Below are positions 1-64,000 of a DNA stretch of 64,000 nucleotides, piece by piece. The notes beneath the pieces were generated by a model that saw only the letters and a list, made by a program, of their open reading frames with translations, was not told the DNA's origin and searched no databases. A program made the position numbers and the translations under genes. Each line of letters opens with the position of its first letter. Positions within the stretch are counted from its first letter, which is position 1. The stretch covers positions 6,076,001-6,140,000 of the forward strand of contig NZ_JADWYI010000001.1 of NCBI RefSeq assembly GCF_016904885.1. Direction: 5' to 3'. This DNA comes from Archangium primigenium. Its GTDB lineage: Bacteria; Myxococcota; Myxococcia; Myxococcales; Myxococcaceae.

Positions 1-265
1 ACGAGGATCCCTGGAGGCGCTGCTGGTAGAACTCCGCCGCGGGCGTCAGGCCCGAGGTGGGCGACACCCGGTCATACAGGTAGTAGTCCAGGAAGGACGC
101 CATGCGCAGCTCGAAGAGCTGGTCGTCCTCGAACACCTCGCCCGTCAGGCGCAGGTACTCGGCCTTGGCGGCGAGCAGGTCGGGCTTGCGCGCCTCCTGA
201 CTCCCGAAGGCGATGAGCTGATCCAGGTAGGGCTGGTACGACAGTGGCGAAAGAGGAGAGTCCAT
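1..265 (-). CDS. Conserved hypothetical protein, N-terminal part only
   Basis: The first 88 codons of a minus-strand gene that runs off the left edge. The start is ATG at 265, and the protein begins MDSPLSPLSYQPYLDQL, then becomes rich in Leu, Glu and aromatic residues (FEDDQLFELRMASFLDYYLYDR). No signal peptide or known catalytic motif is visible. It lies only 14 nt downstream of carA on the same strand, so it is probably the last gene (or a later gene) of the pyrimidine transcript. I do not recognise the family and assign no function. Confidence 0.7.
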   Translation of the reverse strand, partial: MDSPLSPLSYQPYLDQLIAFGSQEARKPDLLAAKAEYLRLTGEVFEDDQLFELRMASFLDYYLYDRVSPTSGLTPAAEFYQQRLQGSS

Positions 266-279
266 GGGGCGGGCCGATC

Positions 280-1398
280 CTACTCTCCGGCCATCAGCTT
301 CGCGAAGCGGGTGAAGAGGTAGCGCGCGTCGTGGGGGCCCGGGGAGGCCTCCGGGTGGTACTGGACGCTGAAGGCCCGGGCGTCGGGCACGTGCAGGCCC
401 TCGACGGTGCCGTCGTTGAGGTTGATGTGGCTCACCACCGCCTTGCCCTTGACGCTGGCGTCGTCCACGGCGAAGCCGTGGTTCTGGGAGGTGATCTCCA
501 CCTTGCCGGTGAGCAGATCCTTCACCGGCTGGTTGGCGCCCCGGTGCCCGAACTTCATCTTGTAGGTGCGGCCGCCCAGGGCGAGCGCGAGGATCTGGTG
601 GCCCAGGCAGATGCCGAACACGGGCACCTTGCCGAGCAGGCCCGCCACCACCTTGTCCGCGCCCACCACGGCCGCCGGATCCCCCGGGCCGTTGGCGAGG
701 AAGACGCCGTGGGGCTTGTCGGCGAGCACCTGCTCGGCGGTGGTGCCGGCGGGGACCACCTTCACCCGGCAGCCCACGTCCACGAGGAAGTGGAGCATGG
801 AGCGCTTGAGGCCGTAGTCGTAGGCCACCACGTCGAAGCGGTGGGCGGGCGCCTCGCGCACGGTGCCGCCGAGCAGGTCCGGCGACGGGGTGGTGAAGAG
901 GTAGGGCTTCTGCGTGGACACGCCCGTGGCCAGGTCCAGGCCCTCCATGCCCCGGGCCGTCCGGGCGCGCTCCACCAGGGCGGCGGCCGAGTGGGCCTCG
1001 GAGGAGATGACGCCCATCTGGGCGCCGTGGGTGCGCAGGTGGCGCACGAGCCGGCGCGTGTCCAGGCCCTCGATGCCGGTGATGCCGTGGCGCTTGAGGT
1101 AGGCGTCGAGCGTCTCCTGGGCGCGCCAGTTGGACTGCTGCGCCGAGGCGTTGCGCACCACCATGCCCACCGCGTGGGGCTTGTCGGACTCCTCGTCCCC
1201 GGGGTTGGCGCCCACGTTGCCCATCTCCGGGTACGCCATGGTGACGATCTGCCCGACGTAGGAGGGATCCGTGAGGATCTCCTGGTAGCCGGTCATCGAC
1301 GTGTTGAAGACCACCTCACCCACCGTCTCGCCGGACGCGCCCAGGGCGCGACCCTCGAAGGTGGTGCCATCCGCCAGCGCCAGCACGGCCCGATTCAT
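280..1398 (-). CDS. carA: Carbamoyl-phosphate synthase small (glutaminase) subunit
   Basis: 372 aa, the usual length. It hydrolyses glutamine and passes ammonia to the large subunit CarB for carbamoyl phosphate, which feeds pyrimidine and arginine synthesis. The N-terminal CPSase_sm domain (about 1-135) includes [16 protein letters not shown]; the class I glutamine amidotransferase domain (about 185-370) has the nucleophile Cys264 in FGICLGHQ and the His/Glu pair in HPEA near the C-terminus. The ATG shares one base with the pyrC stop (TGATG), indicating translational coupling. carB is not in the window. Confidence 0.97.
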
Positions 1399-2702
1399 CA
1401 CCTGGACTCCTTCATCTGCCCGTTCTCGAAGACGAGCCGACCGCCGACCCATGTCTGGGTGACCCGGCCCGTCAGACGCCGGCCATGGAAGGGGGTGTTG
1501 CGGCTGCGCGAGAAGAACCGCGTCGCATCCACCGTCCACTCCACGTCCGGCTCCACCACCGTGATGTCCGCTGGAGCCCCGGGAGCCAGGTGACCGCCTG
1601 GCAGCCCGAATGCCCGCGCGGGCCCGTCCGTGAGCAGGGCCACGGCCCGGGAGAGGCTCAGCGCCCCCTCGCGCACCGCGCCCAGGGTGAGCCCCAGGGC
1701 GGTCTCCAGTCCCACCACGCCATTCCACGCCTTGTCGAACTCCACCTGCTTCTCCAGCACGCCGTGGGGGGCGTGGTCGGTGGCGATGGCGTCGATCGTC
1801 CCGTCGGCGAGCGCCTCGCGCACGGCCTCCACGTCCCGGCGGGTGCGCAGGGGCGGATTCATGCGCGCGTGGGTGTCGTAGTCGCCCACCGCCTCGTCCT
1901 CGAGGGTGAAGTGGTGCGGCGTCGCCTCGGCCGTCACGCGCAGGCCCCGGCGTTTGGCCTCGCGCAGGAGGCGCACGCTGCCCTCGCACGACACGTGGGC
2001 CACGTGCAGCCTTCCCCGCGTCTCCTCCAGGAGGACGAGGTCGCGCGCCACCATGGCCACCTCGGCCGAGGGGGGAATCCCGATGAGCCCCAGGCGCGTG
2101 GAGGTGCGGCCCTCGTGCATGACGCCCTTGCCGGAGAGCGTCAGGTCCTCCTCGTGGACCATGACGGGCAGGTCGAACTGGGTGGCGTACTGGAGCGCGC
2201 GGCGCATGAGGCCCGCGTTCATCACGGGGCGGCCGTCATCGGTGATGCACACGCAGCCGGCGGCCACGAGCGCGCCCATCTCCGCCATCTCCTCGCCCTG
2301 CAGGCCCTTGGTGATGGCGCCCGCCACGTACACCCGGCACAGGTCCGCCTCGCGCGCCTTAGCCTTCACGTACTCGGTGACGAGCACGCTGTCGTTGACG
2401 GGCTTGGTGTTGGGCATGGCCACCACGGCCGTGAAGCCGCCGGCCACCGCCGAGCGGCACCCGGTGAGGATGGTCTCCTTGCCTTCCTCGCCCGGCTCGC
2501 GCAGGTGCACGTGCAGGTCGATGAAGCCCGGCAGCACCCACTTGCCCTCGGCCTCCACCCCGTGGGCGTCCGGCACGTCCAGGGGCGCCTCGGACACCCG
2601 CACCACCTGGCCGTCGCGCACGAGCACGTCGCGCACGCCATCCACCCCATTGCGCGGATCGATCACCCGTCCGCGGCGCAGCAGCGTGCTCCCAGGGCTC
2701 AC
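1398..2702 (-). CDS. pyrC: Dihydroorotase
   Basis: 434 aa class I dihydroorotase; it cyclises N-carbamoyl-aspartate to dihydroorotate in de novo pyrimidine synthesis. The zinc-binding HVH of [11 protein letters not shown] is at residues 64-66, and the later metal-binding or catalytic segment ATDHAPH is also present. The chosen start is GTG at 2702 because GTGA overlaps the pyrB stop and gives normal family length; the open frame upstream is only pyrB read out of frame. It sits between pyrB and carA in a coupled operon. Confidence 0.96.
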
Positions 2703-3592
2703 TGGCACACCTCCTCGAGGATGGCGCGGCGGATGGCCACCCCGTGCGCCACCTGATCCAGGATGACGCTGTGGGGGCCGTCGGCCACGGCGGGGGCGAT
2801 CTCCACCCCGCGGTTCATGGGGCCGGGGTGCAGGACGAGCGCCCCGGGCTTGAGGCGCTCGGCGCGGGCGGCGTTGAGGCCGAACAGGCGCGAGAACTCG
2901 CGCGCCGAGGGAAAGAAGCTCTCGCCCTGGCGCTCGGACTGCACGCGCAGGCACATGACGGCGTCCGCCTGGGGCAGCACGTCATCCAGGCGCCACGTCA
3001 CCTCGGCGCCCAGGGCTTCGATGCCCGCGGGCAGGAGCGTGGGGGGAGCGCAGAGCACCACCCGCGCGCCGAGCGCCTTCAGGCAGTGCAGGTTGGAGCG
3101 CGCCACGCGGCTGTGGAGGATGTCGCCGATGATGAGCACCGTGCGGCCCTCCACCTCCCCCCAGCGCCGCTGAAGGGTGAAGGCGTCCAGCAGGGCCTGC
3201 GAGGGGTGCTCGTGGGTGCCGTCCCCGGCGTTGATGACGGCGCAGCGCACGTGCCGGGCCGCCAGGTGGGGCGCGCCCGAGGAGCGGTGGCGGATGACGA
3301 GCGCCACGGGGCCAGTGGCCTCGATGTTGCGAACGGTGTCCAGCAGCGTCTCGCCCTTGGAGACGGAGGAGCCCGCCGTCGTCCAGTTGAGCACCTCGGC
3401 GCCCAGGGCGTGGGCGGCCATCTCGAAGGAGGTGCGGGTGCGCGTGGAGTCCTCGAAGAAGAGGTTGGCCACCACCTTGCCCCGCAGCACGTGCGAGGCG
3501 TCGGGGGCACCGTGCAGGTGGGCCTCGGCACGGCGGAGCACGGACTCGATGTCGGCGCGCGTGAGGCCTTCGATTCCCAACAGGTGTTTCAT
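2699..3592 (-). CDS. pyrB: Aspartate carbamoyltransferase catalytic subunit
   Basis: 297 aa. It condenses carbamoyl phosphate with aspartate, the first committed pyrimidine step. The carbamoyl-phosphate loop STRTR is at 49-53 within FFEDSTRTRTSFE; HPSQALLDAFT and the C-terminal HPGPMNRGVE are further family signatures. It is the first gene of the pyrB-pyrC-carA block. No pyrI regulatory-subunit gene and no pyrR attenuation leader are adjacent, so regulation is not evident beyond the promoter proposed just upstream. Confidence 0.97.
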   Translation of the reverse strand: MKHLLGIEGLTRADIESVLRRAEAHLHGAPDASHVLRGKVVANLFFEDSTRTRTSFEMAAHALGAEVLNWTTAGSSVSKGETLLDTVRNIEATGPVALVIRHRSSGAPHLAARHVRCAVINAGDGTHEHPSQALLDAFTLQRRWGEVEGRTVLIIGDILHSRVARSNLHCLKALGARVVLCAPPTLLPAGIEALGAEVTWRLDDVLPQADAVMCLRVQSERQGESFFPSAREFSRLFGLNAARAERLKPGALVLHPGPMNRGVEIAPAVADGPHSVILDQVAHGVAIRRAILEEVCQ

Positions 3593-3644
3593 CCGGCCCT
3601 CGGGTGAAAGCGGGCCGTCCCACGGGGATGACGCATGAGGCCCC

Positions 3645-3674
3645 CGCCTACCAGCGGCATGCGCGGGGCGTCAA
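3645..3674 (-). promoter_or_regulatory. Possible sigma-70-type promoter for pyrB-pyrC-carA
   Basis: On the minus strand TTGACG (3674-3669) is followed after 18 bp by TAGGCG (3650-3645). The -35 is good and the -10 weak. It lies between lepB and pyrB, about 50 bp before the pyrB start. Assignment rests on consensus only. Confidence 0.4.
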
Positions 3675-3701
3675 GCACCGAGCAAGCACCGGGGGCGGGA
3701 T

Positions 3702-4940
3702 TCACCGCACCGGCAGGAAGAGTCGGTCCGTGCGCAGCCCGGTTCCGTCGAACAGTCCGCTGAACCAGCCGCCGTAGCCGAGCGACAACCAGATGACCAT
3801 GGCCTTGCCCTTGATGAAGCCGTAGGGCACGAACGCCACGCCGCCGCCGGTGCCCAGGCCATAGCGGCTGTCGGAGCTGTTCTCGCGGTTGTCACCCATG
3901 ACGAAGACATGGCCCGGGGGCACCACGTAGGGCCCCTCGTGCTCGGAGCGCGCCGTGGGCGCGTCCTGGAGCACCGCGTGCTTGTGGCCCGACAGGTTCT
4001 CCTCGTAGAGCCGCCGGTGCTCGGGGAACCAACCGATGCTGTCGTGCTTGTTGAAGACGACCAGGTCGTCCTTCACGAGCGTGCGCTCCTGCGCATCGCC
4101 GTTGATGTGGACCACGCCGTCGATGAGCTCCACCTTGTCGCCGGGCACGCCCACCACGCGCTTGATGAAGTCCAGGTCCGTCTGCATCGGGTTGTTGAAG
4201 ACGATGACGTCCCCACGCGCCGGGGCCCGGACGATCTGGAAGGGCACGGTGTTGGTCAGCGGCAGGCGCACGCCGTAGATGAACTTGTTGATGAAGACCT
4301 GATCCCCGATCTCCAGCGTGGGGAACATGGAGCCGGAGGGAATCTTGTACGGCTCGATGATGAAGATGCGCACCACGAAGGCCACCGCGAGCGCCTTGCC
4401 GAAGCCGGAGAACAGATCCCACGCCGTCTGCTTGCGAAAGACGCCCAGCGTCTGGGTGGCCACCGCGTCGTACGTCTTGGTCTCCTTCTCGATGCGCGCC
4501 GCGTCCGCGGAGAGGAAGGCCTCCTCCAGCCGCAGCTGCTGCTCGTCCAGGCGCGCGGTGGCCTCGGGGGCGATCTTCCCCGGCAGCCGCTTGTGGATGC
4601 GCTCCATCTCCTCCATCAGCTCGCGCGCGTCGTGGCGCAGCGCGCGCAACACCCGCTCGCGGGGGACCGCCAACCGCCAGGCGAGGATGCCGCCGAAGGC
4701 CACGAGCAACACCAGCGCCAGACCCTGCATGAAGGGCTGGGCCCAGGAGGCCGAGTCGGGCACGAACTCGATGAGCGGCAGGTAGGGCACATAGGCCACC
4801 AGCAGCACGATGAGCGGCATCCACAGGCTGGTGAGCCGGTCGCGCCACAGCAGCGCGCGCAGGGCCCGCTCGTGCTCGGGCGAGCGCTGAACGGCGGGCG
4901 CGGACTCGGACGTCGCGGGCGGGTTGGCGGAGACGGTCAT
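3702..4940 (-). CDS. lepB: Signal peptidase I
   Basis: 412 aa, longer than E. coli LepB. It cleaves signal peptides of exported proteins on the outer face of the inner membrane. Two hydrophobic segments (about 40-60 and 72-90) are followed by a charged, probably coiled-coil cytoplasmic stretch (95-160) and another membrane-proximal helix (182-196). The catalytic Ser is 204 in PSGSMFPTL, and the general-base Lys is 260 in FIKRVVGVPGD; the signature GHVFVMGDNRENSSDSRYG follows. It starts 3 nt after the lepA stop, so the lepA-lepB pair known from other bacteria is kept. Confidence 0.96.
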   Translation of the reverse strand: MTVSANPPATSESAPAVQRSPEHERALRALLWRDRLTSLWMPLIVLLVAYVPYLPLIEFVPDSASWAQPFMQGLALVLLVAFGGILAWRLAVPRERVLRALRHDARELMEEMERIHKRLPGKIAPEATARLDEQQLRLEEAFLSADAARIEKETKTYDAVATQTLGVFRKQTAWDLFSGFGKALAVAFVVRIFIIEPYKIPSGSMFPTLEIGDQVFINKFIYGVRLPLTNTVPFQIVRAPARGDVIVFNNPMQTDLDFIKRVVGVPGDKVELIDGVVHINGDAQERTLVKDDLVVFNKHDSIGWFPEHRRLYEENLSGHKHAVLQDAPTARSEHEGPYVVPPGHVFVMGDNRENSSDSRYGLGTGGGVAFVPYGFIKGKAMVIWLSLGYGGWFSGLFDGTGLRTDRLFLPVR

Positions 4941-4943
4941 GCG

Positions 4944-6755
4944 CTATTCCTCCGTCTTGAGGACCGCGAGGAACGCCTCCTGGGGGATCTCCACCGAGCC
5001 CACCTGCTTCATGCGCTTCTTGCCCTCCTTCTGCTTCTCCAGGAGCTTGCGCTTGCGGCTGATGTCACCGCCGTAGCACTTGGCGAGCACGTTCTTGCGG
5101 ATGGCGGAGATGGTCTCGCGCGAGATGATCTTCGCGCCGATGGCGCCCTGGATGGCCACCTCGTACATCTGCTTGGGGATGACTTCCTTGAGCTTCTGGC
5201 ACACCTCGCGGCCGCGCTGGTAGGCCCGGTCCTTGTGGACGATGACGCTGAGCGCGTCCACCGGATCGCCGTTGATGAGGATGTCCAGGCGCACGAGGTC
5301 CGCCTCGACGTAGTCGGCCAGCTCGTAGTCCAGGCTCGCGTAGCCGCGCGACACGCTCTTGAGCTTGTCGAAGAAGTCGAACACCACCTCGGCCAGCGGC
5401 ATCTCGTAGGTCACCTGGACCCGTACGCCGCTGGTGCCCAGGTATTTCATGTCCTTCTGCACGCCGCGCCGCTCCTGGCACAGCTTGAGCACCGCGCCCA
5501 GGTAGTCGTTGGGCACGTGGATGTTGCAGGTGAGGATGGGCTCCTCGAACTTGGAGATCCGCTGCACCGGCGGCAGCTTGGCCGGGTTGTCCACCAGCAG
5601 CACCCCGCCCTGCGAGTCGGTGATGCGGTAGACCACCGAGGGCGCCGTGGTGATGAGCGACAGGTTGTACTCGCGCTCCAGGCGCTCCTGGACGATCTCC
5701 ATGTGCAGCAGGCCCAGGTAGCCGCAGCGGAAGCCGAAGCCGAGCGCCGTGGAGCTCTCGGGCTCGTAGGTGAAGGCCGCGTCGTTGAGCTTGAGCTTGC
5801 CCAGCGCGTCGCGCAGGCCCTCGTACTCCGCGGAGTCCACGGGGAAGATGCCCGAGAACACCATGGGCTTGACTTCCTTGAAGCCCGGGAAGGGCGCGTC
5901 CGTGGGGCGCAGCTCCTCGGTGATGGTGTCACCCACCTTGGCGTCCTGCAGCTCCTTCACGTTGGCCACGAGCACGCCCACCTCGCCCGCGATGAGCTGG
6001 GTCACGGGGCGGGAGAAGGGGTTGAACACGCCCAGCTCCTGCACCTCGAAGACCTTGTTGTTGCTCCACAGCTTGATCTTCTGCTTGAGCTTGAGCGTGC
6101 CCTCGAGCACGCGCACCAGCGTCACCACGCCGCGGTAGTTGTCGTACCAGCTGTCGAAGATGAGCGCCTTGAGCGGGGCCTGGGGCTCGCCCGAGGGCGG
6201 CGGCACCATGCGCACCACCGACTCGAGGATGTCCCGGATGCCGATGCCCTCCTTGGCGGAGGCCGGCACCGCGTCCGAGCCGTCGATGCCGATGACGTCC
6301 TCGATCTCCGTGCGCGTGCGCTCCACGTCGGCGCTCGGCAGGTCGATCTTGTTGATGACCGGGATGATGGCGAGGTCGTGATCCAGCGCCATGTAGACGT
6401 TGGCGAGCGTCTGGGCCTCGACGCCCTGGGAGGCGTCCACCACGAGCAGCGCGCCCTCGCACGCGGCGAGCGAGCGGCTCACCTCGTAGGCGAAGTCCAC
6501 GTGCCCCGGCGTGTCGATGAGGTTGAAGACGTACTTCTGCCCGTCGTTGGCGGTGTAGTTCATCCGCACCGACTGGGCCTTGATGGTGATGCCGCGTTCG
6601 CGCTCCAGCTCCATGTTGTCCAGGAACTGGTCCTGCGCCTCGCGCTTGGTCACCGTCCCGGTGGCGTCCAGCAGGCGGTCGGCCAGCGTGGACTTGCCAT
6701 GGTCGATGTGCGCGATGATCGAGAAGTTGCGGATGTGAGCGTTTTCAGCCGGCAT
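4944..6755 (-). CDS. lepA: Translation elongation factor 4 (LepA), ribosome-associated GTPase
   Basis: 603 aa, full length. It is a GTPase that acts on the ribosome and can back-translocate tRNAs or aid subunit maturation. The G1 loop AHIDHGKST (about 15-23), switch region [11 protein letters not shown]3 DTPGHVDF and G4 NKID are all intact, followed by the EF-G-like domains and the LepA-specific C-terminal domain ([15 protein letters not shown]). The start at 6755 is the only ATG consistent with family length. It is cotranscribed with lepB. Confidence 0.98.
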
Positions 6756-6878
6756 GATCAGGGGTCTCGGGCGACGTCGAAGCCGGCTTGACTAACACCG
6801 AACCCCCCTGAAATCCATGCCGGGCATGTAGGGCATGCGGCCGGGCCGCCGCCCGGCCCCCGTCCGCTCCCGGGACGG

Positions 6879-7805
6879 CTAGTGGGCGGCCTTCTCGCGG
6901 AAGAAGGCCACGGTGCGCCGGGTGCCCTCGGCGAGGTCCACCGTGGGCTGCCAGCCGAGCACCTCCCGGGCGAGCCGGTTGTCGATGCACGAGCGCATCT
7001 GCTCGCCGGGGCGGCCCGGGGCGTGGCCCGGCGGCTTGCTCACCCCGGCGGACTGGGCCAGCAGGGAGAAGAGCCGGTTGATGTCCGTCTCCACGCCGGT
7101 GCCGATGTTGATGGGCCCCGAGTAGTCCTTCTCCGCGGCGAGCAGGTTGGCGCGCGCCACGTCCTCCACGTAGACGAAGTCGCGCGTCTGCTTGCCCTCG
7201 CCGTAGATGGTGCAGTCCTGGCCGGCCAGCAGGCGCGTGCTGAAGATGGACACCACGCCGGCCTCCCCGTGCGGGTTCTGCCGGGGGCCGTACACGTTGG
7301 CGTAGCGCAGCGCGACGTACTTCAGCCCGTACTGGGCCTTGTAATAGTTGAGGTACAACTCGCCGGACGCCTTGGAGACGCCGTAGGGCGAGATGGGCCG
7401 CGTGGCGTGGGACTCGGGCGCCGGGAAGACGTCCTGCTCGCCGTAGATGGCCCCGCCGGTGGAGCTGAACACCACCTTCTGCACCCCCGAGGCGCGCCCG
7501 GCCTCCAGGAGGTTGAGGAAGCCGAGGATGTTGGCGTCGGCGTCGAAGCGCGGATCCTCCACGCTGCGGCGCACGTCCATCTGGGCCGCCAGGTGCAAGA
7601 GCACCTGCGGGCGCTCGGCGCGCACCAGCGCCGCGGCCTCGGGCGAGCGGATGTCCGCCACCTCCAGGCGCACGCGCGGGTCCAGGTTCTCCTTCTTCCC
7701 GCTCGACAGGTTGTCCAGCGCGATGACCTCGTGGCCCGACCGAACGAACGCATCACACACGTGCGAGCCGATGAAACCCGCACCACCCGTCACCAGGACT
7801 TTCAA
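6879..7805 (-). CDS. NAD-dependent sugar epimerase (UDP-glucose 4-epimerase-like)
   Basis: 308 aa extended short-chain dehydrogenase. The NAD-binding GGAGFIGS is at 7-14, the Ser/Thr of the triad lies around 115 (SSTGGAIYG), and Tyr141-x3-Lys145 is the catalytic pair. The family interconverts nucleotide sugars through a 4-keto intermediate, typically UDP-Glc/UDP-Gal. Substrate cannot be read from sequence, so galE is not assigned. It is followed on the same strand by lepA and preceded by the UDP-glucuronate decarboxylase gene, which suggests a role in polysaccharide precursor supply. Confidence 0.85.
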   Translation of the reverse strand: MKVLVTGGAGFIGSHVCDAFVRSGHEVIALDNLSSGKKENLDPRVRLEVADIRSPEAAALVRAERPQVLLHLAAQMDVRRSVEDPRFDADANILGFLNLLEAGRASGVQKVVFSSTGGAIYGEQDVFPAPESHATRPISPYGVSKASGELYLNYYKAQYGLKYVALRYANVYGPRQNPHGEAGVVSIFSTRLLAGQDCTIYGEGKQTRDFVYVEDVARANLLAAEKDYSGPINIGTGVETDINRLFSLLAQSAGVSKPPGHAPGRPGEQMRSCIDNRLAREVLGWQPTVDLAEGTRRTVAFFREKAAH

Positions 7806-7819
7806 GGCAAGGCTCCCGT

Positions 7820-7838
7820 GCCACCCGTGGCGGGTGGC
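7820..7838. terminator. Perfect 8-bp hairpin between the two nucleotide-sugar genes
   Basis: GCCACCCG and CGGGTGGC flank a TGG loop in the 71-nt gap between the decarboxylase stop and the epimerase start. There is no T tract, so it could be a weak terminator or a leader structure of the epimerase. Confidence 0.35.
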
Positions 7839-7876
7839 CCATCAGATTGAGGAAGGTCGTGAAACGTGCGGCGAAG

Positions 7877-8869
7877 TTAGGAGCCCGTTTTCGGCGCCGC
7901 AACCTTCCTGAACCACGAGATGGTTTCCCGTAAACCCTCTTCCAGCGACACCCGGGGCTCCCAGCCGAGCCGCTGCCGGGCCCGGGTGATGTCCGGCTGA
8001 CGCTGCTTGGGGTCGTCCTTGGGCAGGGGCTTGTGCAGGATGCGCCCTCCCCCGCCCGCCGCGGCGCGCACCGCCTCGGCGAACTGGAGCATGGTCATCT
8101 CCCGGGGGTTGCCGATGTTCACCGGCTCGGTCTCGTCCGAGAGCGCCAGCCGCACCAGCCCGTCCACCAGGTCACGCACGTAACAGAAGGAGCGCGTCTG
8201 GGTGCCGTCCCCGAAGACGGTGAAGTCCTCGCCGCGCAGCGCCTGGCCCACGAAGGCCGGCACCACGCGCCCGTCGTTCAGGCGCATCCGGGGGCCATAG
8301 GTGTTGAAGATGCGCACGATGCGCGTCTTCACGCCGCGCGAGCGCGCGTACACCATGGTGAGCGCCTCCGCGTAGCGCTTGGCCTCGTCGTAGCAGGCGC
8401 GCGGCCCGATGGAGTTCACGTTGCCCCAGTACTCCTCGCGCTGGGGGTGCACGAGCGGATCCCCGTAGATCTCCGACGTGGAGGCCATGAGGAACACCGC
8501 GCCCTTGGCCTCGGCGAGCTTCAACCCGTTCTCCGTGCCCACCGAGCCCACGCGCATCGTCTCGAGCGGCAGGTTCGCGTAGTCGATGGGCGAGGCCGGC
8601 GAGGCCATGTTGAAGACGTAGTCGACCGGCCCCTCCACCGACAGCCCCTCGGTGATGTCCTGGCGCAGGGCCTCGAAGCCCGCGCGGCCCACCAGGTGCG
8701 CCACGTTGGACTCCACCCCGGTGATGTAGTTGTCCACCGACACCACGCGCGCGGCGCCGTCCTCCAGCAGCCGCTCACACAGGTGCGAGCCGAGGAAGCC
8801 CGCGCCCCCCAGCACCACCACCCGCTGGCCCTTCATGCTCCGCACACCACCCGTCTGCGCGCCGCTCAT
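7877..8869 (-). CDS. UDP-glucuronate decarboxylase (UDP-xylose synthase family)
   Basis: 330 aa extended SDR. It resembles UXS/UGD enzymes that turn UDP-glucuronate into UDP-xylose via a 4-keto intermediate. The cofactor motif GGAGFLGS is at 21-28; Tyr160-x3-Lys164 lies in [12 protein letters not shown]; the UXS-like strings [11 protein letters not shown] and [11 protein letters not shown]-type segments are present (here [13 protein letters not shown]). The start ATG at 8869 overlaps the stop of the ribbon-helix-helix gene (ATGA), so the two are translated together. A start at 8836 (MKGQRVVV) is an alternative. Confidence 0.88.
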
Positions 8870-9057
8870 TGACCCGACCCCAGTTCGTCGAAGGAAGCCT
8901 GGCCCGGCAGTTGCGCCTTGTACTTCTCCAGAACGAGATCGATCCCCTGCCGGATGTACTCGGCCACGGGAACCTTCGTCTTCGTGTTCAGCGCCTTGAG
9001 CATCTCGTTCTGCTCGGGCGTGATGTAGATGGTCGTACTGATCTTCTTTCGGGCCAT
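8866..9057 (-). CDS. Small ribbon-helix-helix (CopG/Arc-type) protein
   Basis: 63 aa. The N-terminus [20 protein letters not shown] shows the alternating beta strand of a ribbon-helix-helix DNA-binding fold, followed by two helices ([15 protein letters not shown]). Such proteins bind DNA as dimers, often at their own promoter. It is translationally coupled to the UDP-glucuronate decarboxylase, so it may autoregulate that unit. An upstream in-frame extension would cross the promoter and the manA terminator and is rejected. Confidence 0.8.
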
Positions 9058-9105
9058 GGCGATACGTGAAAATATATGGAGTGACATGGCCCATGAAGCC
9101 CTGAT
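9058..9105 (-). promoter_or_regulatory. AT-rich promoter and small inverted repeat before the RHH gene
   Basis: The minus strand carries TATATT about 15 bp after TTCATG, in an unusually AT-rich patch for this region. It lies next to CATG-GCC-CATG (9085-9095), a short inverted repeat that could be an operator for the RHH protein. The evidence is pattern only. Confidence 0.4.
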
Positions 9106-9150
9106 TTGGCGTCCTGTCCGCCTCCCGGCGGCCCGTTGGACCCAAAAATG

Positions 9151-9184
9151 AAGCCCTCGACACCCCGCGGGGGGTGGAGGGCTT
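9151..9184 (-). terminator. Rho-independent terminator of manA
   Basis: An 8-bp outer stem (AAGCCCTC/GAGGGCTT), a 2-nt bulge and a 6-bp inner stem (CACCCC/GGGGTG) around GCGG are followed on the minus strand by CATTTTTGGG. It lies 40 nt past the manA stop. This is a textbook structure. Confidence 0.85.
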
Positions 9185-9223
9185 GACTCCAGGTGGGTCT
9201 GTGTGGTTGCGGCCCCGACTCGA

Positions 9224-10423
9224 CTAGAGACCCGAGGTGGCGCGGAACACGAGGCCCTCGCCCTCGAGGGCATAGGCGCCGTCCGCCGCGCTGACGAACA
9301 CCGAGGCGCCCCGGGGCAGCGCGAGCGTCTGGTCCGCGAGCGTGAGCCGCGCCGCGCCCGCCGCGCACAGGAGGATCTCCGGACCCCGGCGCACGGGCCG
9401 CACGTCGAGCCCCGGCCGCAGCTCGAAGCGCGAGAGGCGGAACTCCTCGGCGGGCGTCGGGTACACGGACTCGGCGTCCGCGCCGGGCTCGGCCACGAGC
9501 GTGCGCACCGGGCCGCACTGGAAGTCCAGCACCCGCAGGAGCTCCGGCACGTCCACGTGCTTGGGCGTGCAGCCGCCCCGGAGCACGTTGTCCGAGTTGG
9601 CCATCAGCTCCACCGCCACCCCACCCAGGTAGGCGTGGAGGTTGCCCGCGGGCAGGTAGATGGCCTCGCCGGGCCGCAGCCGCACGAGGTTGAGCATCAG
9701 CGCGCCCACCACGCCCGGATCCCCCGGGTAGAGCGCGCCGAGCCGGACCGCCTGGCGCAGCTCCTCGCGGAACGGGCCCGCGTGCTCCGCCCGCTCGGCG
9801 CAGGCCGCCACCACCTCGGCGACCTGGACGGCGAGCGACTCGCGGGGGCCGGTCATCAACCGCTCGAACATGCGCGCCACGCCCTGGGCGTCCACGGAGG
9901 CCCGGAGGGGCGCGAGCAGCGGCTCGAGCGAGGCGAGGCCCAGGCCGTCGAACAGCGCGAGCGTCTCGTCCGCGCGCCGGAAGCCGCACAGGGCGTCGAA
10001 GGGCGTCAGGGCGCAGGTGAGCTCGGGCTTGTGGTTCGCGTCCTTGTAGTTGCGGTGGGGCGCGCCCGGGGCCAGGCCCAGGCCGTTCTCCCGCGCGAAG
10101 CCCTCGCGCGCCTGCGCCAGGCTCGGGTGCGTCTGCAGGGACAGGGGCGTGTCGGCGGCGAGCACCTTGAACAGGAAGGGCAGCTCGCCGCTGAACCGGC
10201 GGGCCACGCGCTCACCCAGCTCGCGCTCCGGCGCGGCGCGGATGAGCTCGAGCAACGTGCTCCCCTGCCCGTCCCGGTGCACCCGCGACGGCGCGCCGGG
10301 GTGGGCACCCATCCACAGCTCCGCCTGCGCGGTGGCCGAGGGCGAGGGCTGGCCGAGCAGCTCGGCCAGGGCCGTGCGCGAGCCCCAGGCGTAGGGCTGG
10401 ATGACGTTGTCGAGCAGGTGCAT
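9224..10423 (-). CDS. manA: Mannose-6-phosphate isomerase, class I
   Basis: 399 aa zinc enzyme that interconverts fructose-6-phosphate and mannose-6-phosphate, the entry to GDP-mannose and surface polysaccharides. The N-terminus (NVIQPYAWGSRTALAELLG) is typical. The zinc-site segments LQTHPSLAQ and YKDANHKPE are present, and the cupin-like region LPAGNLHAYLGG and MANSDNVLRGG follow. It has its own downstream terminator. The gap to the upstream SPOR gene is 12 nt, so the two may share a transcript. Confidence 0.95.
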   Translation of the reverse strand: MHLLDNVIQPYAWGSRTALAELLGQPSPSATAQAELWMGAHPGAPSRVHRDGQGSTLLELIRAAPERELGERVARRFSGELPFLFKVLAADTPLSLQTHPSLAQAREGFARENGLGLAPGAPHRNYKDANHKPELTCALTPFDALCGFRRADETLALFDGLGLASLEPLLAPLRASVDAQGVARMFERLMTGPRESLAVQVAEVVAACAERAEHAGPFREELRQAVRLGALYPGDPGVVGALMLNLVRLRPGEAIYLPAGNLHAYLGGVAVELMANSDNVLRGGCTPKHVDVPELLRVLDFQCGPVRTLVAEPGADAESVYPTPAEEFRLSRFELRPGLDVRPVRRGPEILLCAAGAARLTLADQTLALPRGASVFVSAADGAYALEGEGLVFRATSGL

Positions 10424-10435
10424 GACCGCGAGCGC

Positions 10436-11320
10436 CTAGTTCACACCGGCCACGAAGGCCTGCAGCTGCGTCTCCCGCTTGAAGTCCGCGAGGTAGCGCG
10501 AGGCGGCGTCCTTGGAGGGGAAGCTGCCCATGCGCACCCGGTACCAGGTGCCCTTGTTGGGCACCTCGGCGGGCACGATGAAGGGCGCATAACCCCGGTC
10601 GCGCAGCTTGGAGGCGAAGCGCTCGGCCTCGGGACGGTTCTGGAACGCGGACAGCTGCAGGGTGAAGGCGCCACCGGCCACGGCGCCCGTGGGCGTCTGG
10701 GTGGCCCGGGCGATCGCCTCCTGCGTACCCGTACCGGGGGCCGTGGTGCGCGTGGGCACGGGCTCGGACGCCACCTTGCCGGGAAGCGGCGCGGGCTTGC
10801 TCTCCGCCAGGCGCGGCAGATCCGTGGGCTTGGCCGCGGGCTTCGTGTCCGGCTTGTTCTCTGGCTTCGCGGCGGGCTTGGCGTCGGGCTTCGCCTCGGC
10901 GACGGGCGCGTAGTCGTCGTCCGTGGGGCTGGCGGCCGGCGGCGCGGCCTCGGTGGGCGCGGCGGCGGGAGCCTCGGCCGGCTTGGGCTGGGGCGGCGGC
11001 GCCGGGGGCGGGATGGCCACCGTGACGGTGCGCGGCTTGGAGGGCTCGGGCGCGGCGCCCTTGCGGGTGAGCTCGTCCTGGAAGGTCAGCGCGGCCTGGG
11101 TCTCCCGGGCCTGCTGCAGGGCCTGGGCGTTGGCGTCCAGCGAGGAGAGCAGGTCCGGCGGCGTGGTGGCCTGGGCGTCGCCCGCGAGCTTCTTGCCCAC
11201 TACGACGCCGAGCACGAACACGGCCCCCATGACGATGATGCCCGCGATCAGCAGGCTGACGACCTGCCGGTTATCCAGCGAGACATCGAACTTCTCCTTC
11301 ATCCGGTGGGCGTCGCGCAT
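10436..11320 (-). CDS. Membrane-anchored SPOR-domain protein
   Basis: 294 aa. The start MRDAHRMKEKFDVSL is followed by one membrane helix (about residues 19-42), a long Pro/Ala/Lys-rich linker (about 60-205), and a C-terminal SPOR domain (about 212-290; FTLQLSAFQNRPEAERFASKL ... WYRVRMGSFPSKDAASRYLADF). SPOR domains bind denuded septal peptidoglycan, so a role at division sites in the periplasm is likely. ATG 11320 is preferred over an in-frame start 14 codons upstream, which would lie within the leader. Confidence 0.85.
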   Translation of the reverse strand: MRDAHRMKEKFDVSLDNRQVVSLLIAGIIVMGAVFVLGVVVGKKLAGDAQATTPPDLLSSLDANAQALQQARETQAALTFQDELTRKGAAPEPSKPRTVTVAIPPPAPPPQPKPAEAPAAAPTEAAPPAASPTDDDYAPVAEAKPDAKPAAKPENKPDTKPAAKPTDLPRLAESKPAPLPGKVASEPVPTRTTAPGTGTQEAIARATQTPTGAVAGGAFTLQLSAFQNRPEAERFASKLRDRGYAPFIVPAEVPNKGTWYRVRMGSFPSKDAASRYLADFKRETQLQAFVAGVN

Positions 11321-11398
11321 TGCAATGGATCCCTTGAGTGGACGGATCCCCGGCCCGGCCACACGAGTGTCGCGGCCTGTAGCGTCGAGGTGCGGCGG

Positions 11399-11427
11399 AA
11401 GGTACGCCCCCCCTCTTGACCGGTCAA
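11399..11427 (-). promoter_or_regulatory. Sigma-70-type promoter for the SPOR/manA unit, with palindromic -35
   Basis: TTGACC (11427-11422) and TACCTT (11404-11399) are separated by exactly 17 bp on the minus strand, about 80 bp before the SPOR gene. The -35 is half of a perfect 12-bp palindrome, TTGACCGGTCAA (11416-11427), which may be an operator. Confidence 0.6.
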
Positions 11428-11473
11428 ATTCAGTGCGGCAGGGGGCGAGGCCTCACGACGCTCGCCCGCCTGC

Positions 11474-12520
11474 TCAGACGATCCACCCGCCGCCGAGGAG
11501 CCGGTCGCCTTCGTAGACCACGGCGGCCTGTCCGGGCGTCACCGCGCGCGCCGGGGACTCCAGGCGGATGGACACGAGCCCGTGCGGAGACACCTCCACG
11601 CGGCCCGTGGCTCCGGGGTGGCGGTGCCGGATGCGCACCATCACGGACTTCTCCGGCGGCGGCGGCCCCTCCACCCAGTGCGGCTGCAGCAGGCCGAACG
11701 AGTCACGCGCGTTCTGCTCGGCGGGGCCCACCACGACCCGGCGGGACTCGGGCTCGATGCGCTGCACGTAGCGCGCCTCCCCTCCTCCCAGGTTGAGGCC
11801 CCGACGCTGCCCCACGGTGAAGCGGTGCACGCCCGCGTGGGTGCCGAGCACCGCGCCCTCCGCGTCGACGATCTCGCCCGCGGGCTGCGGCCCGGCCACC
11901 TTCTCCACGAAGCCGGCGTAGTCCCCGTCCGGCACGAAGCAGATCTCCATGCTCTCGGGCTTGTGGCTGGTGGTCAGCCCGTGACGCTCGGCCACGGCGC
12001 GCACCTCGGCCTTCGTCATGCCGCCCACGGGGAAGAGGATGTCGGCGAGCTCCGCCTGGCCCAGCGTGAAGAGGAAGTAGCTCTGATCCTTCGCGGCATC
12101 CACGGCGCGGCGCAGGACGTAGCGGCCGTCCTCCTGCTCCACCCGGGCGTAGTGGCCCGTGGCCAGCCGCGCCCCGAGCGCCCGCGCGCGCTTGAGCAGG
12201 AAGTTGAACTTCACGTCCCGGTTGCACGCCACGCACGGAATGGGCGTGCGCCCGCCCAGGTACGACTGGACGAAGGGGTTGATGACCCGGTCCTTGAAGA
12301 TCTCCTCGGCGTTGGCCACGTAGAAGGGAATCCCCAGCGTCTGGGCCACCGCGCGCGCGTCGTCGATGTCATCCGGGCTGCAACAACTGCCGCACTGGGC
12401 CTTGCCCTCGTAGGACCAGACCCGGAGGGTGATTCCGATGACCTCATGGCCCTGCTCCTTGAGCAGGGCGGCGGCGGCCGAGGAGTCCACTCCTCCACTC
12501 ATGGCAACGACGACTCGCAT
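11474..12520 (-). CDS. mnmA: tRNA-specific 2-thiouridylase
   Basis: 348 aa. It thiolates U34 of tRNA-Lys, -Glu and -Gln using ATP and a persulfide relay. The PP-loop SGGVDSS is at 8-14. The catalytic cysteines are Cys99 ([11 protein letters not shown]) and Cys194 (MEICFVPDG). The C-terminal beta-barrel includes FTVGQRRGL and the ending [14 protein letters not shown] 12520 gives the canonical N-terminus [10 protein letters not shown]. Additional cysteines ([11 protein letters not shown], 43-47) are a known variation in the family. Confidence 0.96.
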
Positions 12521-12578
12521 GCAGTCCTCTCTACACGGCGGCCCGCCCCGGCGCGACCCCCCCGGAGGTCCCGGGTGT

Positions 12579-13889
12579 TCAGGCCCCCTGGGTCTTCTTC
12601 CAGGCCTCCAGCGCTTCCCGGAGTGATTCCGCCGTGTTGCGCGAGGGCTCGTCGAGCACCCACTCCATGAGGAAGCGCGTCGCCTGCCCCACGAGCGGCG
12701 AGGGCCCCACCCCCAGGGCGGCCATGATGGCGCCCCCGTTGAGGGCCAGCTCCTTGGGAGATAGGGGCGGCTTGCCGGCGGCCACGTCCCGCAGTCGCGC
12801 CTGGAGCCGCTCGAAGTCCCCCCGCCGGGACGCCAGCCGGACCTCGAACCGGGCCCGGGCAACCTCCAGGAGCGCCTCCAGTTGCGCGGGCCCCACCCGG
12901 GCGAGCAACCGGCGCAGGGCGGGCGGCTCGGACTCCAGGTGCTGCTCCAGCGCCGCGAGCGAGACCAGCAGTCGCACCCGCTCGGCCACCTTGGTGGGGA
13001 ACTTGAGGCGCACACAGATGGCCTCGGCCCCCGCCCCGTCCACGACGTCCGCGAGCAGCGCGGCCAGACGCACCTCCAGCTCGGCGGGCGCGGCGGCGGC
13101 GGTGGCGCGCGCCAGGCGGGCGGCCTCGGCGTCGACTCCGGCCAGCTCGGGCAGGAACACCTCGAGCAGCCCCGTGGAGGCGAGCAGCTCCAGTCCCATC
13201 TCCGCGCGCGGGGACATCAGCAGCTTGACGAACTCCTCGCGCACCCGCTCCAGGGACACCTTGCGGAACACGGGCAGCGTCTGGGGAATGGCCGCCTGGG
13301 TCTCCGCGTCGAGCGTGAAGCCGAGCACCGCGGCGAAGCGCACGGCGCGCAGGGGCCGCAGTCCGTCCTCGGAGAAGCGCGCCAGGGCCGAGCCCACGCA
13401 GCGGATGAGGCGCGCGTCCAGGTCATGCCGGCCCCCGAAGGGGTCGACGAACTGGAGGCCCAGGGGATCCCACGCCATGGCGTTGATGGTGAAGTCCCGG
13501 CGCGACAGGTCCTTGGTGATGTCGCGCTCGAAGGTGACGGTGTTGGGGCGGCGGCCGTCGTGGTAGTCCCCCTCGCTGCGGAAGGTGGTGACCTCCACGT
13601 GCTCCTGCCCCGCGAGCACGGTCACGGTGCCGTGCTGGAGCCCGGTGGGGATGACCTTGCGGAAGGCCTTCTGGACCTCCTCGGGGAAGGCGCTCGTGGC
13701 GACGTCGAAGTCCTTGGGCGGCACGCCCCGGAGGATGTCCCGGACGCACCCGCCCACCAGGTAGACGGCGTGGTTCAACTCCCGCAGACGGGCGACGACC
13801 TCCCGGATGGGGGCGGGAACGGGCGCTTCGATCAAGGCGGTGGGAGGTGGAATCATCGCGCGCCGGGACGCTGGCATGCCCTCATTCAT
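12579..13889 (-). CDS. CCA-adding / poly(A) polymerase family nucleotidyltransferase
   Basis: About 436 aa. The class II nucleotidyltransferase head has [12 protein letters not shown] and the DxD metal motif in [11 protein letters not shown], then [12 protein letters not shown] and [16 protein letters not shown]. Such enzymes add or repair tRNA CCA ends or polyadenylate RNA; sequence alone does not separate the roles. Three in-frame ATGs (13889, 13877, 13856) are possible and none has a convincing ribosome site; the most upstream is listed. It is convergent with nothing and lies back-to-back with thiD. Confidence 0.88.
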
Positions 13890-13962
13890 ACGGGCAAGCA
13901 CTGGATGCGCTCGCGGATCCGGGCACAATCGCGCGCATGACGACGAAGAAGGAGGACAGGCC

Positions 13963-14763
13963 GTGAAGGGGCGTGTGTTGATCATCGCGGGGTCGGACTC
14001 GGGCGGCGGCGCGGGCATCCAGGCGGACATCAAGGCGGTGACGGCGCTCCGGGGCTACGCGGCCACGGCCATCGCGGCCCTCACCGCCCAGGACACGCAC
14101 ACCGTGCACGCCATCCACGACGTTCCCCTGTCCTTCGTGCGGCTGCAGATCGAACTGTCGCTCAAGGACATCGGCGCGGACGCCGTCAAGACGGGCATGC
14201 TCTCCAAGGGCGAGGTGATCGCCGCGGTGCGCGAGGAGCTCGACCAGCACGCGCCGCACGTGCCGCTCATCGTGGATCCCGTCATGGTGGCCAAGGGCGG
14301 CGCCCGACTGCTCAACGCCGGCGCCGAGCGGGCCCTCATCGAGCGGCTGCTGCCCCGGGCCACGCTCATCACCCCCAACGCCTCGGAGGCGGAGGTGCTC
14401 ACGGGCCTGCCGGTGACGTCCTTCGCCGAGCAGGATCGCGCCGCCGAGCGGCTGCTCGCCCTGGGCGCCCGGGCGGTGCTGCTCAAGGGCGGCCATCTTC
14501 CCGGCGACGAGGTCCGCGACGTGCTGCTGACGCCCGAGGGGCGCCAGGAGTTCTCCAGCGCGCGGCTGCACACGACCTCCACGCATGGCACGGGGTGCAC
14601 CCTCGCGTCCGCCATCGCCACGGGCATCGCCCAGAAGCTGGCGCTGCACGAGGCGGTCGCCCGCGCCCATGCCTACGTGTGGGCCGCCATCCAGAGCGCG
14701 CCCGGCCTGGGCGGCGGCAACGGGCCCCTCAACCACGCCCACACGGTGAAGCCCGAGGTCTGA
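13963..14763 (+). CDS. thiD: Hydroxymethylpyrimidine (phosphate) kinase
   Basis: 266 aa ribokinase-fold enzyme that phosphorylates HMP and HMP-P in thiamine synthesis. It shows IIAGSDSGGGAGIQADIK at the N-terminus, the KTGM segment, LLKGGHLPG, and the catalytic anion-hole motif HGTGCTLASA. GTG 13963 is chosen because AAGGAGGAC lies at 13948-13956 and the protein then begins where the family does. A nine-codon reading frame (ATG at 13937) ends in a TGA overlapping this GTG, which could couple initiation but may be chance. Confidence 0.93.
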   Translation: MKGRVLIIAGSDSGGGAGIQADIKAVTALRGYAATAIAALTAQDTHTVHAIHDVPLSFVRLQIELSLKDIGADAVKTGMLSKGEVIAAVREELDQHAPHVPLIVDPVMVAKGGARLLNAGAERALIERLLPRATLITPNASEAEVLTGLPVTSFAEQDRAAERLLALGARAVLLKGGHLPGDEVRDVLLTPEGRQEFSSARLHTTSTHGTGCTLASAIATGIAQKLALHEAVARAHAYVWAAIQSAPGLGGGNGPLNHAHTVKPEV

Positions 14764-14779
14764 GGCCCGGCTCAAGGGC

Positions 14780-15787
14780 TCAGTTGTTCGGCGCGCCCGC
14801 GCGGATCCACGAGCGGAGTCGGCTGAGCTCTCCGGGGTTGCGGTCGAAGTGGTCCGAGCCGCCCAGCGGCATCCGGGGGCCGCACTCCACGGAGATGATG
14901 CGCCAGAGCAGCAAGGACTCCTCGGGCTTGCCGGGCGCCACCCGGGCCATGGGTCGGCAGCCGCCCACGCCCGTCACGTTGACGAGCGACGCGTAGGACG
15001 CACCGGACTCCAGGTTCAAGCCCTCGCTCCCGTGGGCGTTGTGGCAATCCGCGCACCGGGCGTCCCAGAGCGGCTGGATGTCCTGGACGTAGGACGGCAG
15101 GGCCACGTTCACCCGCACCGTACGGGCGACGCTGCTCGCGCCATCCGACACGGAGACCCGCAGGGTGTAGGCGGTGGCCGTGGCGCTCTCGGGGGCGCGC
15201 CACTCGGCCGAGGCGCGGGTGGGATTGGTGAAGACCCCGAGCCCCGCGGGCTCCGTGGACCACGCATAGGTCAGGGCATCCCCGTCCTGGTCCGAGGCCC
15301 CGATGAAGAGGCGCACCAGGTCTCCCGGGACGGTCCGCTGGGCATCCATCGAGATGTCGGCGTACACGTCGGGCGGGTGGTTGAGCGCGGGCACGTTCAC
15401 CACCCGGACCGGCACCGAGTCCTGGACACTGCCCCCCTGGCCGTCCGAGACCGTCACCCGCAGCACGAAGTCCGTGTCACGGGGGAGGAACGGCGCCGTC
15501 CAGCGCCACCCCGAGCCCTCCGCCACGAAAGTGCCCAGCGGCGGCGCCGGGCTCTGGACCCAGGCGTACGTGAGCGGATCACCCTCCAGATCCTCGGCGT
15601 CCACGGACAGACGGAGGCTCGCACCCTCGTCGATCGACGTCCGCTCCGCGGTCACCTGACGGATGATGGGAGGACGGTTGGCCTTCGGCTCCCCTTCCGG
15701 TGCGGGCGCGTCCGGCGTGTCTCCACATCCCAGGCCCCACAGGAGCCACCCCGCGGACATCCATCGACTCGAGCGAAGCGTGCGCAT
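14780..15787 (-). CDS. Lipoprotein with two PKD/Ig-like domains and a CxxCH haem site
   Basis: 335 aa. The signal ends in WGLGC with Cys21 as the lipidation site. Two PKD/cadherin-like beta-sandwich domains follow (about 35-130 and 140-230; DLEGDPLTYAWVQ and DQDGDALTYAWST mark equivalent strands). The C-terminal third has YVQDIQPLWDARCADCHNAHG, a single c-type haem motif of the planctomycete-type cytochrome domain. Probable location is the outer membrane or cell surface. Electron-transfer partner unknown. It is convergent with thiD. Confidence 0.82.
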   Translation of the reverse strand: MRTLRSSRWMSAGWLLWGLGCGDTPDAPAPEGEPKANRPPIIRQVTAERTSIDEGASLRLSVDAEDLEGDPLTYAWVQSPAPPLGTFVAEGSGWRWTAPFLPRDTDFVLRVTVSDGQGGSVQDSVPVRVVNVPALNHPPDVYADISMDAQRTVPGDLVRLFIGASDQDGDALTYAWSTEPAGLGVFTNPTRASAEWRAPESATATAYTLRVSVSDGASSVARTVRVNVALPSYVQDIQPLWDARCADCHNAHGSEGLNLESGASYASLVNVTGVGGCRPMARVAPGKPEESLLLWRIISVECGPRMPLGGSDHFDRNPGELSRLRSWIRAGAPNN

Positions 15788-15824
15788 GCCTCCACTATCG
15801 CACGCGGGCCCCGTTCCAGCGCCG

Positions 15825-16733
15825 TCACACTTCCGAGGCGGCGAGCACCTGCTCGCGCAACCACCGGCCCCGGGGGTCCAGCTCCGTCTGGCGGTGCCAG
15901 TAGAGGTGGATCTCCAGGGGCGGGAGCGCGAGCGGCATGGGCAGCAGGTGGTTGCCCAGGGGCCGCGCGATGGCCTCGGCATGGCGCCGGGGCATGGTCA
16001 ACAGCCAGTCCGAGCCGGCCACGACCCGGCACGCCGCCTCGTAGTGCTGACAGCGCACGGCGATCTCCCGCTGATGGCCCAGGCGGTTGAGCACCAGATC
16101 CTCCAGGGCGAGCCCCGTGCGCCGGGAGGACACGGTGACGTGCCGCGCGGCGAGGTAGGCCGCGAGGTCCAGCTTGCGCCGGCGCGCCGCCACCACACGG
16201 AAGTCGTCGCGCAGCAGGGGCGCGTGGCGCAGGCCGGGGCTCGTCGGCTGGGCCACGTCGATCGCCAGGTCCAACCGCCCCGAGGCCAGGTCGCGCTCCA
16301 GCTTCGTGCGCTCCACCCGCACACTGGAGACCCGCACCTTGGGGGCGTGGACCCGCAGCCGCTCGACGAGCCCGGGCAGCAGCGAGGGCTCCAGCTCGTC
16401 GTTCATCGCGAGCACCAGCTCCACCACGTCGCGCCCGGGCTCGAACTGGCGGGTGCGGTGCACCGCCTGCTGGAGCAGCGTGAGCGCCTCGCGGATCTCC
16501 GGGGCGAGCCGCTCCGCGAGCGGCGTGGGCGCCACGCCCCGGCCCTCGCGGACGAACAGCGGCTCGCCGAGCTGTTCCCGCAGCCGCGCCAGCGCATGGC
16601 TCACAGCGGACTGACTCAGGAAGAGCACCTCCGCGGCGCGCGTGAGGCTGCGCTCCTGGAGCACGACGTCGAACACCCGGAAGAGGTTGAGGTCCAACCC
16701 CGCGAGGCGTGAGGACTCCTGAGCCTGATTCAT
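15825..16733 (-). CDS. LysR-family transcriptional regulator
   Basis: 302 aa. The N-terminal winged helix-turn-helix is LNLFRVFDVVLQERSLTRAAEVLFLSQSAVSHALARL (written here only as landmark ends LNLFRVF and VSHALARL), and the effector-binding domain fills residues 95-300. It is divergent from the acyl-CoA dehydrogenase operon with a 94-bp shared gap, so it probably controls that operon. ATG 16733 gives the usual short leader before the HTH. Confidence 0.9.
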   Translation of the reverse strand: MNQAQESSRLAGLDLNLFRVFDVVLQERSLTRAAEVLFLSQSAVSHALARLREQLGEPLFVREGRGVAPTPLAERLAPEIREALTLLQQAVHRTRQFEPGRDVVELVLAMNDELEPSLLPGLVERLRVHAPKVRVSSVRVERTKLERDLASGRLDLAIDVAQPTSPGLRHAPLLRDDFRVVAARRRKLDLAAYLAARHVTVSSRRTGLALEDLVLNRLGHQREIAVRCQHYEAACRVVAGSDWLLTMPRRHAEAIARPLGNHLLPMPLALPPLEIHLYWHRQTELDPRGRWLREQVLAASEV

Positions 16734-16827
16734 GACCACACATGACCAACATTCACTGGCTTCATCAACCCCACCGGACGAGGATGCGCCCAGGCCCCCC
16801 ACCCCGCCACCCACCCAGGGAGTCGCG

Positions 16828-18063
16828 ATGAACTTCGAGCCGAGCGCCAGGAGCAAGGACTACCTCGAGCGCGTGAAGCGCTTCGTGCGCGAGCACATCG
16901 AGCCCGCGGAGGCGCGCTACATGGCGCGGCTGCACGAGGCGCAGGCGGGCGGGGACTGGCGTCGCTGGCGCGTGCCGCCCGAGATGGAGCAGTGGAAGGC
17001 CCGGGCCAAGGCCGAGGGCCTGTGGAACCTGTTCCTGCCGGACGCGACGCTCGGCGCCGGGCTGAGCACCCTGGAGTACGCCCCCATCGCCGAGGAGACG
17101 GGCCGCAGCTTCCTCGCGCCCGAGGTCTTCAACTGCAACGCCCCGGACACCGGCAACATGGAGGTGCTCTGGCGCTACGGCTCCGAGGCGCAGAAGAAGC
17201 AGTGGCTCCAGCCGCTGCTCGCCGGTGAAATCCGCTCGGTGTTCTGCATGACGGAGCCGGAGGTGGCCTCCTCGGACGCCACCAACATGCAGGCCACGGC
17301 GGTGCTCCAGGGCGACGAAGTGGTCCTCAACGGCCGCAAGTGGTGGTCGAGCGGCCTGGGCCACCCCAACGCCAAGGTCGCCATCTTCATGGCGCACACC
17401 CCCAACCCGGATCTGGACCGGCGGCAGCAGCACTCCATGGTGCTCGTGCCCCTGGACGCGCCCGGCGTGACGGTGGAGCGCATGCTGCCCGTCTTCGGGG
17501 AGTACGACGCGCCGCACGGCCACGGCGAGGTGCGCTTCGACAACGTCCGGGTGCCCCAGGACGCGGTCATTGGCGGCCTGGGCCGGGGCTTCGAGATCGC
17601 CCAGGGGCGGCTGGGTCCGGGACGCATCCACCACTGCATGCGCTGCATCGGCGCGGCCGAGCGGGCCCTGGAGCTGATGATCGACCGGGGCATGGCGCGC
17701 ACCGCCTTCGGCAAGCCGCTGCTCAACCTGGGGGGCAACCGCGAGCGCGTGGCCGAGGCCCGCATCGCCATCGATCAGGCGCGCCTGCTCACGCTCTACG
17801 CGGCGTGGAAGCTGGACGAGCTGGGGGCGCTCGGCGCCATGACGGAGATCTCCGCCATCAAGGTGGTGGCGCCCAACGTGCTGCAGAAGGTGGTGGACGA
17901 CGCCATCCAGGTGCACGGCGGCGCGGGCGTCTCCAGCGACACGCCCCTCTCGGGCTTCTTCGCCCAGGCGCGCAGCCTGCGCATCGCGGACGGGCCGGAC
18001 GAAGTGCACAAGGGCGTCATCGCCCGCATCGAACTCGCCAAGCGCGGTTTCTCCAGGAGCTGA
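16828..18063 (+). CDS. Acyl-CoA dehydrogenase (ACAD10/11-like)
   Basis: 411 aa flavoprotein. Landmarks are FCMTEPEVASSDATN (flavin contact), NGRKWWSSGLGHPNAK, GPGRIHHCMRCIGAAERAL and the C-terminal QVHGGAGVSSDTPL. The lack of a clear catalytic Glu at the usual C-terminal site and the GRIHHCMR signature match the ACAD10/11 subgroup rather than fatty-acid enzymes. A CAGGGAG ribosome site precedes ATG 16828. First gene of a four-gene unit with an SDR, an APH-type kinase and a histidine phosphatase, which is what ACAD11 carries fused in one chain. Confidence 0.9.
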   Translation: MNFEPSARSKDYLERVKRFVREHIEPAEARYMARLHEAQAGGDWRRWRVPPEMEQWKARAKAEGLWNLFLPDATLGAGLSTLEYAPIAEETGRSFLAPEVFNCNAPDTGNMEVLWRYGSEAQKKQWLQPLLAGEIRSVFCMTEPEVASSDATNMQATAVLQGDEVVLNGRKWWSSGLGHPNAKVAIFMAHTPNPDLDRRQQHSMVLVPLDAPGVTVERMLPVFGEYDAPHGHGEVRFDNVRVPQDAVIGGLGRGFEIAQGRLGPGRIHHCMRCIGAAERALELMIDRGMARTAFGKPLLNLGGNRERVAEARIAIDQARLLTLYAAWKLDELGALGAMTEISAIKVVAPNVLQKVVDDAIQVHGGAGVSSDTPLSGFFAQARSLRIADGPDEVHKGVIARIELAKRGFSRS

Positions 18064-18068
18064 CGACC

Positions 18069-18890
18069 ATGAGCAAGCGCATCTTCATCACCGGCGGGGC
18101 CAGTGGACTCGGCCGGGCCATCGCGCTGCGCTACGCCCGGGCGGGCTGGCGGGTGTGCATCGGCGACGTCCACGCCCAGCGCGGCGCGGACACCCTGAAG
18201 GAACTCCAGGCCCTCTCCCCCACGTCCCTGTACGTCCCCTGCGACGTGACACGCGAGGAGGACCTGCGCGCGGTGGCCGAGCGGCTCACCGCCGACTGGG
18301 ACGGCGTGGACGTGCTGGTCAACAACGCGGGCGTCGCCCAGGCGGGGGCCATCGACGAGGTGTCCGTGGCCGACTGGCAGTGGATCGTGGACATCAACCT
18401 GCTGGGCGTGGTGCGCGGCTGCCACGTGTTCACCCCCGTCTTCAAGCGCCAGGGCCACGGCCACTTCGTCAACGTGGCCTCCATGGCGGGCCTGCTCGAT
18501 ATGCCGATGATGAGCAGCTACAACGCCACCAAGGCGGCCGTCGTCTCCCTGTCCGAGACGCTGCAGAACGAGTTCGCCGACACGCGCCTGGGCGTGAGCC
18601 TGGTGTGCCCGTCCTTCTTCAAGACGAACCTGACCGACTCGTTGCGCACGCCCCGCCCCGGCATGCACAAGATGATGAGCCGACTGCTGGAGCGCTCGAA
18701 GATCACCGCGGACGACGTCGCCGAGCGCATCTACCAGGCCGTGGACAAGCGCGAGTTCTACGTGCTGCCCCACATCGAGGGGCTCCAGGCGTGGCTGGCC
18801 AAGCGCCTGCTGCCCCGGCGCATCTACACCGAGCTGCTCAAGACGCAGACGCGCAAGATGCGCGGCGTCGGTTCCGCGCCGTCCGCCTGA
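18069..18890 (+). CDS. Short-chain dehydrogenase/reductase
   Basis: 273 aa classical SDR. TGGASGLGRAIA binds the dinucleotide, NNAG is conserved, and SYNATKAAV supplies the Tyr-x3-Lys pair; the upstream Ser is in NVASMAG. It starts 5 nt after the dehydrogenase stop. Within the operon it is expected to oxidise or reduce a hydroxyacyl intermediate, but the substrate is not visible. Confidence 0.9.
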   Translation: MSKRIFITGGASGLGRAIALRYARAGWRVCIGDVHAQRGADTLKELQALSPTSLYVPCDVTREEDLRAVAERLTADWDGVDVLVNNAGVAQAGAIDEVSVADWQWIVDINLLGVVRGCHVFTPVFKRQGHGHFVNVASMAGLLDMPMMSSYNATKAAVVSLSETLQNEFADTRLGVSLVCPSFFKTNLTDSLRTPRPGMHKMMSRLLERSKITADDVAERIYQAVDKREFYVLPHIEGLQAWLAKRLLPRRIYTELLKTQTRKMRGVGSAPSA

Positions 18891-18898
18891 GGTCTCCC

Positions 18899-19972
18899 AT
18901 GTCCCAGCCGCCCCCCACTGATCAGGCCGGAGCCGTCCGCTCGGGCGAGGAACTCGACGTCGCCGCCGTGGACGCCTGGCTCAAGCGCCAGGAGCCCACG
19001 CTGCACGGCACGCCCACGGTGACGCAGTACTCGGGCGGCGCGTCCAACTGGACCTACCGGCTCGAGTACCCCGCGCGCGATCTCATCCTGCGCCGCCCTC
19101 CGGCGGGCACCAAGGCGAAGTCCGCGCACGACATGGCGCGCGAGTTCTCCGTGCAGAAGGCGCTCAAGCCCGTCTACCCGGCGGTGCCCACCATGGTGGG
19201 GCTGTGCCAGGACGCCTCGGTCATCGGCGCGGACTTCTACGTGATGGAGCGCATCCCGGGCCTCATCCCCCGCAAGCACCTGCCCCGGGGCCTCACCCTG
19301 GACCGCGCCCAGACGCGCGAGCTGTGCCTGCACGTCATCGACAAGCTGATCGAGCTGCACCAGGTGGACCCCAAGGCCGCGGGGCTCGAGTCGCTCGGCA
19401 AGGGGCCCGGCTACCCCCGGCGGCAGATCGAGGGCTGGTCCGAGCGCTACGAGAAGGCGCGCACCTGGAACGTGCCGCGCTTTGGCTACGTGCGCGACTG
19501 GCTCAAGGCCCACACGCCCGAGGACATCGCCACCCGCGTCATCCACAACGACTGGCGCTTCGACAACGTGGTGCTCTCGCCCGAGCGGCCCACCGAGGTC
19601 ATCGGGGTGCTCGACTGGGAGATGGCCACGGTGGGCGATCCGCTGATGGACCTGGGCAGCATGCTCGCCTACTGGGTGCACGCGGACGACGACGTGTTCC
19701 TGCGCACCACGCGCCGCCAGCCCACGCACCTGCCCGGCATGCTCCGGCGCGACGAGGTGGTCGCCTACTACCTGGAGCGCACGGGGCTCAAGCCGGAGCA
19801 CTGGACCTTCTACGAGGTGTACGGCGTGTTCCGCCTGGCCGTCATCGCGCAGCAGATCTACTACCGCTACCACCACAAGCAGACGCGCAACCCGGCGTTC
19901 AAGAACTTCTGGGTGCTCATCAACTACCTGCACTGGCGCTGCCGCAAGCTCATCCGGAGCGGAGGCCGCTGA
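18899..19972 (+). CDS. APH-family kinase, ACAD11/LvaA-like
   Basis: 357 aa aminoglycoside-phosphotransferase fold. The Brenner motif VIHNDWRFDNVVL carries the catalytic Asp, and GVLDWEMATVGDPLMDLG gives the metal-binding Asp. Members next to acyl-CoA dehydrogenases, such as LvaA of Pseudomonas putida and the N-terminal half of ACAD11, phosphorylate the 4-hydroxyl of 4-hydroxyacyl-CoA. Neighbour genes fit that role better than antibiotic resistance. Starts 8 nt after the SDR stop. Confidence 0.88.
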   Translation: MSQPPPTDQAGAVRSGEELDVAAVDAWLKRQEPTLHGTPTVTQYSGGASNWTYRLEYPARDLILRRPPAGTKAKSAHDMAREFSVQKALKPVYPAVPTMVGLCQDASVIGADFYVMERIPGLIPRKHLPRGLTLDRAQTRELCLHVIDKLIELHQVDPKAAGLESLGKGPGYPRRQIEGWSERYEKARTWNVPRFGYVRDWLKAHTPEDIATRVIHNDWRFDNVVLSPERPTEVIGVLDWEMATVGDPLMDLGSMLAYWVHADDDVFLRTTRRQPTHLPGMLRRDEVVAYYLERTGLKPEHWTFYEVYGVFRLAVIAQQIYYRYHHKQTRNPAFKNFWVLINYLHWRCRKLIRSGGR

Positions 19973-19973
19973 C

Positions 19974-20657
19974 ATGGGCGCCGTGTACTTCGTGCGGCAC
20001 GGGCAGGCGTCGTTCGGGCGGAAGGACTACGACCAGCTCTCGGAGACGGGCTTCGAGCAGGCCCGGGTGCTCGGCGAGTCCCTGCGCGCGCGCCTGCCGG
20101 GCGTGGACGCGGTGTTCATGGGCCGCATGGCGCGGCACCGGCAGACGGCCGAGACGTGCCTCGGCGTGCTGGGCGTGAGCGCCGAGCCCCGGATCCTCGC
20201 GGGCCTGGACGAGTTCGACCACGAGGAGCTCATCCGCCGCCACACGCCGCGCTACGCGGACCCCGTCGTCCTCCAGGAGGAGATGATGCGGGAGGCGGAT
20301 CCCCGCCGGGCCTTCCAGGCCCTGTTCGCCCAGGCCGTGGAGCGCTGGGTCCTGGACACCACGGGCGGGTACACCGAGTCCTGGTCCGCCTTCCGCCAGC
20401 GCTGCCTGGACGCGCTGGAGACCATCCTCCAGACGCCCTCCGGCACGGTGCTGGTGTTCACCTCCGCGGGGCCCATCAGCGCCGTGTGCCAGGAGCTGCT
20501 GCACATCCCGGACGCGCACGCCTTCCAGCTCAACTGGACCATGGCCAACGCGGCGGTGACCAAGGTCATCCACAGCGCGCGGGGCCGCTACCTGTCCACG
20601 CTCAACGAGCACGCCCACTTCGAGGGGGCCCGGCGGGCGCTCCTCACCTACCGCTGA
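19974..20657 (+). CDS. Histidine phosphatase (phosphoglycerate-mutase-like)
   Basis: 227 aa. VYFVRHGQASFG gives the phospho-accepting His in the RHG motif at 8-10; the second-half His/Glu segments are shorter than in true mutases, which suggests a phosphatase. The ATG follows the kinase stop by 1 nt, so translation is coupled. In a pathway that makes phosphorylated hydroxyacyl-CoA, it may remove stray phospho-intermediates; this is inference. Confidence 0.85.
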   Translation: MGAVYFVRHGQASFGRKDYDQLSETGFEQARVLGESLRARLPGVDAVFMGRMARHRQTAETCLGVLGVSAEPRILAGLDEFDHEELIRRHTPRYADPVVLQEEMMREADPRRAFQALFAQAVERWVLDTTGGYTESWSAFRQRCLDALETILQTPSGTVLVFTSAGPISAVCQELLHIPDAHAFQLNWTMANAAVTKVIHSARGRYLSTLNEHAHFEGARRALLTYR

Positions 20658-20667
20658 GGCCCCGTCC

Positions 20668-21564
20668 GTGAGCACCCCGCCCGACTTGAACCTCCTGCCG
20701 GTGTTCGTGGCGGTGGCCGAGACGGGGAGCATGTCCGCGGCGGCCCGGCGGCTCGGGCTGCCGAAGTCCTCGGTGAGCCGGGGCGTGGCGGCGCTCGAGG
20801 AGTCCCTGGGCGTGCAGCTCTTCCACCGCACCACCCGTCAGGTGGCGCTCACCACGGCGGGCACGGCCTTCCACGACAAGGTCCGGCCGCTCGTGGCCGC
20901 CCTGCGCGACATCACCGCGGGCCTGCCCGAGCAGGAGGACGAGCCGTCCGGCGCGCTGCGCCTCACCGCGCCCGTGGACATGGGGCTCACCTTCCTCGCC
21001 CCGCTGGCGGCGACGTTCTCCGCGCGCTACCCGGCGGTGCAGCTCGACATCCGCCCCACCAACCAGACGGTGGACCTGGTGGGCGAGGGCTTCGACGCGG
21101 CCCTGCGGGTCTCCGTCCGGCTCTCGGACTCGACGCTCGTGGCCCGGCGCCTCAGCGCGCTGGAGTCCGCCCTCTACGCGGCCCCCACCTACCTCGCGCG
21201 GCGCGGCACGCCCCGGAGCGCCGCGGAGGTGGGCGCGCACGACTGGATCATCCACCGCCGGGTGCAGCAGTTGCCCGCGCCGCTCGTGGCTCCTACCCGG
21301 CCGCGCCTCGTCACGGACGATCTGCTCTTCGCGCACCGGGCGGTGTGCGAGGGCCTGGGCCTGGCCATGCTGCCCACCTTCCTCGCGCGTCAGGACGTGA
21401 CGGCGGGCCGGCTCGTGCGCGTGCTGCCCGGGTGGTCGCACAAGGTGGGTCACCTCTTCTTCGTCCACCCGCGCACCGAACACGTGCCCCGGAAGGTCGC
21501 CGCCTTCCGGGACTGCGTCATCGCCTACCTCGCGGCGAACCCGCTGGTGACGGGCGGGGAGTAG
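20668..21564 (+). CDS. LysR-family transcriptional regulator
   Basis: 298 aa. It starts at GTG 20668, 10 nt after the phosphatase gene. The HTH (SMSAAARRLGLPKSSVSRGV) is followed by a substrate-binding domain ending near residue 290. It is last in the plus-strand run and convergent with the dioxygenase gene; it could regulate either the operon or the neighbouring dioxygenase/methyltransferase region. Confidence 0.9.
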   Translation: MSTPPDLNLLPVFVAVAETGSMSAAARRLGLPKSSVSRGVAALEESLGVQLFHRTTRQVALTTAGTAFHDKVRPLVAALRDITAGLPEQEDEPSGALRLTAPVDMGLTFLAPLAATFSARYPAVQLDIRPTNQTVDLVGEGFDAALRVSVRLSDSTLVARRLSALESALYAAPTYLARRGTPRSAAEVGAHDWIIHRRVQQLPAPLVAPTRPRLVTDDLLFAHRAVCEGLGLAMLPTFLARQDVTAGRLVRVLPGWSHKVGHLFFVHPRTEHVPRKVAAFRDCVIAYLAANPLVTGGE

Positions 21565-21580
21565 GCCGCCCGGCGCCCGC

Positions 21581-22495
21581 TCAGGCGAAGTGGACCGCGG
21601 ACAGCCGCGTGCCGATGAAGGTGCCGTTGTAGGCGATGGTGCCGCGGTCCGCGCCCGCCGCGCCGGCGATGACCATCAGGGGCAGCAGGTGCTCCTCGCG
21701 CGGGTGGGACTGACGGCCCGCGGGCGCCTGATCCCACTGGCTCAGTCGGGCATCACGCGCCGGGGCGTCGAGCACGGCGGTCTCCCGCAGCCAGGCGTCG
21801 AAGTCCTCGGCCACGCGCTGGGCGCCCCGGCCGAAGCCCGCGCGCAGGTTGTGGTACGACATGCCGCTGCCGATGATGAACACGCCCTCGTCCCGCAGGG
21901 GCGCGAGCGCCCGTCCCATCGCCAGGTGCTCGGCGGGATCCAACCCGTGCTTGAGCGACAGCTGCACCGTGGGCACGTCCGCGTTCGGGTAGGTCAGCTT
22001 GAGCGGGATGAAGGTGCCGTGGTCATAGCCGCGCTGGGCGTCGCTGGCCGTCTGGAAGCCCGCCGCCCCGAGCAGCTCGCGCACCCGGGCCGCCAATTGG
22101 GGGTCGCCCGGCGCGGGCCAGGTGATCTGGTACGAGGCCGGGGGAAAGCCGTAGTAGTCGTAGAGCATGGGCGGCCGGGGGCTCGTCATCACCGTGGGCA
22201 CGGCCTCCTCCCAGTGCGCGGAGATGACCAGGAGCGCCTTGGGCGGCGTCTTCGGCACGGCGCGCAGGGACTGGAGGTAGCCGCTCAGGGCGGAGAACTC
22301 CTGGGGATCGTTGAAGCCCATGTCGACGAACGGCCAGGGGCCGCCGCCATGGGGAATGAAGACCACGGGCATGCGCTCGGGCCGCGCCGAAGCCGTCCCC
22401 TGCCCCTGGGCCAGCGCGGTGAGCCCCGCGGCGCCCGCCAGACCGCCCACCAGCGCCGCGCGCCGCGTGACGCCCGCTTCATCCTCGTGACTCAT
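21581..22495 (-). CDS. LigB/DODA-type extradiol ring-cleavage dioxygenase with Tat signal
   Basis: 304 aa. The N-terminus has a twin-arginine signal (TRRAALVGGLAGAAGLTALA, residues 10-29), unusual for this normally cytoplasmic family. The mature part shows PVVFIPHGGGPWPF, VISAHWEE and a later HPREEHLLPL, placing it with class III DODA-like enzymes. These use a non-haem metal held by His and Glu to open catechol-type rings. Predicted periplasmic. Start ATG 22495 retains the Tat motif. Confidence 0.85.
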   Translation of the reverse strand: MSHEDEAGVTRRAALVGGLAGAAGLTALAQGQGTASARPERMPVVFIPHGGGPWPFVDMGFNDPQEFSALSGYLQSLRAVPKTPPKALLVISAHWEEAVPTVMTSPRPPMLYDYYGFPPASYQITWPAPGDPQLAARVRELLGAAGFQTASDAQRGYDHGTFIPLKLTYPNADVPTVQLSLKHGLDPAEHLAMGRALAPLRDEGVFIIGSGMSYHNLRAGFGRGAQRVAEDFDAWLRETAVLDAPARDARLSQWDQAPAGRQSHPREEHLLPLMVIAGAAGADRGTIAYNGTFIGTRLSAVHFA

Positions 22496-22586
22496 GTGCG
22501 ACTCCTCCAGGCGCCCGTCCGGGGGCGCTCGGGAGCATATGTGCCGGGGACCCGGGCGTCGCGCTAGGGGAACGAAGCGCATTACT

Positions 22587-22606
22587 GTGTTCCCATCCTG
22601 GAACAC
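22587..22606. promoter_or_regulatory. 20-bp inverted repeat in the dioxygenase/methyltransferase promoter gap
   Basis: GTGTTCC and GGAACAC flank a 6-bp spacer, 24 bp before the methyltransferase ATG and in the 134-bp divergent gap. The symmetry and spacing are those of a dimeric repressor operator. Confidence 0.45.
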
Positions 22607-22629
22607 CCCTCCCTCGAAAGGACCCAGAC

Positions 22630-23367
22630 ATGGCGGCACAGTATGACCAGCTCGGAGACAAGGTCGCGGATTGGGACGTGCTGCCCGTGCGCTCCGAGCA
22701 CCTGGAAGGCCACACCCTCTTCAAGGCGCTGGGGTCCGTGGAGGGCCAGAGCGTGCTCGATCTGGCGTGTGGCGACGGGCTGTACACGCGGCAGTTCAAG
22801 GCGCGGGGCGCCACGCGGGTGGTGGGCGTGGACATCTCCGAGGAGATGATTCGCGGGGCGCGCCGTCAGGAGGACGCCCATCCCCTGGGCCTCACCTACC
22901 ACGTGGCGGATGTGGCCGAGATGCCCGCGCTCGGGGCCTTCGATGTCGTGACGGCCGTCTACCTGCTGCACTACGCGACCTCGCCCGAGCACCTGCTGCG
23001 GATGTGCCAGAACATCCATGATCACGTGAAGCCGGGAGGCCGCTTCGTCACCTACGCGTTCAATCCCGACTTCCGCGCGAAGGGCCCCGCGTTCACCCGC
23101 TACGGCATCACCCTGCGGGACTACCCGGAGGCGCCCGTGGATGGCCAGACGATCTCCGCGACACTGCACACGAAGAGCCCGTTCACCATCCACTTCGCGC
23201 ACTGGAGCCGGAGCACCTACGAGCGGGCCCTGCGCGCGGCGGGCTTCCAGACCCTCACCTGGCTCCTCCCCGAGTGCTCCCCGGAGGGACTGCGGAAGGA
23301 GGGCCCCGCGTTCTGGCGGGACTACCTCGACAATCCGCACGCGGTGGCCCTGCGCTGCGAGCGGTGA
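22630..23367 (+). CDS. SAM-dependent methyltransferase, class I
   Basis: 245 aa. Motif I is VLDLACGDGLYTRQF (about 40-54) and the acidic residue after beta 2 is in VVGVDISEEM; DVVTAVYLLHYA marks motif IV. The C-terminal 80 residues resemble the ToxA-like/ubiquinone-type small-molecule methyltransferases. Substrate unknown. It is divergent from the dioxygenase gene, and the two may act together on an aromatic compound. Confidence 0.87.
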   Translation: MAAQYDQLGDKVADWDVLPVRSEHLEGHTLFKALGSVEGQSVLDLACGDGLYTRQFKARGATRVVGVDISEEMIRGARRQEDAHPLGLTYHVADVAEMPALGAFDVVTAVYLLHYATSPEHLLRMCQNIHDHVKPGGRFVTYAFNPDFRAKGPAFTRYGITLRDYPEAPVDGQTISATLHTKSPFTIHFAHWSRSTYERALRAAGFQTLTWLLPECSPEGLRKEGPAFWRDYLDNPHAVALRCER

Positions 23368-23382
23368 GACCCGACGGCATTC

Positions 23383-23443
23383 GGACCCGAGGACGCAGGG
23401 TCCGTGCAGAAGAGGTGTCGCGTGGGCGGTTTCAACTCCGCCC
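23383..23443. terminator. Two hairpins between convergent genes
   Basis: GGACCC/GGGTCC (23383-23403) and GTGGGCGG/CCGCCCGC around TTTCAACT lie between the methyltransferase and PLP-enzyme stops. Neither has a T tract. Their position suggests a bidirectional termination zone. Confidence 0.4.
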
Positions 23444-23451
23444 GCTCCGCC

Positions 23452-25122
23452 TCACGCCAGTCCGGAGCCGAAGGCGCTCGACAGGTAGGCGCGCGCCTCG
23501 GCGATGGACTCGTCGATGATGCGCGCGGCCTCGAGCGCGTCCTGGGGCTCGTGCGCCGCCTGCACCTGGAGCCGGAAGCGCGAGGAGCCCGTCGGCGTCA
23601 CGGGGAACTCCACCATGAACGCGAGCACGCCCCGGTCGAACAGCCGCCGGTTGGCGATGCGCGCCAGCTTCTCGTTGCCGATGAGCAGCGGGACGATGGG
23701 CGACGGCGAGCCCATGCACGTGAGGCCTCGCCGGGAGAGCTCGTCGCGCAGGGCGTGGATGGCCTTGAACAGCCGCCCGCGCAGAACCTCGCCCTCGGGA
23801 GAGCGGAGGATGCGCGTGGCCTCGAGCACCACCGCCGACTGCACCGGCGACAGGGCGTTGGAGAACATGTGCGAGCCGCCGAACATCTTCACGTACTGTT
23901 TGACCGCCGCCGAGCGCGACGCCAGGAAGCCGCCATTGGACGCGAACGTCTTGGAGAAGGCGCCCATCACCAGGTCCACCTTGCCCAGCAGCTCCTGCAT
24001 GCCGATCACACCCGTGCCGCCGGGCCCCATGGCGCCCAGGTCGTGCGCCACGTCCACCAGCAGGGTGGCGTCGTGCTGCCGGCAGATGTCCTGGAGCATG
24101 ACGAGGTCGGGCCAGTCCGCGTCCACGGAGAACAGGCCATCGGTCACCACGAGGATGCCGTTGCGCGAGTCGCGCGCGCGGATGTCCTTCAGGTGCTGGC
24201 GCACGGACTCCAGGTTGAGGTGCTCGTAGCGGATGACGTTGCGGGTGGCCGCGCGCGCGCCCTGTTGCAGACACGCGTGCGCCAGCCGGTCGATGACGAC
24301 GTGGTCCTCCTGGCGCACCAGCCCCACCATGGAGCCGAACCCCGCGCCCCAGCCGGTGGGAAACAGCGTGAGGTGCTCCATCTTCAGCAAATCTCCCAGC
24401 TCCGCCTCCAGTGCGTCGGAGATGCGCGTGTTGCCGAGCACCATGGGCGAGCCCGCGCTGTGCGGGCCGTAGTCGTGCAGGGCCCGGGCCGCCGCCTCCC
24501 GGATGGCGGGATGGGCATTGAAGGACAGGTAGTCCTGGGAGTTGAAGTTGATGCCCTGGGTGCGGCGGCCCACGTCGTTGGTGATGCGGGCGATGCTGCC
24601 CGGGGAGGCCTCCAGCACCCGCGAGTACTGCCAGGTCTCGGTCCGGCGGCGCGCCTCCACCCAGCCATGGAACTCCTCGGTGCGCTGGAGGAGGTTCCTC
24701 CCCACCGGCCGGTAGAAGTCATAGGCGTTCTTGTCGAGCGCGTACGTCTCGTCCGGGTCCACCTCGCGGCGCAGGTGCGCGGGCCGCCACATCTCCTCCA
24801 GGTCTCCCCGCACCTGGTGCAGCTGCTGGTGCATGAAGCCCCACAGGGCGCGCACCGCGCCGTCGTCGGCCGCGGGCGCGTCCTCGCCGATGGCCGTCAT
24901 CGACTCCCAGGGGATGTGGCTGGCCCAGTTGCGCATCATCTCCGAGACTTCCCGAGCGGCCGTGCCCAGGTCCGTGGCACAGCGCCGCAGGGTCTCCCGG
25001 GCGTCGGGGGTGGCGAGCACCTCGTCGATCGAGCGGCCCTGGATGCACCGGGACGCCTCGTCGGCCGCTCCCAGGATGGCGCCAATGAGCTCATCGTCCT
25101 CACGCGGTTGGATGGGATTCAT
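23452..25122 (-). CDS. PLP-dependent alpha-oxoamine-synthase-like enzyme with helical N-terminal extension
   Basis: 556 aa. Residues about 1-160 form a helical extension absent from ordinary AONS enzymes. The rest is a fold-type I PLP domain: NFNSQDYLSFNAHP, HSAGSPMVLGN, LVDVAHDLGAMG (cofactor Asp) and the Schiff-base Lys in GAFSKTFASNGG. The family condenses amino acids with acyl thioesters (BioF, KBL, SPT, CqsA). It lies 17 nt after an FAD oxidoreductase gene, so the pair probably modifies the same small molecule. ATG 25122 is set by the first sensible residue after the upstream stop. Confidence 0.85.
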   Translation of the reverse strand: MNPIQPREDDELIGAILGAADEASRCIQGRSIDEVLATPDARETLRRCATDLGTAAREVSEMMRNWASHIPWESMTAIGEDAPAADDGAVRALWGFMHQQLHQVRGDLEEMWRPAHLRREVDPDETYALDKNAYDFYRPVGRNLLQRTEEFHGWVEARRRTETWQYSRVLEASPGSIARITNDVGRRTQGINFNSQDYLSFNAHPAIREAAARALHDYGPHSAGSPMVLGNTRISDALEAELGDLLKMEHLTLFPTGWGAGFGSMVGLVRQEDHVVIDRLAHACLQQGARAATRNVIRYEHLNLESVRQHLKDIRARDSRNGILVVTDGLFSVDADWPDLVMLQDICRQHDATLLVDVAHDLGAMGPGGTGVIGMQELLGKVDLVMGAFSKTFASNGGFLASRSAAVKQYVKMFGGSHMFSNALSPVQSAVVLEATRILRSPEGEVLRGRLFKAIHALRDELSRRGLTCMGSPSPIVPLLIGNEKLARIANRRLFDRGVLAFMVEFPVTPTGSSRFRLQVQAAHEPQDALEAARIIDESIAEARAYLSSAFGSGLA

Positions 25123-25139
25123 GGGTGGGGTCTCCGGGC

Positions 25140-26465
25140 TCAGGCGGCGAACGGGTTGTGGAGGTACTGGCGGGAGGTGGACTCGAACTGCTCGAAGATG
25201 GCGTGACCGCGCGAGGACTCCTTCGCGGCGTCGTTGATGAGCAGCAGGTTGGAGGCCTGGAAGAACTCGGACACCGGGGAGATGTCCGCGTGGGTGGCGA
25301 TGAAGCGGTTGGTCTCTTCCTGGTTGCCGCGCAGGGACACGAAGAGCTGGAGCTCGTCGTGCCGCAAGGGCTTCATCTCGGCGAGGGTGCAGACATAGTC
25401 GTAGTAGGCGGCGGCGGACTGGCTGCGGCGCCGGTCCTCGTAGTGCTTGAGCGCCGCGTCCAGCGGCTGGCGCCCGGCCAGCCACCCGTCGAGCGCCGCC
25501 GACACCAGCTCCGCGTCCCGGAAGGCGTGCGTCATGCCCGTGGCCGTGCACTGGTCCTTGAAGCAGCCCGCGTCCCCCACCAGCACCCAGCCGGCGCCAT
25601 GCAAGGGCCGCAGGAAGGCCGCTTGATCCAGGGTCCCGTACAGGCGCTCCTCGCGCTGGCCCTGGGTTCGCACCTGCTCGCCGAACTCCGGACTCACGAA
25701 GTCCAGGGCGCGCTGGAAGTTGCCGGGGATGTCCCGGCGGAAGGCCTCGGACCACTCACTGGGGCCGAAGACGAGCGTCATGTTCTGCCCGAAGTTGGTG
25801 GGGACGATCGCCGCGCCCATCCGCCCCCGGCGCATCAGGTGCGCCCGCCCCGCGTCGAACCCGGAGAAGTAGCCCCAGTAGGCGAACGTGCACTGGAGGC
25901 GCTCGTCGAACCGGGGCAGCTTGAGCGTCCGGGCCACGAAGGAGTTGCGCCCATCCGCGCCAATGACGATGCGCGCCCGCTCCTCCACCCGCGTGCCCTC
26001 GCGCGTGCGGCCCCGGATGCCCACCACGCGCGAGCCCTCGGTGAGCAGTTCCTCCACGGTGAAGCCCTCACGCACCTCCACCCCCGCCTCCCCGGCGGCG
26101 TCGACCAGGATCTTGTCCAGCACCCGGCGCCGCACCGAGCAGTAGCGCCGCACCACCCCCGTGTCATCGCCGTGCAGCTGCTGGAAGGACTGGCGCAGCA
26201 GATCCTCCGGCACGCCGCCGCTCAGGGAGATGCCGTCGTGCACCAGCTCCAGCTCCGTGTGCGAGGGCGTCACGGCGAGCACCTTCTCCAAGAGCCCCCA
26301 CCGGTTCAGGTACGACGTTCCGTGCGGCCACAGGAAGTGCGTGGAGATGACGTCGCTGGGGAAGGTGGAGCGATCCACCATCAGCACCCGGTGCCCCTTG
26401 CGCGCCAGCAACATCGCCGTGGCCGCCCCCGCGCACCGGCCCCCGATCACGATCGCATCGAACAT
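25140..26465 (-). CDS. FAD-dependent oxidoreductase (halogenase / geranylgeranyl-reductase superfamily)
   Basis: 441 aa. The dinucleotide fold is VIGGRCAGAATAMLLARKGH followed by MVDR; the second flavin motif is GWVLVGDAGCFKDQCTATG. These features match the group that includes tryptophan halogenases and monooxygenases, but the halogenase WxWxIP motif is not seen, so hydroxylation or reduction is likelier. It heads a two-gene operon with the PLP enzyme, behind an AT-rich promoter. Confidence 0.85.
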   Translation of the reverse strand: MFDAIVIGGRCAGAATAMLLARKGHRVLMVDRSTFPSDVISTHFLWPHGTSYLNRWGLLEKVLAVTPSHTELELVHDGISLSGGVPEDLLRQSFQQLHGDDTGVVRRYCSVRRRVLDKILVDAAGEAGVEVREGFTVEELLTEGSRVVGIRGRTREGTRVEERARIVIGADGRNSFVARTLKLPRFDERLQCTFAYWGYFSGFDAGRAHLMRRGRMGAAIVPTNFGQNMTLVFGPSEWSEAFRRDIPGNFQRALDFVSPEFGEQVRTQGQREERLYGTLDQAAFLRPLHGAGWVLVGDAGCFKDQCTATGMTHAFRDAELVSAALDGWLAGRQPLDAALKHYEDRRRSQSAAAYYDYVCTLAEMKPLRHDELQLFVSLRGNQEETNRFIATHADISPVSEFFQASNLLLINDAAKESSRGHAIFEQFESTSRQYLHNPFAA

Positions 26466-26530
26466 GAATTCCCCTTTTTCAAGATTTTGGGGAAATAGCA
26501 GGTTTTGTGTTCAGAACTCAACCCGGGGTG
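26466..26530 (-). promoter_or_regulatory. AT-rich promoter region of the FAD/PLP pair
   Basis: The minus strand shows TTGAGT, an 18-bp spacer, and TATTTC, then AAAAAGGGG before ATG 26465. A 9-bp palindrome GTTCTGAAC overlaps the spacer and could be an operator for the adjacent LysR protein. Confidence 0.45.
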
Positions 26531-26556
26531 GAAAGCGAGGACGTTCGCCGCGCGGC

Positions 26557-27474
26557 CTACCGGCGCGTCCGGCCCGCCAGGCCCGCCGGGGGGGAGGCGA
26601 ACAGCTCCGCCAGGAAGTCGATGAAGGCCCGGACCTTGGGCACGGCGGACTTCTGTCGCGCGAAGAGGGCGTGGACCGTGCGCGGCTCGGGCTCGTACTC
26701 CTCGAGGACGACCTCCAGCTCGCCCCGGGCGAGCTCCGCGGCCACGTGGTACTCGATGGTCTGGGCGATGCCGAGCCCGGCGACCGCCGCCCGGGTGAGC
26801 ACGTTGCCCGAGCCCGCGACGAGCCGGCCGTCCACGACGTACTTCTCCTCCCCCGCCCGGCCCTTGAGGCGCCACGGCAGGGGGCCCGTGTTCGACAGGT
26901 ACGCGAGGCAGGTGTGCTCGCGCAGCGCGGCGAGCGTGCGGGGCCGCCCCCGCGCGGCGAGATAGGCGGGCGAGGCCACCAGGAGGAAGCGCGCGGGGGC
27001 GAGGTTGCGCGAGACGAGCTCGGAGTCCCGCGCCGCCGCGAGGCGGATGACCACGTCCACGCCCTCGGCCGTCGGGTCGATGAGCTGATCGCGGACCGTC
27101 AGATCGATCGACACCTCCGGGTAGCGCTCGAGGAAGCGCGGGAGGGCCGCGCCGAGCACGTAGTCCGCGAGGGCGACGGGCGCGTCCACGCGCAGCCGCC
27201 CGTGAGGGGTGACCCGGCTCCGGGCCAGGGAGGCATTCGCCTCGTCGAGGTCCGCGAGGATGCGCGTGCAGCGCTCGTAGTACGCGGCCCCCTCGTCCGT
27301 GAGGCTGAGGCTGCGGGTGGTCCGGTTGAGCAGCCGCACGCCCAGCCGGGACTCCAACCGCGAGACGATCCGGCTGACCCCCGAGGGCGTGAGCCGCAGC
27401 TTCTGGGCCGCCCGCGCGAAGCCGCCCAGGTCCACCACCCGCGTGAAGACCGCGATCTCCGAGAAGGTGTCCAT
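26557..27474 (-). CDS. LysR-family transcriptional regulator
   Basis: 305 aa. HTH MDTFSEIAVFTRVVDLGGFA...SRIVSRLE and the LysR substrate domain are intact. It belongs to the subgroup that often controls divergent redox genes. ATG 27474 is preferred over GTG three codons earlier. It lies head to head with the MBL-fold gene and directly upstream of the FAD/PLP operon. Confidence 0.9.
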   Translation of the reverse strand: MDTFSEIAVFTRVVDLGGFARAAQKLRLTPSGVSRIVSRLESRLGVRLLNRTTRSLSLTDEGAAYYERCTRILADLDEANASLARSRVTPHGRLRVDAPVALADYVLGAALPRFLERYPEVSIDLTVRDQLIDPTAEGVDVVIRLAAARDSELVSRNLAPARFLLVASPAYLAARGRPRTLAALREHTCLAYLSNTGPLPWRLKGRAGEEKYVVDGRLVAGSGNVLTRAAVAGLGIAQTIEYHVAAELARGELEVVLEEYEPEPRTVHALFARQKSAVPKVRAFIDFLAELFASPPAGLAGRTRR

Positions 27475-27616
27475 GCGGACCACGCTCGCGTGATTCGTGA
27501 CGGAGCGTCAACAGTGCGATGACTTTCATGCCATTTCTTCCCCGAGGCGGCTCGCGCATCTTGCCGGGGTCTCGAGGCGCTCGGCCCCGGGACACCCTTC
27601 CTCGCTGGAGAACGCC

Positions 27617-28483
27617 ATGAAGCTCGCCCTGCCGATGTTCGCCCTGTCCCTCTCGCTCGCCGCTCCGGTCCAGGCCGCCGCGCCGCTCAAGACCGAGGTC
27701 TTCACCGCGTCGCCCGAGGGCTTTCGCGTCACGTCCACCCTCATCACCGGCGAGCAGGACGCGGTGCTCGTCGACGCGCAGTTCACGCTCTCGGAGGCCC
27801 ACCGCCTGGTGGCGAAAGTCCTCGACTCCAAGAAGACGCTGAAGACGGTCTTCATCACCCACGGCCACCCGGACCACTACTTCGGCCTCGAGGTGGTGCG
27901 CGCGGCCTTCCCCGAGGCGAGGATCGTCGCCACGCCCGCCGTCATCGCGGAGATCAAGGCGCTGGCGCCCAAGCATGTCGCGCAGTGGAAGCCCATGTAC
28001 GGCGCCAACCTCACCACCGCGCCGGTGACGCCCTCCCCGCTCGCGGAGGATCACCTGGAGCTGGAGGGCCAGCGGCTGGAGCTCCTCTCCCTGGGAGCCG
28101 GGGAGAGCGAGGCCGCCACGGCGGTGTGGATTCCCTCCACCCGGACGCTGATCGCGGGGGACGTGGCCTACCAGCAGGTGCACCCCTACCTCGCGAACAC
28201 GGATGCCGTCTGGCGGGCGAAGTGGCTCAAGAACATCGAGCAGCTCGACAAGCGCGGCGCCACCACGGTCATCCCGGGGCACCGCTCGGAGAAGGCGCCC
28301 CCGGGCACCACGGCCCTGCGCGAGACGGCGGCCTACATCCGCGACTTCGAGACCTCGCTCGCGGCGTCCGATGACGCGGAGGCCGTCAAGCGCCCGGTGC
28401 TCGCGAAGTACGGCACGTTCGAGCTGCCCATGATCCTCGACTTCAGCACGCAGGCGGCGCTCGCGAAGAAGGCGAAGCGCTGA
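27617..28483 (+). CDS. Secreted metallo-beta-lactamase-fold hydrolase
   Basis: 288 aa. The signal peptide (MKLALPMFALSLSLAAPVQA, cut near 21) sends it to the periplasm. The zinc motif is THGHPDHYFG with His82, His84, Asp86 and His87; the later metal ligands are in GDVAYQ and IPGHR. It is related to the SDR/YcbL-type MBL hydrolases rather than a class B lactamase. Substrate unknown. Confidence 0.88.
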   Translation: MKLALPMFALSLSLAAPVQAAAPLKTEVFTASPEGFRVTSTLITGEQDAVLVDAQFTLSEAHRLVAKVLDSKKTLKTVFITHGHPDHYFGLEVVRAAFPEARIVATPAVIAEIKALAPKHVAQWKPMYGANLTTAPVTPSPLAEDHLELEGQRLELLSLGAGESEAATAVWIPSTRTLIAGDVAYQQVHPYLANTDAVWRAKWLKNIEQLDKRGATTVIPGHRSEKAPPGTTALRETAAYIRDFETSLAASDDAEAVKRPVLAKYGTFELPMILDFSTQAALAKKAKR

Positions 28484-28504
28484 CGAGGACTCCATCGGTC
28501 AAGA

Positions 28505-28532
28505 GGGTCTGGCTCCGGCGTGTGCCAGACCC
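28505..28532 (+). terminator. Hairpin after the MBL gene
   Basis: GGGTCTGGC and GCCAGACCC (9 bp) around a 10-nt loop, 22 nt past the stop; a second small hairpin AAGGA/TCCTT follows. Weak T content. Confidence 0.55.
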
Positions 28533-28592
28533 AAGGAGTATTTCCTTGTCTGGCAACCCATCAGGGGGTGACCATCCCCACGGGGACTTCCC

Positions 28593-29249
28593 ATGAAGCT
28601 GGCCGAAGCGGTGGTGCTGTGGGTGCTCCTCACCGGATGCGCGACAACCCAGGGAACGGGAGGTTCTGGCCCTTCGCCCTCACCGGGAGCCAGGCCCGCC
28701 GTGAAGAAGGAACTGCCCTCGGTGAACGTGCTGGGCGGGCAGATGAAGACGACCCTCTTCTACGGCCCCTGGCAGTGCCGCCAGGAGTTCATGAACGGGT
28801 GCCAGAGGGAGTGCGCCAGCGAGGGCCATCCACTCATGGGCTGCATGTGGCTGGCCGATCTCAAGTTCGACTGGGAGGGACGGCTCGTCGTCCCTCCCGT
28901 TCCCGTGAAGGCCGGGAGCCGCTACGGCATCTATCACTGCTGCTGCAAATTCCCCACGCGGACGAAGGTGGAGAATGAAGCCGCACGCAACGAGTGGCGC
29001 AACGGCATGAGGTCCTTTCGGAAGGTGTGGAGCGAGAAATTCGGAGAGTGGCCCGTCGAGAGCGGCAGGGCCTGGCCAGGGCATCACATCCGAGACCTCT
29101 GGCACTGGGGTGCTCCGCTCGACGGGAACAACATCATTCCAGCGGAGCCAACAGTCCACGAGGTGTTCAACCGAGAGTACCCGAAGTGTTACGATGGACA
29201 GGCCCCCTGGAATTCGGTGGGTCACAACCTGCCCTACACAGACAATTGA
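28593..29249 (+). CDS. SitA-like lipoprotein toxin with GHH/HNH-type C-terminus
   Basis: 218 aa. The leader ends in LLTGC with Cys16 lipidated. A Gly/Ser/Pro stretch (20-35) is followed by a Cys-rich middle (Cys62, 70, 74, 84, 116-118). The last 60 residues read like an HNH/Endo-VII superfamily nuclease: WPGHHIRDLW with His164/165, NN at 179-180, IIPAEPTVHEVF with His189. In Myxococcus, SitA proteins are lipoprotein toxins passed between kin by TraA/B outer-membrane exchange. The next gene, 2 nt away, is an SMI1/KNR4 protein, a common nuclease-immunity fold. The pairing supports this; activity is inferred. Confidence 0.68.
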   Translation: MKLAEAVVLWVLLTGCATTQGTGGSGPSPSPGARPAVKKELPSVNVLGGQMKTTLFYGPWQCRQEFMNGCQRECASEGHPLMGCMWLADLKFDWEGRLVVPPVPVKAGSRYGIYHCCCKFPTRTKVENEAARNEWRNGMRSFRKVWSEKFGEWPVESGRAWPGHHIRDLWHWGAPLDGNNIIPAEPTVHEVFNREYPKCYDGQAPWNSVGHNLPYTDN

Positions 29250-29251
29250 CG

Positions 29252-29734
29252 ATGACCCCCCCGATGAGCAGCCTGCTCGAAGAGGTCTCCCGCGACCACT
29301 TCCCGTCTCCCCCTGCCACTCCCGAGGAGATCGAGGAGTTCGAGCGAGGGGTGGGTTGGAAGCTGGACCCGGACCTGCGGGCCTTCTACCTGCACTGCAA
29401 TGGGGCACGGTTGTTCGAGCCACCTCCCTTCGCCCCATTCAGAATCCTCCCGCTGTCCGAAATCGAGAGAGGAAGAGCGGCGATCTTCGGTGAAGACGAC
29501 GACCCGTGGGGCCCTGCATACATCTATGCGATCTGCGACGTGCAAGATGGTGATTACGTCATGCTGGACGTGAGCCGACAGGTTGAGGGTTGCTACCCCC
29601 TCGTGGACGGCTGGAAGGAGGCATGGCGTAACAAGGAATACACTTGGCCGCTCGCCTCCTCCTTCTCCGAGTTCCTGGCCGAGGCGCTGCGGAGCAACGG
29701 ACGCCCGTTCTGGTTGGACCGGCACGAGAAGTGA
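29252..29734 (+). CDS. SMI1/KNR4-family immunity protein
   Basis: 160 aa cytosolic protein. PPATPEEIEEFERGVGWKL and LPPDLRAFYLHCNGARLF-type pattern (here LDPDLRAFYLHCNGARLF), then PFRILPLSEIERG, are SMI1/KNR4 (SUKH) hallmarks. SUKH proteins neutralise polymorphic toxins, many of them nucleases. It starts 2 nt after the toxin stop, as expected for a toxin-immunity pair. Function inferred from fold and position. Confidence 0.8.
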   Translation: MTPPMSSLLEEVSRDHFPSPPATPEEIEEFERGVGWKLDPDLRAFYLHCNGARLFEPPPFAPFRILPLSEIERGRAAIFGEDDDPWGPAYIYAICDVQDGDYVMLDVSRQVEGCYPLVDGWKEAWRNKEYTWPLASSFSEFLAEALRSNGRPFWLDRHEK

Positions 29735-30040
29735 GCGGCCCTGCTGCCGCTGAGCTTCATCTTCTACGCCTTCTTCGGCCGCTACAGCGCTCCGGAAGGC
29801 GCCCGTGAAGGCATCGACTTGATCAACGAGATGGAGCGTCAGCTCAACAAGCGGGCGCAAGCCGCCTTCGGCGAGCTGGTGGCCAATCCCCATGGAGGCT
29901 CGGCGCGAGTGCGCCTGACCGAGAAGAAGAAGCGGGACGCCATGTGCACGCCCGAACGGATGGCCCGGTTGGATACGCTCATCGGGCGAACACGCCTGAA
30001 CGGCACCGGACAGAAAAACGCCCTGCTTCCGAGGACTTAG
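29735..30040 (+). pseudogene. C-terminal gene remnant in frame after the immunity stop
   Basis: Directly after the SMI1 TGA, the same frame stays open for 101 codons: a hydrophobic start (LLPLSFIFYAFFGRY) and then a charged helix (INEMERQLNKRAQAAF, LTEKKKRDAM). The composition looks like real coding sequence but there is no start codon at the head, only an internal TTG at 29819. The end overlaps the tRNA terminator, so it may be a truncated gene fused to the tRNA locus. Confidence 0.45.
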
Positions 30041-30050
30041 AAGCAGGGCG
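30019..30050 (-). terminator. Rho-independent terminator of tRNA-Arg
   Basis: 11-bp perfect stem (CGCCCTGCTTC/GAAGCAGGGCG) with a 10-nt loop; on the minus strand it is followed by TTTTT (30018-30014). It is 2 nt beyond the tRNA 3' end. Confidence 0.9.
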
Positions 30051-30052
30051 AG

Positions 30053-30126
30053 TGGCCCCGACTGGAATCGAACCAGTGGCCTGCGGTTTAGGAAACCGCC
30101 GCTCTATCCAACTGAGCTACGGGACC
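30053..30126 (-). tRNA. tRNA-Arg (anticodon CCU)
   Basis: 74 nt on the minus strand. The acceptor GGTCCCG pairs with CGGGGCC (one G-U), discriminator A. D-arm GCTC..GAGC-like with AGTTGGATA loop, anticodon stem GCGGT/ACCGC with loop TTCCTAA (CCT), and T-arm CTGGTTCGATTCCAG. CCA is not encoded. It reads the rare AGG codon. tRNA-Arg genes are frequent integration sites, which fits the accessory DNA to the right. Confidence 0.95.
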
Positions 30127-30356
30127 GGCTGAACGGGCCCGTTATAGCAGGCCGAAGGGGGCTCGCAACGAAACTCAGGCCCTTGCCACGCGGCACTGTT
30201 CGACCGTGACCTCCGTGGGCGAGTGGGGCTGAAGGTCGGCGGTGACGTCCTCCCGCCGTCCGTCACGGGCACCGCCGACCCGCTCACCGCCGACTCCGGT
30301 CCAGCCGGGCTGTGCCCCGGTGGCGCCCGCCCGGACAGGGTCTACGTCTCCGACTC

Positions 30357-30566
30357 GTGGTCTCCGCCGCGCGCCTCGCTTGGCACCAACTCGCCGTGGA
30401 CGAGGCGGTGCTGCGCGAGAGCCGGGAGGTCGCGCTCGTCTGGGCTCGCCAGCGCAAGGCCCTGGGCGTCGTCCATTGCGCGGCCTGCCGGGGCACGGGG
30501 GAAGACTCCCGCCTCGCGCCGGAGAGCGTCCTGGAGGGAGTGGCCTGCCCAGCGTGTGAGGGATAG
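30357..30566 (+). CDS. Small CxxC zinc-ribbon-like protein
   Basis: 69 aa from GTG 30357, or 84 aa from GTG 30312. An amphipathic helix (AVLRESREVALVWARQRKA) precedes CAACRGTG and CPACEG, two CxxCxG knuckles like a minimal DnaJ-type zinc ribbon. Third positions are strongly G/C-rich, so it is probably coding. No family recognised. It lies between the tRNA and the next hypothetical gene in the island. Confidence 0.55.
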   Translation: MVSAARLAWHQLAVDEAVLRESREVALVWARQRKALGVVHCAACRGTGEDSRLAPESVLEGVACPACEG

Positions 30567-30745
30567 AGGCGCGTGCGCATCCACCAACCCGGTGAAGGGC
30601 ACCCCTTCTGTTTCCTGGGCCCGGCCGAACCCCTCGCGTCGACGCCCAGGATTCGCACCCTATGAAGCTGTCCCCTGTTTCAAGCGCTTCCCCCCTCGCC
30701 GCCCTCTCCTTCGCCCCCCTCCTCCCTCCCCAGGTGACGTGCGCG

Positions 30746-31351
30746 ATGGACGTGCCCCTCGATCCCAGGACGCCGATCGAAGCGGCCATCTCCCAGCTCA
30801 AGACGCCCGCGCGGCTCAAGAAGGACACCCTGCTAGGCATCCATAAGGTGATGTCCCACCCCGCCATGCAGCGCGCGAAGGAGAAGCTCAGCGAGGCCAG
30901 CCTGCAGTGCACGCTCATCCACCTCTGGATGGTAGCGTACAAGGCCCTCGTGTCGAGCACGCACTCGTCGTTCGCGCTGCTGTCCATTCAGCACATCGAG
31001 AGCGACCTCGGTAACCTGCGGCGCATGTCGTACTACTGGTGCGAGAACGAAGGGGTTAGAGACGGCTCGGACAAGATGAACAACGTCATGAAGGCGAACG
31101 GCATTACGCTCCGCCTGCCTCGCCTGGATGAGGTCGGTGAGTCTCGTGCCTTCACGTCCTCTCCCAACTTCGACTACGTCTCGCGCGTCTACCGGGGGCG
31201 CATGCCCGCGGGGGTGCTCGTCGAGCACGCGGTGAGTGTCGCGGGCCCCAAGTTCGTGGTGGAGGGCGTGCCGTCCGGCGCGCTCCTCCTCGTTAATCCC
31301 GCCTACCTGTACGACCCAACGAAGAAGGCGGATTCGCACCAGGGCATGTAG
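30746..31351 (+). CDS. Hypothetical protein
   Basis: 201 aa from ATG 30746 (an ATG at 30662 would add 28 residues, mostly a Pro/Leu-rich stretch unlike coding). Mostly helical N-half (LKKDTLLGIHKVM, AKEKLSEASLQCTLIHLWMVAYKALV), then a beta-rich C-half (VLVEHAVSVAGPKFVVEGVPSGALLLVNPAYLYD). I do not recognise the family. Island context suggests phage or toxin-related, unproven. Confidence 0.5.
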   Translation: MDVPLDPRTPIEAAISQLKTPARLKKDTLLGIHKVMSHPAMQRAKEKLSEASLQCTLIHLWMVAYKALVSSTHSSFALLSIQHIESDLGNLRRMSYYWCENEGVRDGSDKMNNVMKANGITLRLPRLDEVGESRAFTSSPNFDYVSRVYRGRMPAGVLVEHAVSVAGPKFVVEGVPSGALLLVNPAYLYDPTKKADSHQGM

Positions 31352-31378
31352 TCGCCAGCACCAGACGCGAGAAAAGCG

Positions 31379-31411
31379 CGGTCTCCACCTCGGAGGCCGG
31401 ACCCTTCATTT
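31379..31411 (+). terminator. Hairpin plus T tract (left copy of a repeated element)
   Basis: CTCC-ACCTC-GGAG inside a longer imperfect stem, then CTTCATTTTT. It ends the gene that stops at 31351. Nearly the same 38-bp sequence occurs inverted at 32808-32846. Confidence 0.6.
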
Positions 31412-31436
31412 TTCAGTAGGAGGTGCGACTCAACAA

Positions 31437-31814
31437 ATGCGGAGGGTATTTGACGAGGACAAGCGCGACACCAAGCAGGTCGGCCCAGAGGTGGACTTCC
31501 AGATGCCCCAGGCAGACTGCCTCCAGGATGCCTGCCATTCATTCACCGCAGTGGCAAAAGCCATGGCTCACACCACCCAGGCCTGTCACGTCACTGAGGC
31601 TCCGGCGGCAAAGCAGTCCATAGCGCCGCCTCAAATTCGTTCTGCGTGCGCTCCAGGGAGATTCGCTCATCGAGCAACGCAGCCACTGACTGCACATCCC
31701 CATCCACGACCCAGACGGATGCATCACCCACAATCGGAAGAAATGCCGCCAGTGCCATCCTATACAAAGGCGCAGCGTACTCATCCAAGCACCCCTCCGG
31801 GCGCGGCACATTAA
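31437..31814 (+). CDS. Possible small protein or gene fragment
   Basis: 125 codons opening MRRVFDEDKRDTKQVGPEV. An AGGAGG lies 13 nt upstream, a bit far. The first 60 codons look coding; the rest runs antisense over the end of the HEPN gene with random-looking composition, so only the N-terminal part may be real. No family recognised. Confidence 0.3.
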   Translation: MRRVFDEDKRDTKQVGPEVDFQMPQADCLQDACHSFTAVAKAMAHTTQACHVTEAPAAKQSIAPPQIRSACAPGRFAHRATQPLTAHPHPRPRRMHHPQSEEMPPVPSYTKAQRTHPSTPPGAAH

Positions 31815-32712
31815 AGTCGGAGGGAGACACTACCTCTCCGTGGAGAAACTTGCATCGGCATTCGTAAATCTTCTCGTACAGCCACGACGCTAGAGTTCGT
31901 CGCTTAATCACTCTCCTGTAGCTGGTCTCATATGTCCTGGCAGCGCTTTTTGGATTCAACCACTTGAAGTCTTCAAGCAGGTTAAACACACTGAGTTTAT
32001 TTGCGCTCCCTCCAGGACCAGGGTGAACGAGGATCTCGAACGCGCTGACCCACAAGGAAATAAGGCGGCCACGATCATAGAAGGTCTCGTCGGCGCCCGC
32101 TGGCATTAGCGATGCATGGAATGCCATGTTCAGAGACCTAAATAGAGCAACATCATCACGACGCGGACTCGAACTGCCATAGAGTCTACACCAGCGAGAA
32201 AAAAGCTCGCGGAGCAGATGCATATCCAAATGATCGCCTTGCAGTCTCATTGTGGGGATGACGGGTGATGATTGCCCATGAAAACGCTTGACCTCATCAA
32301 TCCCAGCGTACGCGGGCGTACGGATGACCATTGAGGCCACTCCTGCCGAAGGAGTCCATGGATAAAAGGCAAGCGCATCACCATAGAGAACACGGTGTCC
32401 CCGGGGAAAGATAAGTTCGAGAGCCCTGCTGTACCCAATGGCCGAGATAGCAATGGCGTCCCGAAAGCTTGAAACTGCGCCAACATCAAAGAACGCACGA
32501 TTCGCATCTGCGCGAAGTAGGAGCACGGACGGCTCAACCTTCCGCCCAAACGCATCACTAAATTGTTCAGAAAAACACTTGAAGACGGAATCTGCATCAC
32601 TAGCAGCAAGCGCACGCGGATCGTCTAGAGGAGCCAGTGCTGCGACATCATTCTCGATTGAGGAGTCGAGCGACACGTTCGGGAGAACGAAAATTGGTAT
32701 CCAAGCGCCCAT
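31591..32712 (-). CDS. Protein with C-terminal Apea-like HEPN domain
   Basis: 373 aa from ATG 32712 (a TTG 12 codons upstream is possible). GC is lower and codon use less biased than in neighbours. The C-terminal third is helical with LISLWVSAFEILVHP and KIYECRCKFLHGEVV; Arg286-x4-His291 is the HEPN ribonuclease motif, and this surrounding is like Apea-type HEPN. HEPN proteins cut RNA in toxin-antitoxin and anti-phage systems. The N-terminal 200 residues are unassigned. No MNT antitoxin is adjacent. Confidence 0.6.
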   Translation of the reverse strand: MGAWIPIFVLPNVSLDSSIENDVAALAPLDDPRALAASDADSVFKCFSEQFSDAFGRKVEPSVLLLRADANRAFFDVGAVSSFRDAIAISAIGYSRALELIFPRGHRVLYGDALAFYPWTPSAGVASMVIRTPAYAGIDEVKRFHGQSSPVIPTMRLQGDHLDMHLLRELFSRWCRLYGSSSPRRDDVALFRSLNMAFHASLMPAGADETFYDRGRLISLWVSAFEILVHPGPGGSANKLSVFNLLEDFKWLNPKSAARTYETSYRRVIKRRTLASWLYEKIYECRCKFLHGEVVSPSDFNVPRPEGCLDEYAAPLYRMALAAFLPIVGDASVWVVDGDVQSVAALLDERISLERTQNEFEAALWTALPPEPQ

Positions 32713-32788
32713 ATTGACGATGTTTGTGCAGGGCGCCTTGAAAATCAAGGTGCATGCGCAGCGCTTGCTCGATGTGACTGTCGTTCAT
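32648..32788 (-). CDS. Small protein overlapping the HEPN start
   Basis: 46 aa: MNDSHIEQALRMHLDF ... RSPERVARLLNRE, basic and helical. It lies in another frame and overlaps the first 65 nt of the HEPN gene, directly after the inverted hairpin element. A role as partner or leader peptide is possible but unsupported. Confidence 0.35.
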   Translation of the reverse strand: MNDSHIEQALRMHLDFQGALHKHRQYGRLDTNFRSPERVARLLNRE

Positions 32789-32807
32789 TGGCAAGAAAAC
32801 GCCACTC

Positions 32808-32846
32808 CTGAAAACGCCAAAGGTCCGACCTCCACGTTGGAGACCG
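32808..32846 (-). terminator. Hairpin plus T tract (right, inverted copy)
   Basis: CTCCA-ACG-TGGAG on the minus strand, with GGACC then a T-rich run ending TTTTCAG. It lies downstream of the holin-like gene. Copy of the element at 31379-31416, inverted. Confidence 0.55.
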
Positions 32847-32875
32847 GGCCCATCACGCATCGTCAGACAGCGTCC

Positions 32876-33214
32876 TCAGCAAATGGACATGGCTACCGCG
32901 CGCTGGGCCGTCACCTTCGCCGCAGAGGAGAGCTTCTTCCCCCAGGAGAAGAGGCCCGAGGCGCCAGCGGCGGTGAGCAGGGCGCCGAGCACCAGGGTGA
33001 AGGTGAGCGGCGTGCCCGTCTTGAGCGCGCCCACCAGGTACGTGGAGACGGCGGTGGCCATGGAGAGCACCACGCCGGCCACGTCCAAGTAGAGCCACGG
33101 CATGCGCGAGGCAAGGAAGCAGCGCACCACCCAAACCGCGCCCAGCACTAGGGCGCACGCGAGCAGGCCCCAGTTGCGCGAGGAGAGCGACTGCACCACC
33201 CCCACCTCATCCAT
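32876..33214 (-). CDS. Small multi-pass membrane protein, holin-like
   Basis: 112 aa. Three to four hydrophobic helices (LLACALVLGAVWVV, WLYLDVAGVVLSMATAVSTYLVG, FTLVLGALLTAAGA) and a basic C-tail (KKLSSAAKVTAQ). Size and topology are those of a phage holin, and a coiled-coil gene lies just upstream, as in lysis cassettes. No endolysin is seen. ATG 33214 chosen; upstream frame is Pro-rich and unlike coding. Confidence 0.5.
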   Translation of the reverse strand: MDEVGVVQSLSSRNWGLLACALVLGAVWVVRCFLASRMPWLYLDVAGVVLSMATAVSTYLVGALKTGTPLTFTLVLGALLTAAGASGLFSWGKKLSSAAKVTAQRAVAMSIC

Positions 33215-33323
33215 GGGCACGAGCGCATCGGCCTGGGCCTGCAGAGAGGGACGGCAAGGACATGCGGCGCATGGGTGCTCCGGGGAAGCGGGCGGGCCCC
33301 AAGGTCCGCCCGGGTGAAGGGCG

Positions 33324-33635
33324 TCAAGGGACGGAGCGGGCCGAGCGGGTCGGCGCGGGCTCATCGGACAGGCACTCCACGGCCTTTGCGAGCCGGGTCA
33401 ACTCCTCCTTCACGCCTTCCAGTCGCGCTTCGATGCGCGCGGCCTGGGTGTCGGCCCTGGACTAGGCGGAGGAGACGCGCGCCAGCTCCGCCTCAGCCGT
33501 GGTGACGCGGCGCTCGAGGTGGCGCACGTCCGAACCCAGCGTGCCCCACTGCCAGGTGATACCGGCCAGCGTGACGGCGAGGGTCACGGCCAGCGTCGGC
33601 CACGGGGAAGGCTTCGACTCAGACGGCGTGCTCAT
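33324..33635 (-). pseudogene. Coiled-coil membrane protein gene broken by an in-frame TAG
   Basis: Starts MSTPSESKPSPWPTLAV with one membrane helix (TLAVTLAVTLAGITW), then a heptad-rich coil (LERRVTTAEAELARVSSA). TAG at 33464-33462 stops it at 57 codons; the frame then continues as ADTQAARIEARLEGVKEEL to a TGA at 33326, 103 codons in total with the same coil pattern and codon bias. A single C-to-T change of a Gln codon would explain it. Probably the phage lysis partner of the holin-like gene. Confidence 0.7.
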
Positions 33636-33708
33636 GCCCGCCGAAGAGGGGCGAACGCCTTGGCTATTGGAGCCAGCGATCGCCCATCCTCGATCTCAAC
33701 AGTGAGTT

Positions 33709-34008
33709 CTAGTTCTCGCCGCAGGCAGGCCGCAGACTCGCCAGGATGGCGGGGTCTTCAATCACCACCTCATGCGCAAACAGCCCTGGATGCCACTGCT
33801 CGGGAACGTAGCCCGTAGGGAGACCTGTTCTTTTCGCAACGACCCAGGAATGACGAGGATCCCTGGGTCTGAGGGAAAGAATCGAGCCAACTTGCTGACC
33901 ACTAGCAACGCCAAGAACGCGAGCGAGCGCCCCGTAAGTGGCCCGAAAACCGAGTTCAGCCAACACGTCAAGGACGTTGTCAAGGATTTCAAATCTCTCC
34001 AGATTCAT
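33709..34008 (-). CDS. Alkyltransferase-like (ATL/MGMT-fold) protein
   Basis: 99 aa. After two helices, FRATYGALARVLGVASGQQVG and PRHSWVVAKRTGLPTGY align with the TYGxIA winged-helix and the PCHRV loop of O6-methylguanine transferases, but the active Cys is absent (PRHS, 51-54), as in ATL proteins that flag alkylated DNA for repair. A phage-borne version is plausible. Start ATG 34008 has CGGAG at suitable distance. Confidence 0.5.
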   Translation of the reverse strand: MNLERFEILDNVLDVLAELGFRATYGALARVLGVASGQQVGSILSLRPRDPRHSWVVAKRTGLPTGYVPEQWHPGLFAHEVVIEDPAILASLRPACGEN

Positions 34009-34385
34009 GAGCCATCTCCGTTCTGCACTTGAGGAACCTAGGCCAGTGCGGGGAGGCACCGGCCTAGCAACGGACACCAAGCAGTACTGACACGTCTCTG
34101 CGACACCGGCCCTCGCTTTGAGGGCCTTCGCAGAGCAGGAGAATGAATGCACAGGGGATGCCATCTGTTGGCATCCCCGGGGGCCCACTCCCCCCCAAAA
34201 ACCGCGAGTCCGACTCAAATTTGGATCGCTCGGCGCGGTGCAAGCTCGCGCTCGCGGCTACCCCGCGGTGAAGCGCATCGCCGCAGCGAAGGCGGGTACC
34301 ACCGAGGCCTGCCTTGGCAAGTGGCTGCACCGCGAGCATCTTCCACGAGGAGCGCCGCGTCCTCTCCGTGCGCCGAGGCGCCCGC
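34009..34385. other. 377-bp stretch without a convincing gene
   Basis: Two hairpins stand out: CTAGGCC...GGCCTAG with an inner GTGC/GCAC stem (34038-34067), just before the ATL-like gene, and a perfect 10-bp stem GGGGATGCCA/TGGCATCCCC (34154-34178). The latter is followed by CCCCCCCAAAAA on the plus strand. Short open frames here look like decay products. Confidence 0.5.
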
Positions 34386-35003
34386 TCAGGGCCGTGCCTC
34401 GCCGACCAGCGCCGCGCGGTGGATGGCCACCCAGAAGTCGGCGGCCCGCCGGGCCCCGTCGAGCAGCGGCTCCGGGTGCCCCGCCCCCAGCGCCTCGCAG
34501 AGCGCCTGGGCCCGCGCGCCGTGCTCCAGATCCACGTCGAGGTGGACGAGGAGGAAGCGCGCCTGCGTCCGCTCCAGCCCGAGCCGCCCCAGCCCCTGGC
34601 GGGCCTCGCCTCCCAGGTGCCGCGCCACGCCCTCCAGCACGCGCAGCGCGCCCAGGAAGGCGAGCTGCCGCTCCGGCCCGATTCCCTCCCAGAAGGCGTG
34701 GAAGTCGGCCACCTCGCGAGGCGTGTCGGACGAGGGTTCGCGCCCGAAGGCCGCCAGGTCCGCCTGGGCCAGCAGGTAGTGCGACTGCTCGTCCCCCGCC
34801 AGCTCCGCGAAGAAGGCCTTCAGCTCGGGCCGCGTGGCGCGCTCGGCCGCGAGCCGCAGCCGGTCTCCGCTGCGCCGCGTGTAGTGGAACATCATGTCGA
34901 GGAACGCCACGTAGCGCTCGGGCGTCACCTCCGGCAGCCAGCTCGCGACCTGGCGCGCCATCCCCACGGTGAGCGCCTCCAACTGGTCCTCGATCGACGC
35001 CAT
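34386..35003 (-). CDS. Haem-oxygenase-like (TenA/HDO-type) protein
   Basis: 205 aa all-helical protein. FFAELAGDEQSHYLLA and VHLDVDLEHGARA carry Glu/Asp/His positions like those that bind a di-iron centre in haem-oxygenase-like oxidases (UndA-type) and in PF14518-like iron-containing redox enzymes. It would then act as an oxidase on a fatty or amine substrate. It begins 2 nt after the CapA-like gene and is last of a six-gene operon. Confidence 0.65.
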   Translation of the reverse strand: MASIEDQLEALTVGMARQVASWLPEVTPERYVAFLDMMFHYTRRSGDRLRLAAERATRPELKAFFAELAGDEQSHYLLAQADLAAFGREPSSDTPREVADFHAFWEGIGPERQLAFLGALRVLEGVARHLGGEARQGLGRLGLERTQARFLLVHLDVDLEHGARAQALCEALGAGHPEPLLDGARRAADFWVAIHRAALVGEARP

Positions 35004-35005
35004 CC

Positions 35006-36235
35006 TCAGTCCCTCCAATCCGACAGCAGCGCGCCCAACGTCCGCCGGGCATGCGCGAGGTGCGGCGCCGCCCGCTGAGGGGACAGCTCGTCCAGGCGCA
35101 CCACGCCCGCGTCGAGCCACCCCTCCCCTCCGAGTCCCCGTCCACAGGCGGTGGGCACCGCGCGCACGTCCACCGGCTGGAGCACGCCCCGCGCGTCCCG
35201 GGCGAGCGCGAGCTTCAGCACGGCCCCCGTCTGGCACGCCCGCGTGGGCATGATGCTCAGGAAGTTGCCCAGCGAGTACGCGATGAGCCCCATCCGCGCG
35301 GGCCCGCCCCGGCGCACCTGCGTGGGGCAGGTGGCGTCCGCGCCGTCGATGGACACCCACTCCACCGGCTGGAGCACATGCGGCGAGGCGCCCAGGAGGA
35401 CGTCCGCCCCGCGCTCGAGGAGCCGGTAGGCGTGCGCGCGCTGGAGGGGCTCGGGCCAGGACTCGTACTCGAAGCCCCAGTGCGGCATCAGCACCACCAG
35501 GTCCGGCCCCACCGCGCGCGCGGCGTCGATGAGCGCGCCCAGCCGCTCCCAGTCCGGCGCGTGCAGGGGGCTGCCCAGCCGCGTCACCGGCACCCCGGCG
35601 GGCGGCGCCCCCTCCCGGTGGTTGATGTCATACGTCACGGCGGCGATGCCCATGCGCACCCCGTCCACCTCCAGGGCGGCCACCGCGTCCTCCGGCCGGG
35701 GGCCTCCCACGCAGCGGTGCCGGGAGGAGGCCAGCACCGTCTCCCGGGTCCGCGCCAGCCCCTCGGCGCCCTGGTCGAGCGCGTGGTTGTTGCAGAGGGA
35801 GAAGACGCGGTGGCGCGCCGTGCCCTCCCAGGCCGCGAGGTAGTCCGGCGGGGCGTTGTAGTGGAACGTCTCGTAGACGAGCCGGGGCACGGGCCGCGCC
35901 GGGTCCACTGGCGTCTCCAGGTTGGCGAAGGCCACCGCGTCCCCCGCCATCACCTCCCGGACGCCGGGAGAGAGCGCACGGTGGAAGCCGCTGCGAATCC
36001 ACATCATGTCGCCCACCGCGCTCAGCCGGAGCTCCGGCGCGCCCGCGTGCCGCCAGCTCCCCGAGGCGAGGTGCCGGGCGACGCGCGCGAAGTGCTCCCG
36101 GGTCTCGGCCGAGCGCGGCTCCGGCACGTGCAGGAGGCTCTTGGTGAGGTAGCGCAGGTTGAGGTCCCACCGGGACAGCGGCCAGCGGCCGTCCTCGTAG
36201 CGGATGTCCGCGTACAGCCGACGCAGGGCGTTCAT
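35006..36235 (-). CDS. CapA/PgsA-like metallophosphatase-fold protein
   Basis: 409 aa. The calcineurin-like CapA fold shows LRLSAVGDMMW, FANLETPV, FSLCNNHALDQGAEGL, VVLMPHWGFEY and LLGASPHVLQPVEW. In other bacteria CapA-family proteins help poly-gamma-glutamate export, but many act as amide-forming or unknown enzymes. There is no capB/capC here. ATG overlaps the desaturase stop (ATGA). No signal peptide. Confidence 0.8.
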   Translation of the reverse strand: MNALRRLYADIRYEDGRWPLSRWDLNLRYLTKSLLHVPEPRSAETREHFARVARHLASGSWRHAGAPELRLSAVGDMMWIRSGFHRALSPGVREVMAGDAVAFANLETPVDPARPVPRLVYETFHYNAPPDYLAAWEGTARHRVFSLCNNHALDQGAEGLARTRETVLASSRHRCVGGPRPEDAVAALEVDGVRMGIAAVTYDINHREGAPPAGVPVTRLGSPLHAPDWERLGALIDAARAVGPDLVVLMPHWGFEYESWPEPLQRAHAYRLLERGADVLLGASPHVLQPVEWVSIDGADATCPTQVRRGGPARMGLIAYSLGNFLSIMPTRACQTGAVLKLALARDARGVLQPVDVRAVPTACGRGLGGEGWLDAGVVRLDELSPQRAAPHLAHARRTLGALLSDWRD

Positions 36236-37212
36236 GGGCGCTTGCGCTCCAGGGTGACGAGTCGCACGTCGTCCTCCACCACCAAGGGGCCCGCCCGGAG
36301 GGCGTGCCACATGACGTGCAGGTAGCTGTCGAAGACGGGGGCCCCGCGCGCGAGCAGCTCGGGGCGCAGGCGCGCGTGCAGCCGCGCGAGGTTGTAGCCG
36401 GGCACCCGCGGGTAGAGGTGGTGGTCCAGGTGGTGGTTGAGGCCGTTCCACAGGAAGGTGACGAGCCGGGTGCCGCGCACCGTCGTCGCGGTGTGGAAGC
36501 GGTCGCCGCGCCAGACGTTGGCGTGGTGGTCGGCGATGGACTTGAGCCCGTTGAGGGGGCTGGCGAAGAGCACCGGCAGCAGCCAGCACTCCACCGCGCT
36601 CCCGATCAGCCCGTGGTCCGCCAGCAACCAGAAGAGCAGCGCGTAGAAGGCCCCGTAGCCGAGCAGCACGAGCGCATGGCGGCGCAGGCGGGCGGCGTCG
36701 AAGTGCTGCACCGGGTAGAGGACGTTGAAGTAGACGAGGCTGAGCGGCAGGCCCAGCAGCACGGTGGCGTAGAAGAGGGCCCACAGCCCGGGCGAGCGGC
36801 GGCCCGCGTTGTAGGCGTCGGGGTCCTTCTCGGTGCGGTTCCAGCGGTGGTGCGCGAGGTGGCCGTGCCGCATCGGCTCGTAGGCGATGCCCACGAGCAG
36901 GCTGAGCCCATTGCCGAAGAGGCGGTTCTGCCAGGGTCGCGGGAAGAGCGTGTCGTGCCACGCGTCGTGGGCGAGCTGGATGAGCCCCATGACGCCCTGG
37001 GCCGCCAGCAACCACAAGGGCAGCTTCAGCCAGAAGCCGCTGACGTGCGCGAGCCCCACCCCGGCCAGCCCCCACACGCCCAGGTGCAGGGCCGCCATGC
37101 CCAGGGCCCGCGCGGGGCGGATGCGCAGCAGCTCCACCAGCTCGTCGCGGGAGGGGCCCGGCCCGGCGGGGGCAGCGGGTGGAGCGGAGACGGGGGCGAG
37201 GGCGGGCGGCAT
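36232..37212 (-). CDS. Membrane fatty-acid desaturase
   Basis: 326 aa with four hydrophobic segments. The three histidine boxes are His82-x3-His86 (HDAWHD), His118-xx-His121-His122 (HLAHH), and a late HHLDHH, the di-iron ligands of membrane desaturases and hydroxylases. It would introduce a double bond or hydroxyl in an acyl chain. Starts 6 nt after the methyltransferase-like stop. Confidence 0.9.
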   Translation of the reverse strand: MPPALAPVSAPPAAPAGPGPSRDELVELLRIRPARALGMAALHLGVWGLAGVGLAHVSGFWLKLPLWLLAAQGVMGLIQLAHDAWHDTLFPRPWQNRLFGNGLSLLVGIAYEPMRHGHLAHHRWNRTEKDPDAYNAGRRSPGLWALFYATVLLGLPLSLVYFNVLYPVQHFDAARLRRHALVLLGYGAFYALLFWLLADHGLIGSAVECWLLPVLFASPLNGLKSIADHHANVWRGDRFHTATTVRGTRLVTFLWNGLNHHLDHHLYPRVPGYNLARLHARLRPELLARGAPVFDSYLHVMWHALRAGPLVVEDDVRLVTLERKRP

Positions 37213-37218
37213 GGGGCC

Positions 37219-37830
37219 TCAGAGGTAGCGGGGAACGCGCTGGCGGTAGCGCGCGTAGGCCTCGCCGAGGCGGGCGGAGAGGTAGCGCTCCTCCTGGAGC
37301 ACCATCCCGTGGAACAGCCCCCCCAGCACCGCGCACGACCCGAGCGTCACCAACGACGGAGCCCAGAGCGAGGAGCCCACGAGGTACAGGTAGGAGAAGA
37401 CGTAGATGGGGTTGCGCGAGCGGCGGTGGAGTCCGCCCGCGTGCAGCACGGGCGCGTCATCCCCCGCGTCCACGCCGATGCGGAACGTCGCGCCCATGCC
37501 GTACTGCGCCGCCAGCATGCCCACCAGCCCGAGCACGCTCAGCGCCCAGCCCACCTCCGGCGGAAGGGTCAGCAGGGGCCGGCCCCAGGGCAGCTCGGAC
37601 CAGCGCGGCCAGAGCGCCGCCGCCACCACCGAGCCCGCCCACACCGCCGAGGCGCCGCTGATGTGCCGCATGAGGCGCGTGTGGACCGGGTCGGCCCCGG
37701 TGCGCCGGTAGGCCAGCGGGCCGCGGCCGAAGCGCAGGCGGTAGACGAGGCTGGCGCCCAGGTGCCCCAGCAGCAGGTGCAGCGAGATGAAGCCCAGGTA
37801 CAGCATGGGCGCGTCGTGAAGCCCCTTCAT
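37219..37830 (-). CDS. Isoprenylcysteine-carboxyl-methyltransferase-like membrane protein
   Basis: 203 aa, four to five membrane helices. The C-terminal GGLHRRSRNPIYVFSYLYLVG and EERYLSARLGEAYARYRQRVPRYL match the SAM-binding tail of ICMT/PEMT-type enzymes (RNPxY, EExxL, Y..R.PR). It may O- or N-methylate a lipid. ATGA overlap with the condensation-like gene. Confidence 0.8.
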   Translation of the reverse strand: MKGLHDAPMLYLGFISLHLLLGHLGASLVYRLRFGRGPLAYRRTGADPVHTRLMRHISGASAVWAGSVVAAALWPRWSELPWGRPLLTLPPEVGWALSVLGLVGMLAAQYGMGATFRIGVDAGDDAPVLHAGGLHRRSRNPIYVFSYLYLVGSSLWAPSLVTLGSCAVLGGLFHGMVLQEERYLSARLGEAYARYRQRVPRYL

Positions 37831-39113
37831 GGTCCCACCACCTCCGCCAGAATCCCGAAGCCCGAGGACGCCCAGCCCGCGAGCCGCTCGGTGAAGTCGC
37901 GCAGCTCGTCCCGGGTCCACAGTCCCTCGAACGTCGCCGTGTTGATGCTGAGCGTGTCGCCAAAACCCAGGCCCGTCGCGCCCCAGGTGGCCGTGTGGCT
38001 GCGCAGGGAGTGGACGCGGAAGGGCGCGTCCACGAAGTGCGTGTCGAGCCGCCCCAGGTAGGTCGCCACCAGCGTGTTGGTGCGGGGCTCGGCCACCAGC
38101 CCGGGACGCGCGTTGCGCCGCAGCACGGACCCCGGGGCGAGCCGCGCCACCGCCAGGCACTCCAGCGCCGTCGTCCAGTGCACGCCCTCGTCGAGCACGC
38201 GCCGCAGCGCCTCGCGCACCAGCGCCGCCAGGGCGGGCGCGTCCTCCAGCCGGGCACGGACCTCCCGCAGGGGAAGCTCCAGCGGCACCGTCGAGCAGCC
38301 GTTGCCCAGCATCCGCCCCAGCCCCAGCATGCGCCGCAGGTCCACCGGCACCCGCAGGCGGATGAGTCCGTCCCGCGTGGGCTCGCGCAACGCGACGCCC
38401 GCCAGCAGCGCGGCGAAGAAGACCTCCGAGGCCTGGACGTCCGTGCGGCCCACCGGGAGGGTCAGGCGCGCCGTCGCCATCAACGCGCGGCCCGCGGTGT
38501 CTCCACTGCGGCCCAGGCCCAGGCCCCGCGGGGCGAGGAGCCGGCGGCGGGGGCTCGCGAGGCCCAGCACCGGGCCCGGCCCGCGCAGCGCCGCGCGCAG
38601 CACCGCGCCATCCGTCAGCGCCGAGGGGCCCAGGGGGGGCGACTCCGACGCGCGCCCCGCGCAGTGCAGCCACAGCCGCTCCAGCAGGTGGGCGAGCGCC
38701 TTGGCGTCCCCGATCGCGTGGTGGAGCTGGACGGCGAGCAGCCACGGGCCCGGCGCGCCATCGGCCAGGGGGTGCAGGTGCAGCCGCAGCGGCACGTCCC
38801 TCGCCAGGTCCACCCGGGTGTTGATGACCCGCGTCACCGCCTCGGGCTCGTCCAGCGGCTCGGCGCCTTCCAGGAGGACCGCGTCCACCGCCGCGTCCGT
38901 GCGCGGCGCGGGCACCCACGCCCCCCGCGCGTCGTCCCAGGCCACCTGGAGGCGCTCGCTCTCGCGCACCAGGGCGCGCAAGGCCCCGCGCAGCCGCGCC
39001 CCGTCGGGCCGCGCGTCGATGCGCAGCAGCACCGTGGCCCAGATGGTGGCCACCTCGCCGTCCAGCCGCGCGAGGAGCGTGTCTACGAAGTTCGCGCGCA
39101 TCGCTCCATCCAT
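37827..39113 (-). CDS. Condensation/WS-DGAT-like acyltransferase
   Basis: 428 aa. LLAVQLHHAIGDAKALAHLL is the HHxxxDA catalytic motif of condensation and wax-ester/diacylglycerol acyltransferases, and late conserved strings (GNGCSTVPLELP; TNTLVATYLGRLD) fit that superfamily. It would ester- or amide-link an acyl thioester. ATG 39113 has GGAGCGG ahead of it; ATG 39101 does not. It overlaps the GNAT-like stop by 31 nt. Confidence 0.78.
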   Translation of the reverse strand: MDGAMRANFVDTLLARLDGEVATIWATVLLRIDARPDGARLRGALRALVRESERLQVAWDDARGAWVPAPRTDAAVDAVLLEGAEPLDEPEAVTRVINTRVDLARDVPLRLHLHPLADGAPGPWLLAVQLHHAIGDAKALAHLLERLWLHCAGRASESPPLGPSALTDGAVLRAALRGPGPVLGLASPRRRLLAPRGLGLGRSGDTAGRALMATARLTLPVGRTDVQASEVFFAALLAGVALREPTRDGLIRLRVPVDLRRMLGLGRMLGNGCSTVPLELPLREVRARLEDAPALAALVREALRRVLDEGVHWTTALECLAVARLAPGSVLRRNARPGLVAEPRTNTLVATYLGRLDTHFVDAPFRVHSLRSHTATWGATGLGFGDTLSINTATFEGLWTRDELRDFTERLAGWASSGFGILAEVVGP

Positions 39114-40138
39114 CCGCTCCACAGGGCCCGGGCCGCCTCGCCGTCCAGCCGCGCCCGCCCCACCGCCTCGCGCGCCCGCTCCGGCGCCGGCAGGTATTGG
39201 AAGACGATGTCGTCGGGCGCGTCCAGGCGCGGGCGCAGGCCCGTCGGCAGGTAGCCCGCCGCGAGGAGCACGGGCGTGGCCTCGGCCACCCGTTGGGGCT
39301 CGCCCATGGACAGGTGGACGAGGTCCACGCGCGCCCGCGGGGACGGGAGCGAGAGCGCCGGGGCCCCCTGCCCTTCCCCGGCGGACGCCACCAGCTCCCG
39401 CCGTTCGAGCCGCAGGGACGCGTTCCAGTCGAGCGGGCGCACCCCGAGGCCCCCGGCGTGGGGGCGGCGCTCCAGCGGCGTCAGCTCCACCGTCCCCGGC
39501 AGGCCCGCGGCGGCGACAAGGGACGCGAGCCACTCCCCCCACGGCCCCGCGGGCAGGAAGCGCCGGCGCGGAGGCGGCGGCGCGAGCACCGTCGTCATCG
39601 CCAGCGCCTGCATCGGCAGGCCCGAGCCCTCCACCCCCACCAGCGTCTCCCCCTCGGTGTAGTCGACGAGGAGGCCCACCGGCACGGCCCGCATGAAGCG
39701 CGACGCGTAGCGCTGCGCCATGAGGTGCAGCGTGGACGTCTGCTGGTGCAGGAAGCCCACGCGCGCCGCGAGCCGCTCGAGGAGGTGGCTCCACAGCCGC
39801 GCGTGCTCGGCGCGGTCCATGGCGGTGCGCCGGCTCGGCAGCGCCAGGGAGAGCCCCGAGTCCAGGGAGTCCCGCCCCGGCGTGCACCACAGCCCCGTGT
39901 GCCAGAGGAGCGTGCCCTGGGCGTCGAACTCCCCCAGGCTGAGCAGCGCGCCATCCCTCCAGAGCCGCGAGGCCCCTCCCGGCTCATGGAGGAAGCGGTA
40001 GGCGTAGCTCCCGGCGTAGCGCGCGTGGAGCAGCTCGCGCAGCGCGGGCTCATCGGGCTCCGTCAGCCAGCGGGTGTGCTCGCTGGGCGGGGCGGCGCGA
40101 AGGCCGTCGAAAAGGGGGGCGGCGCGATCCTGGCACAT
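39083..40138 (-). CDS. GNAT-like acyltransferase, first gene of the lipid operon
   Basis: 351 aa. ALRELLHARYAGSYAYRFLHEP resembles long GNAT or lipid-type acetyltransferases, and the C-terminal part repeats a similar fold (LVHLSMGEPQRVAEATPVLLAAGYLPTG). A classical acetyl-CoA loop is unclear. It overlaps the condensation-like gene, tying it to the pathway. Start ATG 40138; a TTG 7 codons upstream is less likely. Confidence 0.55.
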   Translation of the reverse strand: MCQDRAAPLFDGLRAAPPSEHTRWLTEPDEPALRELLHARYAGSYAYRFLHEPGGASRLWRDGALLSLGEFDAQGTLLWHTGLWCTPGRDSLDSGLSLALPSRRTAMDRAEHARLWSHLLERLAARVGFLHQQTSTLHLMAQRYASRFMRAVPVGLLVDYTEGETLVGVEGSGLPMQALAMTTVLAPPPPRRRFLPAGPWGEWLASLVAAAGLPGTVELTPLERRPHAGGLGVRPLDWNASLRLERRELVASAGEGQGAPALSLPSPRARVDLVHLSMGEPQRVAEATPVLLAAGYLPTGLRPRLDAPDDIVFQYLPAPERAREAVGRARLDGEAARALWSGWMERCARTS

Positions 40139-40207
40139 GGCGTGTTCGCAATGTACCAACAGGGCCCGCCGGGATGCCCCCCCTCCTTCCGATCACGTCA
40201 CGTCAGC

Positions 40208-42982
40208 TCAGGGCGCCCACGGGGCCACGACATTCCAGGTCGCGTCCGCGTTGAAGCCGCTGCCCGAGTCCCAGTCCTTGCCGAACCCCGCCGCGATCCA
40301 CACCTCGGACGCGTAGTGCCGCAGGTACTTGCCGGGGAAGTTGTAGGACTCGAACGAGACCCCCCCGCCGCCCGAGAGGCCCGGCCGGGCGCAGAAGGTG
40401 GCGTCCTGCGCGAAGACCGTGGAGCCATCGCTGGCGTCCCGGCGCACGCGGCTGTTGAAGTGGCGCAGGTACTGGCCCGGGTAGTTCCTCGACTCGAAGG
40501 AGTAGCAGCTCGAGTCGGCCAGACCGGCCACGAGCTTGAACGTCGCGTCCTGCTTGAGCACGGCCGCGCTGCCCCCATCCACCACCTCGGTCTTGGCCGC
40601 CCCGTCGATGTGGCGCAGGTAGCGGTTGGTGTAGCCCGACGTCGTCACCTGGAGGGACTGGAACGAGCCCTGGGGCGCGTTCGCCTCGCTGCGCCACCAG
40701 GGCGCGCCGATGCCCCACGTGGCGTCCTGACGGAAGCCCGTGGTGTTCTCCAGCGCGTCCACCCAGACCTCGCTGTTGCGGTGGCGCAGGTAGGCGCCGG
40801 GCTTGTTCCGGGCCTCGAAGGACACTCCCGTGGGGGAGCCGTCGAGCGCCGCGCGGGCGCAGAAGGTGGCGTCCTGGTCGAAGAGCGCCGAGCCATCGCG
40901 CGCGTCCCGGCGGATGCGGCTGTTGAAGTGGCGCAGGTAGCTGCCGGGGAAGTTGCGCGGCTCGAAGGAGTAGCAGGACGCGTCCGCCAGGCCGGGGACG
41001 ATGCGGAACGTCGTGTCCTGCTTGAGCGTGCCGTTGGAGCCGCTGTCCACGGCCTCGGTGACGCCCAGGCTCTCGATGTGGCGCAGGTAGCGATTGGTGT
41101 AGCCCGGCGACATCACCTGCAGCGAGCGGTGCGCGCCCGCGCCCAGGAGGCCCTGGCCGTTGAGCGCCTTGGAGGCGGCGATGAGGTTCTGGTGGGCGGT
41201 GCGCACCTGGGCCGCGTCCACCTTGAGGATGGCGCGGTCATAGGTGAACAGGCCGTTGAGCTCGCCCTCCACGTCGGTGATCTCCGTGTAGACGGAGGCG
41301 TTGAGGCCCGGCCGGTTCATCAGCGTCTGCAGGCCCTGCACCATCGCCACGAAACGGCTGGTGAGCGTCGCGCTGTCGGGCAGCATCTCGTAGACGAAGA
41401 CCTGACCATTGGGGCTCCAGTAGTGGCCGTCGATCTTCAGGCCCAGGCCGCCGAACTCGCCCAGCACCGCGGCGCGCGTGGCCGAGGCGGGCGGGGACCC
41501 CGGGCCCACGTAGACGTGCCAGTCGGCGAAGTCGCCGTTGCCTCCGTCCACGGCGCCACAGCAGTTGATGCCACTCATGTTGTCCACGAGCCGGCTCGGA
41601 TCCCAGCTCTTGGCCAGGTCGGCCAGGCGGGCCTGGTCGTACTGGCCCCAGCCCTCGTTCTGGATGACCCAGACGACGATCGAAGGCGAGCTGAGGTGCT
41701 CGTCGAACATCTCGCGCATCTCCAGCTCGAACTGGGTGCGCGCCGCGGCGGTGGGCGTCTTGCCCGAGTCCATGCACGGCATGTCCTGCCACACGAGCAG
41801 GCCCAGCTTGTCCGCCCAGTAGAACCAGCGCTGGGGCTCCACCTTGATGTGCTTGCGGATCATGTTGAAGCCCAGATCCTTGTGCTTCTGGATGTCGAAC
41901 TTGAGCGCCGCGTCCGTGGGCGCGGTGTACACGCCGTCCGGCCAGTAGCCCTGGTCCAACGTGCCCACATGGAAGACGAACTGGCCGTTGAGCACCGGAC
42001 GCGGCACGCCGCCCACCAGCTTGAGGCCGATGGAGCGCATGCCGAAGTAGCTCGTCACCTGGTCCACCACCGTGCCGCCGCTCTTGAGGGACACGCGCAG
42101 GTCGTACAGGAACGGGCTGTCGGGGCTCCACAGCTTGGCGTTGGGCACCGGGAGGCGGATCTCCGCGCCCACGCCGCCCGTGATGCTGGCCACCTGGGTC
42201 GAGCCGTCGAAGGCCACCGCCTCCACTGTCTGGCCGGACAGGCCCTCGCCCCGCACCGTGAGGCGCAGCGCGCCCCCGGGCACGTCCGGCGTCATGTCCA
42301 GCCGCGTGATGCGCGCCGAGGCCGTGGGCTCCAGCCACACCGTCTGCCAGATGCCCGAGGCGCCCGTGTACTCGATCCCCTGGGGGTTGTTGGTCTGCTT
42401 GCCCACGGGCTGGCCGCCCGCGTCCGTCGGGTCATACACGCCGACGATGAGCTCGTTGGCGCCGCCGTTGAGGTACGGGGTGACGTCGAAGCTGAAGCCG
42501 TCGAAGCCGCCCTTGTGCGTGCCCACGAGCTGGCGGTTGACGTAGACGTTGGCCTCCCAGTCCACGGCGCCGAAGTTCAACTGCACGCGCCGACCGCTCC
42601 AGCCCGAGGGCACGGTGAAGGTGCGGCGGTACCACATGCGGTCCTGGTGCCGCTTGATGCCGGAGAGGCCCGACTCGATCGGATAAGGGACGAGCACGCT
42701 CTCGGCGAGGGTCTGCCCGAAGGGCGGCGTCTGGCCCGCGGTGGCGTTGCCGAACTGCCACTCGCCGTTGAGGTTGAGCCAGTCGGTGCGCACCAGCTGC
42801 GGCCGGGGGTACTCCGGCAGCGCGTTGGTGGGGGACACCTGCGAGGTCCACTGGGTGGTCAGGGGTGGGGCCTTGAGGGACCAGGCCGCCTGCGCGCTCG
42901 GGAGCGACAACAGGGCGCAGAACAAGGGCAGCAGCCGTGAGACGGCACGGCGCCTTCGCGTGAAGCCAGGGAGTCGAATCAT
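40208..42982 (-). CDS. Secreted glycoside hydrolase family 2 enzyme with two AbfB modules
   Basis: 924 aa with signal peptide (RLLPLFCALLSLPSAQAA). GH2 sugar-binding (about 60-185), Ig-like and TIM-barrel (about 300-570) domains are present; VIQNEGWGQYD gives the acid/base Glu and the nucleophile is probably in VYTEITDVEGELNG. The C-terminal 300 residues are two near-identical AbfB (CBM42) beta-trefoils with NRYLRHI, SYLRHFNSR and AYLRH-type repeats, which bind arabinose branches. GGAGA 6 nt before ATG 42982 supports this start. Likely degrades plant polysaccharide. Confidence 0.88.
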   Translation of the reverse strand: MIRLPGFTRRRRAVSRLLPLFCALLSLPSAQAAWSLKAPPLTTQWTSQVSPTNALPEYPRPQLVRTDWLNLNGEWQFGNATAGQTPPFGQTLAESVLVPYPIESGLSGIKRHQDRMWYRRTFTVPSGWSGRRVQLNFGAVDWEANVYVNRQLVGTHKGGFDGFSFDVTPYLNGGANELIVGVYDPTDAGGQPVGKQTNNPQGIEYTGASGIWQTVWLEPTASARITRLDMTPDVPGGALRLTVRGEGLSGQTVEAVAFDGSTQVASITGGVGAEIRLPVPNAKLWSPDSPFLYDLRVSLKSGGTVVDQVTSYFGMRSIGLKLVGGVPRPVLNGQFVFHVGTLDQGYWPDGVYTAPTDAALKFDIQKHKDLGFNMIRKHIKVEPQRWFYWADKLGLLVWQDMPCMDSGKTPTAAARTQFELEMREMFDEHLSSPSIVVWVIQNEGWGQYDQARLADLAKSWDPSRLVDNMSGINCCGAVDGGNGDFADWHVYVGPGSPPASATRAAVLGEFGGLGLKIDGHYWSPNGQVFVYEMLPDSATLTSRFVAMVQGLQTLMNRPGLNASVYTEITDVEGELNGLFTYDRAILKVDAAQVRTAHQNLIAASKALNGQGLLGAGAHRSLQVMSPGYTNRYLRHIESLGVTEAVDSGSNGTLKQDTTFRIVPGLADASCYSFEPRNFPGSYLRHFNSRIRRDARDGSALFDQDATFCARAALDGSPTGVSFEARNKPGAYLRHRNSEVWVDALENTTGFRQDATWGIGAPWWRSEANAPQGSFQSLQVTTSGYTNRYLRHIDGAAKTEVVDGGSAAVLKQDATFKLVAGLADSSCYSFESRNYPGQYLRHFNSRVRRDASDGSTVFAQDATFCARPGLSGGGGVSFESYNFPGKYLRHYASEVWIAAGFGKDWDSGSGFNADATWNVVAPWAP
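40215..41125. repeat. Tandem duplication of the AbfB-encoding segment
   Basis: Two units of about 440-450 bp (roughly 40215-40655 and 40690-41125) encode copies that share SLQV...GYTNRYLRHI, CYSFE.RN.PG.YLRHFNSR, RRDA.DGS..F.QDATFCAR. Same order and phase, so one unit arose from the other. Confidence 0.8.
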
Positions 42983-43019
42983 GGGGGTCTCCACGAAGCC
43001 GGTGCGAGAAGTGTCTCGG

Positions 43020-43085
43020 CGCTCGGTTCGGTGGAAACCCTCTCTAGACGATTTTTAGCTGAATTTCCAGGAAATCAAGGAGATG
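43020..43085 (-). promoter_or_regulatory. AT-rich upstream region of the GH2 gene with a palindrome
   Basis: ATTTCCAGGAAAT (43063-43075) is a perfect 13-bp inverted repeat in a short AT-rich island with TTGATT and TAAAAA nearby. Probable operator/promoter; spacing (15 bp) is short for sigma-70. Confidence 0.4.
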
Positions 43086-43129
43086 AGACCGCGGTGTCAG
43101 CTCCCGTGGGAGAAGGGCACCGGGGCCGT

Positions 43130-43795
43130 TCACTTCAGCAGCGCGGCCAGCGCCGGCCAGACATGGTCGCGCAGCTTGGGCTGCGCCGCGGCGACGGGGT
43201 GGATGTTGTCCGGCTGGAAGGCGGCCCGGTCCGTGGCGATGGGCTCCAGGAAGAATGGCAGCAGGGACACCTTCTGCGCCTCGGCCACGGTCCGGAAGTT
43301 GGCCGCGAAGCCCTCTGTGTAGGCCTTGCCCAGGTTGGGCGGCATGCGCATGCCCACGATCAACACCCGGGCGCCCGCGGCCTTGGCCGCGCTCACCATC
43401 TTCTCCAGGTTCGCCCGGGTCTGCTTGAGCGGCAGGCCCCGCAGGCCGTCGTTGCCCCCCAGCTCGATGACCACCACCTCCGGCTGGTTGCGCTTGAGCT
43501 CGCCCTCGATGCGCGCGGCGCCGCCCGCCGTGGTCTCCCCGCTGACGCTGGCGTTCACCACCCGCCAGCCCGGCGCCTCCTGGGCCACCCGCGCGGCCGT
43601 CAGCGCCACCCACCCCTCCTCCGGGGCGATCCCGTAGGCGGCGGACAGGGAGTCGCCCATCACCAGCACCGTGCGCGGGGGGGCGGCCCGCGCGGACGTC
43701 GCGCCCACCACGGCCAGGCCCACCGCCAGGGTCACCGCGAGCTGACCGAACATGCGGGCGATCCCGGTGCGCTGCCTCATGTAGTCTCGATTCAT
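43130..43795 (-). CDS. Periplasmic SGNH/GDSL arylesterase (TesA-like)
   Basis: 221 aa with a signal peptide ending near residue 37. VLVMGDSLSAAYGI carries the GDSL Ser; ELGGNDGLRG is block III and DNIHPVAAAQ block V with Asp/His. TesA-type enzymes hydrolyse acyl thioesters and esters in the periplasm. GAGGAG lies 9 nt before ATG 43795. It is divergent from the ABC pair, the same arrangement as E. coli tesA-ybbAP. Confidence 0.9.
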   Translation of the reverse strand: MNRDYMRQRTGIARMFGQLAVTLAVGLAVVGATSARAAPPRTVLVMGDSLSAAYGIAPEEGWVALTAARVAQEAPGWRVVNASVSGETTAGGAARIEGELKRNQPEVVVIELGGNDGLRGLPLKQTRANLEKMVSAAKAAGARVLIVGMRMPPNLGKAYTEGFAANFRTVAEAQKVSLLPFFLEPIATDRAAFQPDNIHPVAAAQPKLRDHVWPALAALLK

Positions 43796-43868
43796 TCGCT
43801 GCATCTCCTCGGGGCCGCCGTTACAAGCCCGCTCCGCGAGCAGACGCGCCCCTGACCCAGACTCCCAT

Positions 43869-44600
43869 ATGCCCCACGACCGCGCGATGCACCCCCAAAT
43901 CCAGCCCGACCCCCAGCGGTGGGCCCTCCAGGTGACCGACCTGGGCCGACGCGTCCCCCTGCCCTCCGGCGCGCTCACCATCCTCGACGGCGTGGGCTTC
44001 TCCATCGCCCATGGCGACACCGTGGCCATCATCGGCGCCTCCGGCTCGGGCAAGAGCACCCTGCTGTCGCTGCTGGCCGGGCTGGACACGCCCAGCTCCG
44101 GCAGCGTGCTGCTGGACGGCGCGCCCCTGTCCTCGCTGGACGAGGACGGCCGGGCGCGCGTGCGCGGCGAGAAGGTGGGCTTCGTCTTCCAGAGCTTCCA
44201 GCTGCTGCCGTCCTTGACGGCGCTGGAGAACGTGATGCTGCCGCTGGAGCTGCGCGGCGACGCGGACGTGCAGACGCCCGCCCGGGCCATCCTCGACAAG
44301 GTGGGGCTCGGGGAGCGGCTGGGCCACTACCCGCGCCAGCTGTCCGGCGGTGAGCAGCAGCGCGTGGCCCTGGCGCGCGCCTTCGTCACCCGGCCGGCGG
44401 TGCTCTTCGCCGACGAGCCCACGGGCAACCTCGACACCCGCACGGGCCAGGCCATCGTCGAGCTGCTCTTCTCCCTCAACGCGGAAGCCGGGACGACCCT
44501 GGTGCTCGTCACCCATGACGAGCGCCTCGCGGCGCGCTGTGGACGGCGGCTGCGGCTCGACGGGGGCCGTCTGGTGGCTGGGGAGCCGCACGCGTCATGA
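43869..44600 (+). CDS. ABC transporter ATPase (YbbA/LolD-like)
   Basis: 243 aa. Walker A GASGSGKST, signature LSGGEQQRVALARA and Walker B VLFADEPTGNLD are intact. It pairs with the next gene, a long FtsX-type permease, in a YbbAP-like exporter or lipid-extracting complex. Start ATG 43869; the stop overlaps the permease ATG (ATGA). Confidence 0.93.
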   Translation: MPHDRAMHPQIQPDPQRWALQVTDLGRRVPLPSGALTILDGVGFSIAHGDTVAIIGASGSGKSTLLSLLAGLDTPSSGSVLLDGAPLSSLDEDGRARVRGEKVGFVFQSFQLLPSLTALENVMLPLELRGDADVQTPARAILDKVGLGERLGHYPRQLSGGEQQRVALARAFVTRPAVLFADEPTGNLDTRTGQAIVELLFSLNAEAGTTLVLVTHDERLAARCGRRLRLDGGRLVAGEPHAS

Positions 44601-47128
44601 GGCTGCTCTCCATGGCCTGGCGCCAGCTGCGCCGCGACTTCGCCGCCGGGGAGCTGCGCATCCTCCTGGCCGCCCTGGTGCTCGCCGTGCTGGCCGTGAC
44701 GGCCATCGGCTTCGTCACCGACCGCGCCGAGCGCGCGCTCGCCCTGGAGGCCAACCGGCTGCTCGGCGGGGACGCGGTGGCGCAGGGGGACTCGCCCCTC
44801 GGGGAGTCCGTGCACGAGGCGGCGCGCGCCCCCGGACTGAAGAAGACGGAGACGTGGGAGCTGACCAGCATGATCCGGGTCGGCGACGCGGACGACGAGC
44901 GGCTCCAGCTCGGCGAGCTCCGGGCGCTCGGTGAGGGCTATCCCCTGCGCGGCCACTTCCGCATCGTGCGGACGGTGGGCGGCCCCGAGCTCGAGGCCCC
45001 GAGTATTCCCGAGCGGGGCACCGTGTGGATGAGCCGCGCGGGGGCGGACGCGCTGGACGCCCGGCTGGGGGACATGATTGGTCTGGGCGAGTCCCAGCTG
45101 AAGCTCGCCGCGCTGGTGGTGCAGGAGCCGGACACCTCCCTCAACGCCTTCAACATCGCGCCCCGGGTGTTGCTCAACCTCGCCGACCTGCCCGCGACGG
45201 GACTGATTCAAGAGGGCAGCCGGCTGCGCTACCGCCTGGTGGTCGCCGGAGAGCCCGACGCGGTGGAGCGCTTCGTGCGCACCGCGCGGGCGGGGCTCGT
45301 CCGGGGCCAGCGCCTGGAGACGGTGATGGACGCGCGTCCGGAGATGCGCTCGGCGCTGGAGCGGGCGGATCGCTTCTTGAGTCTCGCGGCGTTGGTGTCG
45401 GTGGTGCTGGCGTCGGTGGCGGTGGCCATGGCGGCGCGTCGGCACAGCGAGCGGCACCTGTCGAGCACCGCGGTGATGCGGTGTCTGGGCGCGAGCCAGC
45501 GCACGCTGGTGGCCACCCACGGCGGCGAATTGCTCCTGGTGGGCCTCCTCGCGAGCTCCCTGGGGGTCCTGCTCGCCTTCGGGATGCAGTGGGTGGTGGG
45601 CGAGTGGCTCGCCCAGACGCTCAAGCTGAACATCCCGGCGGCGGGCTGGGTACCCGCGGTGCAGGGGTACGGGGTGGGCCTCGTGGTGCTGCTGACCTTC
45701 GGCGCGCCCCCCATCCTCGCGCTGCGCCGGGTGCCCGCGCTGCGCGTGTTGCGCCGGGATCTCGACCGGACCGAGCCCAGCGCCTGGCTGGTGGGATTCC
45801 TGGGCGTGGTGGGACTGGCCGCGCTGCTCTGGTGGAAGGCCGGCTCGGCGAAGCTGGCGCTGGTGATGTTGCTGGGCATCCTCGTCACGCTGGGGGTGCT
45901 GGCCGGCCTGGCGTGGGGGCTCATCCACGTCGTGCGGCGGGTGCGCTCGCGGCTGCGCGGGAGCCTGCGCTACGGCCTGGCCAACGTGAGCCGGCGCGCG
46001 GCCACCAGCGTCGCCCAGGTGTCCGCGCTCGGCCTGGGGCTGATGGCGCTGCTGCTGCTCACCTTCGTGCGCACCGACCTGCTCGATCGCTGGCAGACGG
46101 CGATCGCCCAGGACGCCCCCAACCGGTTCATCGTGAACTTGCAGGAAGGCCAGCAGGAGGCCGTCCGTGCGTTCATGGTCGAGCAGGGGCTGCCCGCCCC
46201 CGTGCTCTCCCCCATGGTGCGGGCCCGGCTGGTGGCGCACAACGGCGAGCCGGTGAAGACAGTGCCCGCCGAGACGCCGCCGGGCACCACCGAGGAGGAG
46301 CGCTCCGGCCAGCGGCGCAGGGACCGCGAGTACAACCTCTCCAGCGCCGACACGCTGCGCGAGGACAACCGCATCACCTCGGGGGCCTTCTGGGGTGAGC
46401 GGCGCCCGGAGACGCCGGAGTTCTCGGTGGAAGAAGGCTTCGCCGGCAACATGGGCTGGAAGCTCGGGGACCGCGTGGCCTTCGACATCGCGGGCCAGCG
46501 GCTCGAGGGCACCGTCACCAGCCTGCGCGAGGTGGAGTGGGAGAGCTTCCGGACGAACTTCATCGTCCTGGTGTCGCCGGGCGCGCTCGAGGGCTACGCG
46601 GCCAGCTACATCACCGCGGTGCGCGTGCCCCCCGAGCGCACGCGCTTCACCGCGCAGCTGGTGGCGCGCTTCCCCAACCTCTCGGTGGTGGAGGTGGATG
46701 CGCTGCTCAAGCAGGTGCGCGCCATCGCGGATCAGGTCTCCACCGTGGTGGAGGTGGTGTTCTACTTCTCCCTGCTCGCGGGCCTGCTGGTGTTGATGGC
46801 GGCGGTCAGCGCCAGTCAGGACGAGCGCCTGCTGGAAGGCGGCGTCATGCGGGTGCTGGGCGGCAGTCGCCGACAGTTGCGGCTCGCGCAGGCCTCGGAG
46901 TTCGCGGCCATCGGTCTCTTGTCCGGCCTCACCGCGTCGGTGGCCGCCTCCGTGCTGGCCGGCGTCATCGCCACCCAGGTCTTCAACCTGCCCTGGGCGC
47001 CGGACTGGCGGCTGGTGGGCGTGGGCGGCGGGCTGGGGGTGCTGGCGGCGGTCGGCGCGGGCCTGTTCGCCACCCGGCGCGTGCTGGACACCCCGCCCTC
47101 GGTGACCCTGCGGGAGCTGCAGGGCTGA
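44597..47128 (+). CDS. FtsX-type ABC permease (YbbP-like)
   Basis: 843 aa with about ten membrane helices, two FtsX domains and large extracytoplasmic loops, as in YbbP. Conserved region RTLVATHGGELLLVGLLASSLGVLLAFG and the C-terminal RVLDTPPSVTLRELQG are typical. YbbAP with TesA is thought to handle lipophilic compounds; substrate unproven. Confidence 0.9.
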   Translation: MRLLSMAWRQLRRDFAAGELRILLAALVLAVLAVTAIGFVTDRAERALALEANRLLGGDAVAQGDSPLGESVHEAARAPGLKKTETWELTSMIRVGDADDERLQLGELRALGEGYPLRGHFRIVRTVGGPELEAPSIPERGTVWMSRAGADALDARLGDMIGLGESQLKLAALVVQEPDTSLNAFNIAPRVLLNLADLPATGLIQEGSRLRYRLVVAGEPDAVERFVRTARAGLVRGQRLETVMDARPEMRSALERADRFLSLAALVSVVLASVAVAMAARRHSERHLSSTAVMRCLGASQRTLVATHGGELLLVGLLASSLGVLLAFGMQWVVGEWLAQTLKLNIPAAGWVPAVQGYGVGLVVLLTFGAPPILALRRVPALRVLRRDLDRTEPSAWLVGFLGVVGLAALLWWKAGSAKLALVMLLGILVTLGVLAGLAWGLIHVVRRVRSRLRGSLRYGLANVSRRAATSVAQVSALGLGLMALLLLTFVRTDLLDRWQTAIAQDAPNRFIVNLQEGQQEAVRAFMVEQGLPAPVLSPMVRARLVAHNGEPVKTVPAETPPGTTEEERSGQRRRDREYNLSSADTLREDNRITSGAFWGERRPETPEFSVEEGFAGNMGWKLGDRVAFDIAGQRLEGTVTSLREVEWESFRTNFIVLVSPGALEGYAASYITAVRVPPERTRFTAQLVARFPNLSVVEVDALLKQVRAIADQVSTVVEVVFYFSLLAGLLVLMAAVSASQDERLLEGGVMRVLGGSRRQLRLAQASEFAAIGLLSGLTASVAASVLAGVIATQVFNLPWAPDWRLVGVGGGLGVLAAVGAGLFATRRVLDTPPSVTLRELQG

Positions 47129-47149
47129 GGGGACGCCGCCCGTCCCCTC
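47127..47149. terminator. Hairpin overlapping the permease stop
   Basis: GAGGGGACG/CGTCCCCTC, 9 bp, loop of 5, starting in the TGA codon. No T tract. Lies in the convergent gap. Confidence 0.5.
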
Positions 47150-47189
47150 GACCTGGATCCACGGGGCGCGAGGGGCGCCCCCACCCGCG

Positions 47190-47621
47190 TCACGGCTGGA
47201 TGGGATGACCGAGGTACAGCTCCGAGGCGATGGTCTGGATCTGGATCTTCCCCTTCTCGACCACGAAGGAGTCACTGCCGAAGAACGTGCCCTCCCCCTT
47301 CGGCGTGAAGTGCCAGGTGATGTAGACGGTGCGGCCGTCCACGGTCGGCGTGTCCACGACGTTCTGGCCCTGGTCGAAGAGCTGGAACAGTTGCCGGAAG
47401 ACGCTCGTGATGGCCGCCTTGCCCCGAAAGGTCTGGTTGTTGAGGATCAGCACGGAGCCATCCGTGTAGTCCGCGGTGATGGCCGCGAGGTCCCGCGCCT
47501 CCCAGGCCTGGATGTGGTGGCGCCAGACCTCCTGGGTGCTCGGGGGCGCGGCGTGGGACGACGAGGCGAGGAGGGTGGCGGCGAGCACGCTGAGGAGCGC
47601 GCGCGAGAGGGTCGTGGGCAT
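47190..47621 (-). CDS. Secreted SnoaL/NTF2-like protein
   Basis: 143 aa. Signal peptide (LSRALLSVLAATLLASSSHAA), then an NTF2-like fold: VWRHHIQAWEARDLAAITADYTDGSVLI and ...SDSFVVEKGKIQIQTIAS. Such domains bind small ligands or act as isomerases; catalytic residues are not obvious. ATG 47621. Confidence 0.78.
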   Translation of the reverse strand: MPTTLSRALLSVLAATLLASSSHAAPPSTQEVWRHHIQAWEARDLAAITADYTDGSVLILNNQTFRGKAAITSVFRQLFQLFDQGQNVVDTPTVDGRTVYITWHFTPKGEGTFFGSDSFVVEKGKIQIQTIASELYLGHPIQP

Positions 47622-47741
47622 GGGGCTTCTCCGTGAGGAGTGACGAGAGGCCGCCACCATGCCGTCCCCGACCCGCGCGGACCAGGAGGCCCCGTAGCAC
47701 AGCTCTTGTGCCACGCAGTCACAGACGCGGGACGCCCCCGC

Positions 47742-47840
47742 TCAGCGCGCGAAGAAGATCAGGTAGAGCAGCGCCGACAGGGCGATCGAAATGAGGATGG
47801 ACCCCAGCACGCCGAACTTGTTGGAGAAGAAGAAGAACAT
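47742..47840 (-). CDS. 32-residue membrane peptide
   Basis: MFFFFSNKFGVLGSILIS followed by a hydrophobic stretch to LYLIFFAR. One transmembrane helix with a conserved-looking FFFFSNK head; similar tiny proteins occur in actinobacteria and myxobacteria. Third positions are G/C-rich and the frame is free of competing genes, so it is probably real. Function unknown. Confidence 0.5.
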   Translation of the reverse strand: MFFFFSNKFGVLGSILISIALSALLYLIFFAR

Positions 47841-47930
47841 GCCGCGAAGATGCGGAGCCCCTGGGCGGGCCGCAGAGCGCGCATGAGCCAGGCGCCCGGA
47901 GACTGTGGGCCAGCGGACACCGCGCGGGCT

Positions 47931-48443
47931 TCAGCTGGGCTTGTCGGTCTCGGTGAACTCGGCGTCCACCTCGCCCTCGGTGCGCGGCCCGAGCCGCCCG
48001 CGCGGAGGCGAGGCCGGCGGGGCCGCTGGCTCGTCCGGAATCCGCGTCGTGGAGAAGGACACCACCCGCACCGAGCCCGTGGCGATGCGGCGCTCGACCT
48101 CGCGGCGCACCCACCGGGCCACGAGCCGACGCGTGGGAGGCAGCAGCAGCACGAGCCCCACCGCGTCCGACAGCACCCCGGGCAGCATCAGGAGCACGCC
48201 GCCCACGAGCACGAGCAGCCCGCCCAGCAACCCCTCCTCGGGCACCTGGCGCCGGGCCAGGGCGGCCTGCCACTGGCGCAACACCCGCGTGCCCTCCCGG
48301 CGGGCCAGCCACGAGCCGATCATCGCCGGGACGAGGACCAGGGCGAGCACGGCCTCCCAGCCCACCGCGTGGCCGATGCGCCACAGCAGGTAGAGCTCCA
48401 CGAAGGGCAGGCACACGAGCGCGAAGATGAGGAAGCGGAGCAT
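47931..48443 (-). CDS. fxsA: FxsA-family membrane protein
   Basis: 170 aa. The N-terminus MLRFLIFALVCLPFVELYLLWRIGH is the FxsA signature, and three to four helices follow (GGLLVLVGGVLLMLPGVLSDAVGLVLLLPPTR). FxsA modulates F-exclusion of phage T7 in E. coli. The C-terminal 50 residues are a charged extension. Inner membrane. Confidence 0.88.
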   Translation of the reverse strand: MLRFLIFALVCLPFVELYLLWRIGHAVGWEAVLALVLVPAMIGSWLARREGTRVLRQWQAALARRQVPEEGLLGGLLVLVGGVLLMLPGVLSDAVGLVLLLPPTRRLVARWVRREVERRIATGSVRVVSFSTTRIPDEPAAPPASPPRGRLGPRTEGEVDAEFTETDKPS

Positions 48444-48492
48444 CCGCTCAATTTAACCCCCGGCCGCGCCCCGCGCCCCCTCCTCATGCGCG

Positions 48493-49965
48493 TCAGCCCC
48501 TCCCTCGGTCCACGTAGCCCACGTGGCCATCGGGACGCACCCACAGCGAGGACCACGTCCCCCACTCCCCGGCGCGCTCCGGGACGTCGGCGGTCACCAC
48601 GGTCGTCCAGTCCGCCCAGGCGGAACTCAGCGCGGGACGCGGAGCCGTGGACTCGCGCTGGAGCACCAGCCACCTGCCCTCGTGCATCAGGGCGTAGAGG
48701 GAGCGGACCTCCCCCCTCGGGCCTCGCAACGTCAGCTCGGGCAACCGCCGCCCCACGAGTCCGCCCGTCCCCTCCACGCCGGGGGGCGCGGGCAGGAACG
48801 ACCCGGCGTAGGCCACGTCGAAGGCGGCGATCTGCTCGGCGAGCCTGCGATTGGCCTCGGGCAGCGTGAGCAGGCCCGAGACCGCCTCGCGCAGGGCCAA
48901 TCCCGCGGGCCCGAAGTCGGAGAGCAGCGCGGTCTGGCTCAGGGTGTTGCGCAGGAGGCGCGCCCCCACCCCGTGGCGCTCGCGGTGGTAGCTGTCGAGC
49001 AGTGCGTCCGGGGCGCGTCCACGCAACACCCCCGCCAGCTTCCACCCCAGGTTCATCGCGTCCTGGAGGCCCACGTTGAGGCCCTGGCCACCCGCGGGCA
49101 AGTGGATGTGGGCCGCGTCCCCCGCCAGGAAGACGCGGCCCGCGCGGTAGGTCGCGGCCAGCCGGGTCTCGTCTCCGAAGCGGGACAACCATCGCGGCGA
49201 GTGCATCCCGAAGTCCGTGTCCGCGATGGCGCGAACGGAGCCGGCCAGTTCCTCCAGCGTCACGGGCTCGGAGAGCGGCGCGCCCGCGCGGCGCGGATCA
49301 TTCACCACCAGCCGGTGGTGCAGACCATCGCCGAGCGGCGCCAGCATCATGCCGCCCGCGGCCGTCACCGTGCTCCAGCCCGGCGTGGCCGGAGGCGTGG
49401 CGAGGACGACATCGCCTAGCATCATGCTCCGCGTCGCGGGGGTGCCCGGAAACGCGATGCCGGCCAGGGTCCGCACGGCGCTGCGCGCCCCATCCGCGCC
49501 CACCACGTACCGGGCCCGCACCTGGAAGGTGTCACCCCCCTCGCGCGTGCCCTCCAGGTCCACCCCCTCGGCGTCCTCGCGCAGGTCGGTGACCCGGCAG
49601 CCCCGCTGGATGTCCACGCCCAGTTCCCGCGCGCGCTCCTCCAGGAGCGCCTCCGTCTGGGACTGGGGAATGAACAGGGTATAGGGAAACGCCGTGTCGA
49701 GCGGGGAGAAGTCCAGGCGGGTGTCCAGCTGGGCGTAGTGGCCCAAGGGCAGGGGCCGGCCCCGGGCGAGGAATCGGTCCGCCAACCCGCGCAGCGCCAG
49801 GATCTCCAACGAGCGGGGATGCAGCGTCAGGGCGCGTGACTGCGACACCCGTTCCGTCCGGCGCTCGTGGACCGAGACCCGGACCCCGCCCAGGGCCAGC
49901 TCACACGCCACCATCCAGCCAACCGGCCCTCCACCCACCACGGCGACATCCACCTCGCTGCGCAT
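48493..49965 (-). CDS. FAD-dependent aromatic monooxygenase (PheA/TetX-like group)
   Basis: 490 aa. GxGxxG in VAVVGGGPVGWMVACELALGG, the DG motif VVGADGARSAVR and the GD motif RVFLAGDAAHIHLPAGGQGLNVGLQDA are intact; the C-terminal thioredoxin-like domain of phenol-hydroxylase types follows. It hydroxylates aromatic compounds or drugs. A divergent TetR with shared operators suggests drug- or substrate-induced expression. Confidence 0.9.
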   Translation of the reverse strand: MRSEVDVAVVGGGPVGWMVACELALGGVRVSVHERRTERVSQSRALTLHPRSLEILALRGLADRFLARGRPLPLGHYAQLDTRLDFSPLDTAFPYTLFIPQSQTEALLEERARELGVDIQRGCRVTDLREDAEGVDLEGTREGGDTFQVRARYVVGADGARSAVRTLAGIAFPGTPATRSMMLGDVVLATPPATPGWSTVTAAGGMMLAPLGDGLHHRLVVNDPRRAGAPLSEPVTLEELAGSVRAIADTDFGMHSPRWLSRFGDETRLAATYRAGRVFLAGDAAHIHLPAGGQGLNVGLQDAMNLGWKLAGVLRGRAPDALLDSYHRERHGVGARLLRNTLSQTALLSDFGPAGLALREAVSGLLTLPEANRRLAEQIAAFDVAYAGSFLPAPPGVEGTGGLVGRRLPELTLRGPRGEVRSLYALMHEGRWLVLQRESTAPRPALSSAWADWTTVVTADVPERAGEWGTWSSLWVRPDGHVGYVDRGRG

Positions 49966-49985
49966 GCCCGGCCTCCTCCTGGAAA

Positions 49986-50017
49986 CTAACGGCGTTAGAT
50001 TAACCTAACGGTGTTAG
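49986..50017. promoter_or_regulatory. Paired operator palindromes shared by monooxygenase and TetR genes
   Basis: CTAACGGCGTTAG (49986-49998) and CTAACGGTGTTAG (50005-50017) sit 19 bp apart, within outer arms AAACTAAC/GTTAGTTT (49983-50020), in the 79-bp divergent gap. Classic TetR operator layout. Confidence 0.75.
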
Positions 50018-50044
50018 TTTAGACCGTCAAGTCGAGGGTCGGTC

Positions 50045-50686
50045 ATGCGCATCCAGCGGGAGCGGGCGGTCCAGGCCGCGTTGGCGTTGTTGGACGAGGA
50101 GGGAATCGAGGGGGTGACGATGCGCAAGCTGGCGCAACGGCTGGAGGTCCAGGCGCCGTCGCTCTACTGGCACTTCGCCAGCAAGCAGGCACTGCTGGAT
50201 GGGATGGCGGATGCGCTGCTGGAGGACGTGGCGCGCGGCGTGGACCCCAAGGCCCCGTGGGACGCGGTCGTGCGCGACGTGACGGCCCAACTGAGGCAGG
50301 CGCTGCGCTCGCGTCGGGACGGGGCGCGGGTGTTCGCGGGCACCTACGTGGTCACGGAGAACGTGCTGCGCGTGAGCGAGGCGATGATGGGCGCCCTGCG
50401 GCGCGCGGGTGCCAGCTCGCGTGTGGCGGCCTGGGGCAGCTTCTCCCTCGTCTATTACGTCCTCGGCTTCACCCTGGAGGAGCAAGGGCTGGATCCCCGC
50501 TCGAATCCCGAGGCGTCCCGGTTCCACGAGCGCCGCGAGCACTTCGCGGCCTTCCCGCCCGGCCAGTTTCCCCACGTCCTCGCCGCGCTCGCGGACATCT
50601 TCGACGAGGACCTGGAGGCCCGGTTCGCCTTCGGCCTCGAGCGGCTCGTCACCGGGTTGCGCGCCGACCTGTCGCTCAGCGCTTGA
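50045..50686 (+). CDS. TetR-family regulator (TetR_C type)
   Basis: 213 aa. HTH: VTMRKLAQRLEVQAPSLYWHFASKQALLD. The C-terminal half matches the tetracycline-repressor type ligand domain (FAGTYVVTENVLR, FSLVYYVLGFTLEEQ). It most likely represses itself and the divergent monooxygenase. ATG 50045, 25 bp past the second operator half. Confidence 0.92.
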   Translation: MRIQRERAVQAALALLDEEGIEGVTMRKLAQRLEVQAPSLYWHFASKQALLDGMADALLEDVARGVDPKAPWDAVVRDVTAQLRQALRSRRDGARVFAGTYVVTENVLRVSEAMMGALRRAGASSRVAAWGSFSLVYYVLGFTLEEQGLDPRSNPEASRFHERREHFAAFPPGQFPHVLAALADIFDEDLEARFAFGLERLVTGLRADLSLSA

Positions 50687-50900
50687 CCTTGTAGCGCAGC
50701 CAGGACGGACGCGGGCCGGCGGCTCCTGGAGAGCGCGGGGCCCGCCCTGGAACCGCCTGGTGGACATCGTGGCCGAGGGCTGCGACGCGGGCGGGCGGTT
50801 GAGCGAGGCCATCGAGCGGGACATGGTGCAGGTGCGGCTCACCGAGTCCTTCCGCTTCGTGGTGGTGGGCTCGTCCGTGAAGTCCCCGCCGGCCTGGTGA
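50687..50900 (+). other. Possible coding remnant downstream of TetR
   Basis: A frame with G/C-rich third positions encodes RLVDIVAEGCDAGGRLSEAI and VRLTESFRFVVVGSS, ending TGA 50900. It lacks a start and is out of frame with TetR. It may be a gene tail left after deletion. Confidence 0.3.
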
Positions 50901-50953
50901 CAACGGTCCCAGGGACCGTGGTGACTGGGGTCCCGGGCTGGTGACGGCAGTCA
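50896..50953 (+). promoter_or_regulatory. Tandem GGTGAC repeats and a 17-bp palindrome upstream of a sigma-54 promoter
   Basis: Three GGTGAC-nnn-(G/A)GTC copies at 50896, 50920 and 50940; a perfect inverted repeat ACGGTCCC-A-GGGACCGT (50903-50919) overlaps the first. They lie about 115-175 bp before the predicted transcript start, where enhancer-binding proteins act. Confidence 0.55.
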
Positions 50954-51042
50954 TCACGCGCCGCGCCCCCCCTCGCGCCCCCCTCGTTTCGTAACCCCTT
51001 GAAACCACGAAGGGCGCCGTTTCCATCCGGTGCTCCGAGGGC

Positions 51043-51058
51043 TGGCACAGCGGCTGCA
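51043..51058 (+). promoter_or_regulatory. Sigma-54 promoter
   Basis: TGGCAC-N5-CTGCA with GG (51044-51045) and GC (51056-51057) exactly 10 bp apart, 67 bp before ATG 51125. Matches the -24/-12 rule; the usual TTGC is CTGC. Confidence 0.65.
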
Positions 51059-51124
51059 GTAGGTCAGGACATCGCCGCAACGCACCGCACCCCACCCTCT
51101 CCGAACCTCTTGAAGGAGCTTCCC

Positions 51125-52375
51125 ATGGCCCGCATCCGCTCGAACCCCTTCCGCTCCTCGACCCTCCCCACCAACACCCCCAAGACGCCGCAGACGAGCA
51201 CGCCTCCCCGCGCCTCCACGCTCCCGACGTCGGCGCCCACCGCGCGGCCCACGACCCCCGCGGCGACCTCTCCCGCGGCGCGGCCCACCACCCCCGGCGC
51301 GACCTCTCCCGCGACGCGGCCCACCACCCCCGGCGCGACGTCCCCCGCGGTGACCTCTCCCGCCACCACGACCCCCGGCGCGACCGCCACCCCCGGCGCC
51401 GCCAACACCCCCGCGGCCACCGCGGGAGCCCCGGTGAAGCACCCCGGCGCGCCCGCGGGCGGCCCCACCTACAGCCCCTGGTCGCAGACCACCGGCGCGG
51501 CGGGCGACGTGGCGGTGAGCGGTGGTGACAACAAGCTCACGGCGCCCCCGATGGCCCAGCCGAACATGTACCTGGACAAGCAGGGCAAGCCCTTCGCGAA
51601 GGACGTCTTCGGCGGCACGGTGAGCGGCAACAGCACCGGCTCGGCGCAGGCCTCCACCACGGCCTACAGCGGCAACGGGCAGCACCACTACTCGGCCCAG
51701 ACCGAGATCCAGGGGCCCAGCGCCTCCTACCAGGCGCAGGGCGCCCACGCCGGCCGGTTCGGCGTGACGAGCGGCCAGGTCACCGCCAACGCCACCAGCT
51801 TCAAGGGCCAGGCCCAGGCGGGCGTCTCGGCCGACACCAACAGCCACGCCTACACGGCCGCGATCACCGGCAAGGCGGAGACGGGCGTGGGCGTCACGGC
51901 GAGCGCCAACCACGACTTCAACCGCCACGTGGGCGGCTACGTGAAGGGTGAGGCCAAGGCCGGCGCCTCGGCCTACGCCGAGGGTGTGGCCACGGTGGAT
52001 CCCCGCACGGCCACGGCCATGGTCTCCGGCCAGGTGGGCGCGGGCGCCACGGCGGGCGTGTACGGCACGGCGGGCGGTCACCTGGGTCGGCTGCACGGCT
52101 CCATCACCGGCGGCGCGGTGGCCGGCGCGGCGGCCCAGGCGGGCGGCAAGTTCGGCATCGAGAACGGCTTCCTCAAGACCGGGGCGAACGTGAACGCCGC
52201 GGCCGGCGTGGGCACCTCCGTCCAGGCGGACGCCGCCCTCGACCTGCGCCACCACATCAAGCCGGGCATCGCCGCCGGTCTGCGCCCCGGCATCGCCGCC
52301 GCGACGGGCGCGGCCGTCCCCGGGCAGACCCTGCAGCCCGAGCAGTCCTGGATCCAGCGCCACCTGCCCTGGTGA
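51125..52375 (+). CDS. Pro/Thr/Ala-rich protein with Gly/Ala-rich repeat C-domain
   Basis: 416 aa, no signal peptide. Residues about 10-110 are a low-complexity arm with repeats of RPTTPGATSPA. Residues 115-400 are a Gly/Ala/Thr/Ser-rich region with alternating small and polar residues (KAETGVGVTASANHDF, AGASAYAEGVATV, QVGAGATAGVYGTAGGHLG) suggestive of a beta solenoid or channel-like surface protein. Ends QSWIQRHLPW. AAGGAG lies 9 nt before ATG 51125. Not a recognised family. The sigma-54 promoter implies developmental or starvation control. Confidence 0.75.
   Translation: MARIRSNPFRSSTLPTNTPKTPQTSTPPRASTLPTSAPTARPTTPAATSPAARPTTPGATSPATRPTTPGATSPAVTSPATTTPGATATPGAANTPAATAGAPVKHPGAPAGGPTYSPWSQTTGAAGDVAVSGGDNKLTAPPMAQPNMYLDKQGKPFAKDVFGGTVSGNSTGSAQASTTAYSGNGQHHYSAQTEIQGPSASYQAQGAHAGRFGVTSGQVTANATSFKGQAQAGVSADTNSHAYTAAITGKAETGVGVTASANHDFNRHVGGYVKGEAKAGASAYAEGVATVDPRTATAMVSGQVGAGATAGVYGTAGGHLGRLHGSITGGAVAGAAAQAGGKFGIENGFLKTGANVNAAAGVGTSVQADAALDLRHHIKPGIAAGLRPGIAAATGAAVPGQTLQPEQSWIQRHLPW
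51242..51349 (+). repeat. Three 36-bp tandem repeats
   Basis: 51242-51277, 51278-51313 and 51314-51349 differ at only a few bases and encode RPTTPxATSPA units of the arm. Confidence 0.85.
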
Positions 52376-52799
52376 GCGAGTGGTCCGCCAGGGGTTGCCG
52401 CTCGGCTTCCCTGGCGTGTAGGCCGCTCCACCAAGAGATGGGCCTCCCTCGCCTGGGGTAAACCCAGTACACGCATGAGTCGTACCACGCGCTCGCGGCC
52501 ACCACTTGGCAGCGAGCGCGTTGTGTTTTCACGGGACTCAAGACGTCACACGCCACCGCCAACGCGAAGCACCATTGCAGTCCAAGGCTCTGGCCGAGGG
52601 GGTTCAAGCTGTGCGACAACTCCGCGCCGCGACACCTCTGGCGACGTTGGCTGGCTGGTTTCGCCACGGCCTTTCGTTCCTGTCCAGCTCCCTTTGTGCC
52701 AGGGTAACTACACGCGTCTGCCGCTCGACGCTGGCGTCGCCTTGCCGCATGCCCTCTTGCCCGGTTCCGTGGTTTGTTCTTCTTCACCTTTCGCGGACG
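52376..52799. other. 424-bp stretch without a clear gene between convergent genes
   Basis: Both strands have short open frames but with poor codon bias. Directly after the Rhs stop, where an immunity gene would be expected, a 48-codon frame (start ATG about 52753, QRELDRNERPWRNQPANVARG) is the only hint. I see no convincing immunity gene or terminator. Confidence 0.5.
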
Positions 52800-55700
52800 C
52801 TACTGGCTGAACACGTCGGATAGAGGAGTGTCACAGTTGCCCTGGCAGACCCAGTTCGGCGCCATCCGCCGTGTCTGGTGCCGACGGCATTCCTCAAGGG
52901 AGATGTTTGGGTTCGTCCCCCGACAGCTCATCATGTTGAGCTCGTCGGCCATCTGACTCCCCGTAACATTGGGCTTTTGATTCAGCAGGTTGGTAATGCC
53001 CTCGATGTTTTTGCTGGTGGTGAAGGCCGACGGTTGGTTCACCGCGCCAATGTAGACCCGCCCACCCGCTTCGAGGAATTGTGGGCCCATGGCTCCAGCG
53101 CCTCCCCAGCAGAGGAGGTTCACGAAGATCTTCGTTTTGACGCTCGCGGGCATGTTGTTCGGCCAGAAGAAGTGTTTCTCCCCGAACCCAAACCACCCCA
53201 TGGTGCTGAAGATGCCGAAGTTGGTGTTGCCCGCCTTCTTGCACTCATCGCTCGCACATTGCGCGCCATGGTCCGCATTGACGATGACGATCGGCTTTTG
53301 AGTAAGCGCCTGCGACAATTTCCTGACATCTGTGACCACTGTCGGCACGGGCACTTTTGGCGTGAGCACAAGAGGTCCAGAGCGCAACTTGGGGTTTGCG
53401 TCAGTATATGCGTACAGGTTGGCCCCCCCCTGGAGGCTGATCGGGTCGGCCTCGGCATGGCGCCTGATCTCCGGCGGGTAATTGCGGTGATTGTTTTGGT
53501 ATATGCCTGTTTCTGAATCGAGGCCTTGGCCCGGCAGGCGCTCACGCAAGGTGGACGGCACCTTAATGTCCGCGATGTTCTCCTTGGCCGAAGCAATGGG
53601 ATCCGCGACCATGGCCGCGCCACCAAAAGGCACGCCAACGACAATCGTCCCTCCCGTATGGACAATCGCCGCCAACGCGGGGCTTCCGGTCTTCTCGAGG
53701 ACATAGTCCGCCACCGCCTCGGTCTTCTGAGTGGCTTTCTCGTGCAGTGCCTTGACGTTCTGGTGGACGGACTCCCGTGCATCGCGGTTGCGCAGGTACT
53801 TTCCATACGCATACGCCAGGAAGGCGGCCTCGCCCCGGGGGTCGACGAACCGGGTCGGATTGCCCTGGGCATAGGCCCAGGCATGGAGGCCCTCGGGTGT
53901 GTCGAGCTTGCCCGCGACGGGATCCTGACTCAGGAAGCGTCCCGTCCCCGCGTCGTACCAGCGCTGTTGCGCGTAGCTGAGTCCCGCCACCGCATCGAGG
54001 GACTGCCCCGCGTAGGCCAGGCTCGGCCCCGAGGCATCCGGCGTCCCGCCCGCGCGCACGTCTCCCCAGGCGCCATACCTCGACACCTGGGTGGACGTTC
54101 CCACCCGGCCCACCACACTGCCCAGGGCGTCGTGCAGCAGCCGCTCGCCGCCCACGGCCACCACGCCCACCGTGGAGCCCGCGTAGAGCAGCCGGGGACC
54201 GGCCGCGGGGCCCTCCTCCAGCAATTCGTCGTCCGCGCCCCACACGTACCGCGTCGTCCCGCCGCCTGACGAGCGACTCCGCCGCAGGCCATCGAAGCCA
54301 TACAAGTACGTGGCCTCGACCGTCGGCTCCGCGCCCAGCCGCTGGATCCGGGTCAACCGGCCACCCGCGTCCCACCCGTACCGCCGCGTGGTGCCCCCCC
54401 GCACTTCCGAGACGACCCGTCCCCCCTCGTCCGTGGTGACCTGGGCCTCCACGCCGCCCGTCAGCACGTCCTCGATGCGGTGCAACCCGCCCGAGCTGTC
54501 ATAGGAGTATTTCCAGTGCCGGGTCGGATTCGAGGCCTGCGCCAGCCCATCCGGTCCCAGGCTTCCCAGGTAGCCCTCGACGCGCTTCTCCTCCCGCCGC
54601 GAGCCCTCCCCGCCCAGGCCATACAGCTCGGCCTCGCCCGTGGGGTAGCCCACCCCCGTCAGCCGGTCCGCCAGGTCATAGCCATAGCGCGTCACCTCGG
54701 GCGTGGAGGACGTCGGTCCCGTGTACCGCTCCTCCGTCTGGTTTCCCCGATCGTCGTAGGTGTACTCGTAGCGCAGCAGCGGGCTCGCCTCGCGCGTGGA
54801 GGTGATGGAGCGCACCCGCGCGGCGCCATCGTGGACATACTGCTCCACCACCCCGTTCCCGCTCACCTTCGACAGCAGTCCGCCCGGCTCCCACTCCACC
54901 GTCACCGCGGGCCCCTGGCTGCTGGTGACGCTCCGCAGCCGGTCCTGCGCGTCGTAGGCATAGTGGACGGTGCCGGACGGAGAGGTCACCGTCCGCTTCT
55001 GTCCGCTGTCCGTATAGGCATACGTGACGAGGTCTCCACCCCGCTGGAGGGACACGAGCCGGTGGCGCGCGTCATACCCATACACCTGGGACACCGGTCC
55101 CGATTGACGGGTCTCCTGGGCGGACAGGAGTCGATCCCGCCCGTCATAGGCATACGTCACCGCCGTCAGGTCGGTGTACGGCTGGCTCTGGCTCCCGGGC
55201 TGGTACTGCTCTCGCGCCACGCGCTCGCGGCCGTCGTAGGTGCGCTCCACGCGGTCCCCGTTCGGATCCAGCGTGGTGCTCGTCCCGTTCGCCCAGTGCG
55301 TCACCCAGACCGAGAGCCCCCGGGTGCGCCGCAGGGTCCGGCCGAGCGCGTCGTAGGCGAAGGTCTCGGGCGCCGTGCCTCCCGCCGGAGGCGTGAGGGA
55401 GGTGAGCTGGAGCAGGGCGTCGTATTGGTAGACGAAGCGGCCCAGTCCGCCTGGCTGCTCCACCGACTGGAGCTCGCCCCGGGGGCCGTGCGTGTAGACC
55501 CGCCGGGCCCCGCCGCGCGTCGCGCTCGCCAGGAAGCCTCCGGGGTCGTACGTGTACTCCGTCGTGAGCCCCTCGGCCTCCGTGCCGAAGCGCTCCTGCT
55601 TCACCTGGCCCTGGGCGTCGTACTGGAGCGTCCGCGCCCGGCCGGACGGGTCCAGCTCCGACACCAGCCGACCCGCGCCGTCGTACCCGAAGAGTGTCGT

Positions 55701-58700
55701 CTCCGGGCCTTGCTCCCGGCGAGCCAGCCGACCCTCCGTATAGGCGAAGCGCGTCTCGGGACGGCCCGCCAGCGCCTCGCGCGCCAGCACCCCCGCGGCG
55801 TCGTAGGTCCAGGCATCGCGCAGTCCGCCCTGCTCCACGGCCACCACGTTGCCCAGGCTGTCCACCTCCACGCCCGACGTGCTCTCCCGCGTCTGCGCGC
55901 CCGAGCTCGCCCAGCGCTCGGTCCGGGTGGCGCTGCGTCCCGTCCACCGCGTCGTCGCCGAGTAGGTGTAGAAGGGCTCGCCATGCTCCACCTCGGCGAG
56001 CGCCCGGCCGAGGTCGTCGAACTCGCGCGTCTCACGCGACGTCCAGTTCCCCTCGGTGACCGTGCGCGACCGGGCCCACGTGCCGTCATAGGCATACGCC
56101 GTGGTGCGCGGCCCCCGCTGCTCGGACAGCAACAGCGCGCGCGAGTTGAAGCGCTGGGTGACGATCGTCCCCACGGGATTGGTCTCCACCACGTCGCCGG
56201 CGCCCGGATACGTGTAGCTCCAGACCGCCGCCGGCGTGCTCCCCGCCGCCGCGAGCTCGCGCCGTTGCATCCGGCCGAAGTCGTCGTAGGCGAAGGTCCA
56301 CCGCTCCTGCGCGTGGGGCCCCTGCTGGGTGAGCACCAGGCCCCGTGCGTCCGTGGTGTACGTGGTGCGCACGCCCCCGGGCTCGTCCCGGGAGAGGAGA
56401 TGGCCCAGGCCGTCATAGGTCTGGGTGACGGTCCCCAGCACCGGGTGCTGGCGCGTGAGCACCCGGCCCCGCGCGTCATGGGTGAAGTCCACCCGGCCCT
56501 CGCCGGGGACCTCCTCGGAGAGCACCCGCCCGAGCGCGTCCAGCACCCGCGTCTGGGACTCGGTGCGCGCGCCCTCGCCGGTGCCGATGGTGCGTTGGAT
56601 GGCGATCTGGGTGCGGCCCCCCTCGTCCGTGTACGCGCGGAGCTCCTCCCACGGCAGCACGCCCGCGCCGGAGCGGATGTCGCGCGTGTGCCGTGTGAGC
56701 CGGCCCAGCGCGTCCTCGTACGCGAAGGTCTCGCGGAGCCCCAGCGTCAGGTCCTCCCGCGTGAGCACCCGTCCCGCGGCGTCGTACGTGGCCCGCAGGT
56801 CCACGCCGCCCGCGCCGCCGCTCGCGCTGCGCGTGGAGAGCACGCGCCCGAGGGCGTCCACCTGCTGGTCGAACACGTGCTCCGACGCGGCCCCCGGCGA
56901 GCCGCTGCGCTGCCAGACGATGGCGCCCCGGGCGTCCCGCCGCACCTGCTCCTGATGGCCATCCTCGTAGCGCCACGAGATGGGCTGGCCGAGCGTGTCG
57001 TAGCCGATGTGGATCGTGCGCCCCTCGCGGTCCGTGAGCGCCGTGACCTGACCGTCCGCGTCCAACCCATACGACTCCGCGGGCTGGCCGTTGGCGGTGA
57101 GGGCCGTGAGCCGTCCCGCATCGTCGTAGGTGTGGGCCCAGACCACTCCGCGCTCGTCGGTCCTCGACGTCAGCCGGCCGCCCTCGTAGGTGTAGGCCCG
57201 CGTGAGGGAGGCCCCCGCGGCAGCCACCGTCTCTCCGGTGAGCAGGCCCTCCTGGAAGACCGAGGTGCGCGTGGACGCCACGCCCTCCAGGCGCTCCGTC
57301 ACCGTGAGGCGCTGGTCGCCGTAGGCGTACGCGTAGGTCCAGACCTCGGCGGGCTCTCCGGAGCGCGCGTGCCGCAGCACGTGGCCCTGGCCGTCATGGG
57401 TCCAGGTCTCCTCCGCGCCCGTGCGCTGGTCGCGGCGCCGGGTCAACCGCCCGAAGGCGTCGTATTCCAGCACCAGCCCCCGCGCGTCGTCCCCGCGGCG
57501 CACCTGGGCCGAGAGGGGCAGTTGCAGCGGCCCGCCGAAGGACCAGGTGCTGGTCGTGCCGGTCGCGTCCGTCTCCGTGAGGACCCGGCCCTCCGCGTCC
57601 AGCGTGCGCGAGAAGAGGGACACCGCGTCCTTGCCCGTCCCCACCGTCATCCCCATCACGTCCCCCGCCACGGTGCGGGGCGTGGACCAGGCGGTGGAGC
57701 CGGCGGCGGTGGAGAGCGTGCCCGCCTCGGGCTGGCCCCGGGCGCTCCGGGACGTCACGGAGACGAGGGGGCCCGTCAGCCCCGCCACGTCCGAGGCGCC
57801 CGGCACCTGGAGCCCCTGGGCGCGCAGCCGCTCGTCGGCGAGGAACTCGACGGTGCGGCCCTTGGCGGAGCGGGAAGACGCCAGACGCACCTCGCCCCCG
57901 CGTGTGGAGCTGGGCCACGTCATCGTGCGCGCGGGCAGGCTCCCCATTCGTGTGGTGAGGGCGTTGCCGTAGTCGTTGAGCCCCATGCGGGTGAGCGCGC
58001 CCTCGGGCAGGGTCACCGTGCGCTCGCCCGTCGAGCCCCGCACCGTCAGCGGCTGGCCCTGGCTCCCGGTGGAGGTCACCCCGGTGACGCACTCGAAGTC
58101 CTCGAGGTGCGCGTAGCACTCCGCGCCCCCCCGCGTGTAGACGGCCTTCCACTGAGGCTGGCCGGCCACCTCGAGGCGGGCCTCGGACAGCTCGTTGAGG
58201 GCCCGCGAGGCGTCCCGGCCTGGCAGGCCCCCGGGCACCGGCGCGTAGGTGTAGCGCCAGCGCTGGGCGGGAGGATCCGTGGTGCGCTCGGCCTCCAACA
58301 GGTTGCCCCACGTGTCGTGCGTGAAGCGCACGGTGTGCAGGGGCGCGCCGCCCTGGGAGAGCACCACCCCCGCGAGCAGCTTGAAGCCCTCGCGGCGCGC
58401 CAGGGCCTTGAGCAGGCCCGAGGCGTCCGCGGGCAGGCCGGTGCAGTCCTCCTGGGAGAAGTCCGCGCAGTACTTGAACTCCAGCGCGAGCGCGCCGGGC
58501 GTGCGCTCCACGCGGGTGAGGCGGTTGGTCTCCTCGGCATAGGTGAAGTGGGTCCACCCCTCGGACTCGCCGCGGCCGTGGCCGTCATGGAACTTCGTGA
58601 GCAGCCACTTGCGGCGCCCCTCCTGGTCGCGCTTCACGGCCGGCCGGTCGAACCGGTACACGTGGCCGTACTCCGTGGTGACCTCCACCCCACGGCCCGT

Positions 58701-61700
58701 CACCTCCAGCGACATGCCGTGGGTCTTGTCCGTCTGGCATTGGCGCGCGGTGAGCGCCGCCGCGTCCACCTGCAGGCACGTGTTGAATCCCCAGGCCTGA
58801 CCGCCGAGCACCACCACGTAGCGCCCGAGCGTCTCCTCCCAGACGAAGCCGTCGTGCTCGTGCCGCCAGCCGACGCCCAGCGCGGAGGGCAGATCGTTCT
58901 GGTTGGAGTAGGTGCGCGAGAAGGAGACGGTCTCGGCGTACTGCGGCACGGAGAAGTCGGTGTGGGTGAAGGACAGCCGCAGGTCCGCCAGGCCGATGCC
59001 GTCCACGGAGGGCTGGCCGGGCGCCCGCGCGGTGAGGCCCTGGAAGCGGCCCCGGGGAATGCCCAGCCGGAGCGAGTCGTGCTTGGGCCGGGGCAGCTCG
59101 GCGTCCGTGACGAGGTAGATGCCGGAGGGGCTCGTGTCCGTGCCGGGCATGGCCGTGAGGGACGCGGGCAGGGCCAGCCGGAGGTGGCGGGCGCCCCCCG
59201 CGCCAGCGGCCGTTTCCTGCACCAGCCGCGCCGTGGCCCGGCCGCCCGCCACGTCCTGGACGGTGTAGCCGCCCGTCCCCGTCCAGTGCAGCAAGGCCTC
59301 CTTGATGAGGGCGTTGCTCCCGCCACAGTCCTCGGTGGTGCACAGCCGGACGCGTCCGCGCTCCAGCTGTTGGGGGCCCAGGAAGAAGTGCGCCTCGTTC
59401 AACTGGGAGATGGGCCGATCCAGCACCGGCCTGCCCTGGGCCTCCTCCACCGAGCGCGCCGCGGTGAACGCGCTGGCCACGCCGACGTAGTCCTCGCGCA
59501 GGGACAACCCGTCGAAGTTGAAGCGGTACAGCACGTTCTCCGCGTTGCCGCGCAGGTACACCTCCAGGTAGACGACGTCGCTGGCGCTGAGCACCTCGGG
59601 CACGTACTCGCCCTCGCACGAGCCGCGCAGGGTGCCCCGGGCGGCATCCACCTCGATCGGGCACTCGATGCCGAACGCGTCGCTGCCCAGCCGCAGCGCG
59701 TACTCGCCGCTCAGGGTCTCCGCGCGTCCTGGATCCCCCGGCGCGAGCAGGTGCAGCAGGAACGCATAGGACACGTCCTCGAGGCTCGCGGCGGGAGGCG
59801 TGCCCGACGTGCCTCCATCCCACAGGGGGCGCGTCTCGCGATCCGTGCGCGCCGACACCTCGGCCGAGCCCACTTCCAGCACGCGGAACTCGTGCTCGCG
59901 CGCCCGGTCGTAGCGCTCCACCCGCGCGCCCCCGTCCGTCTCCAGGCTCCGGTAGACGTTCTTGAGCTGCACCGCGGCCCGGGGCAGTCCGGGCGCGCCC
60001 ACCCCGTCACTGAAGTCCGGCGGCGGCGCGTTGCGCTCGGCGGGCTGGAGGACGCCGTCGTGGTTGAGGTCGCGCGGGAAGACGGAGTGTCCCACCACCT
60101 GCACGTAGTGGTTGGCGCGCGGCAGGTTGTTGAGCTCCACCGCGCGGCCGTCCTGGCCCACGAGCCGCAAGGCGGTCTGCACGGTGGACGTGGAGCGACC
60201 CGGGGGCACGGGGAAGGTGGCCACCACGGGCTCCTCCACCGCCGAGCCGGTGATGCGCACCACGCGCCCCGCCAGCGGCGGCACCCCCGCGGGGACCGGG
60301 GACAGCGCGCGGTCGTCCTTCAAGCAGACGGCGCGCTGCTCGTCGGTGAGCGGCGGGGTGAACTCGGCGCAGTAGCGCTCGAGCACGTGGCCCGGGAGGC
60401 CCTCGTCCACGAGGCGGCCGGGCGCGCAGCCGCCACCATCCTCCTTGACGCCCCCGTCACACGACGCCTCCGCCGGGGGCCGTGGCACGGGCGCGGGCCG
60501 CGCGGGGGCGGGCGCGCGGCGCACGCGCCAGTCGGTGACGATGCGGATGAATTCGTCCCGCGTGGTGGCCGCGCCCCCGTGCCGCACGAGGCTGGCCTCC
60601 ATCGGCCGCTCCACCCCTTGCGCCCGGGCGCGGCGATCCACACGCACGTCGATCTCCGGCGGGTAGAGCCGCAGGTCCGCCGGGATGCCCAGCTCCTGGA
60701 GGGTGCAGCGCGAGAGCGGCACGCTCTGGCCGCCCTCGATGACGGTGAGCGGTCCTCCCGCGGCATCGTCCGCCGCGCAGCGCCCGTCCGCGTCGCGGGT
60801 CGAGCCCACGATGGGCGGCACGGTGACGGTGTCCAGTCCGGCGTGGCCGGTGGCGTGGTTGATGGCGAACACCACCAGCCGGTCTCCGGGCACCAGCCGC
60901 GTGGCGTTGCGCCGCAGGGAGGGAGGCACCGCGTCCCCCATCCACCGCAGCGCCGAGGGCCCCATGCGCAGCTGGGCATAGCGGGCCTGGGCGCCCGAGG
61001 CCGGCGTCGCGTCGCAGTCGAACGGGTGCGCCACGGTGTAGGTGGCGATGGGCTCGCGCGGATCCTGCTCGAGGAAGAAGTGGACCTCGGTGGTGCGCAC
61101 CTCCTCGGGAGACAGGCCCAGCACCCGCCCCGTGCCGGGCTCGCGCGAGGACTCGCACGCGGGAGGCAGGGGGTGGCCTTCCCGGTCCACGAAGGTGAGC
61201 TGGCCGTGGAGGTAGCGCGCGTCGAGGGAGATGACGCCGGTGGCCACCTGCTCCTGGGTGAACCACACCTCGCTGACGGGGGCGCACTCGGCGATGGCGG
61301 CGTTGGTGAAGAGCTGCGTCTGCACCCGGCCCGCCGCGTCCGTCCAGGCCCGCACGCGCGGCCAGGGGGGCAGGTTCACGCAGGCGCGCACGAGCGTGGG
61401 CGGCAGGAAGAAGCTGCTCAGGTGCGGGATCGTCGTCACGAAGCGGCCGTCCGGACCCGACACCGCGGCGCCATTGCCCCACGTGCCCTCCAGGAAGACG
61501 GGCATGCCCGCGAAGCGCACCAGGCCGTTGGCCTCCAAGCCCTCGGCCGAGGACGCGGACACGCGGTGCACACGCAACCGCCACGCGGCGCCTCCGTCCG
61601 GAGCGGCGCGGGGATCCACCGTCAGCTCGGCGTCCACGCGCACCGAGTCGCGGCCCCGCGCGGTGCTCGCCGCGAGGGTCAGCTGGGTGGTGCCCGGCAC

Positions 61701-64000
61701 GAGCTCCACCTCGGAGGAGAGCTCCACCCGGGTGCCCTGGGGGCTCTCCTGACGCCACGGACGGCCCGCGGGCGGACCCAGCACCTGGCCCCCGGGTCCC
61801 TTCGCCGTCACCGTGGCGACGAGCGGCGACTCCGCTCCGGCGGCCGGGGGCGAGAGGACGCGGGCCATGAACGCGAGCGGCAGGCGGTAGCTCCCGCCCG
61901 ACGTCAACACCACGGACTGGCCCTCGACGAGCAGGCCCGAGTCCAGCGTGAGGGCGACGGCCTGCTCGCGCGGTCCCGCCACGTACCCGGACGCCACCAC
62001 CTGGACGGGGGTGATGCCCGGCGGATTGAGCCAGGACGCGCCCGGCACCAGGCCCTGGGCGGTGCGGCCCGGCGAGGCACTGGCTGGAGGCGCCGACGCC
62101 TCGGGGAGCATCAGATAGCCGAAGTACTCGAGCGAGCCGGCCTCCACGGGCGCCGCGGAGACGAGCCGCGTGCCGTCCGCGTTCACGGTGGCCAGGCCCA
62201 CCGGACGCAGCCGCAGCGCGTCGGGCGCGTAGGCGAACAGCAAGGCCTGGTGGCCGGGAGGGGCCGCGTCGCGGTTGGGCAGGCGCAGCGTCACGGGCGC
62301 CACCAGTCGCGTGCCCGCGGGCTGGAGCTGCCACAGCCTCGCGGGGCCCACCGTCCCCTCGAAGGGCACCGGTCGCGCCAGCGCGGGCAGCGCGGTGGCC
62401 GTCACCACGCCCCGGGTGGTGCCGTCCGCGAACGTCAGTCCCCCCGCGGGAATGTCCACCTCCAGCGCGCCGTGCTTCCCACCCAAAGCGAGGTGCACGG
62501 GCCCCGCCGTGTCCACCGTCTCGGCGGAGGCCAGGTCCACGGGAACCCGCATCAGCGGGGCGTCCACGTTGTCCCGCTCCGCCTCCACCGCGAAGCCGCG
62601 CCGCACCGTGGGGTACTGCGTCCCCGGGGCCGCCGCGCCGCCCTCGTAGCGCAGCACCACCGGGCCCGCCGTCACGCCCGCCAGCGCCCAGGTGCCGTCC
62701 GGCCCCGTGTGCGTGGACACCCCCTGCCCCTCCACCTCGATCCGCACGTCCGGCTGGGGCTCGTGGTGCTCGTCCACCACGGCGCCACTCAACCGCGTCA
62801 GCGGCCGACGCACCGTGAAGCCGCTGCGGAACTCCCCCTGCATCCCCGGCCCCTGGACCGCCTCCACCCCCGCCACGCGCACCTGGAGCGTCGCCGACTC
62901 CGGCAGCGGCTCGCGGGCGATGAAGGACACCGTCTGGCCTCCCGGCGCCACCGACCAGCCCCCCGCGAGCGGCAGGCCCTGGGCGAGCACCGTGAAGCCG
63001 CCCCGCACCGACTCCGCCTTCACCGGCTTGTTGAAGGCCACGTTCACCAGCGCGTCCGGCGCCACGCCCTCGCGCTGGTCCGGCGGATCCACGCCCGTGA
63101 CGGTCAGCGGCTCGGTGCGGGCATCCCGGTAGCGCACTCGTACGGAGGCCGTGCCGGTGAGGCCCAGCGAGTCGCGCGCCCGCAGGGCGATGACGTTCTC
63201 CCCGAGCGCCAGCGGCACCTGGGCCGTGTACTCGCCCGGGCCCGACAGGGTGGCGAGGCCCGTGCCGATGTGCACCTCGGCCAGGGGGTTCACGGCCTCC
63301 ACGCGCACCGTCACCCGCACCACCGGCTCGCGCGCCTCCGCGCCCTCCGCCGGCTCCAGCACGCGCAGCCTCGGCGGCATTCCGTCCACGCGCACCGTGC
63401 GGCTCACGTGCGAGCGGTTGCCCGCCAGGTCCACCGCCTCCACGTCGAGCGTGTTGTCCCCGGGCGTCAGCGGCACCGAGGCGGAGAAGTGTCCGCCCAG
63501 CACGGGCGTGGGCTCCCCGTTCACGCTCACGCCCGCCAGGTGCGCATCCCCGGCGAGGCCCTCCACGAGCAAGGGAGACTCGGACACGACCGTCACCGGC
63601 TGCTCGGGTTGGAGCACCTCGAGGAACGGCGGCGTCTGGTCCACCCGCACCGCGCGGCGCGCCTCCGCGCTCCGGCCGAGCGCGTCCACCACCCGCACCC
63701 GCAGCAGGGTGGCGCCCTCGGGCAGGGCCAGCGCGGTGGAGAACTGGCGTCCCGTTACCGCCACGGGCACCTCCTCCACCGTCACCTGGAACGGCGCGGT
63801 GCCCCGCTCCACGCGGCCCAGCACCGGCACGCGCGCCTGCCCCCACAAGCTGTCCTCCGCCGGTGAGACGAGCACCAGCTCCGGCGGCGCCTCCCCTTCC
63901 CCGCCCGCGTCGGGTGGCCCGCCCGCGTCCGGCGTCCCACCGCCCCCGTCGGCCGGAGGCGGCGCTCCCGCGTCGGGCGTCTCGCCCCCGCTGCCCCCGT
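52800..64000 (-). CDS. Giant Rhs-repeat surface protein with variable C-terminal tip, 5' partial
   Basis: At least 3732 codons; the frame is open to the right edge, and a PDAGG-rich linker there implies a lipoprotein N-terminus outside. From N to C: Ig-like domains and an SbsA-type one (about 62.8-63.9 kb), a carboxypeptidase-regulatory-like segment (SGAVVDEHHEPQPDV), beta-rich region, Rhs entry (FSVPQYAETVSFSRTYSNQNDLP near 58.9 kb), YD repeats to about 54.2 kb, core end NPTRFVDPRGEA (53.82 kb), and a 336-residue tip. The tip holds a second core-like motif (EADPISLQGGANLYAYTD), then IVIVNADHG and NLLCWGGAG. The stop is at 52800. A toxin-delivery role is inferred. Confidence 0.85.
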   Translation of the reverse strand, partial: GGSGGETPDAGAPPPADGGGGTPDAGGPPDAGGEGEAPPELVLVSPAEDSLWGQARVPVLGRVERGTAPFQVTVEEVPVAVTGRQFSTALALPEGATLLRVRVVDALGRSAEARRAVRVDQTPPFLEVLQPEQPVTVVSESPLLVEGLAGDAHLAGVSVNGEPTPVLGGHFSASVPLTPGDNTLDVEAVDLAGNRSHVSRTVRVDGMPPRLRVLEPAEGAEAREPVVRVTVRVEAVNPLAEVHIGTGLATLSGPGEYTAQVPLALGENVIALRARDSLGLTGTASVRVRYRDARTEPLTVTGVDPPDQREGVAPDALVNVAFNKPVKAESVRGGFTVLAQGLPLAGGWSVAPGGQTVSFIAREPLPESATLQVRVAGVEAVQGPGMQGEFRSGFTVRRPLTRLSGAVVDEHHEPQPDVRIEVEGQGVSTHTGPDGTWALAGVTAGPVVLRYEGGAAAPGTQYPTVRRGFAVEAERDNVDAPLMRVPVDLASAETVDTAGPVHLALGGKHGALEVDIPAGGLTFADGTTRGVVTATALPALARPVPFEGTVGPARLWQLQPAGTRLVAPVTLRLPNRDAAPPGHQALLFAYAPDALRLRPVGLATVNADGTRLVSAAPVEAGSLEYFGYLMLPEASAPPASASPGRTAQGLVPGASWLNPPGITPVQVVASGYVAGPREQAVALTLDSGLLVEGQSVVLTSGGSYRLPLAFMARVLSPPAAGAESPLVATVTAKGPGGQVLGPPAGRPWRQESPQGTRVELSSEVELVPGTTQLTLAASTARGRDSVRVDAELTVDPRAAPDGGAAWRLRVHRVSASSAEGLEANGLVRFAGMPVFLEGTWGNGAAVSGPDGRFVTTIPHLSSFFLPPTLVRACVNLPPWPRVRAWTDAAGRVQTQLFTNAAIAECAPVSEVWFTQEQVATGVISLDARYLHGQLTFVDREGHPLPPACESSREPGTGRVLGLSPEEVRTTEVHFFLEQDPREPIATYTVAHPFDCDATPASGAQARYAQLRMGPSALRWMGDAVPPSLRRNATRLVPGDRLVVFAINHATGHAGLDTVTVPPIVGSTRDADGRCAADDAAGGPLTVIEGGQSVPLSRCTLQELGIPADLRLYPPEIDVRVDRRARAQGVERPMEASLVRHGGAATTRDEFIRIVTDWRVRRAPAPARPAPVPRPPAEASCDGGVKEDGGGCAPGRLVDEGLPGHVLERYCAEFTPPLTDEQRAVCLKDDRALSPVPAGVPPLAGRVVRITGSAVEEPVVATFPVPPGRSTSTVQTALRLVGQDGRAVELNNLPRANHYVQVVGHSVFPRDLNHDGVLQPAERNAPPPDFSDGVGAPGLPRAAVQLKNVYRSLETDGGARVERYDRAREHEFRVLEVGSAEVSARTDRETRPLWDGGTSGTPPAASLEDVSYAFLLHLLAPGDPGRAETLSGEYALRLGSDAFGIECPIEVDAARGTLRGSCEGEYVPEVLSASDVVYLEVYLRGNAENVLYRFNFDGLSLREDYVGVASAFTAARSVEEAQGRPVLDRPISQLNEAHFFLGPQQLERGRVRLCTTEDCGGSNALIKEALLHWTGTGGYTVQDVAGGRATARLVQETAAGAGGARHLRLALPASLTAMPGTDTSPSGIYLVTDAELPRPKHDSLRLGIPRGRFQGLTARAPGQPSVDGIGLADLRLSFTHTDFSVPQYAETVSFSRTYSNQNDLPSALGVGWRHEHDGFVWEETLGRYVVVLGGQAWGFNTCLQVDAAALTARQCQTDKTHGMSLEVTGRGVEVTTEYGHVYRFDRPAVKRDQEGRRKWLLTKFHDGHGRGESEGWTHFTYAEETNRLTRVERTPGALALEFKYCADFSQEDCTGLPADASGLLKALARREGFKLLAGVVLSQGGAPLHTVRFTHDTWGNLLEAERTTDPPAQRWRYTYAPVPGGLPGRDASRALNELSEARLEVAGQPQWKAVYTRGGAECYAHLEDFECVTGVTSTGSQGQPLTVRGSTGERTVTLPEGALTRMGLNDYGNALTTRMGSLPARTMTWPSSTRGGEVRLASSRSAKGRTVEFLADERLRAQGLQVPGASDVAGLTGPLVSVTSRSARGQPEAGTLSTAAGSTAWSTPRTVAGDVMGMTVGTGKDAVSLFSRTLDAEGRVLTETDATGTTSTWSFGGPLQLPLSAQVRRGDDARGLVLEYDAFGRLTRRRDQRTGAEETWTHDGQGHVLRHARSGEPAEVWTYAYAYGDQRLTVTERLEGVASTRTSVFQEGLLTGETVAAAGASLTRAYTYEGGRLTSRTDERGVVWAHTYDDAGRLTALTANGQPAESYGLDADGQVTALTDREGRTIHIGYDTLGQPISWRYEDGHQEQVRRDARGAIVWQRSGSPGAASEHVFDQQVDALGRVLSTRSASGGAGGVDLRATYDAAGRVLTREDLTLGLRETFAYEDALGRLTRHTRDIRSGAGVLPWEELRAYTDEGGRTQIAIQRTIGTGEGARTESQTRVLDALGRVLSEEVPGEGRVDFTHDARGRVLTRQHPVLGTVTQTYDGLGHLLSRDEPGGVRTTYTTDARGLVLTQQGPHAQERWTFAYDDFGRMQRRELAAAGSTPAAVWSYTYPGAGDVVETNPVGTIVTQRFNSRALLLSEQRGPRTTAYAYDGTWARSRTVTEGNWTSRETREFDDLGRALAEVEHGEPFYTYSATTRWTGRSATRTERWASSGAQTRESTSGVEVDSLGNVVAVEQGGLRDAWTYDAAGVLAREALAGRPETRFAYTEGRLARREQGPETTLFGYDGAGRLVSELDPSGRARTLQYDAQGQVKQERFGTEAEGLTTEYTYDPGGFLASATRGGARRVYTHGPRGELQSVEQPGGLGRFVYQYDALLQLTSLTPPAGGTAPETFAYDALGRTLRRTRGLSVWVTHWANGTSTTLDPNGDRVERTYDGRERVAREQYQPGSQSQPYTDLTAVTYAYDGRDRLLSAQETRQSGPVSQVYGYDARHRLVSLQRGGDLVTYAYTDSGQKRTVTSPSGTVHYAYDAQDRLRSVTSSQGPAVTVEWEPGGLLSKVSGNGVVEQYVHDGAARVRSITSTREASPLLRYEYTYDDRGNQTEERYTGPTSSTPEVTRYGYDLADRLTGVGYPTGEAELYGLGGEGSRREEKRVEGYLGSLGPDGLAQASNPTRHWKYSYDSSGGLHRIEDVLTGGVEAQVTTDEGGRVVSEVRGGTTRRYGWDAGGRLTRIQRLGAEPTVEATYLYGFDGLRRSRSSGGGTTRYVWGADDELLEEGPAAGPRLLYAGSTVGVVAVGGERLLHDALGSVVGRVGTSTQVSRYGAWGDVRAGGTPDASGPSLAYAGQSLDAVAGLSYAQQRWYDAGTGRFLSQDPVAGKLDTPEGLHAWAYAQGNPTRFVDPRGEAAFLAYAYGKYLRNRDARESVHQNVKALHEKATQKTEAVADYVLEKTGSPALAAIVHTGGTIVVGVPFGGAAMVADPIASAKENIADIKVPSTLRERLPGQGLDSETGIYQNNHRNYPPEIRRHAEADPISLQGGANLYAYTDANPKLRSGPLVLTPKVPVPTVVTDVRKLSQALTQKPIVIVNADHGAQCASDECKKAGNTNFGIFSTMGWFGFGEKHFFWPNNMPASVKTKIFVNLLCWGGAGAMGPQFLEAGGRVYIGAVNQPSAFTTSKNIEGITNLLNQKPNVTGSQMADELNMMSCRGTNPNISLEECRRHQTRRMAPNWVCQGNCDTPLSDVFSQ

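What the first reader, a model, noticed from the sequence alone, without database searches (positions are those of the whole stretch)
52800..53815. Rhs tip with a possible caspase/CHAT-like protease and a second, degenerate Rhs core
After NPTRFVDPRGEA the sequence loses its GC-biased codons. About 100 residues on lies EADPISLQGGANLYAYTD, which reads like an old Rhs core end, as if a new tip had been joined behind another tip. The final 170 residues have IVIVNADHGAQ (His codon 53268-53270) and IFVNLLCWGGAGAMG (Cys codon 53109-53111) followed by GGRVYIGAVNQP. This order and spacing match the His-Gly and Cys-Gly loops of clan CD peptidases (caspase, CHAT, gingipain). An Rhs toxin of that class would be unusual.
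Basis: partly seen in the sequence, partly recalled or inferred. Interest (0 to 1): 0.8.

Follow-up and report, generated by a model that had tools for sequence, protein, structure and literature searches.

The report
Rhs toxin with stacked second core
A giant toxin protein of a probable myxobacterium carries a new tip spliced on behind a worn-out piece of another toxin's shell; the tip may be a cysteine protease, but that is not proven.

Summary
Behind its own intact core end (53832-54077, motif PTRFVDPRG) the Rhs frame has a 93-residue linker, a second Rhs core end of about 55 residues (53388-53552; TIGR03696, 50.6 bits, E 2.1e-13) and a 195-residue tip without relatives in the collections searched. 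The second core is of another Rhs subfamily and has Gly where 22 of 22 readable relatives have the cleavage Asp. Of 20 tips of this Rhs family only this one holds a second core: a foreign Rhs end was joined in frame behind a resident one. The lower GC3 is ordinary for such tips. The His-Gly and Cys-Gly-Gly motifs are real, 53 residues apart (51-54 in 11 of 12 myxobacterial caspases). Clan CD is plausible but unproven: motif-pair scores are uncommon (4 of 289 control frames reach them on a caspase profile, 0 on CHAT), yet no profile search finds a clan CD family, only 39 residues precede the His (73-88 in the caspases), and both AlphaFold models failed. Caspase-like Rhs tips were predicted in 2012, and a borderline Peptidase_C80-tipped Rhs turned up here. 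No credible immunity gene follows, unlike in 18 of 19 relatives examined.

The parts
52800..63998 (-). giant Rhs protein; frame runs out of the window, probable start codon at window-equivalent position 65384 (4,194 aa)
   Evidence: 17 RHS_repeat stretches, DUF6531, Ig-like domains, N-terminus that reads as a lipoprotein signal (by eye)
53832..54077 (-). resident (first) Rhs core end, ending in PTRFVDPRG, the PxxxxDPxG cleavage motif
   Evidence: TIGR03696 on residues 3308-3389 of the window frame; motif position
53553..53831 (-). 93-residue linker, GC3 0.758, no relatives found in 195 genomes
53388..53552 (-). second Rhs core end, degenerate, of another Rhs subfamily; cleavage Asp replaced by Gly just behind it
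   Evidence: TIGR03696 2.1e-13, S. bongori Rhs core 2.6e-7, relatives
52803..53387 (-). 195-residue orphan tip, seven Cys, putative clan CD-like cysteine peptidase toxin
53268..53270 (-). His codon of IVIVNADHG (tip residue 40)
53109..53111 (-). Cys codon of KIFVNLLCWGG (tip residue 93)
52587..52788 (-). repeat DNA directly behind the stop, where relatives have the presumed immunity gene
   Evidence: 52680-52788 is 83% identical to DNA in L136; 52587-52675 is 75% and 70% identical to stretches in L137 and L138

Best explanation
This is the C-terminal end of a giant, probably lipoprotein-anchored Rhs polymorphic toxin of a myxobacterium, whose tip was exchanged. Shown by sequence: the resident shell end is intact; behind a 93-residue linker sits a 55-residue remnant of another kind of Rhs core whose cleavage site is destroyed, followed by a 195-residue tip for which no relative was found. 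Inferred: recombination joined [foreign Rhs core end + its toxin] in frame to the resident gene; the protein is cleaved only at the first, intact PxxxxDPxG motif, so the released fragment carries linker, dead core remnant and tip together. Inferred and least certain: the tip is a small cysteine peptidase of the clan CD kind, with His40 in the loop after one strand and Cys93 in the loop after the next, acting as a toxin rather than a releasing protease because nothing follows it. The confidence is for the whole statement; for the exchange alone I would say 0.85.
For: Second core; unique to this tip among 20 of the family. It resembles (42-57% identity in the 20 closest) Rhs frames of which 16 of those 20 have 1,175-1,565 codons. 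The cleavage Asp is present in 22 of 22 readable relatives (7 of 29 could not be parsed) and is Gly here. First-core motif intact. Clan CD: a strict signature is in 0 of 289 control frames, 3 of 20,000 shuffles and 11 of 12 caspases. Paired-motif score: on a caspase profile 4 of 289 control frames and 7 of 5,000 shuffles reach the tip's 10.2; on a CHAT profile 0 of 289 and 8 of 5,000 reach its 11.9; 12 caspases on the CHAT profile score 3.9-24.9. The Cys flank alone is reached by 1.1-1.2% of 1,155 control Cys sites on the caspase and CHAT profiles. H-to-C spacing 53, against 51-54 in 11 of 12 caspases. The other six Cys fall into three close pairs, leaving Cys93 single (positions; pairing is inference).
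Against: No clan CD family in Pfam, NCBIfam, PHROGs, PADLOC or PDB sequences. hhalign against 12 caspases, 16 CHAT and 6 gingipain-like domains gives 0.1-0.2%. With wider flanks the tip is ordinary: on the caspase profile 181 of 382 control HG sites and 53 of 248 control Cys sites score as well, on the CHAT profile 241 of 382 and 24 of 248. The HG flank is weak even when short (8-11% of 394 control sites score as well; 27% on a pooled profile), and on a four-sequence C80 profile 57% (HG) and 35% (Cys) do. On the caspase profile the tip's 10.2 lies just below the lowest of 16 CHAT domains (10.8-19.4) and far below caspases left out in turn (30.9-60.6); only 86 of the 289 controls have any HG..Cys pair, so 4 of 86 is the stricter count; on CHAT the best control (11.3) is close behind. 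The strict signature misses 16 of 16 CHAT domains, so it is a caspase pattern, not a clan CD one. H-to-C spacing is 79-87 in 14 of 16 CHAT domains, 44 in two, 37 in one caspase, and 34-37 in four C80-like ones, so spacing alone decides nothing. Only 39 residues lie between the second core and His40, against 73-88 before the HG in the 12 caspase segments. AlphaFold failed twice. The motif tests were made after the motif had been noticed, and the clan CD sets were picked with a similar pattern.
Confidence: 0.42

Rival explanations
1. Same tip exchange, but the tip is an unrelated, perhaps disulfide-rich toxin fold; the HG and CWGG motifs are coincidence.
For: No profile support, ordinary wider flanks, short N-terminal part, seven Cys in 195 residues. 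Pfam recognises only 1 of 20 tips of this family at E 0.01, so unlisted folds are the rule here.
Against: Joint His/Cys motif scores and spacing are uncommon in controls.
Confidence: 0.4
2. The tip is a decayed or inactive cassette: the exchange came without an immunity gene, and the new tip is tolerated because it is harmless. (Compatible with either fold.)
For: 18 of 19 relatives examined (of 35 relative places) have an ORF of 80-160 aa with GC3 above GC2 at -14 to +28 nt from the stop; here the only ORF in that place (176 aa, +12) has GC3 0.69 against GC2 0.68 and begins on DNA whose copy in L136 has neither the start codon nor a long frame. The second core is clearly decayed.
Against: The tip frame is open and keeps coding composition. 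One relative (L159) also lacks an adjacent gene. A target absent from the producer would also make immunity needless.
Confidence: 0.25
3. The tip is a clan CD releasing protease that cuts the Rhs protein itself rather than a toxin.
For: Zhang et al. [quoted passage not shown]
Against: According to the same paper those usually sit just upstream of a toxin domain; here the domain is the very C-terminus, and the first core keeps its own cleavage motif.
Confidence: 0.08

Closest known systems
Rhs polymorphic toxins with exchanged tips (Koskiniemi et al. 2014, PMC3967940; Poole et al. 2011, PMC3150448; passages read)
   Same: Conserved Rhs shell, variable C-terminus, tip exchange by recombination with orphan rhs-CT fragments that often carry part of the conserved upstream sequence
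   Different: There the recombination runs through shared sequence (522 bp, 95% identical) and leaves one core; here a foreign core end of another subfamily remains as a second, dead copy inside the tip, and no immunity gene is recognisable
Tox-Caspase domains of polymorphic toxins (Zhang et al. 2012, PMC3482391; passages read)
   Same: C-terminal domain on an RHS protein with His then Cys
   Different: No detectable sequence relation to the clan CD families tested; fold not shown here
Bacterial teneurin-like proteins, TLPs (PMC13018210; abstract, passages and sections 7 and 8 read)
   Same: Giant surface Rhs/YD proteins, lipoprotein-type in Myxococcota, almost always with an immunity gene behind
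   Different: No NHL domain by Pfam in the scanned parts of this protein; no recognisable immunity gene
Rhs with Peptidase_C80-like tip, locus L231
   Same: Rhs frame in the same phylum (TIGR03696) ending in a clan CD-type domain
   Different: H-to-C spacing 34 instead of 53; matched by Pfam at the border of its cut-off, the window's tip not at all

Membership tests
Rhs polymorphic toxin | RHS repeats and Rhs-associated core domain | tested here: met
   PF05593 in 17 stretches, TIGR03696 in two stretches
Rhs polymorphic toxin | PxxxxDPxG cleavage motif before the tip | tested here: met
   PTRFVDPRG in the first core; the same pattern in 15 of 19 relatives; lost in the second core
Rhs polymorphic toxin | tip differs between related shells | tested here: met
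   best match of the window's tip to the other 19 has E 0.17
Rhs polymorphic toxin | immunity gene directly behind the tip (usual, not strictly defining) | tested here: not met
   only an ORF without codon-position bias on repeat DNA
Clan CD peptidase / Tox-Caspase | His-Gly after a hydrophobic strand, Cys after the next, in this order | tested here: met
   by sequence pattern only, the strands are inferred
Clan CD peptidase / Tox-Caspase | significant match to a clan CD family model | tested here: not met
   Pfam scans at E 1 and 10, NCBIfam; hhalign against C14, CHAT and C25 sets (not run against C80), shown to be blind between C14 and CHAT in this set-up
Clan CD peptidase / Tox-Caspase | caspase-haemoglobinase fold with His and Cys side by side | tested here: inconclusive
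   two AlphaFold models, pLDDT 35.6 and 37.8; no fold search was run on them
Clan CD peptidase / Tox-Caspase | proteolytic activity | not testable with these tools
   needs the bench
Teneurin-like protein | NHL domain | tested here: not met
   no NHL match in the Pfam scans of the frame (E up to 1, E up to 0.01)
Teneurin-like protein | FN-plug and TIP domains | not tested
   the authors' own models are not held
T6SS PAAR-Rhs effector | N-terminal PAAR domain | tested here: not met
   no PAAR match; N-terminus is a signal-like stretch plus Ig-like domains

The most novel reading that the evidence does not exclude
The tip founds a new, minimal clan CD-type toxin family, reduced to about one helix and strand before the His-Gly loop and braced by three disulfides, that was loaded onto a lipoprotein-anchored giant Rhs by joining two Rhs cores of different subfamilies, and it works without an immunity protein because its substrate lies outside the producer's own cells (prey or eukaryote).
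Probability: 0.13. Interest if true: 0.65.

Novelty: new variant of a known kind. Interest (0 to 1): 0.4.

Why it matters
It is a snapshot of tip exchange between two different Rhs subfamilies, with the foreign core end still in place and visibly decayed, next to an apparently missing immunity gene. If the tip is a protease, it adds an uncharted branch to the cysteine-protease toxins of Rhs systems; if not, it is another unknown toxin fold. Either way it is testable with one small construct.

Tried and rejected
Homologues of the tip: none confirmed in genome contigs (two scans; exact 8-residue patterns, so in practice only close relatives could appear), viral contigs (five scans), 195 genomes of the phylum at E 0.001 apart from the window itself. 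At E 10, 63 of 195 genomes (own included) have a match; none of the alignments I looked at carries both the HG and the Cys motif, and one (L022) aligns the Cys with a CxxCH stretch (printout cut, so not all were seen). Plasmids: 2 records, phages: 17 records, all at E 4 or worse; plasmid hit H2 has neither the HG nor the Cys. Three linker matches at E about 0.006 look unrelated by eye. Structure: two single-sequence AlphaFold jobs, both unusable, so no fold search was run. A wide-flank profile test was negative; the short-flank and paired tests were made afterwards and must be read with that in mind. A further paired control, 39 other Rhs tips, is weak because only 1 of 39 has any HG..Cys pair. 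The 12 caspases and 16 CHAT domains are those of 30 loci each that matched a His/Cys pattern, so 18 and 14 were left out; these loci were themselves a part of all matches. Gingipain set: 6 of 14 loci passed a similar filter. The 289 control frames are my own gene calls from twenty 20-kb stretches, unchecked for true clan CD members. The 19 relatives are 19 of 35 relative places; 16 were left out. The GC3 drop was first taken as a mark of recent acquisition; one search showed it is ordinary in this family and I dropped that argument. T6SS PAAR-Rhs and teneurin-like membership were considered and not met.

Papers: PMC3482391 passages; PMC13018210 abstract, passages, sections 7 and 8; PMC3150448 and PMC3967940 passages; all others search listings only. 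Searches for a caspase-like or clan CD Rhs tip in print; for doubled cores: (ten of 560 listed; none is evidently about doubled Rhs cores by its title). I make no claim that it is not in print elsewhere.

Full report
What is there. The window lies in a 9.49-Mb genome. I take it for a myxobacterium from genome size, composition and protein content; no call names it. On the minus strand a single open frame of 4,512 codons ends at 52800. Its probable start lies outside the window, giving 4,194 residues. It begins with a stretch that reads as a lipoprotein signal (by eye), then Ig-like domains (Glucodextran_B, Big families), a carboxypeptidase-regulatory-like match below its cut-off, DUF6531, RHS repeats and a Rhs-associated core.

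The tip. Behind the core end (NPTRFVDPRG, 53832-53861) come a 93-residue linker, a second Rhs core end and 195 further residues. The second core end is certain: TIGR03696 2.1e-13 over profile positions 18-67 of 76, above its cut-off, and solved Rhs cores at 2.6e-7. Among 20 tips of this giant Rhs family (19 relatives and this one), only this one matches TIGR03696 behind the first core.

Where the second core comes from. In 195 genomes of the phylum, 44 (own included) have matches to it at E 1e-4 or better. The 20 closest are 42-57% identical, and 16 of these lie in open frames of 1,175-1,565 codons; the three other genomes of the genus hold 6, 7 and 8 matches, the window's genome only this one. 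Rhs proteins of enterobacterial and Burkholderia plasmids match similarly (1,087 records, all below 60% identity). In the 22 of 29 relatives that could be read, the cleavage Asp is Asp in all 22; here it is Gly, and the RYYDP..GRY stretch is also worn. The role of the two aspartates in Rhs self-cleavage is taken from PMC13018210, section 7. So only the first core should cut (inference).

How it arose. Tip exchange between a main rhs gene and an orphan rhs-CT fragment is documented in Salmonella (PMC3967940, passages). There shared sequence serves as the crossover; here the two cores are of different subfamilies, so the join was probably non-homologous or went through an intermediate (inference). 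Third-position GC falls from 0.94 to about 0.75 from the linker on, but 16 of 19 relatives show the same kind of drop, so this does not date the event.

Immunity. In 19 relatives examined (of 35 relative places), 18 have an ORF of 80-160 residues with GC3 above GC2 starting -14 to +28 nt from the Rhs stop; that these are immunity genes is inference from position and from PMC13018210 and PMC3150448. Here the ORF in that place (176 aa, +12) shows no codon-position bias and begins on DNA that recurs in the same genome, 83% identical over about 110 bases to a stretch upstream of a DUF6310 gene, where the start codon is missing and the frame soon ends. The next real-looking gene is convergent (51125-52375, plus strand; read). 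I therefore see no immunity gene, though an unrecognised or distant one is not excluded.

Clan CD or not. For: the order and context of His40 and Cys93; spacing 53 against 51-54 in 11 of 12 caspases; a strict signature absent from 289 control frames and present in 11 of 12 caspases; paired scores that 4 of 289 and 0 of 289 controls reach; a Cys flank that 1.1-1.2% of 1,155 control Cys sites reach. Against: no library or PDB match; hhalign 0.1-0.2%; wider flanks ordinary; a weak HG flank and an indifferent C80 profile; the tip's caspase-profile score just below the lowest CHAT domain, and 4 of the 86 controls that have any such pair reaching it; the strict signature missing all 16 CHAT domains; 39 residues before His40 against 73-88 in caspases, which leaves little room for the first strands of the fold; no structure model. 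The hhalign test has no power across families: 12 of 12 caspases score 0.2-19% against CHAT. My estimate for a clan CD fold is a little under one half.

Is the idea itself new? No. Tox-Caspase on RHS proteins is listed in PMC3482391. What is new is the stacked, decayed second core and the orphan tip.

Noticed in passing
L011:3382-4230 (just outside the window, upstream of the Rhs gene): A parvulin-type peptidyl-prolyl isomerase (PF00639, 1.2e-20) with a lipoprotein-like start (by eye) overlaps the Rhs start by 4 bases; relatives of it lie upstream of the giant Rhs gene in 7 of 11 relatives examined. Possibly a conserved chaperone-toxin pair.
   Followed up: partly
L231 (G132:C4:586982-587185): Rhs frame of 1,938 codons whose C-terminus matches Peptidase_C80 (25.1 bits, 22.8, cut-off 23.8): a better clan CD tip candidate than the one in the window.
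   Followed up: partly
L229, L230, L232: Peptidase_C80-like domains in proteins that look non-Rhs, with a zinc-ribbon-like, proline-rich part upstream (by eye).
   Followed up: no
window 52587-52788; L136, L137, L138: Repeat DNA shared between the end of the Rhs gene and three other places of the genome, one upstream of a DUF6310 gene, possibly a trace of toxin-cassette movement.
   Followed up: partly
G036:C1:2630005-2637563 (L050, L070): Three matches to the giant Rhs core end about 3.3 kb apart on the minus strand, one in a frame of 6,183 codons and the two downstream ones in frames of about 900: looks like an array of orphan Rhs tips.
   Followed up: no
L011:4230-8978: 1,583-residue protein with an LVIVD-repeat match (4.2e-6) on the same strand directly upstream of the isomerase gene.
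   Followed up: no
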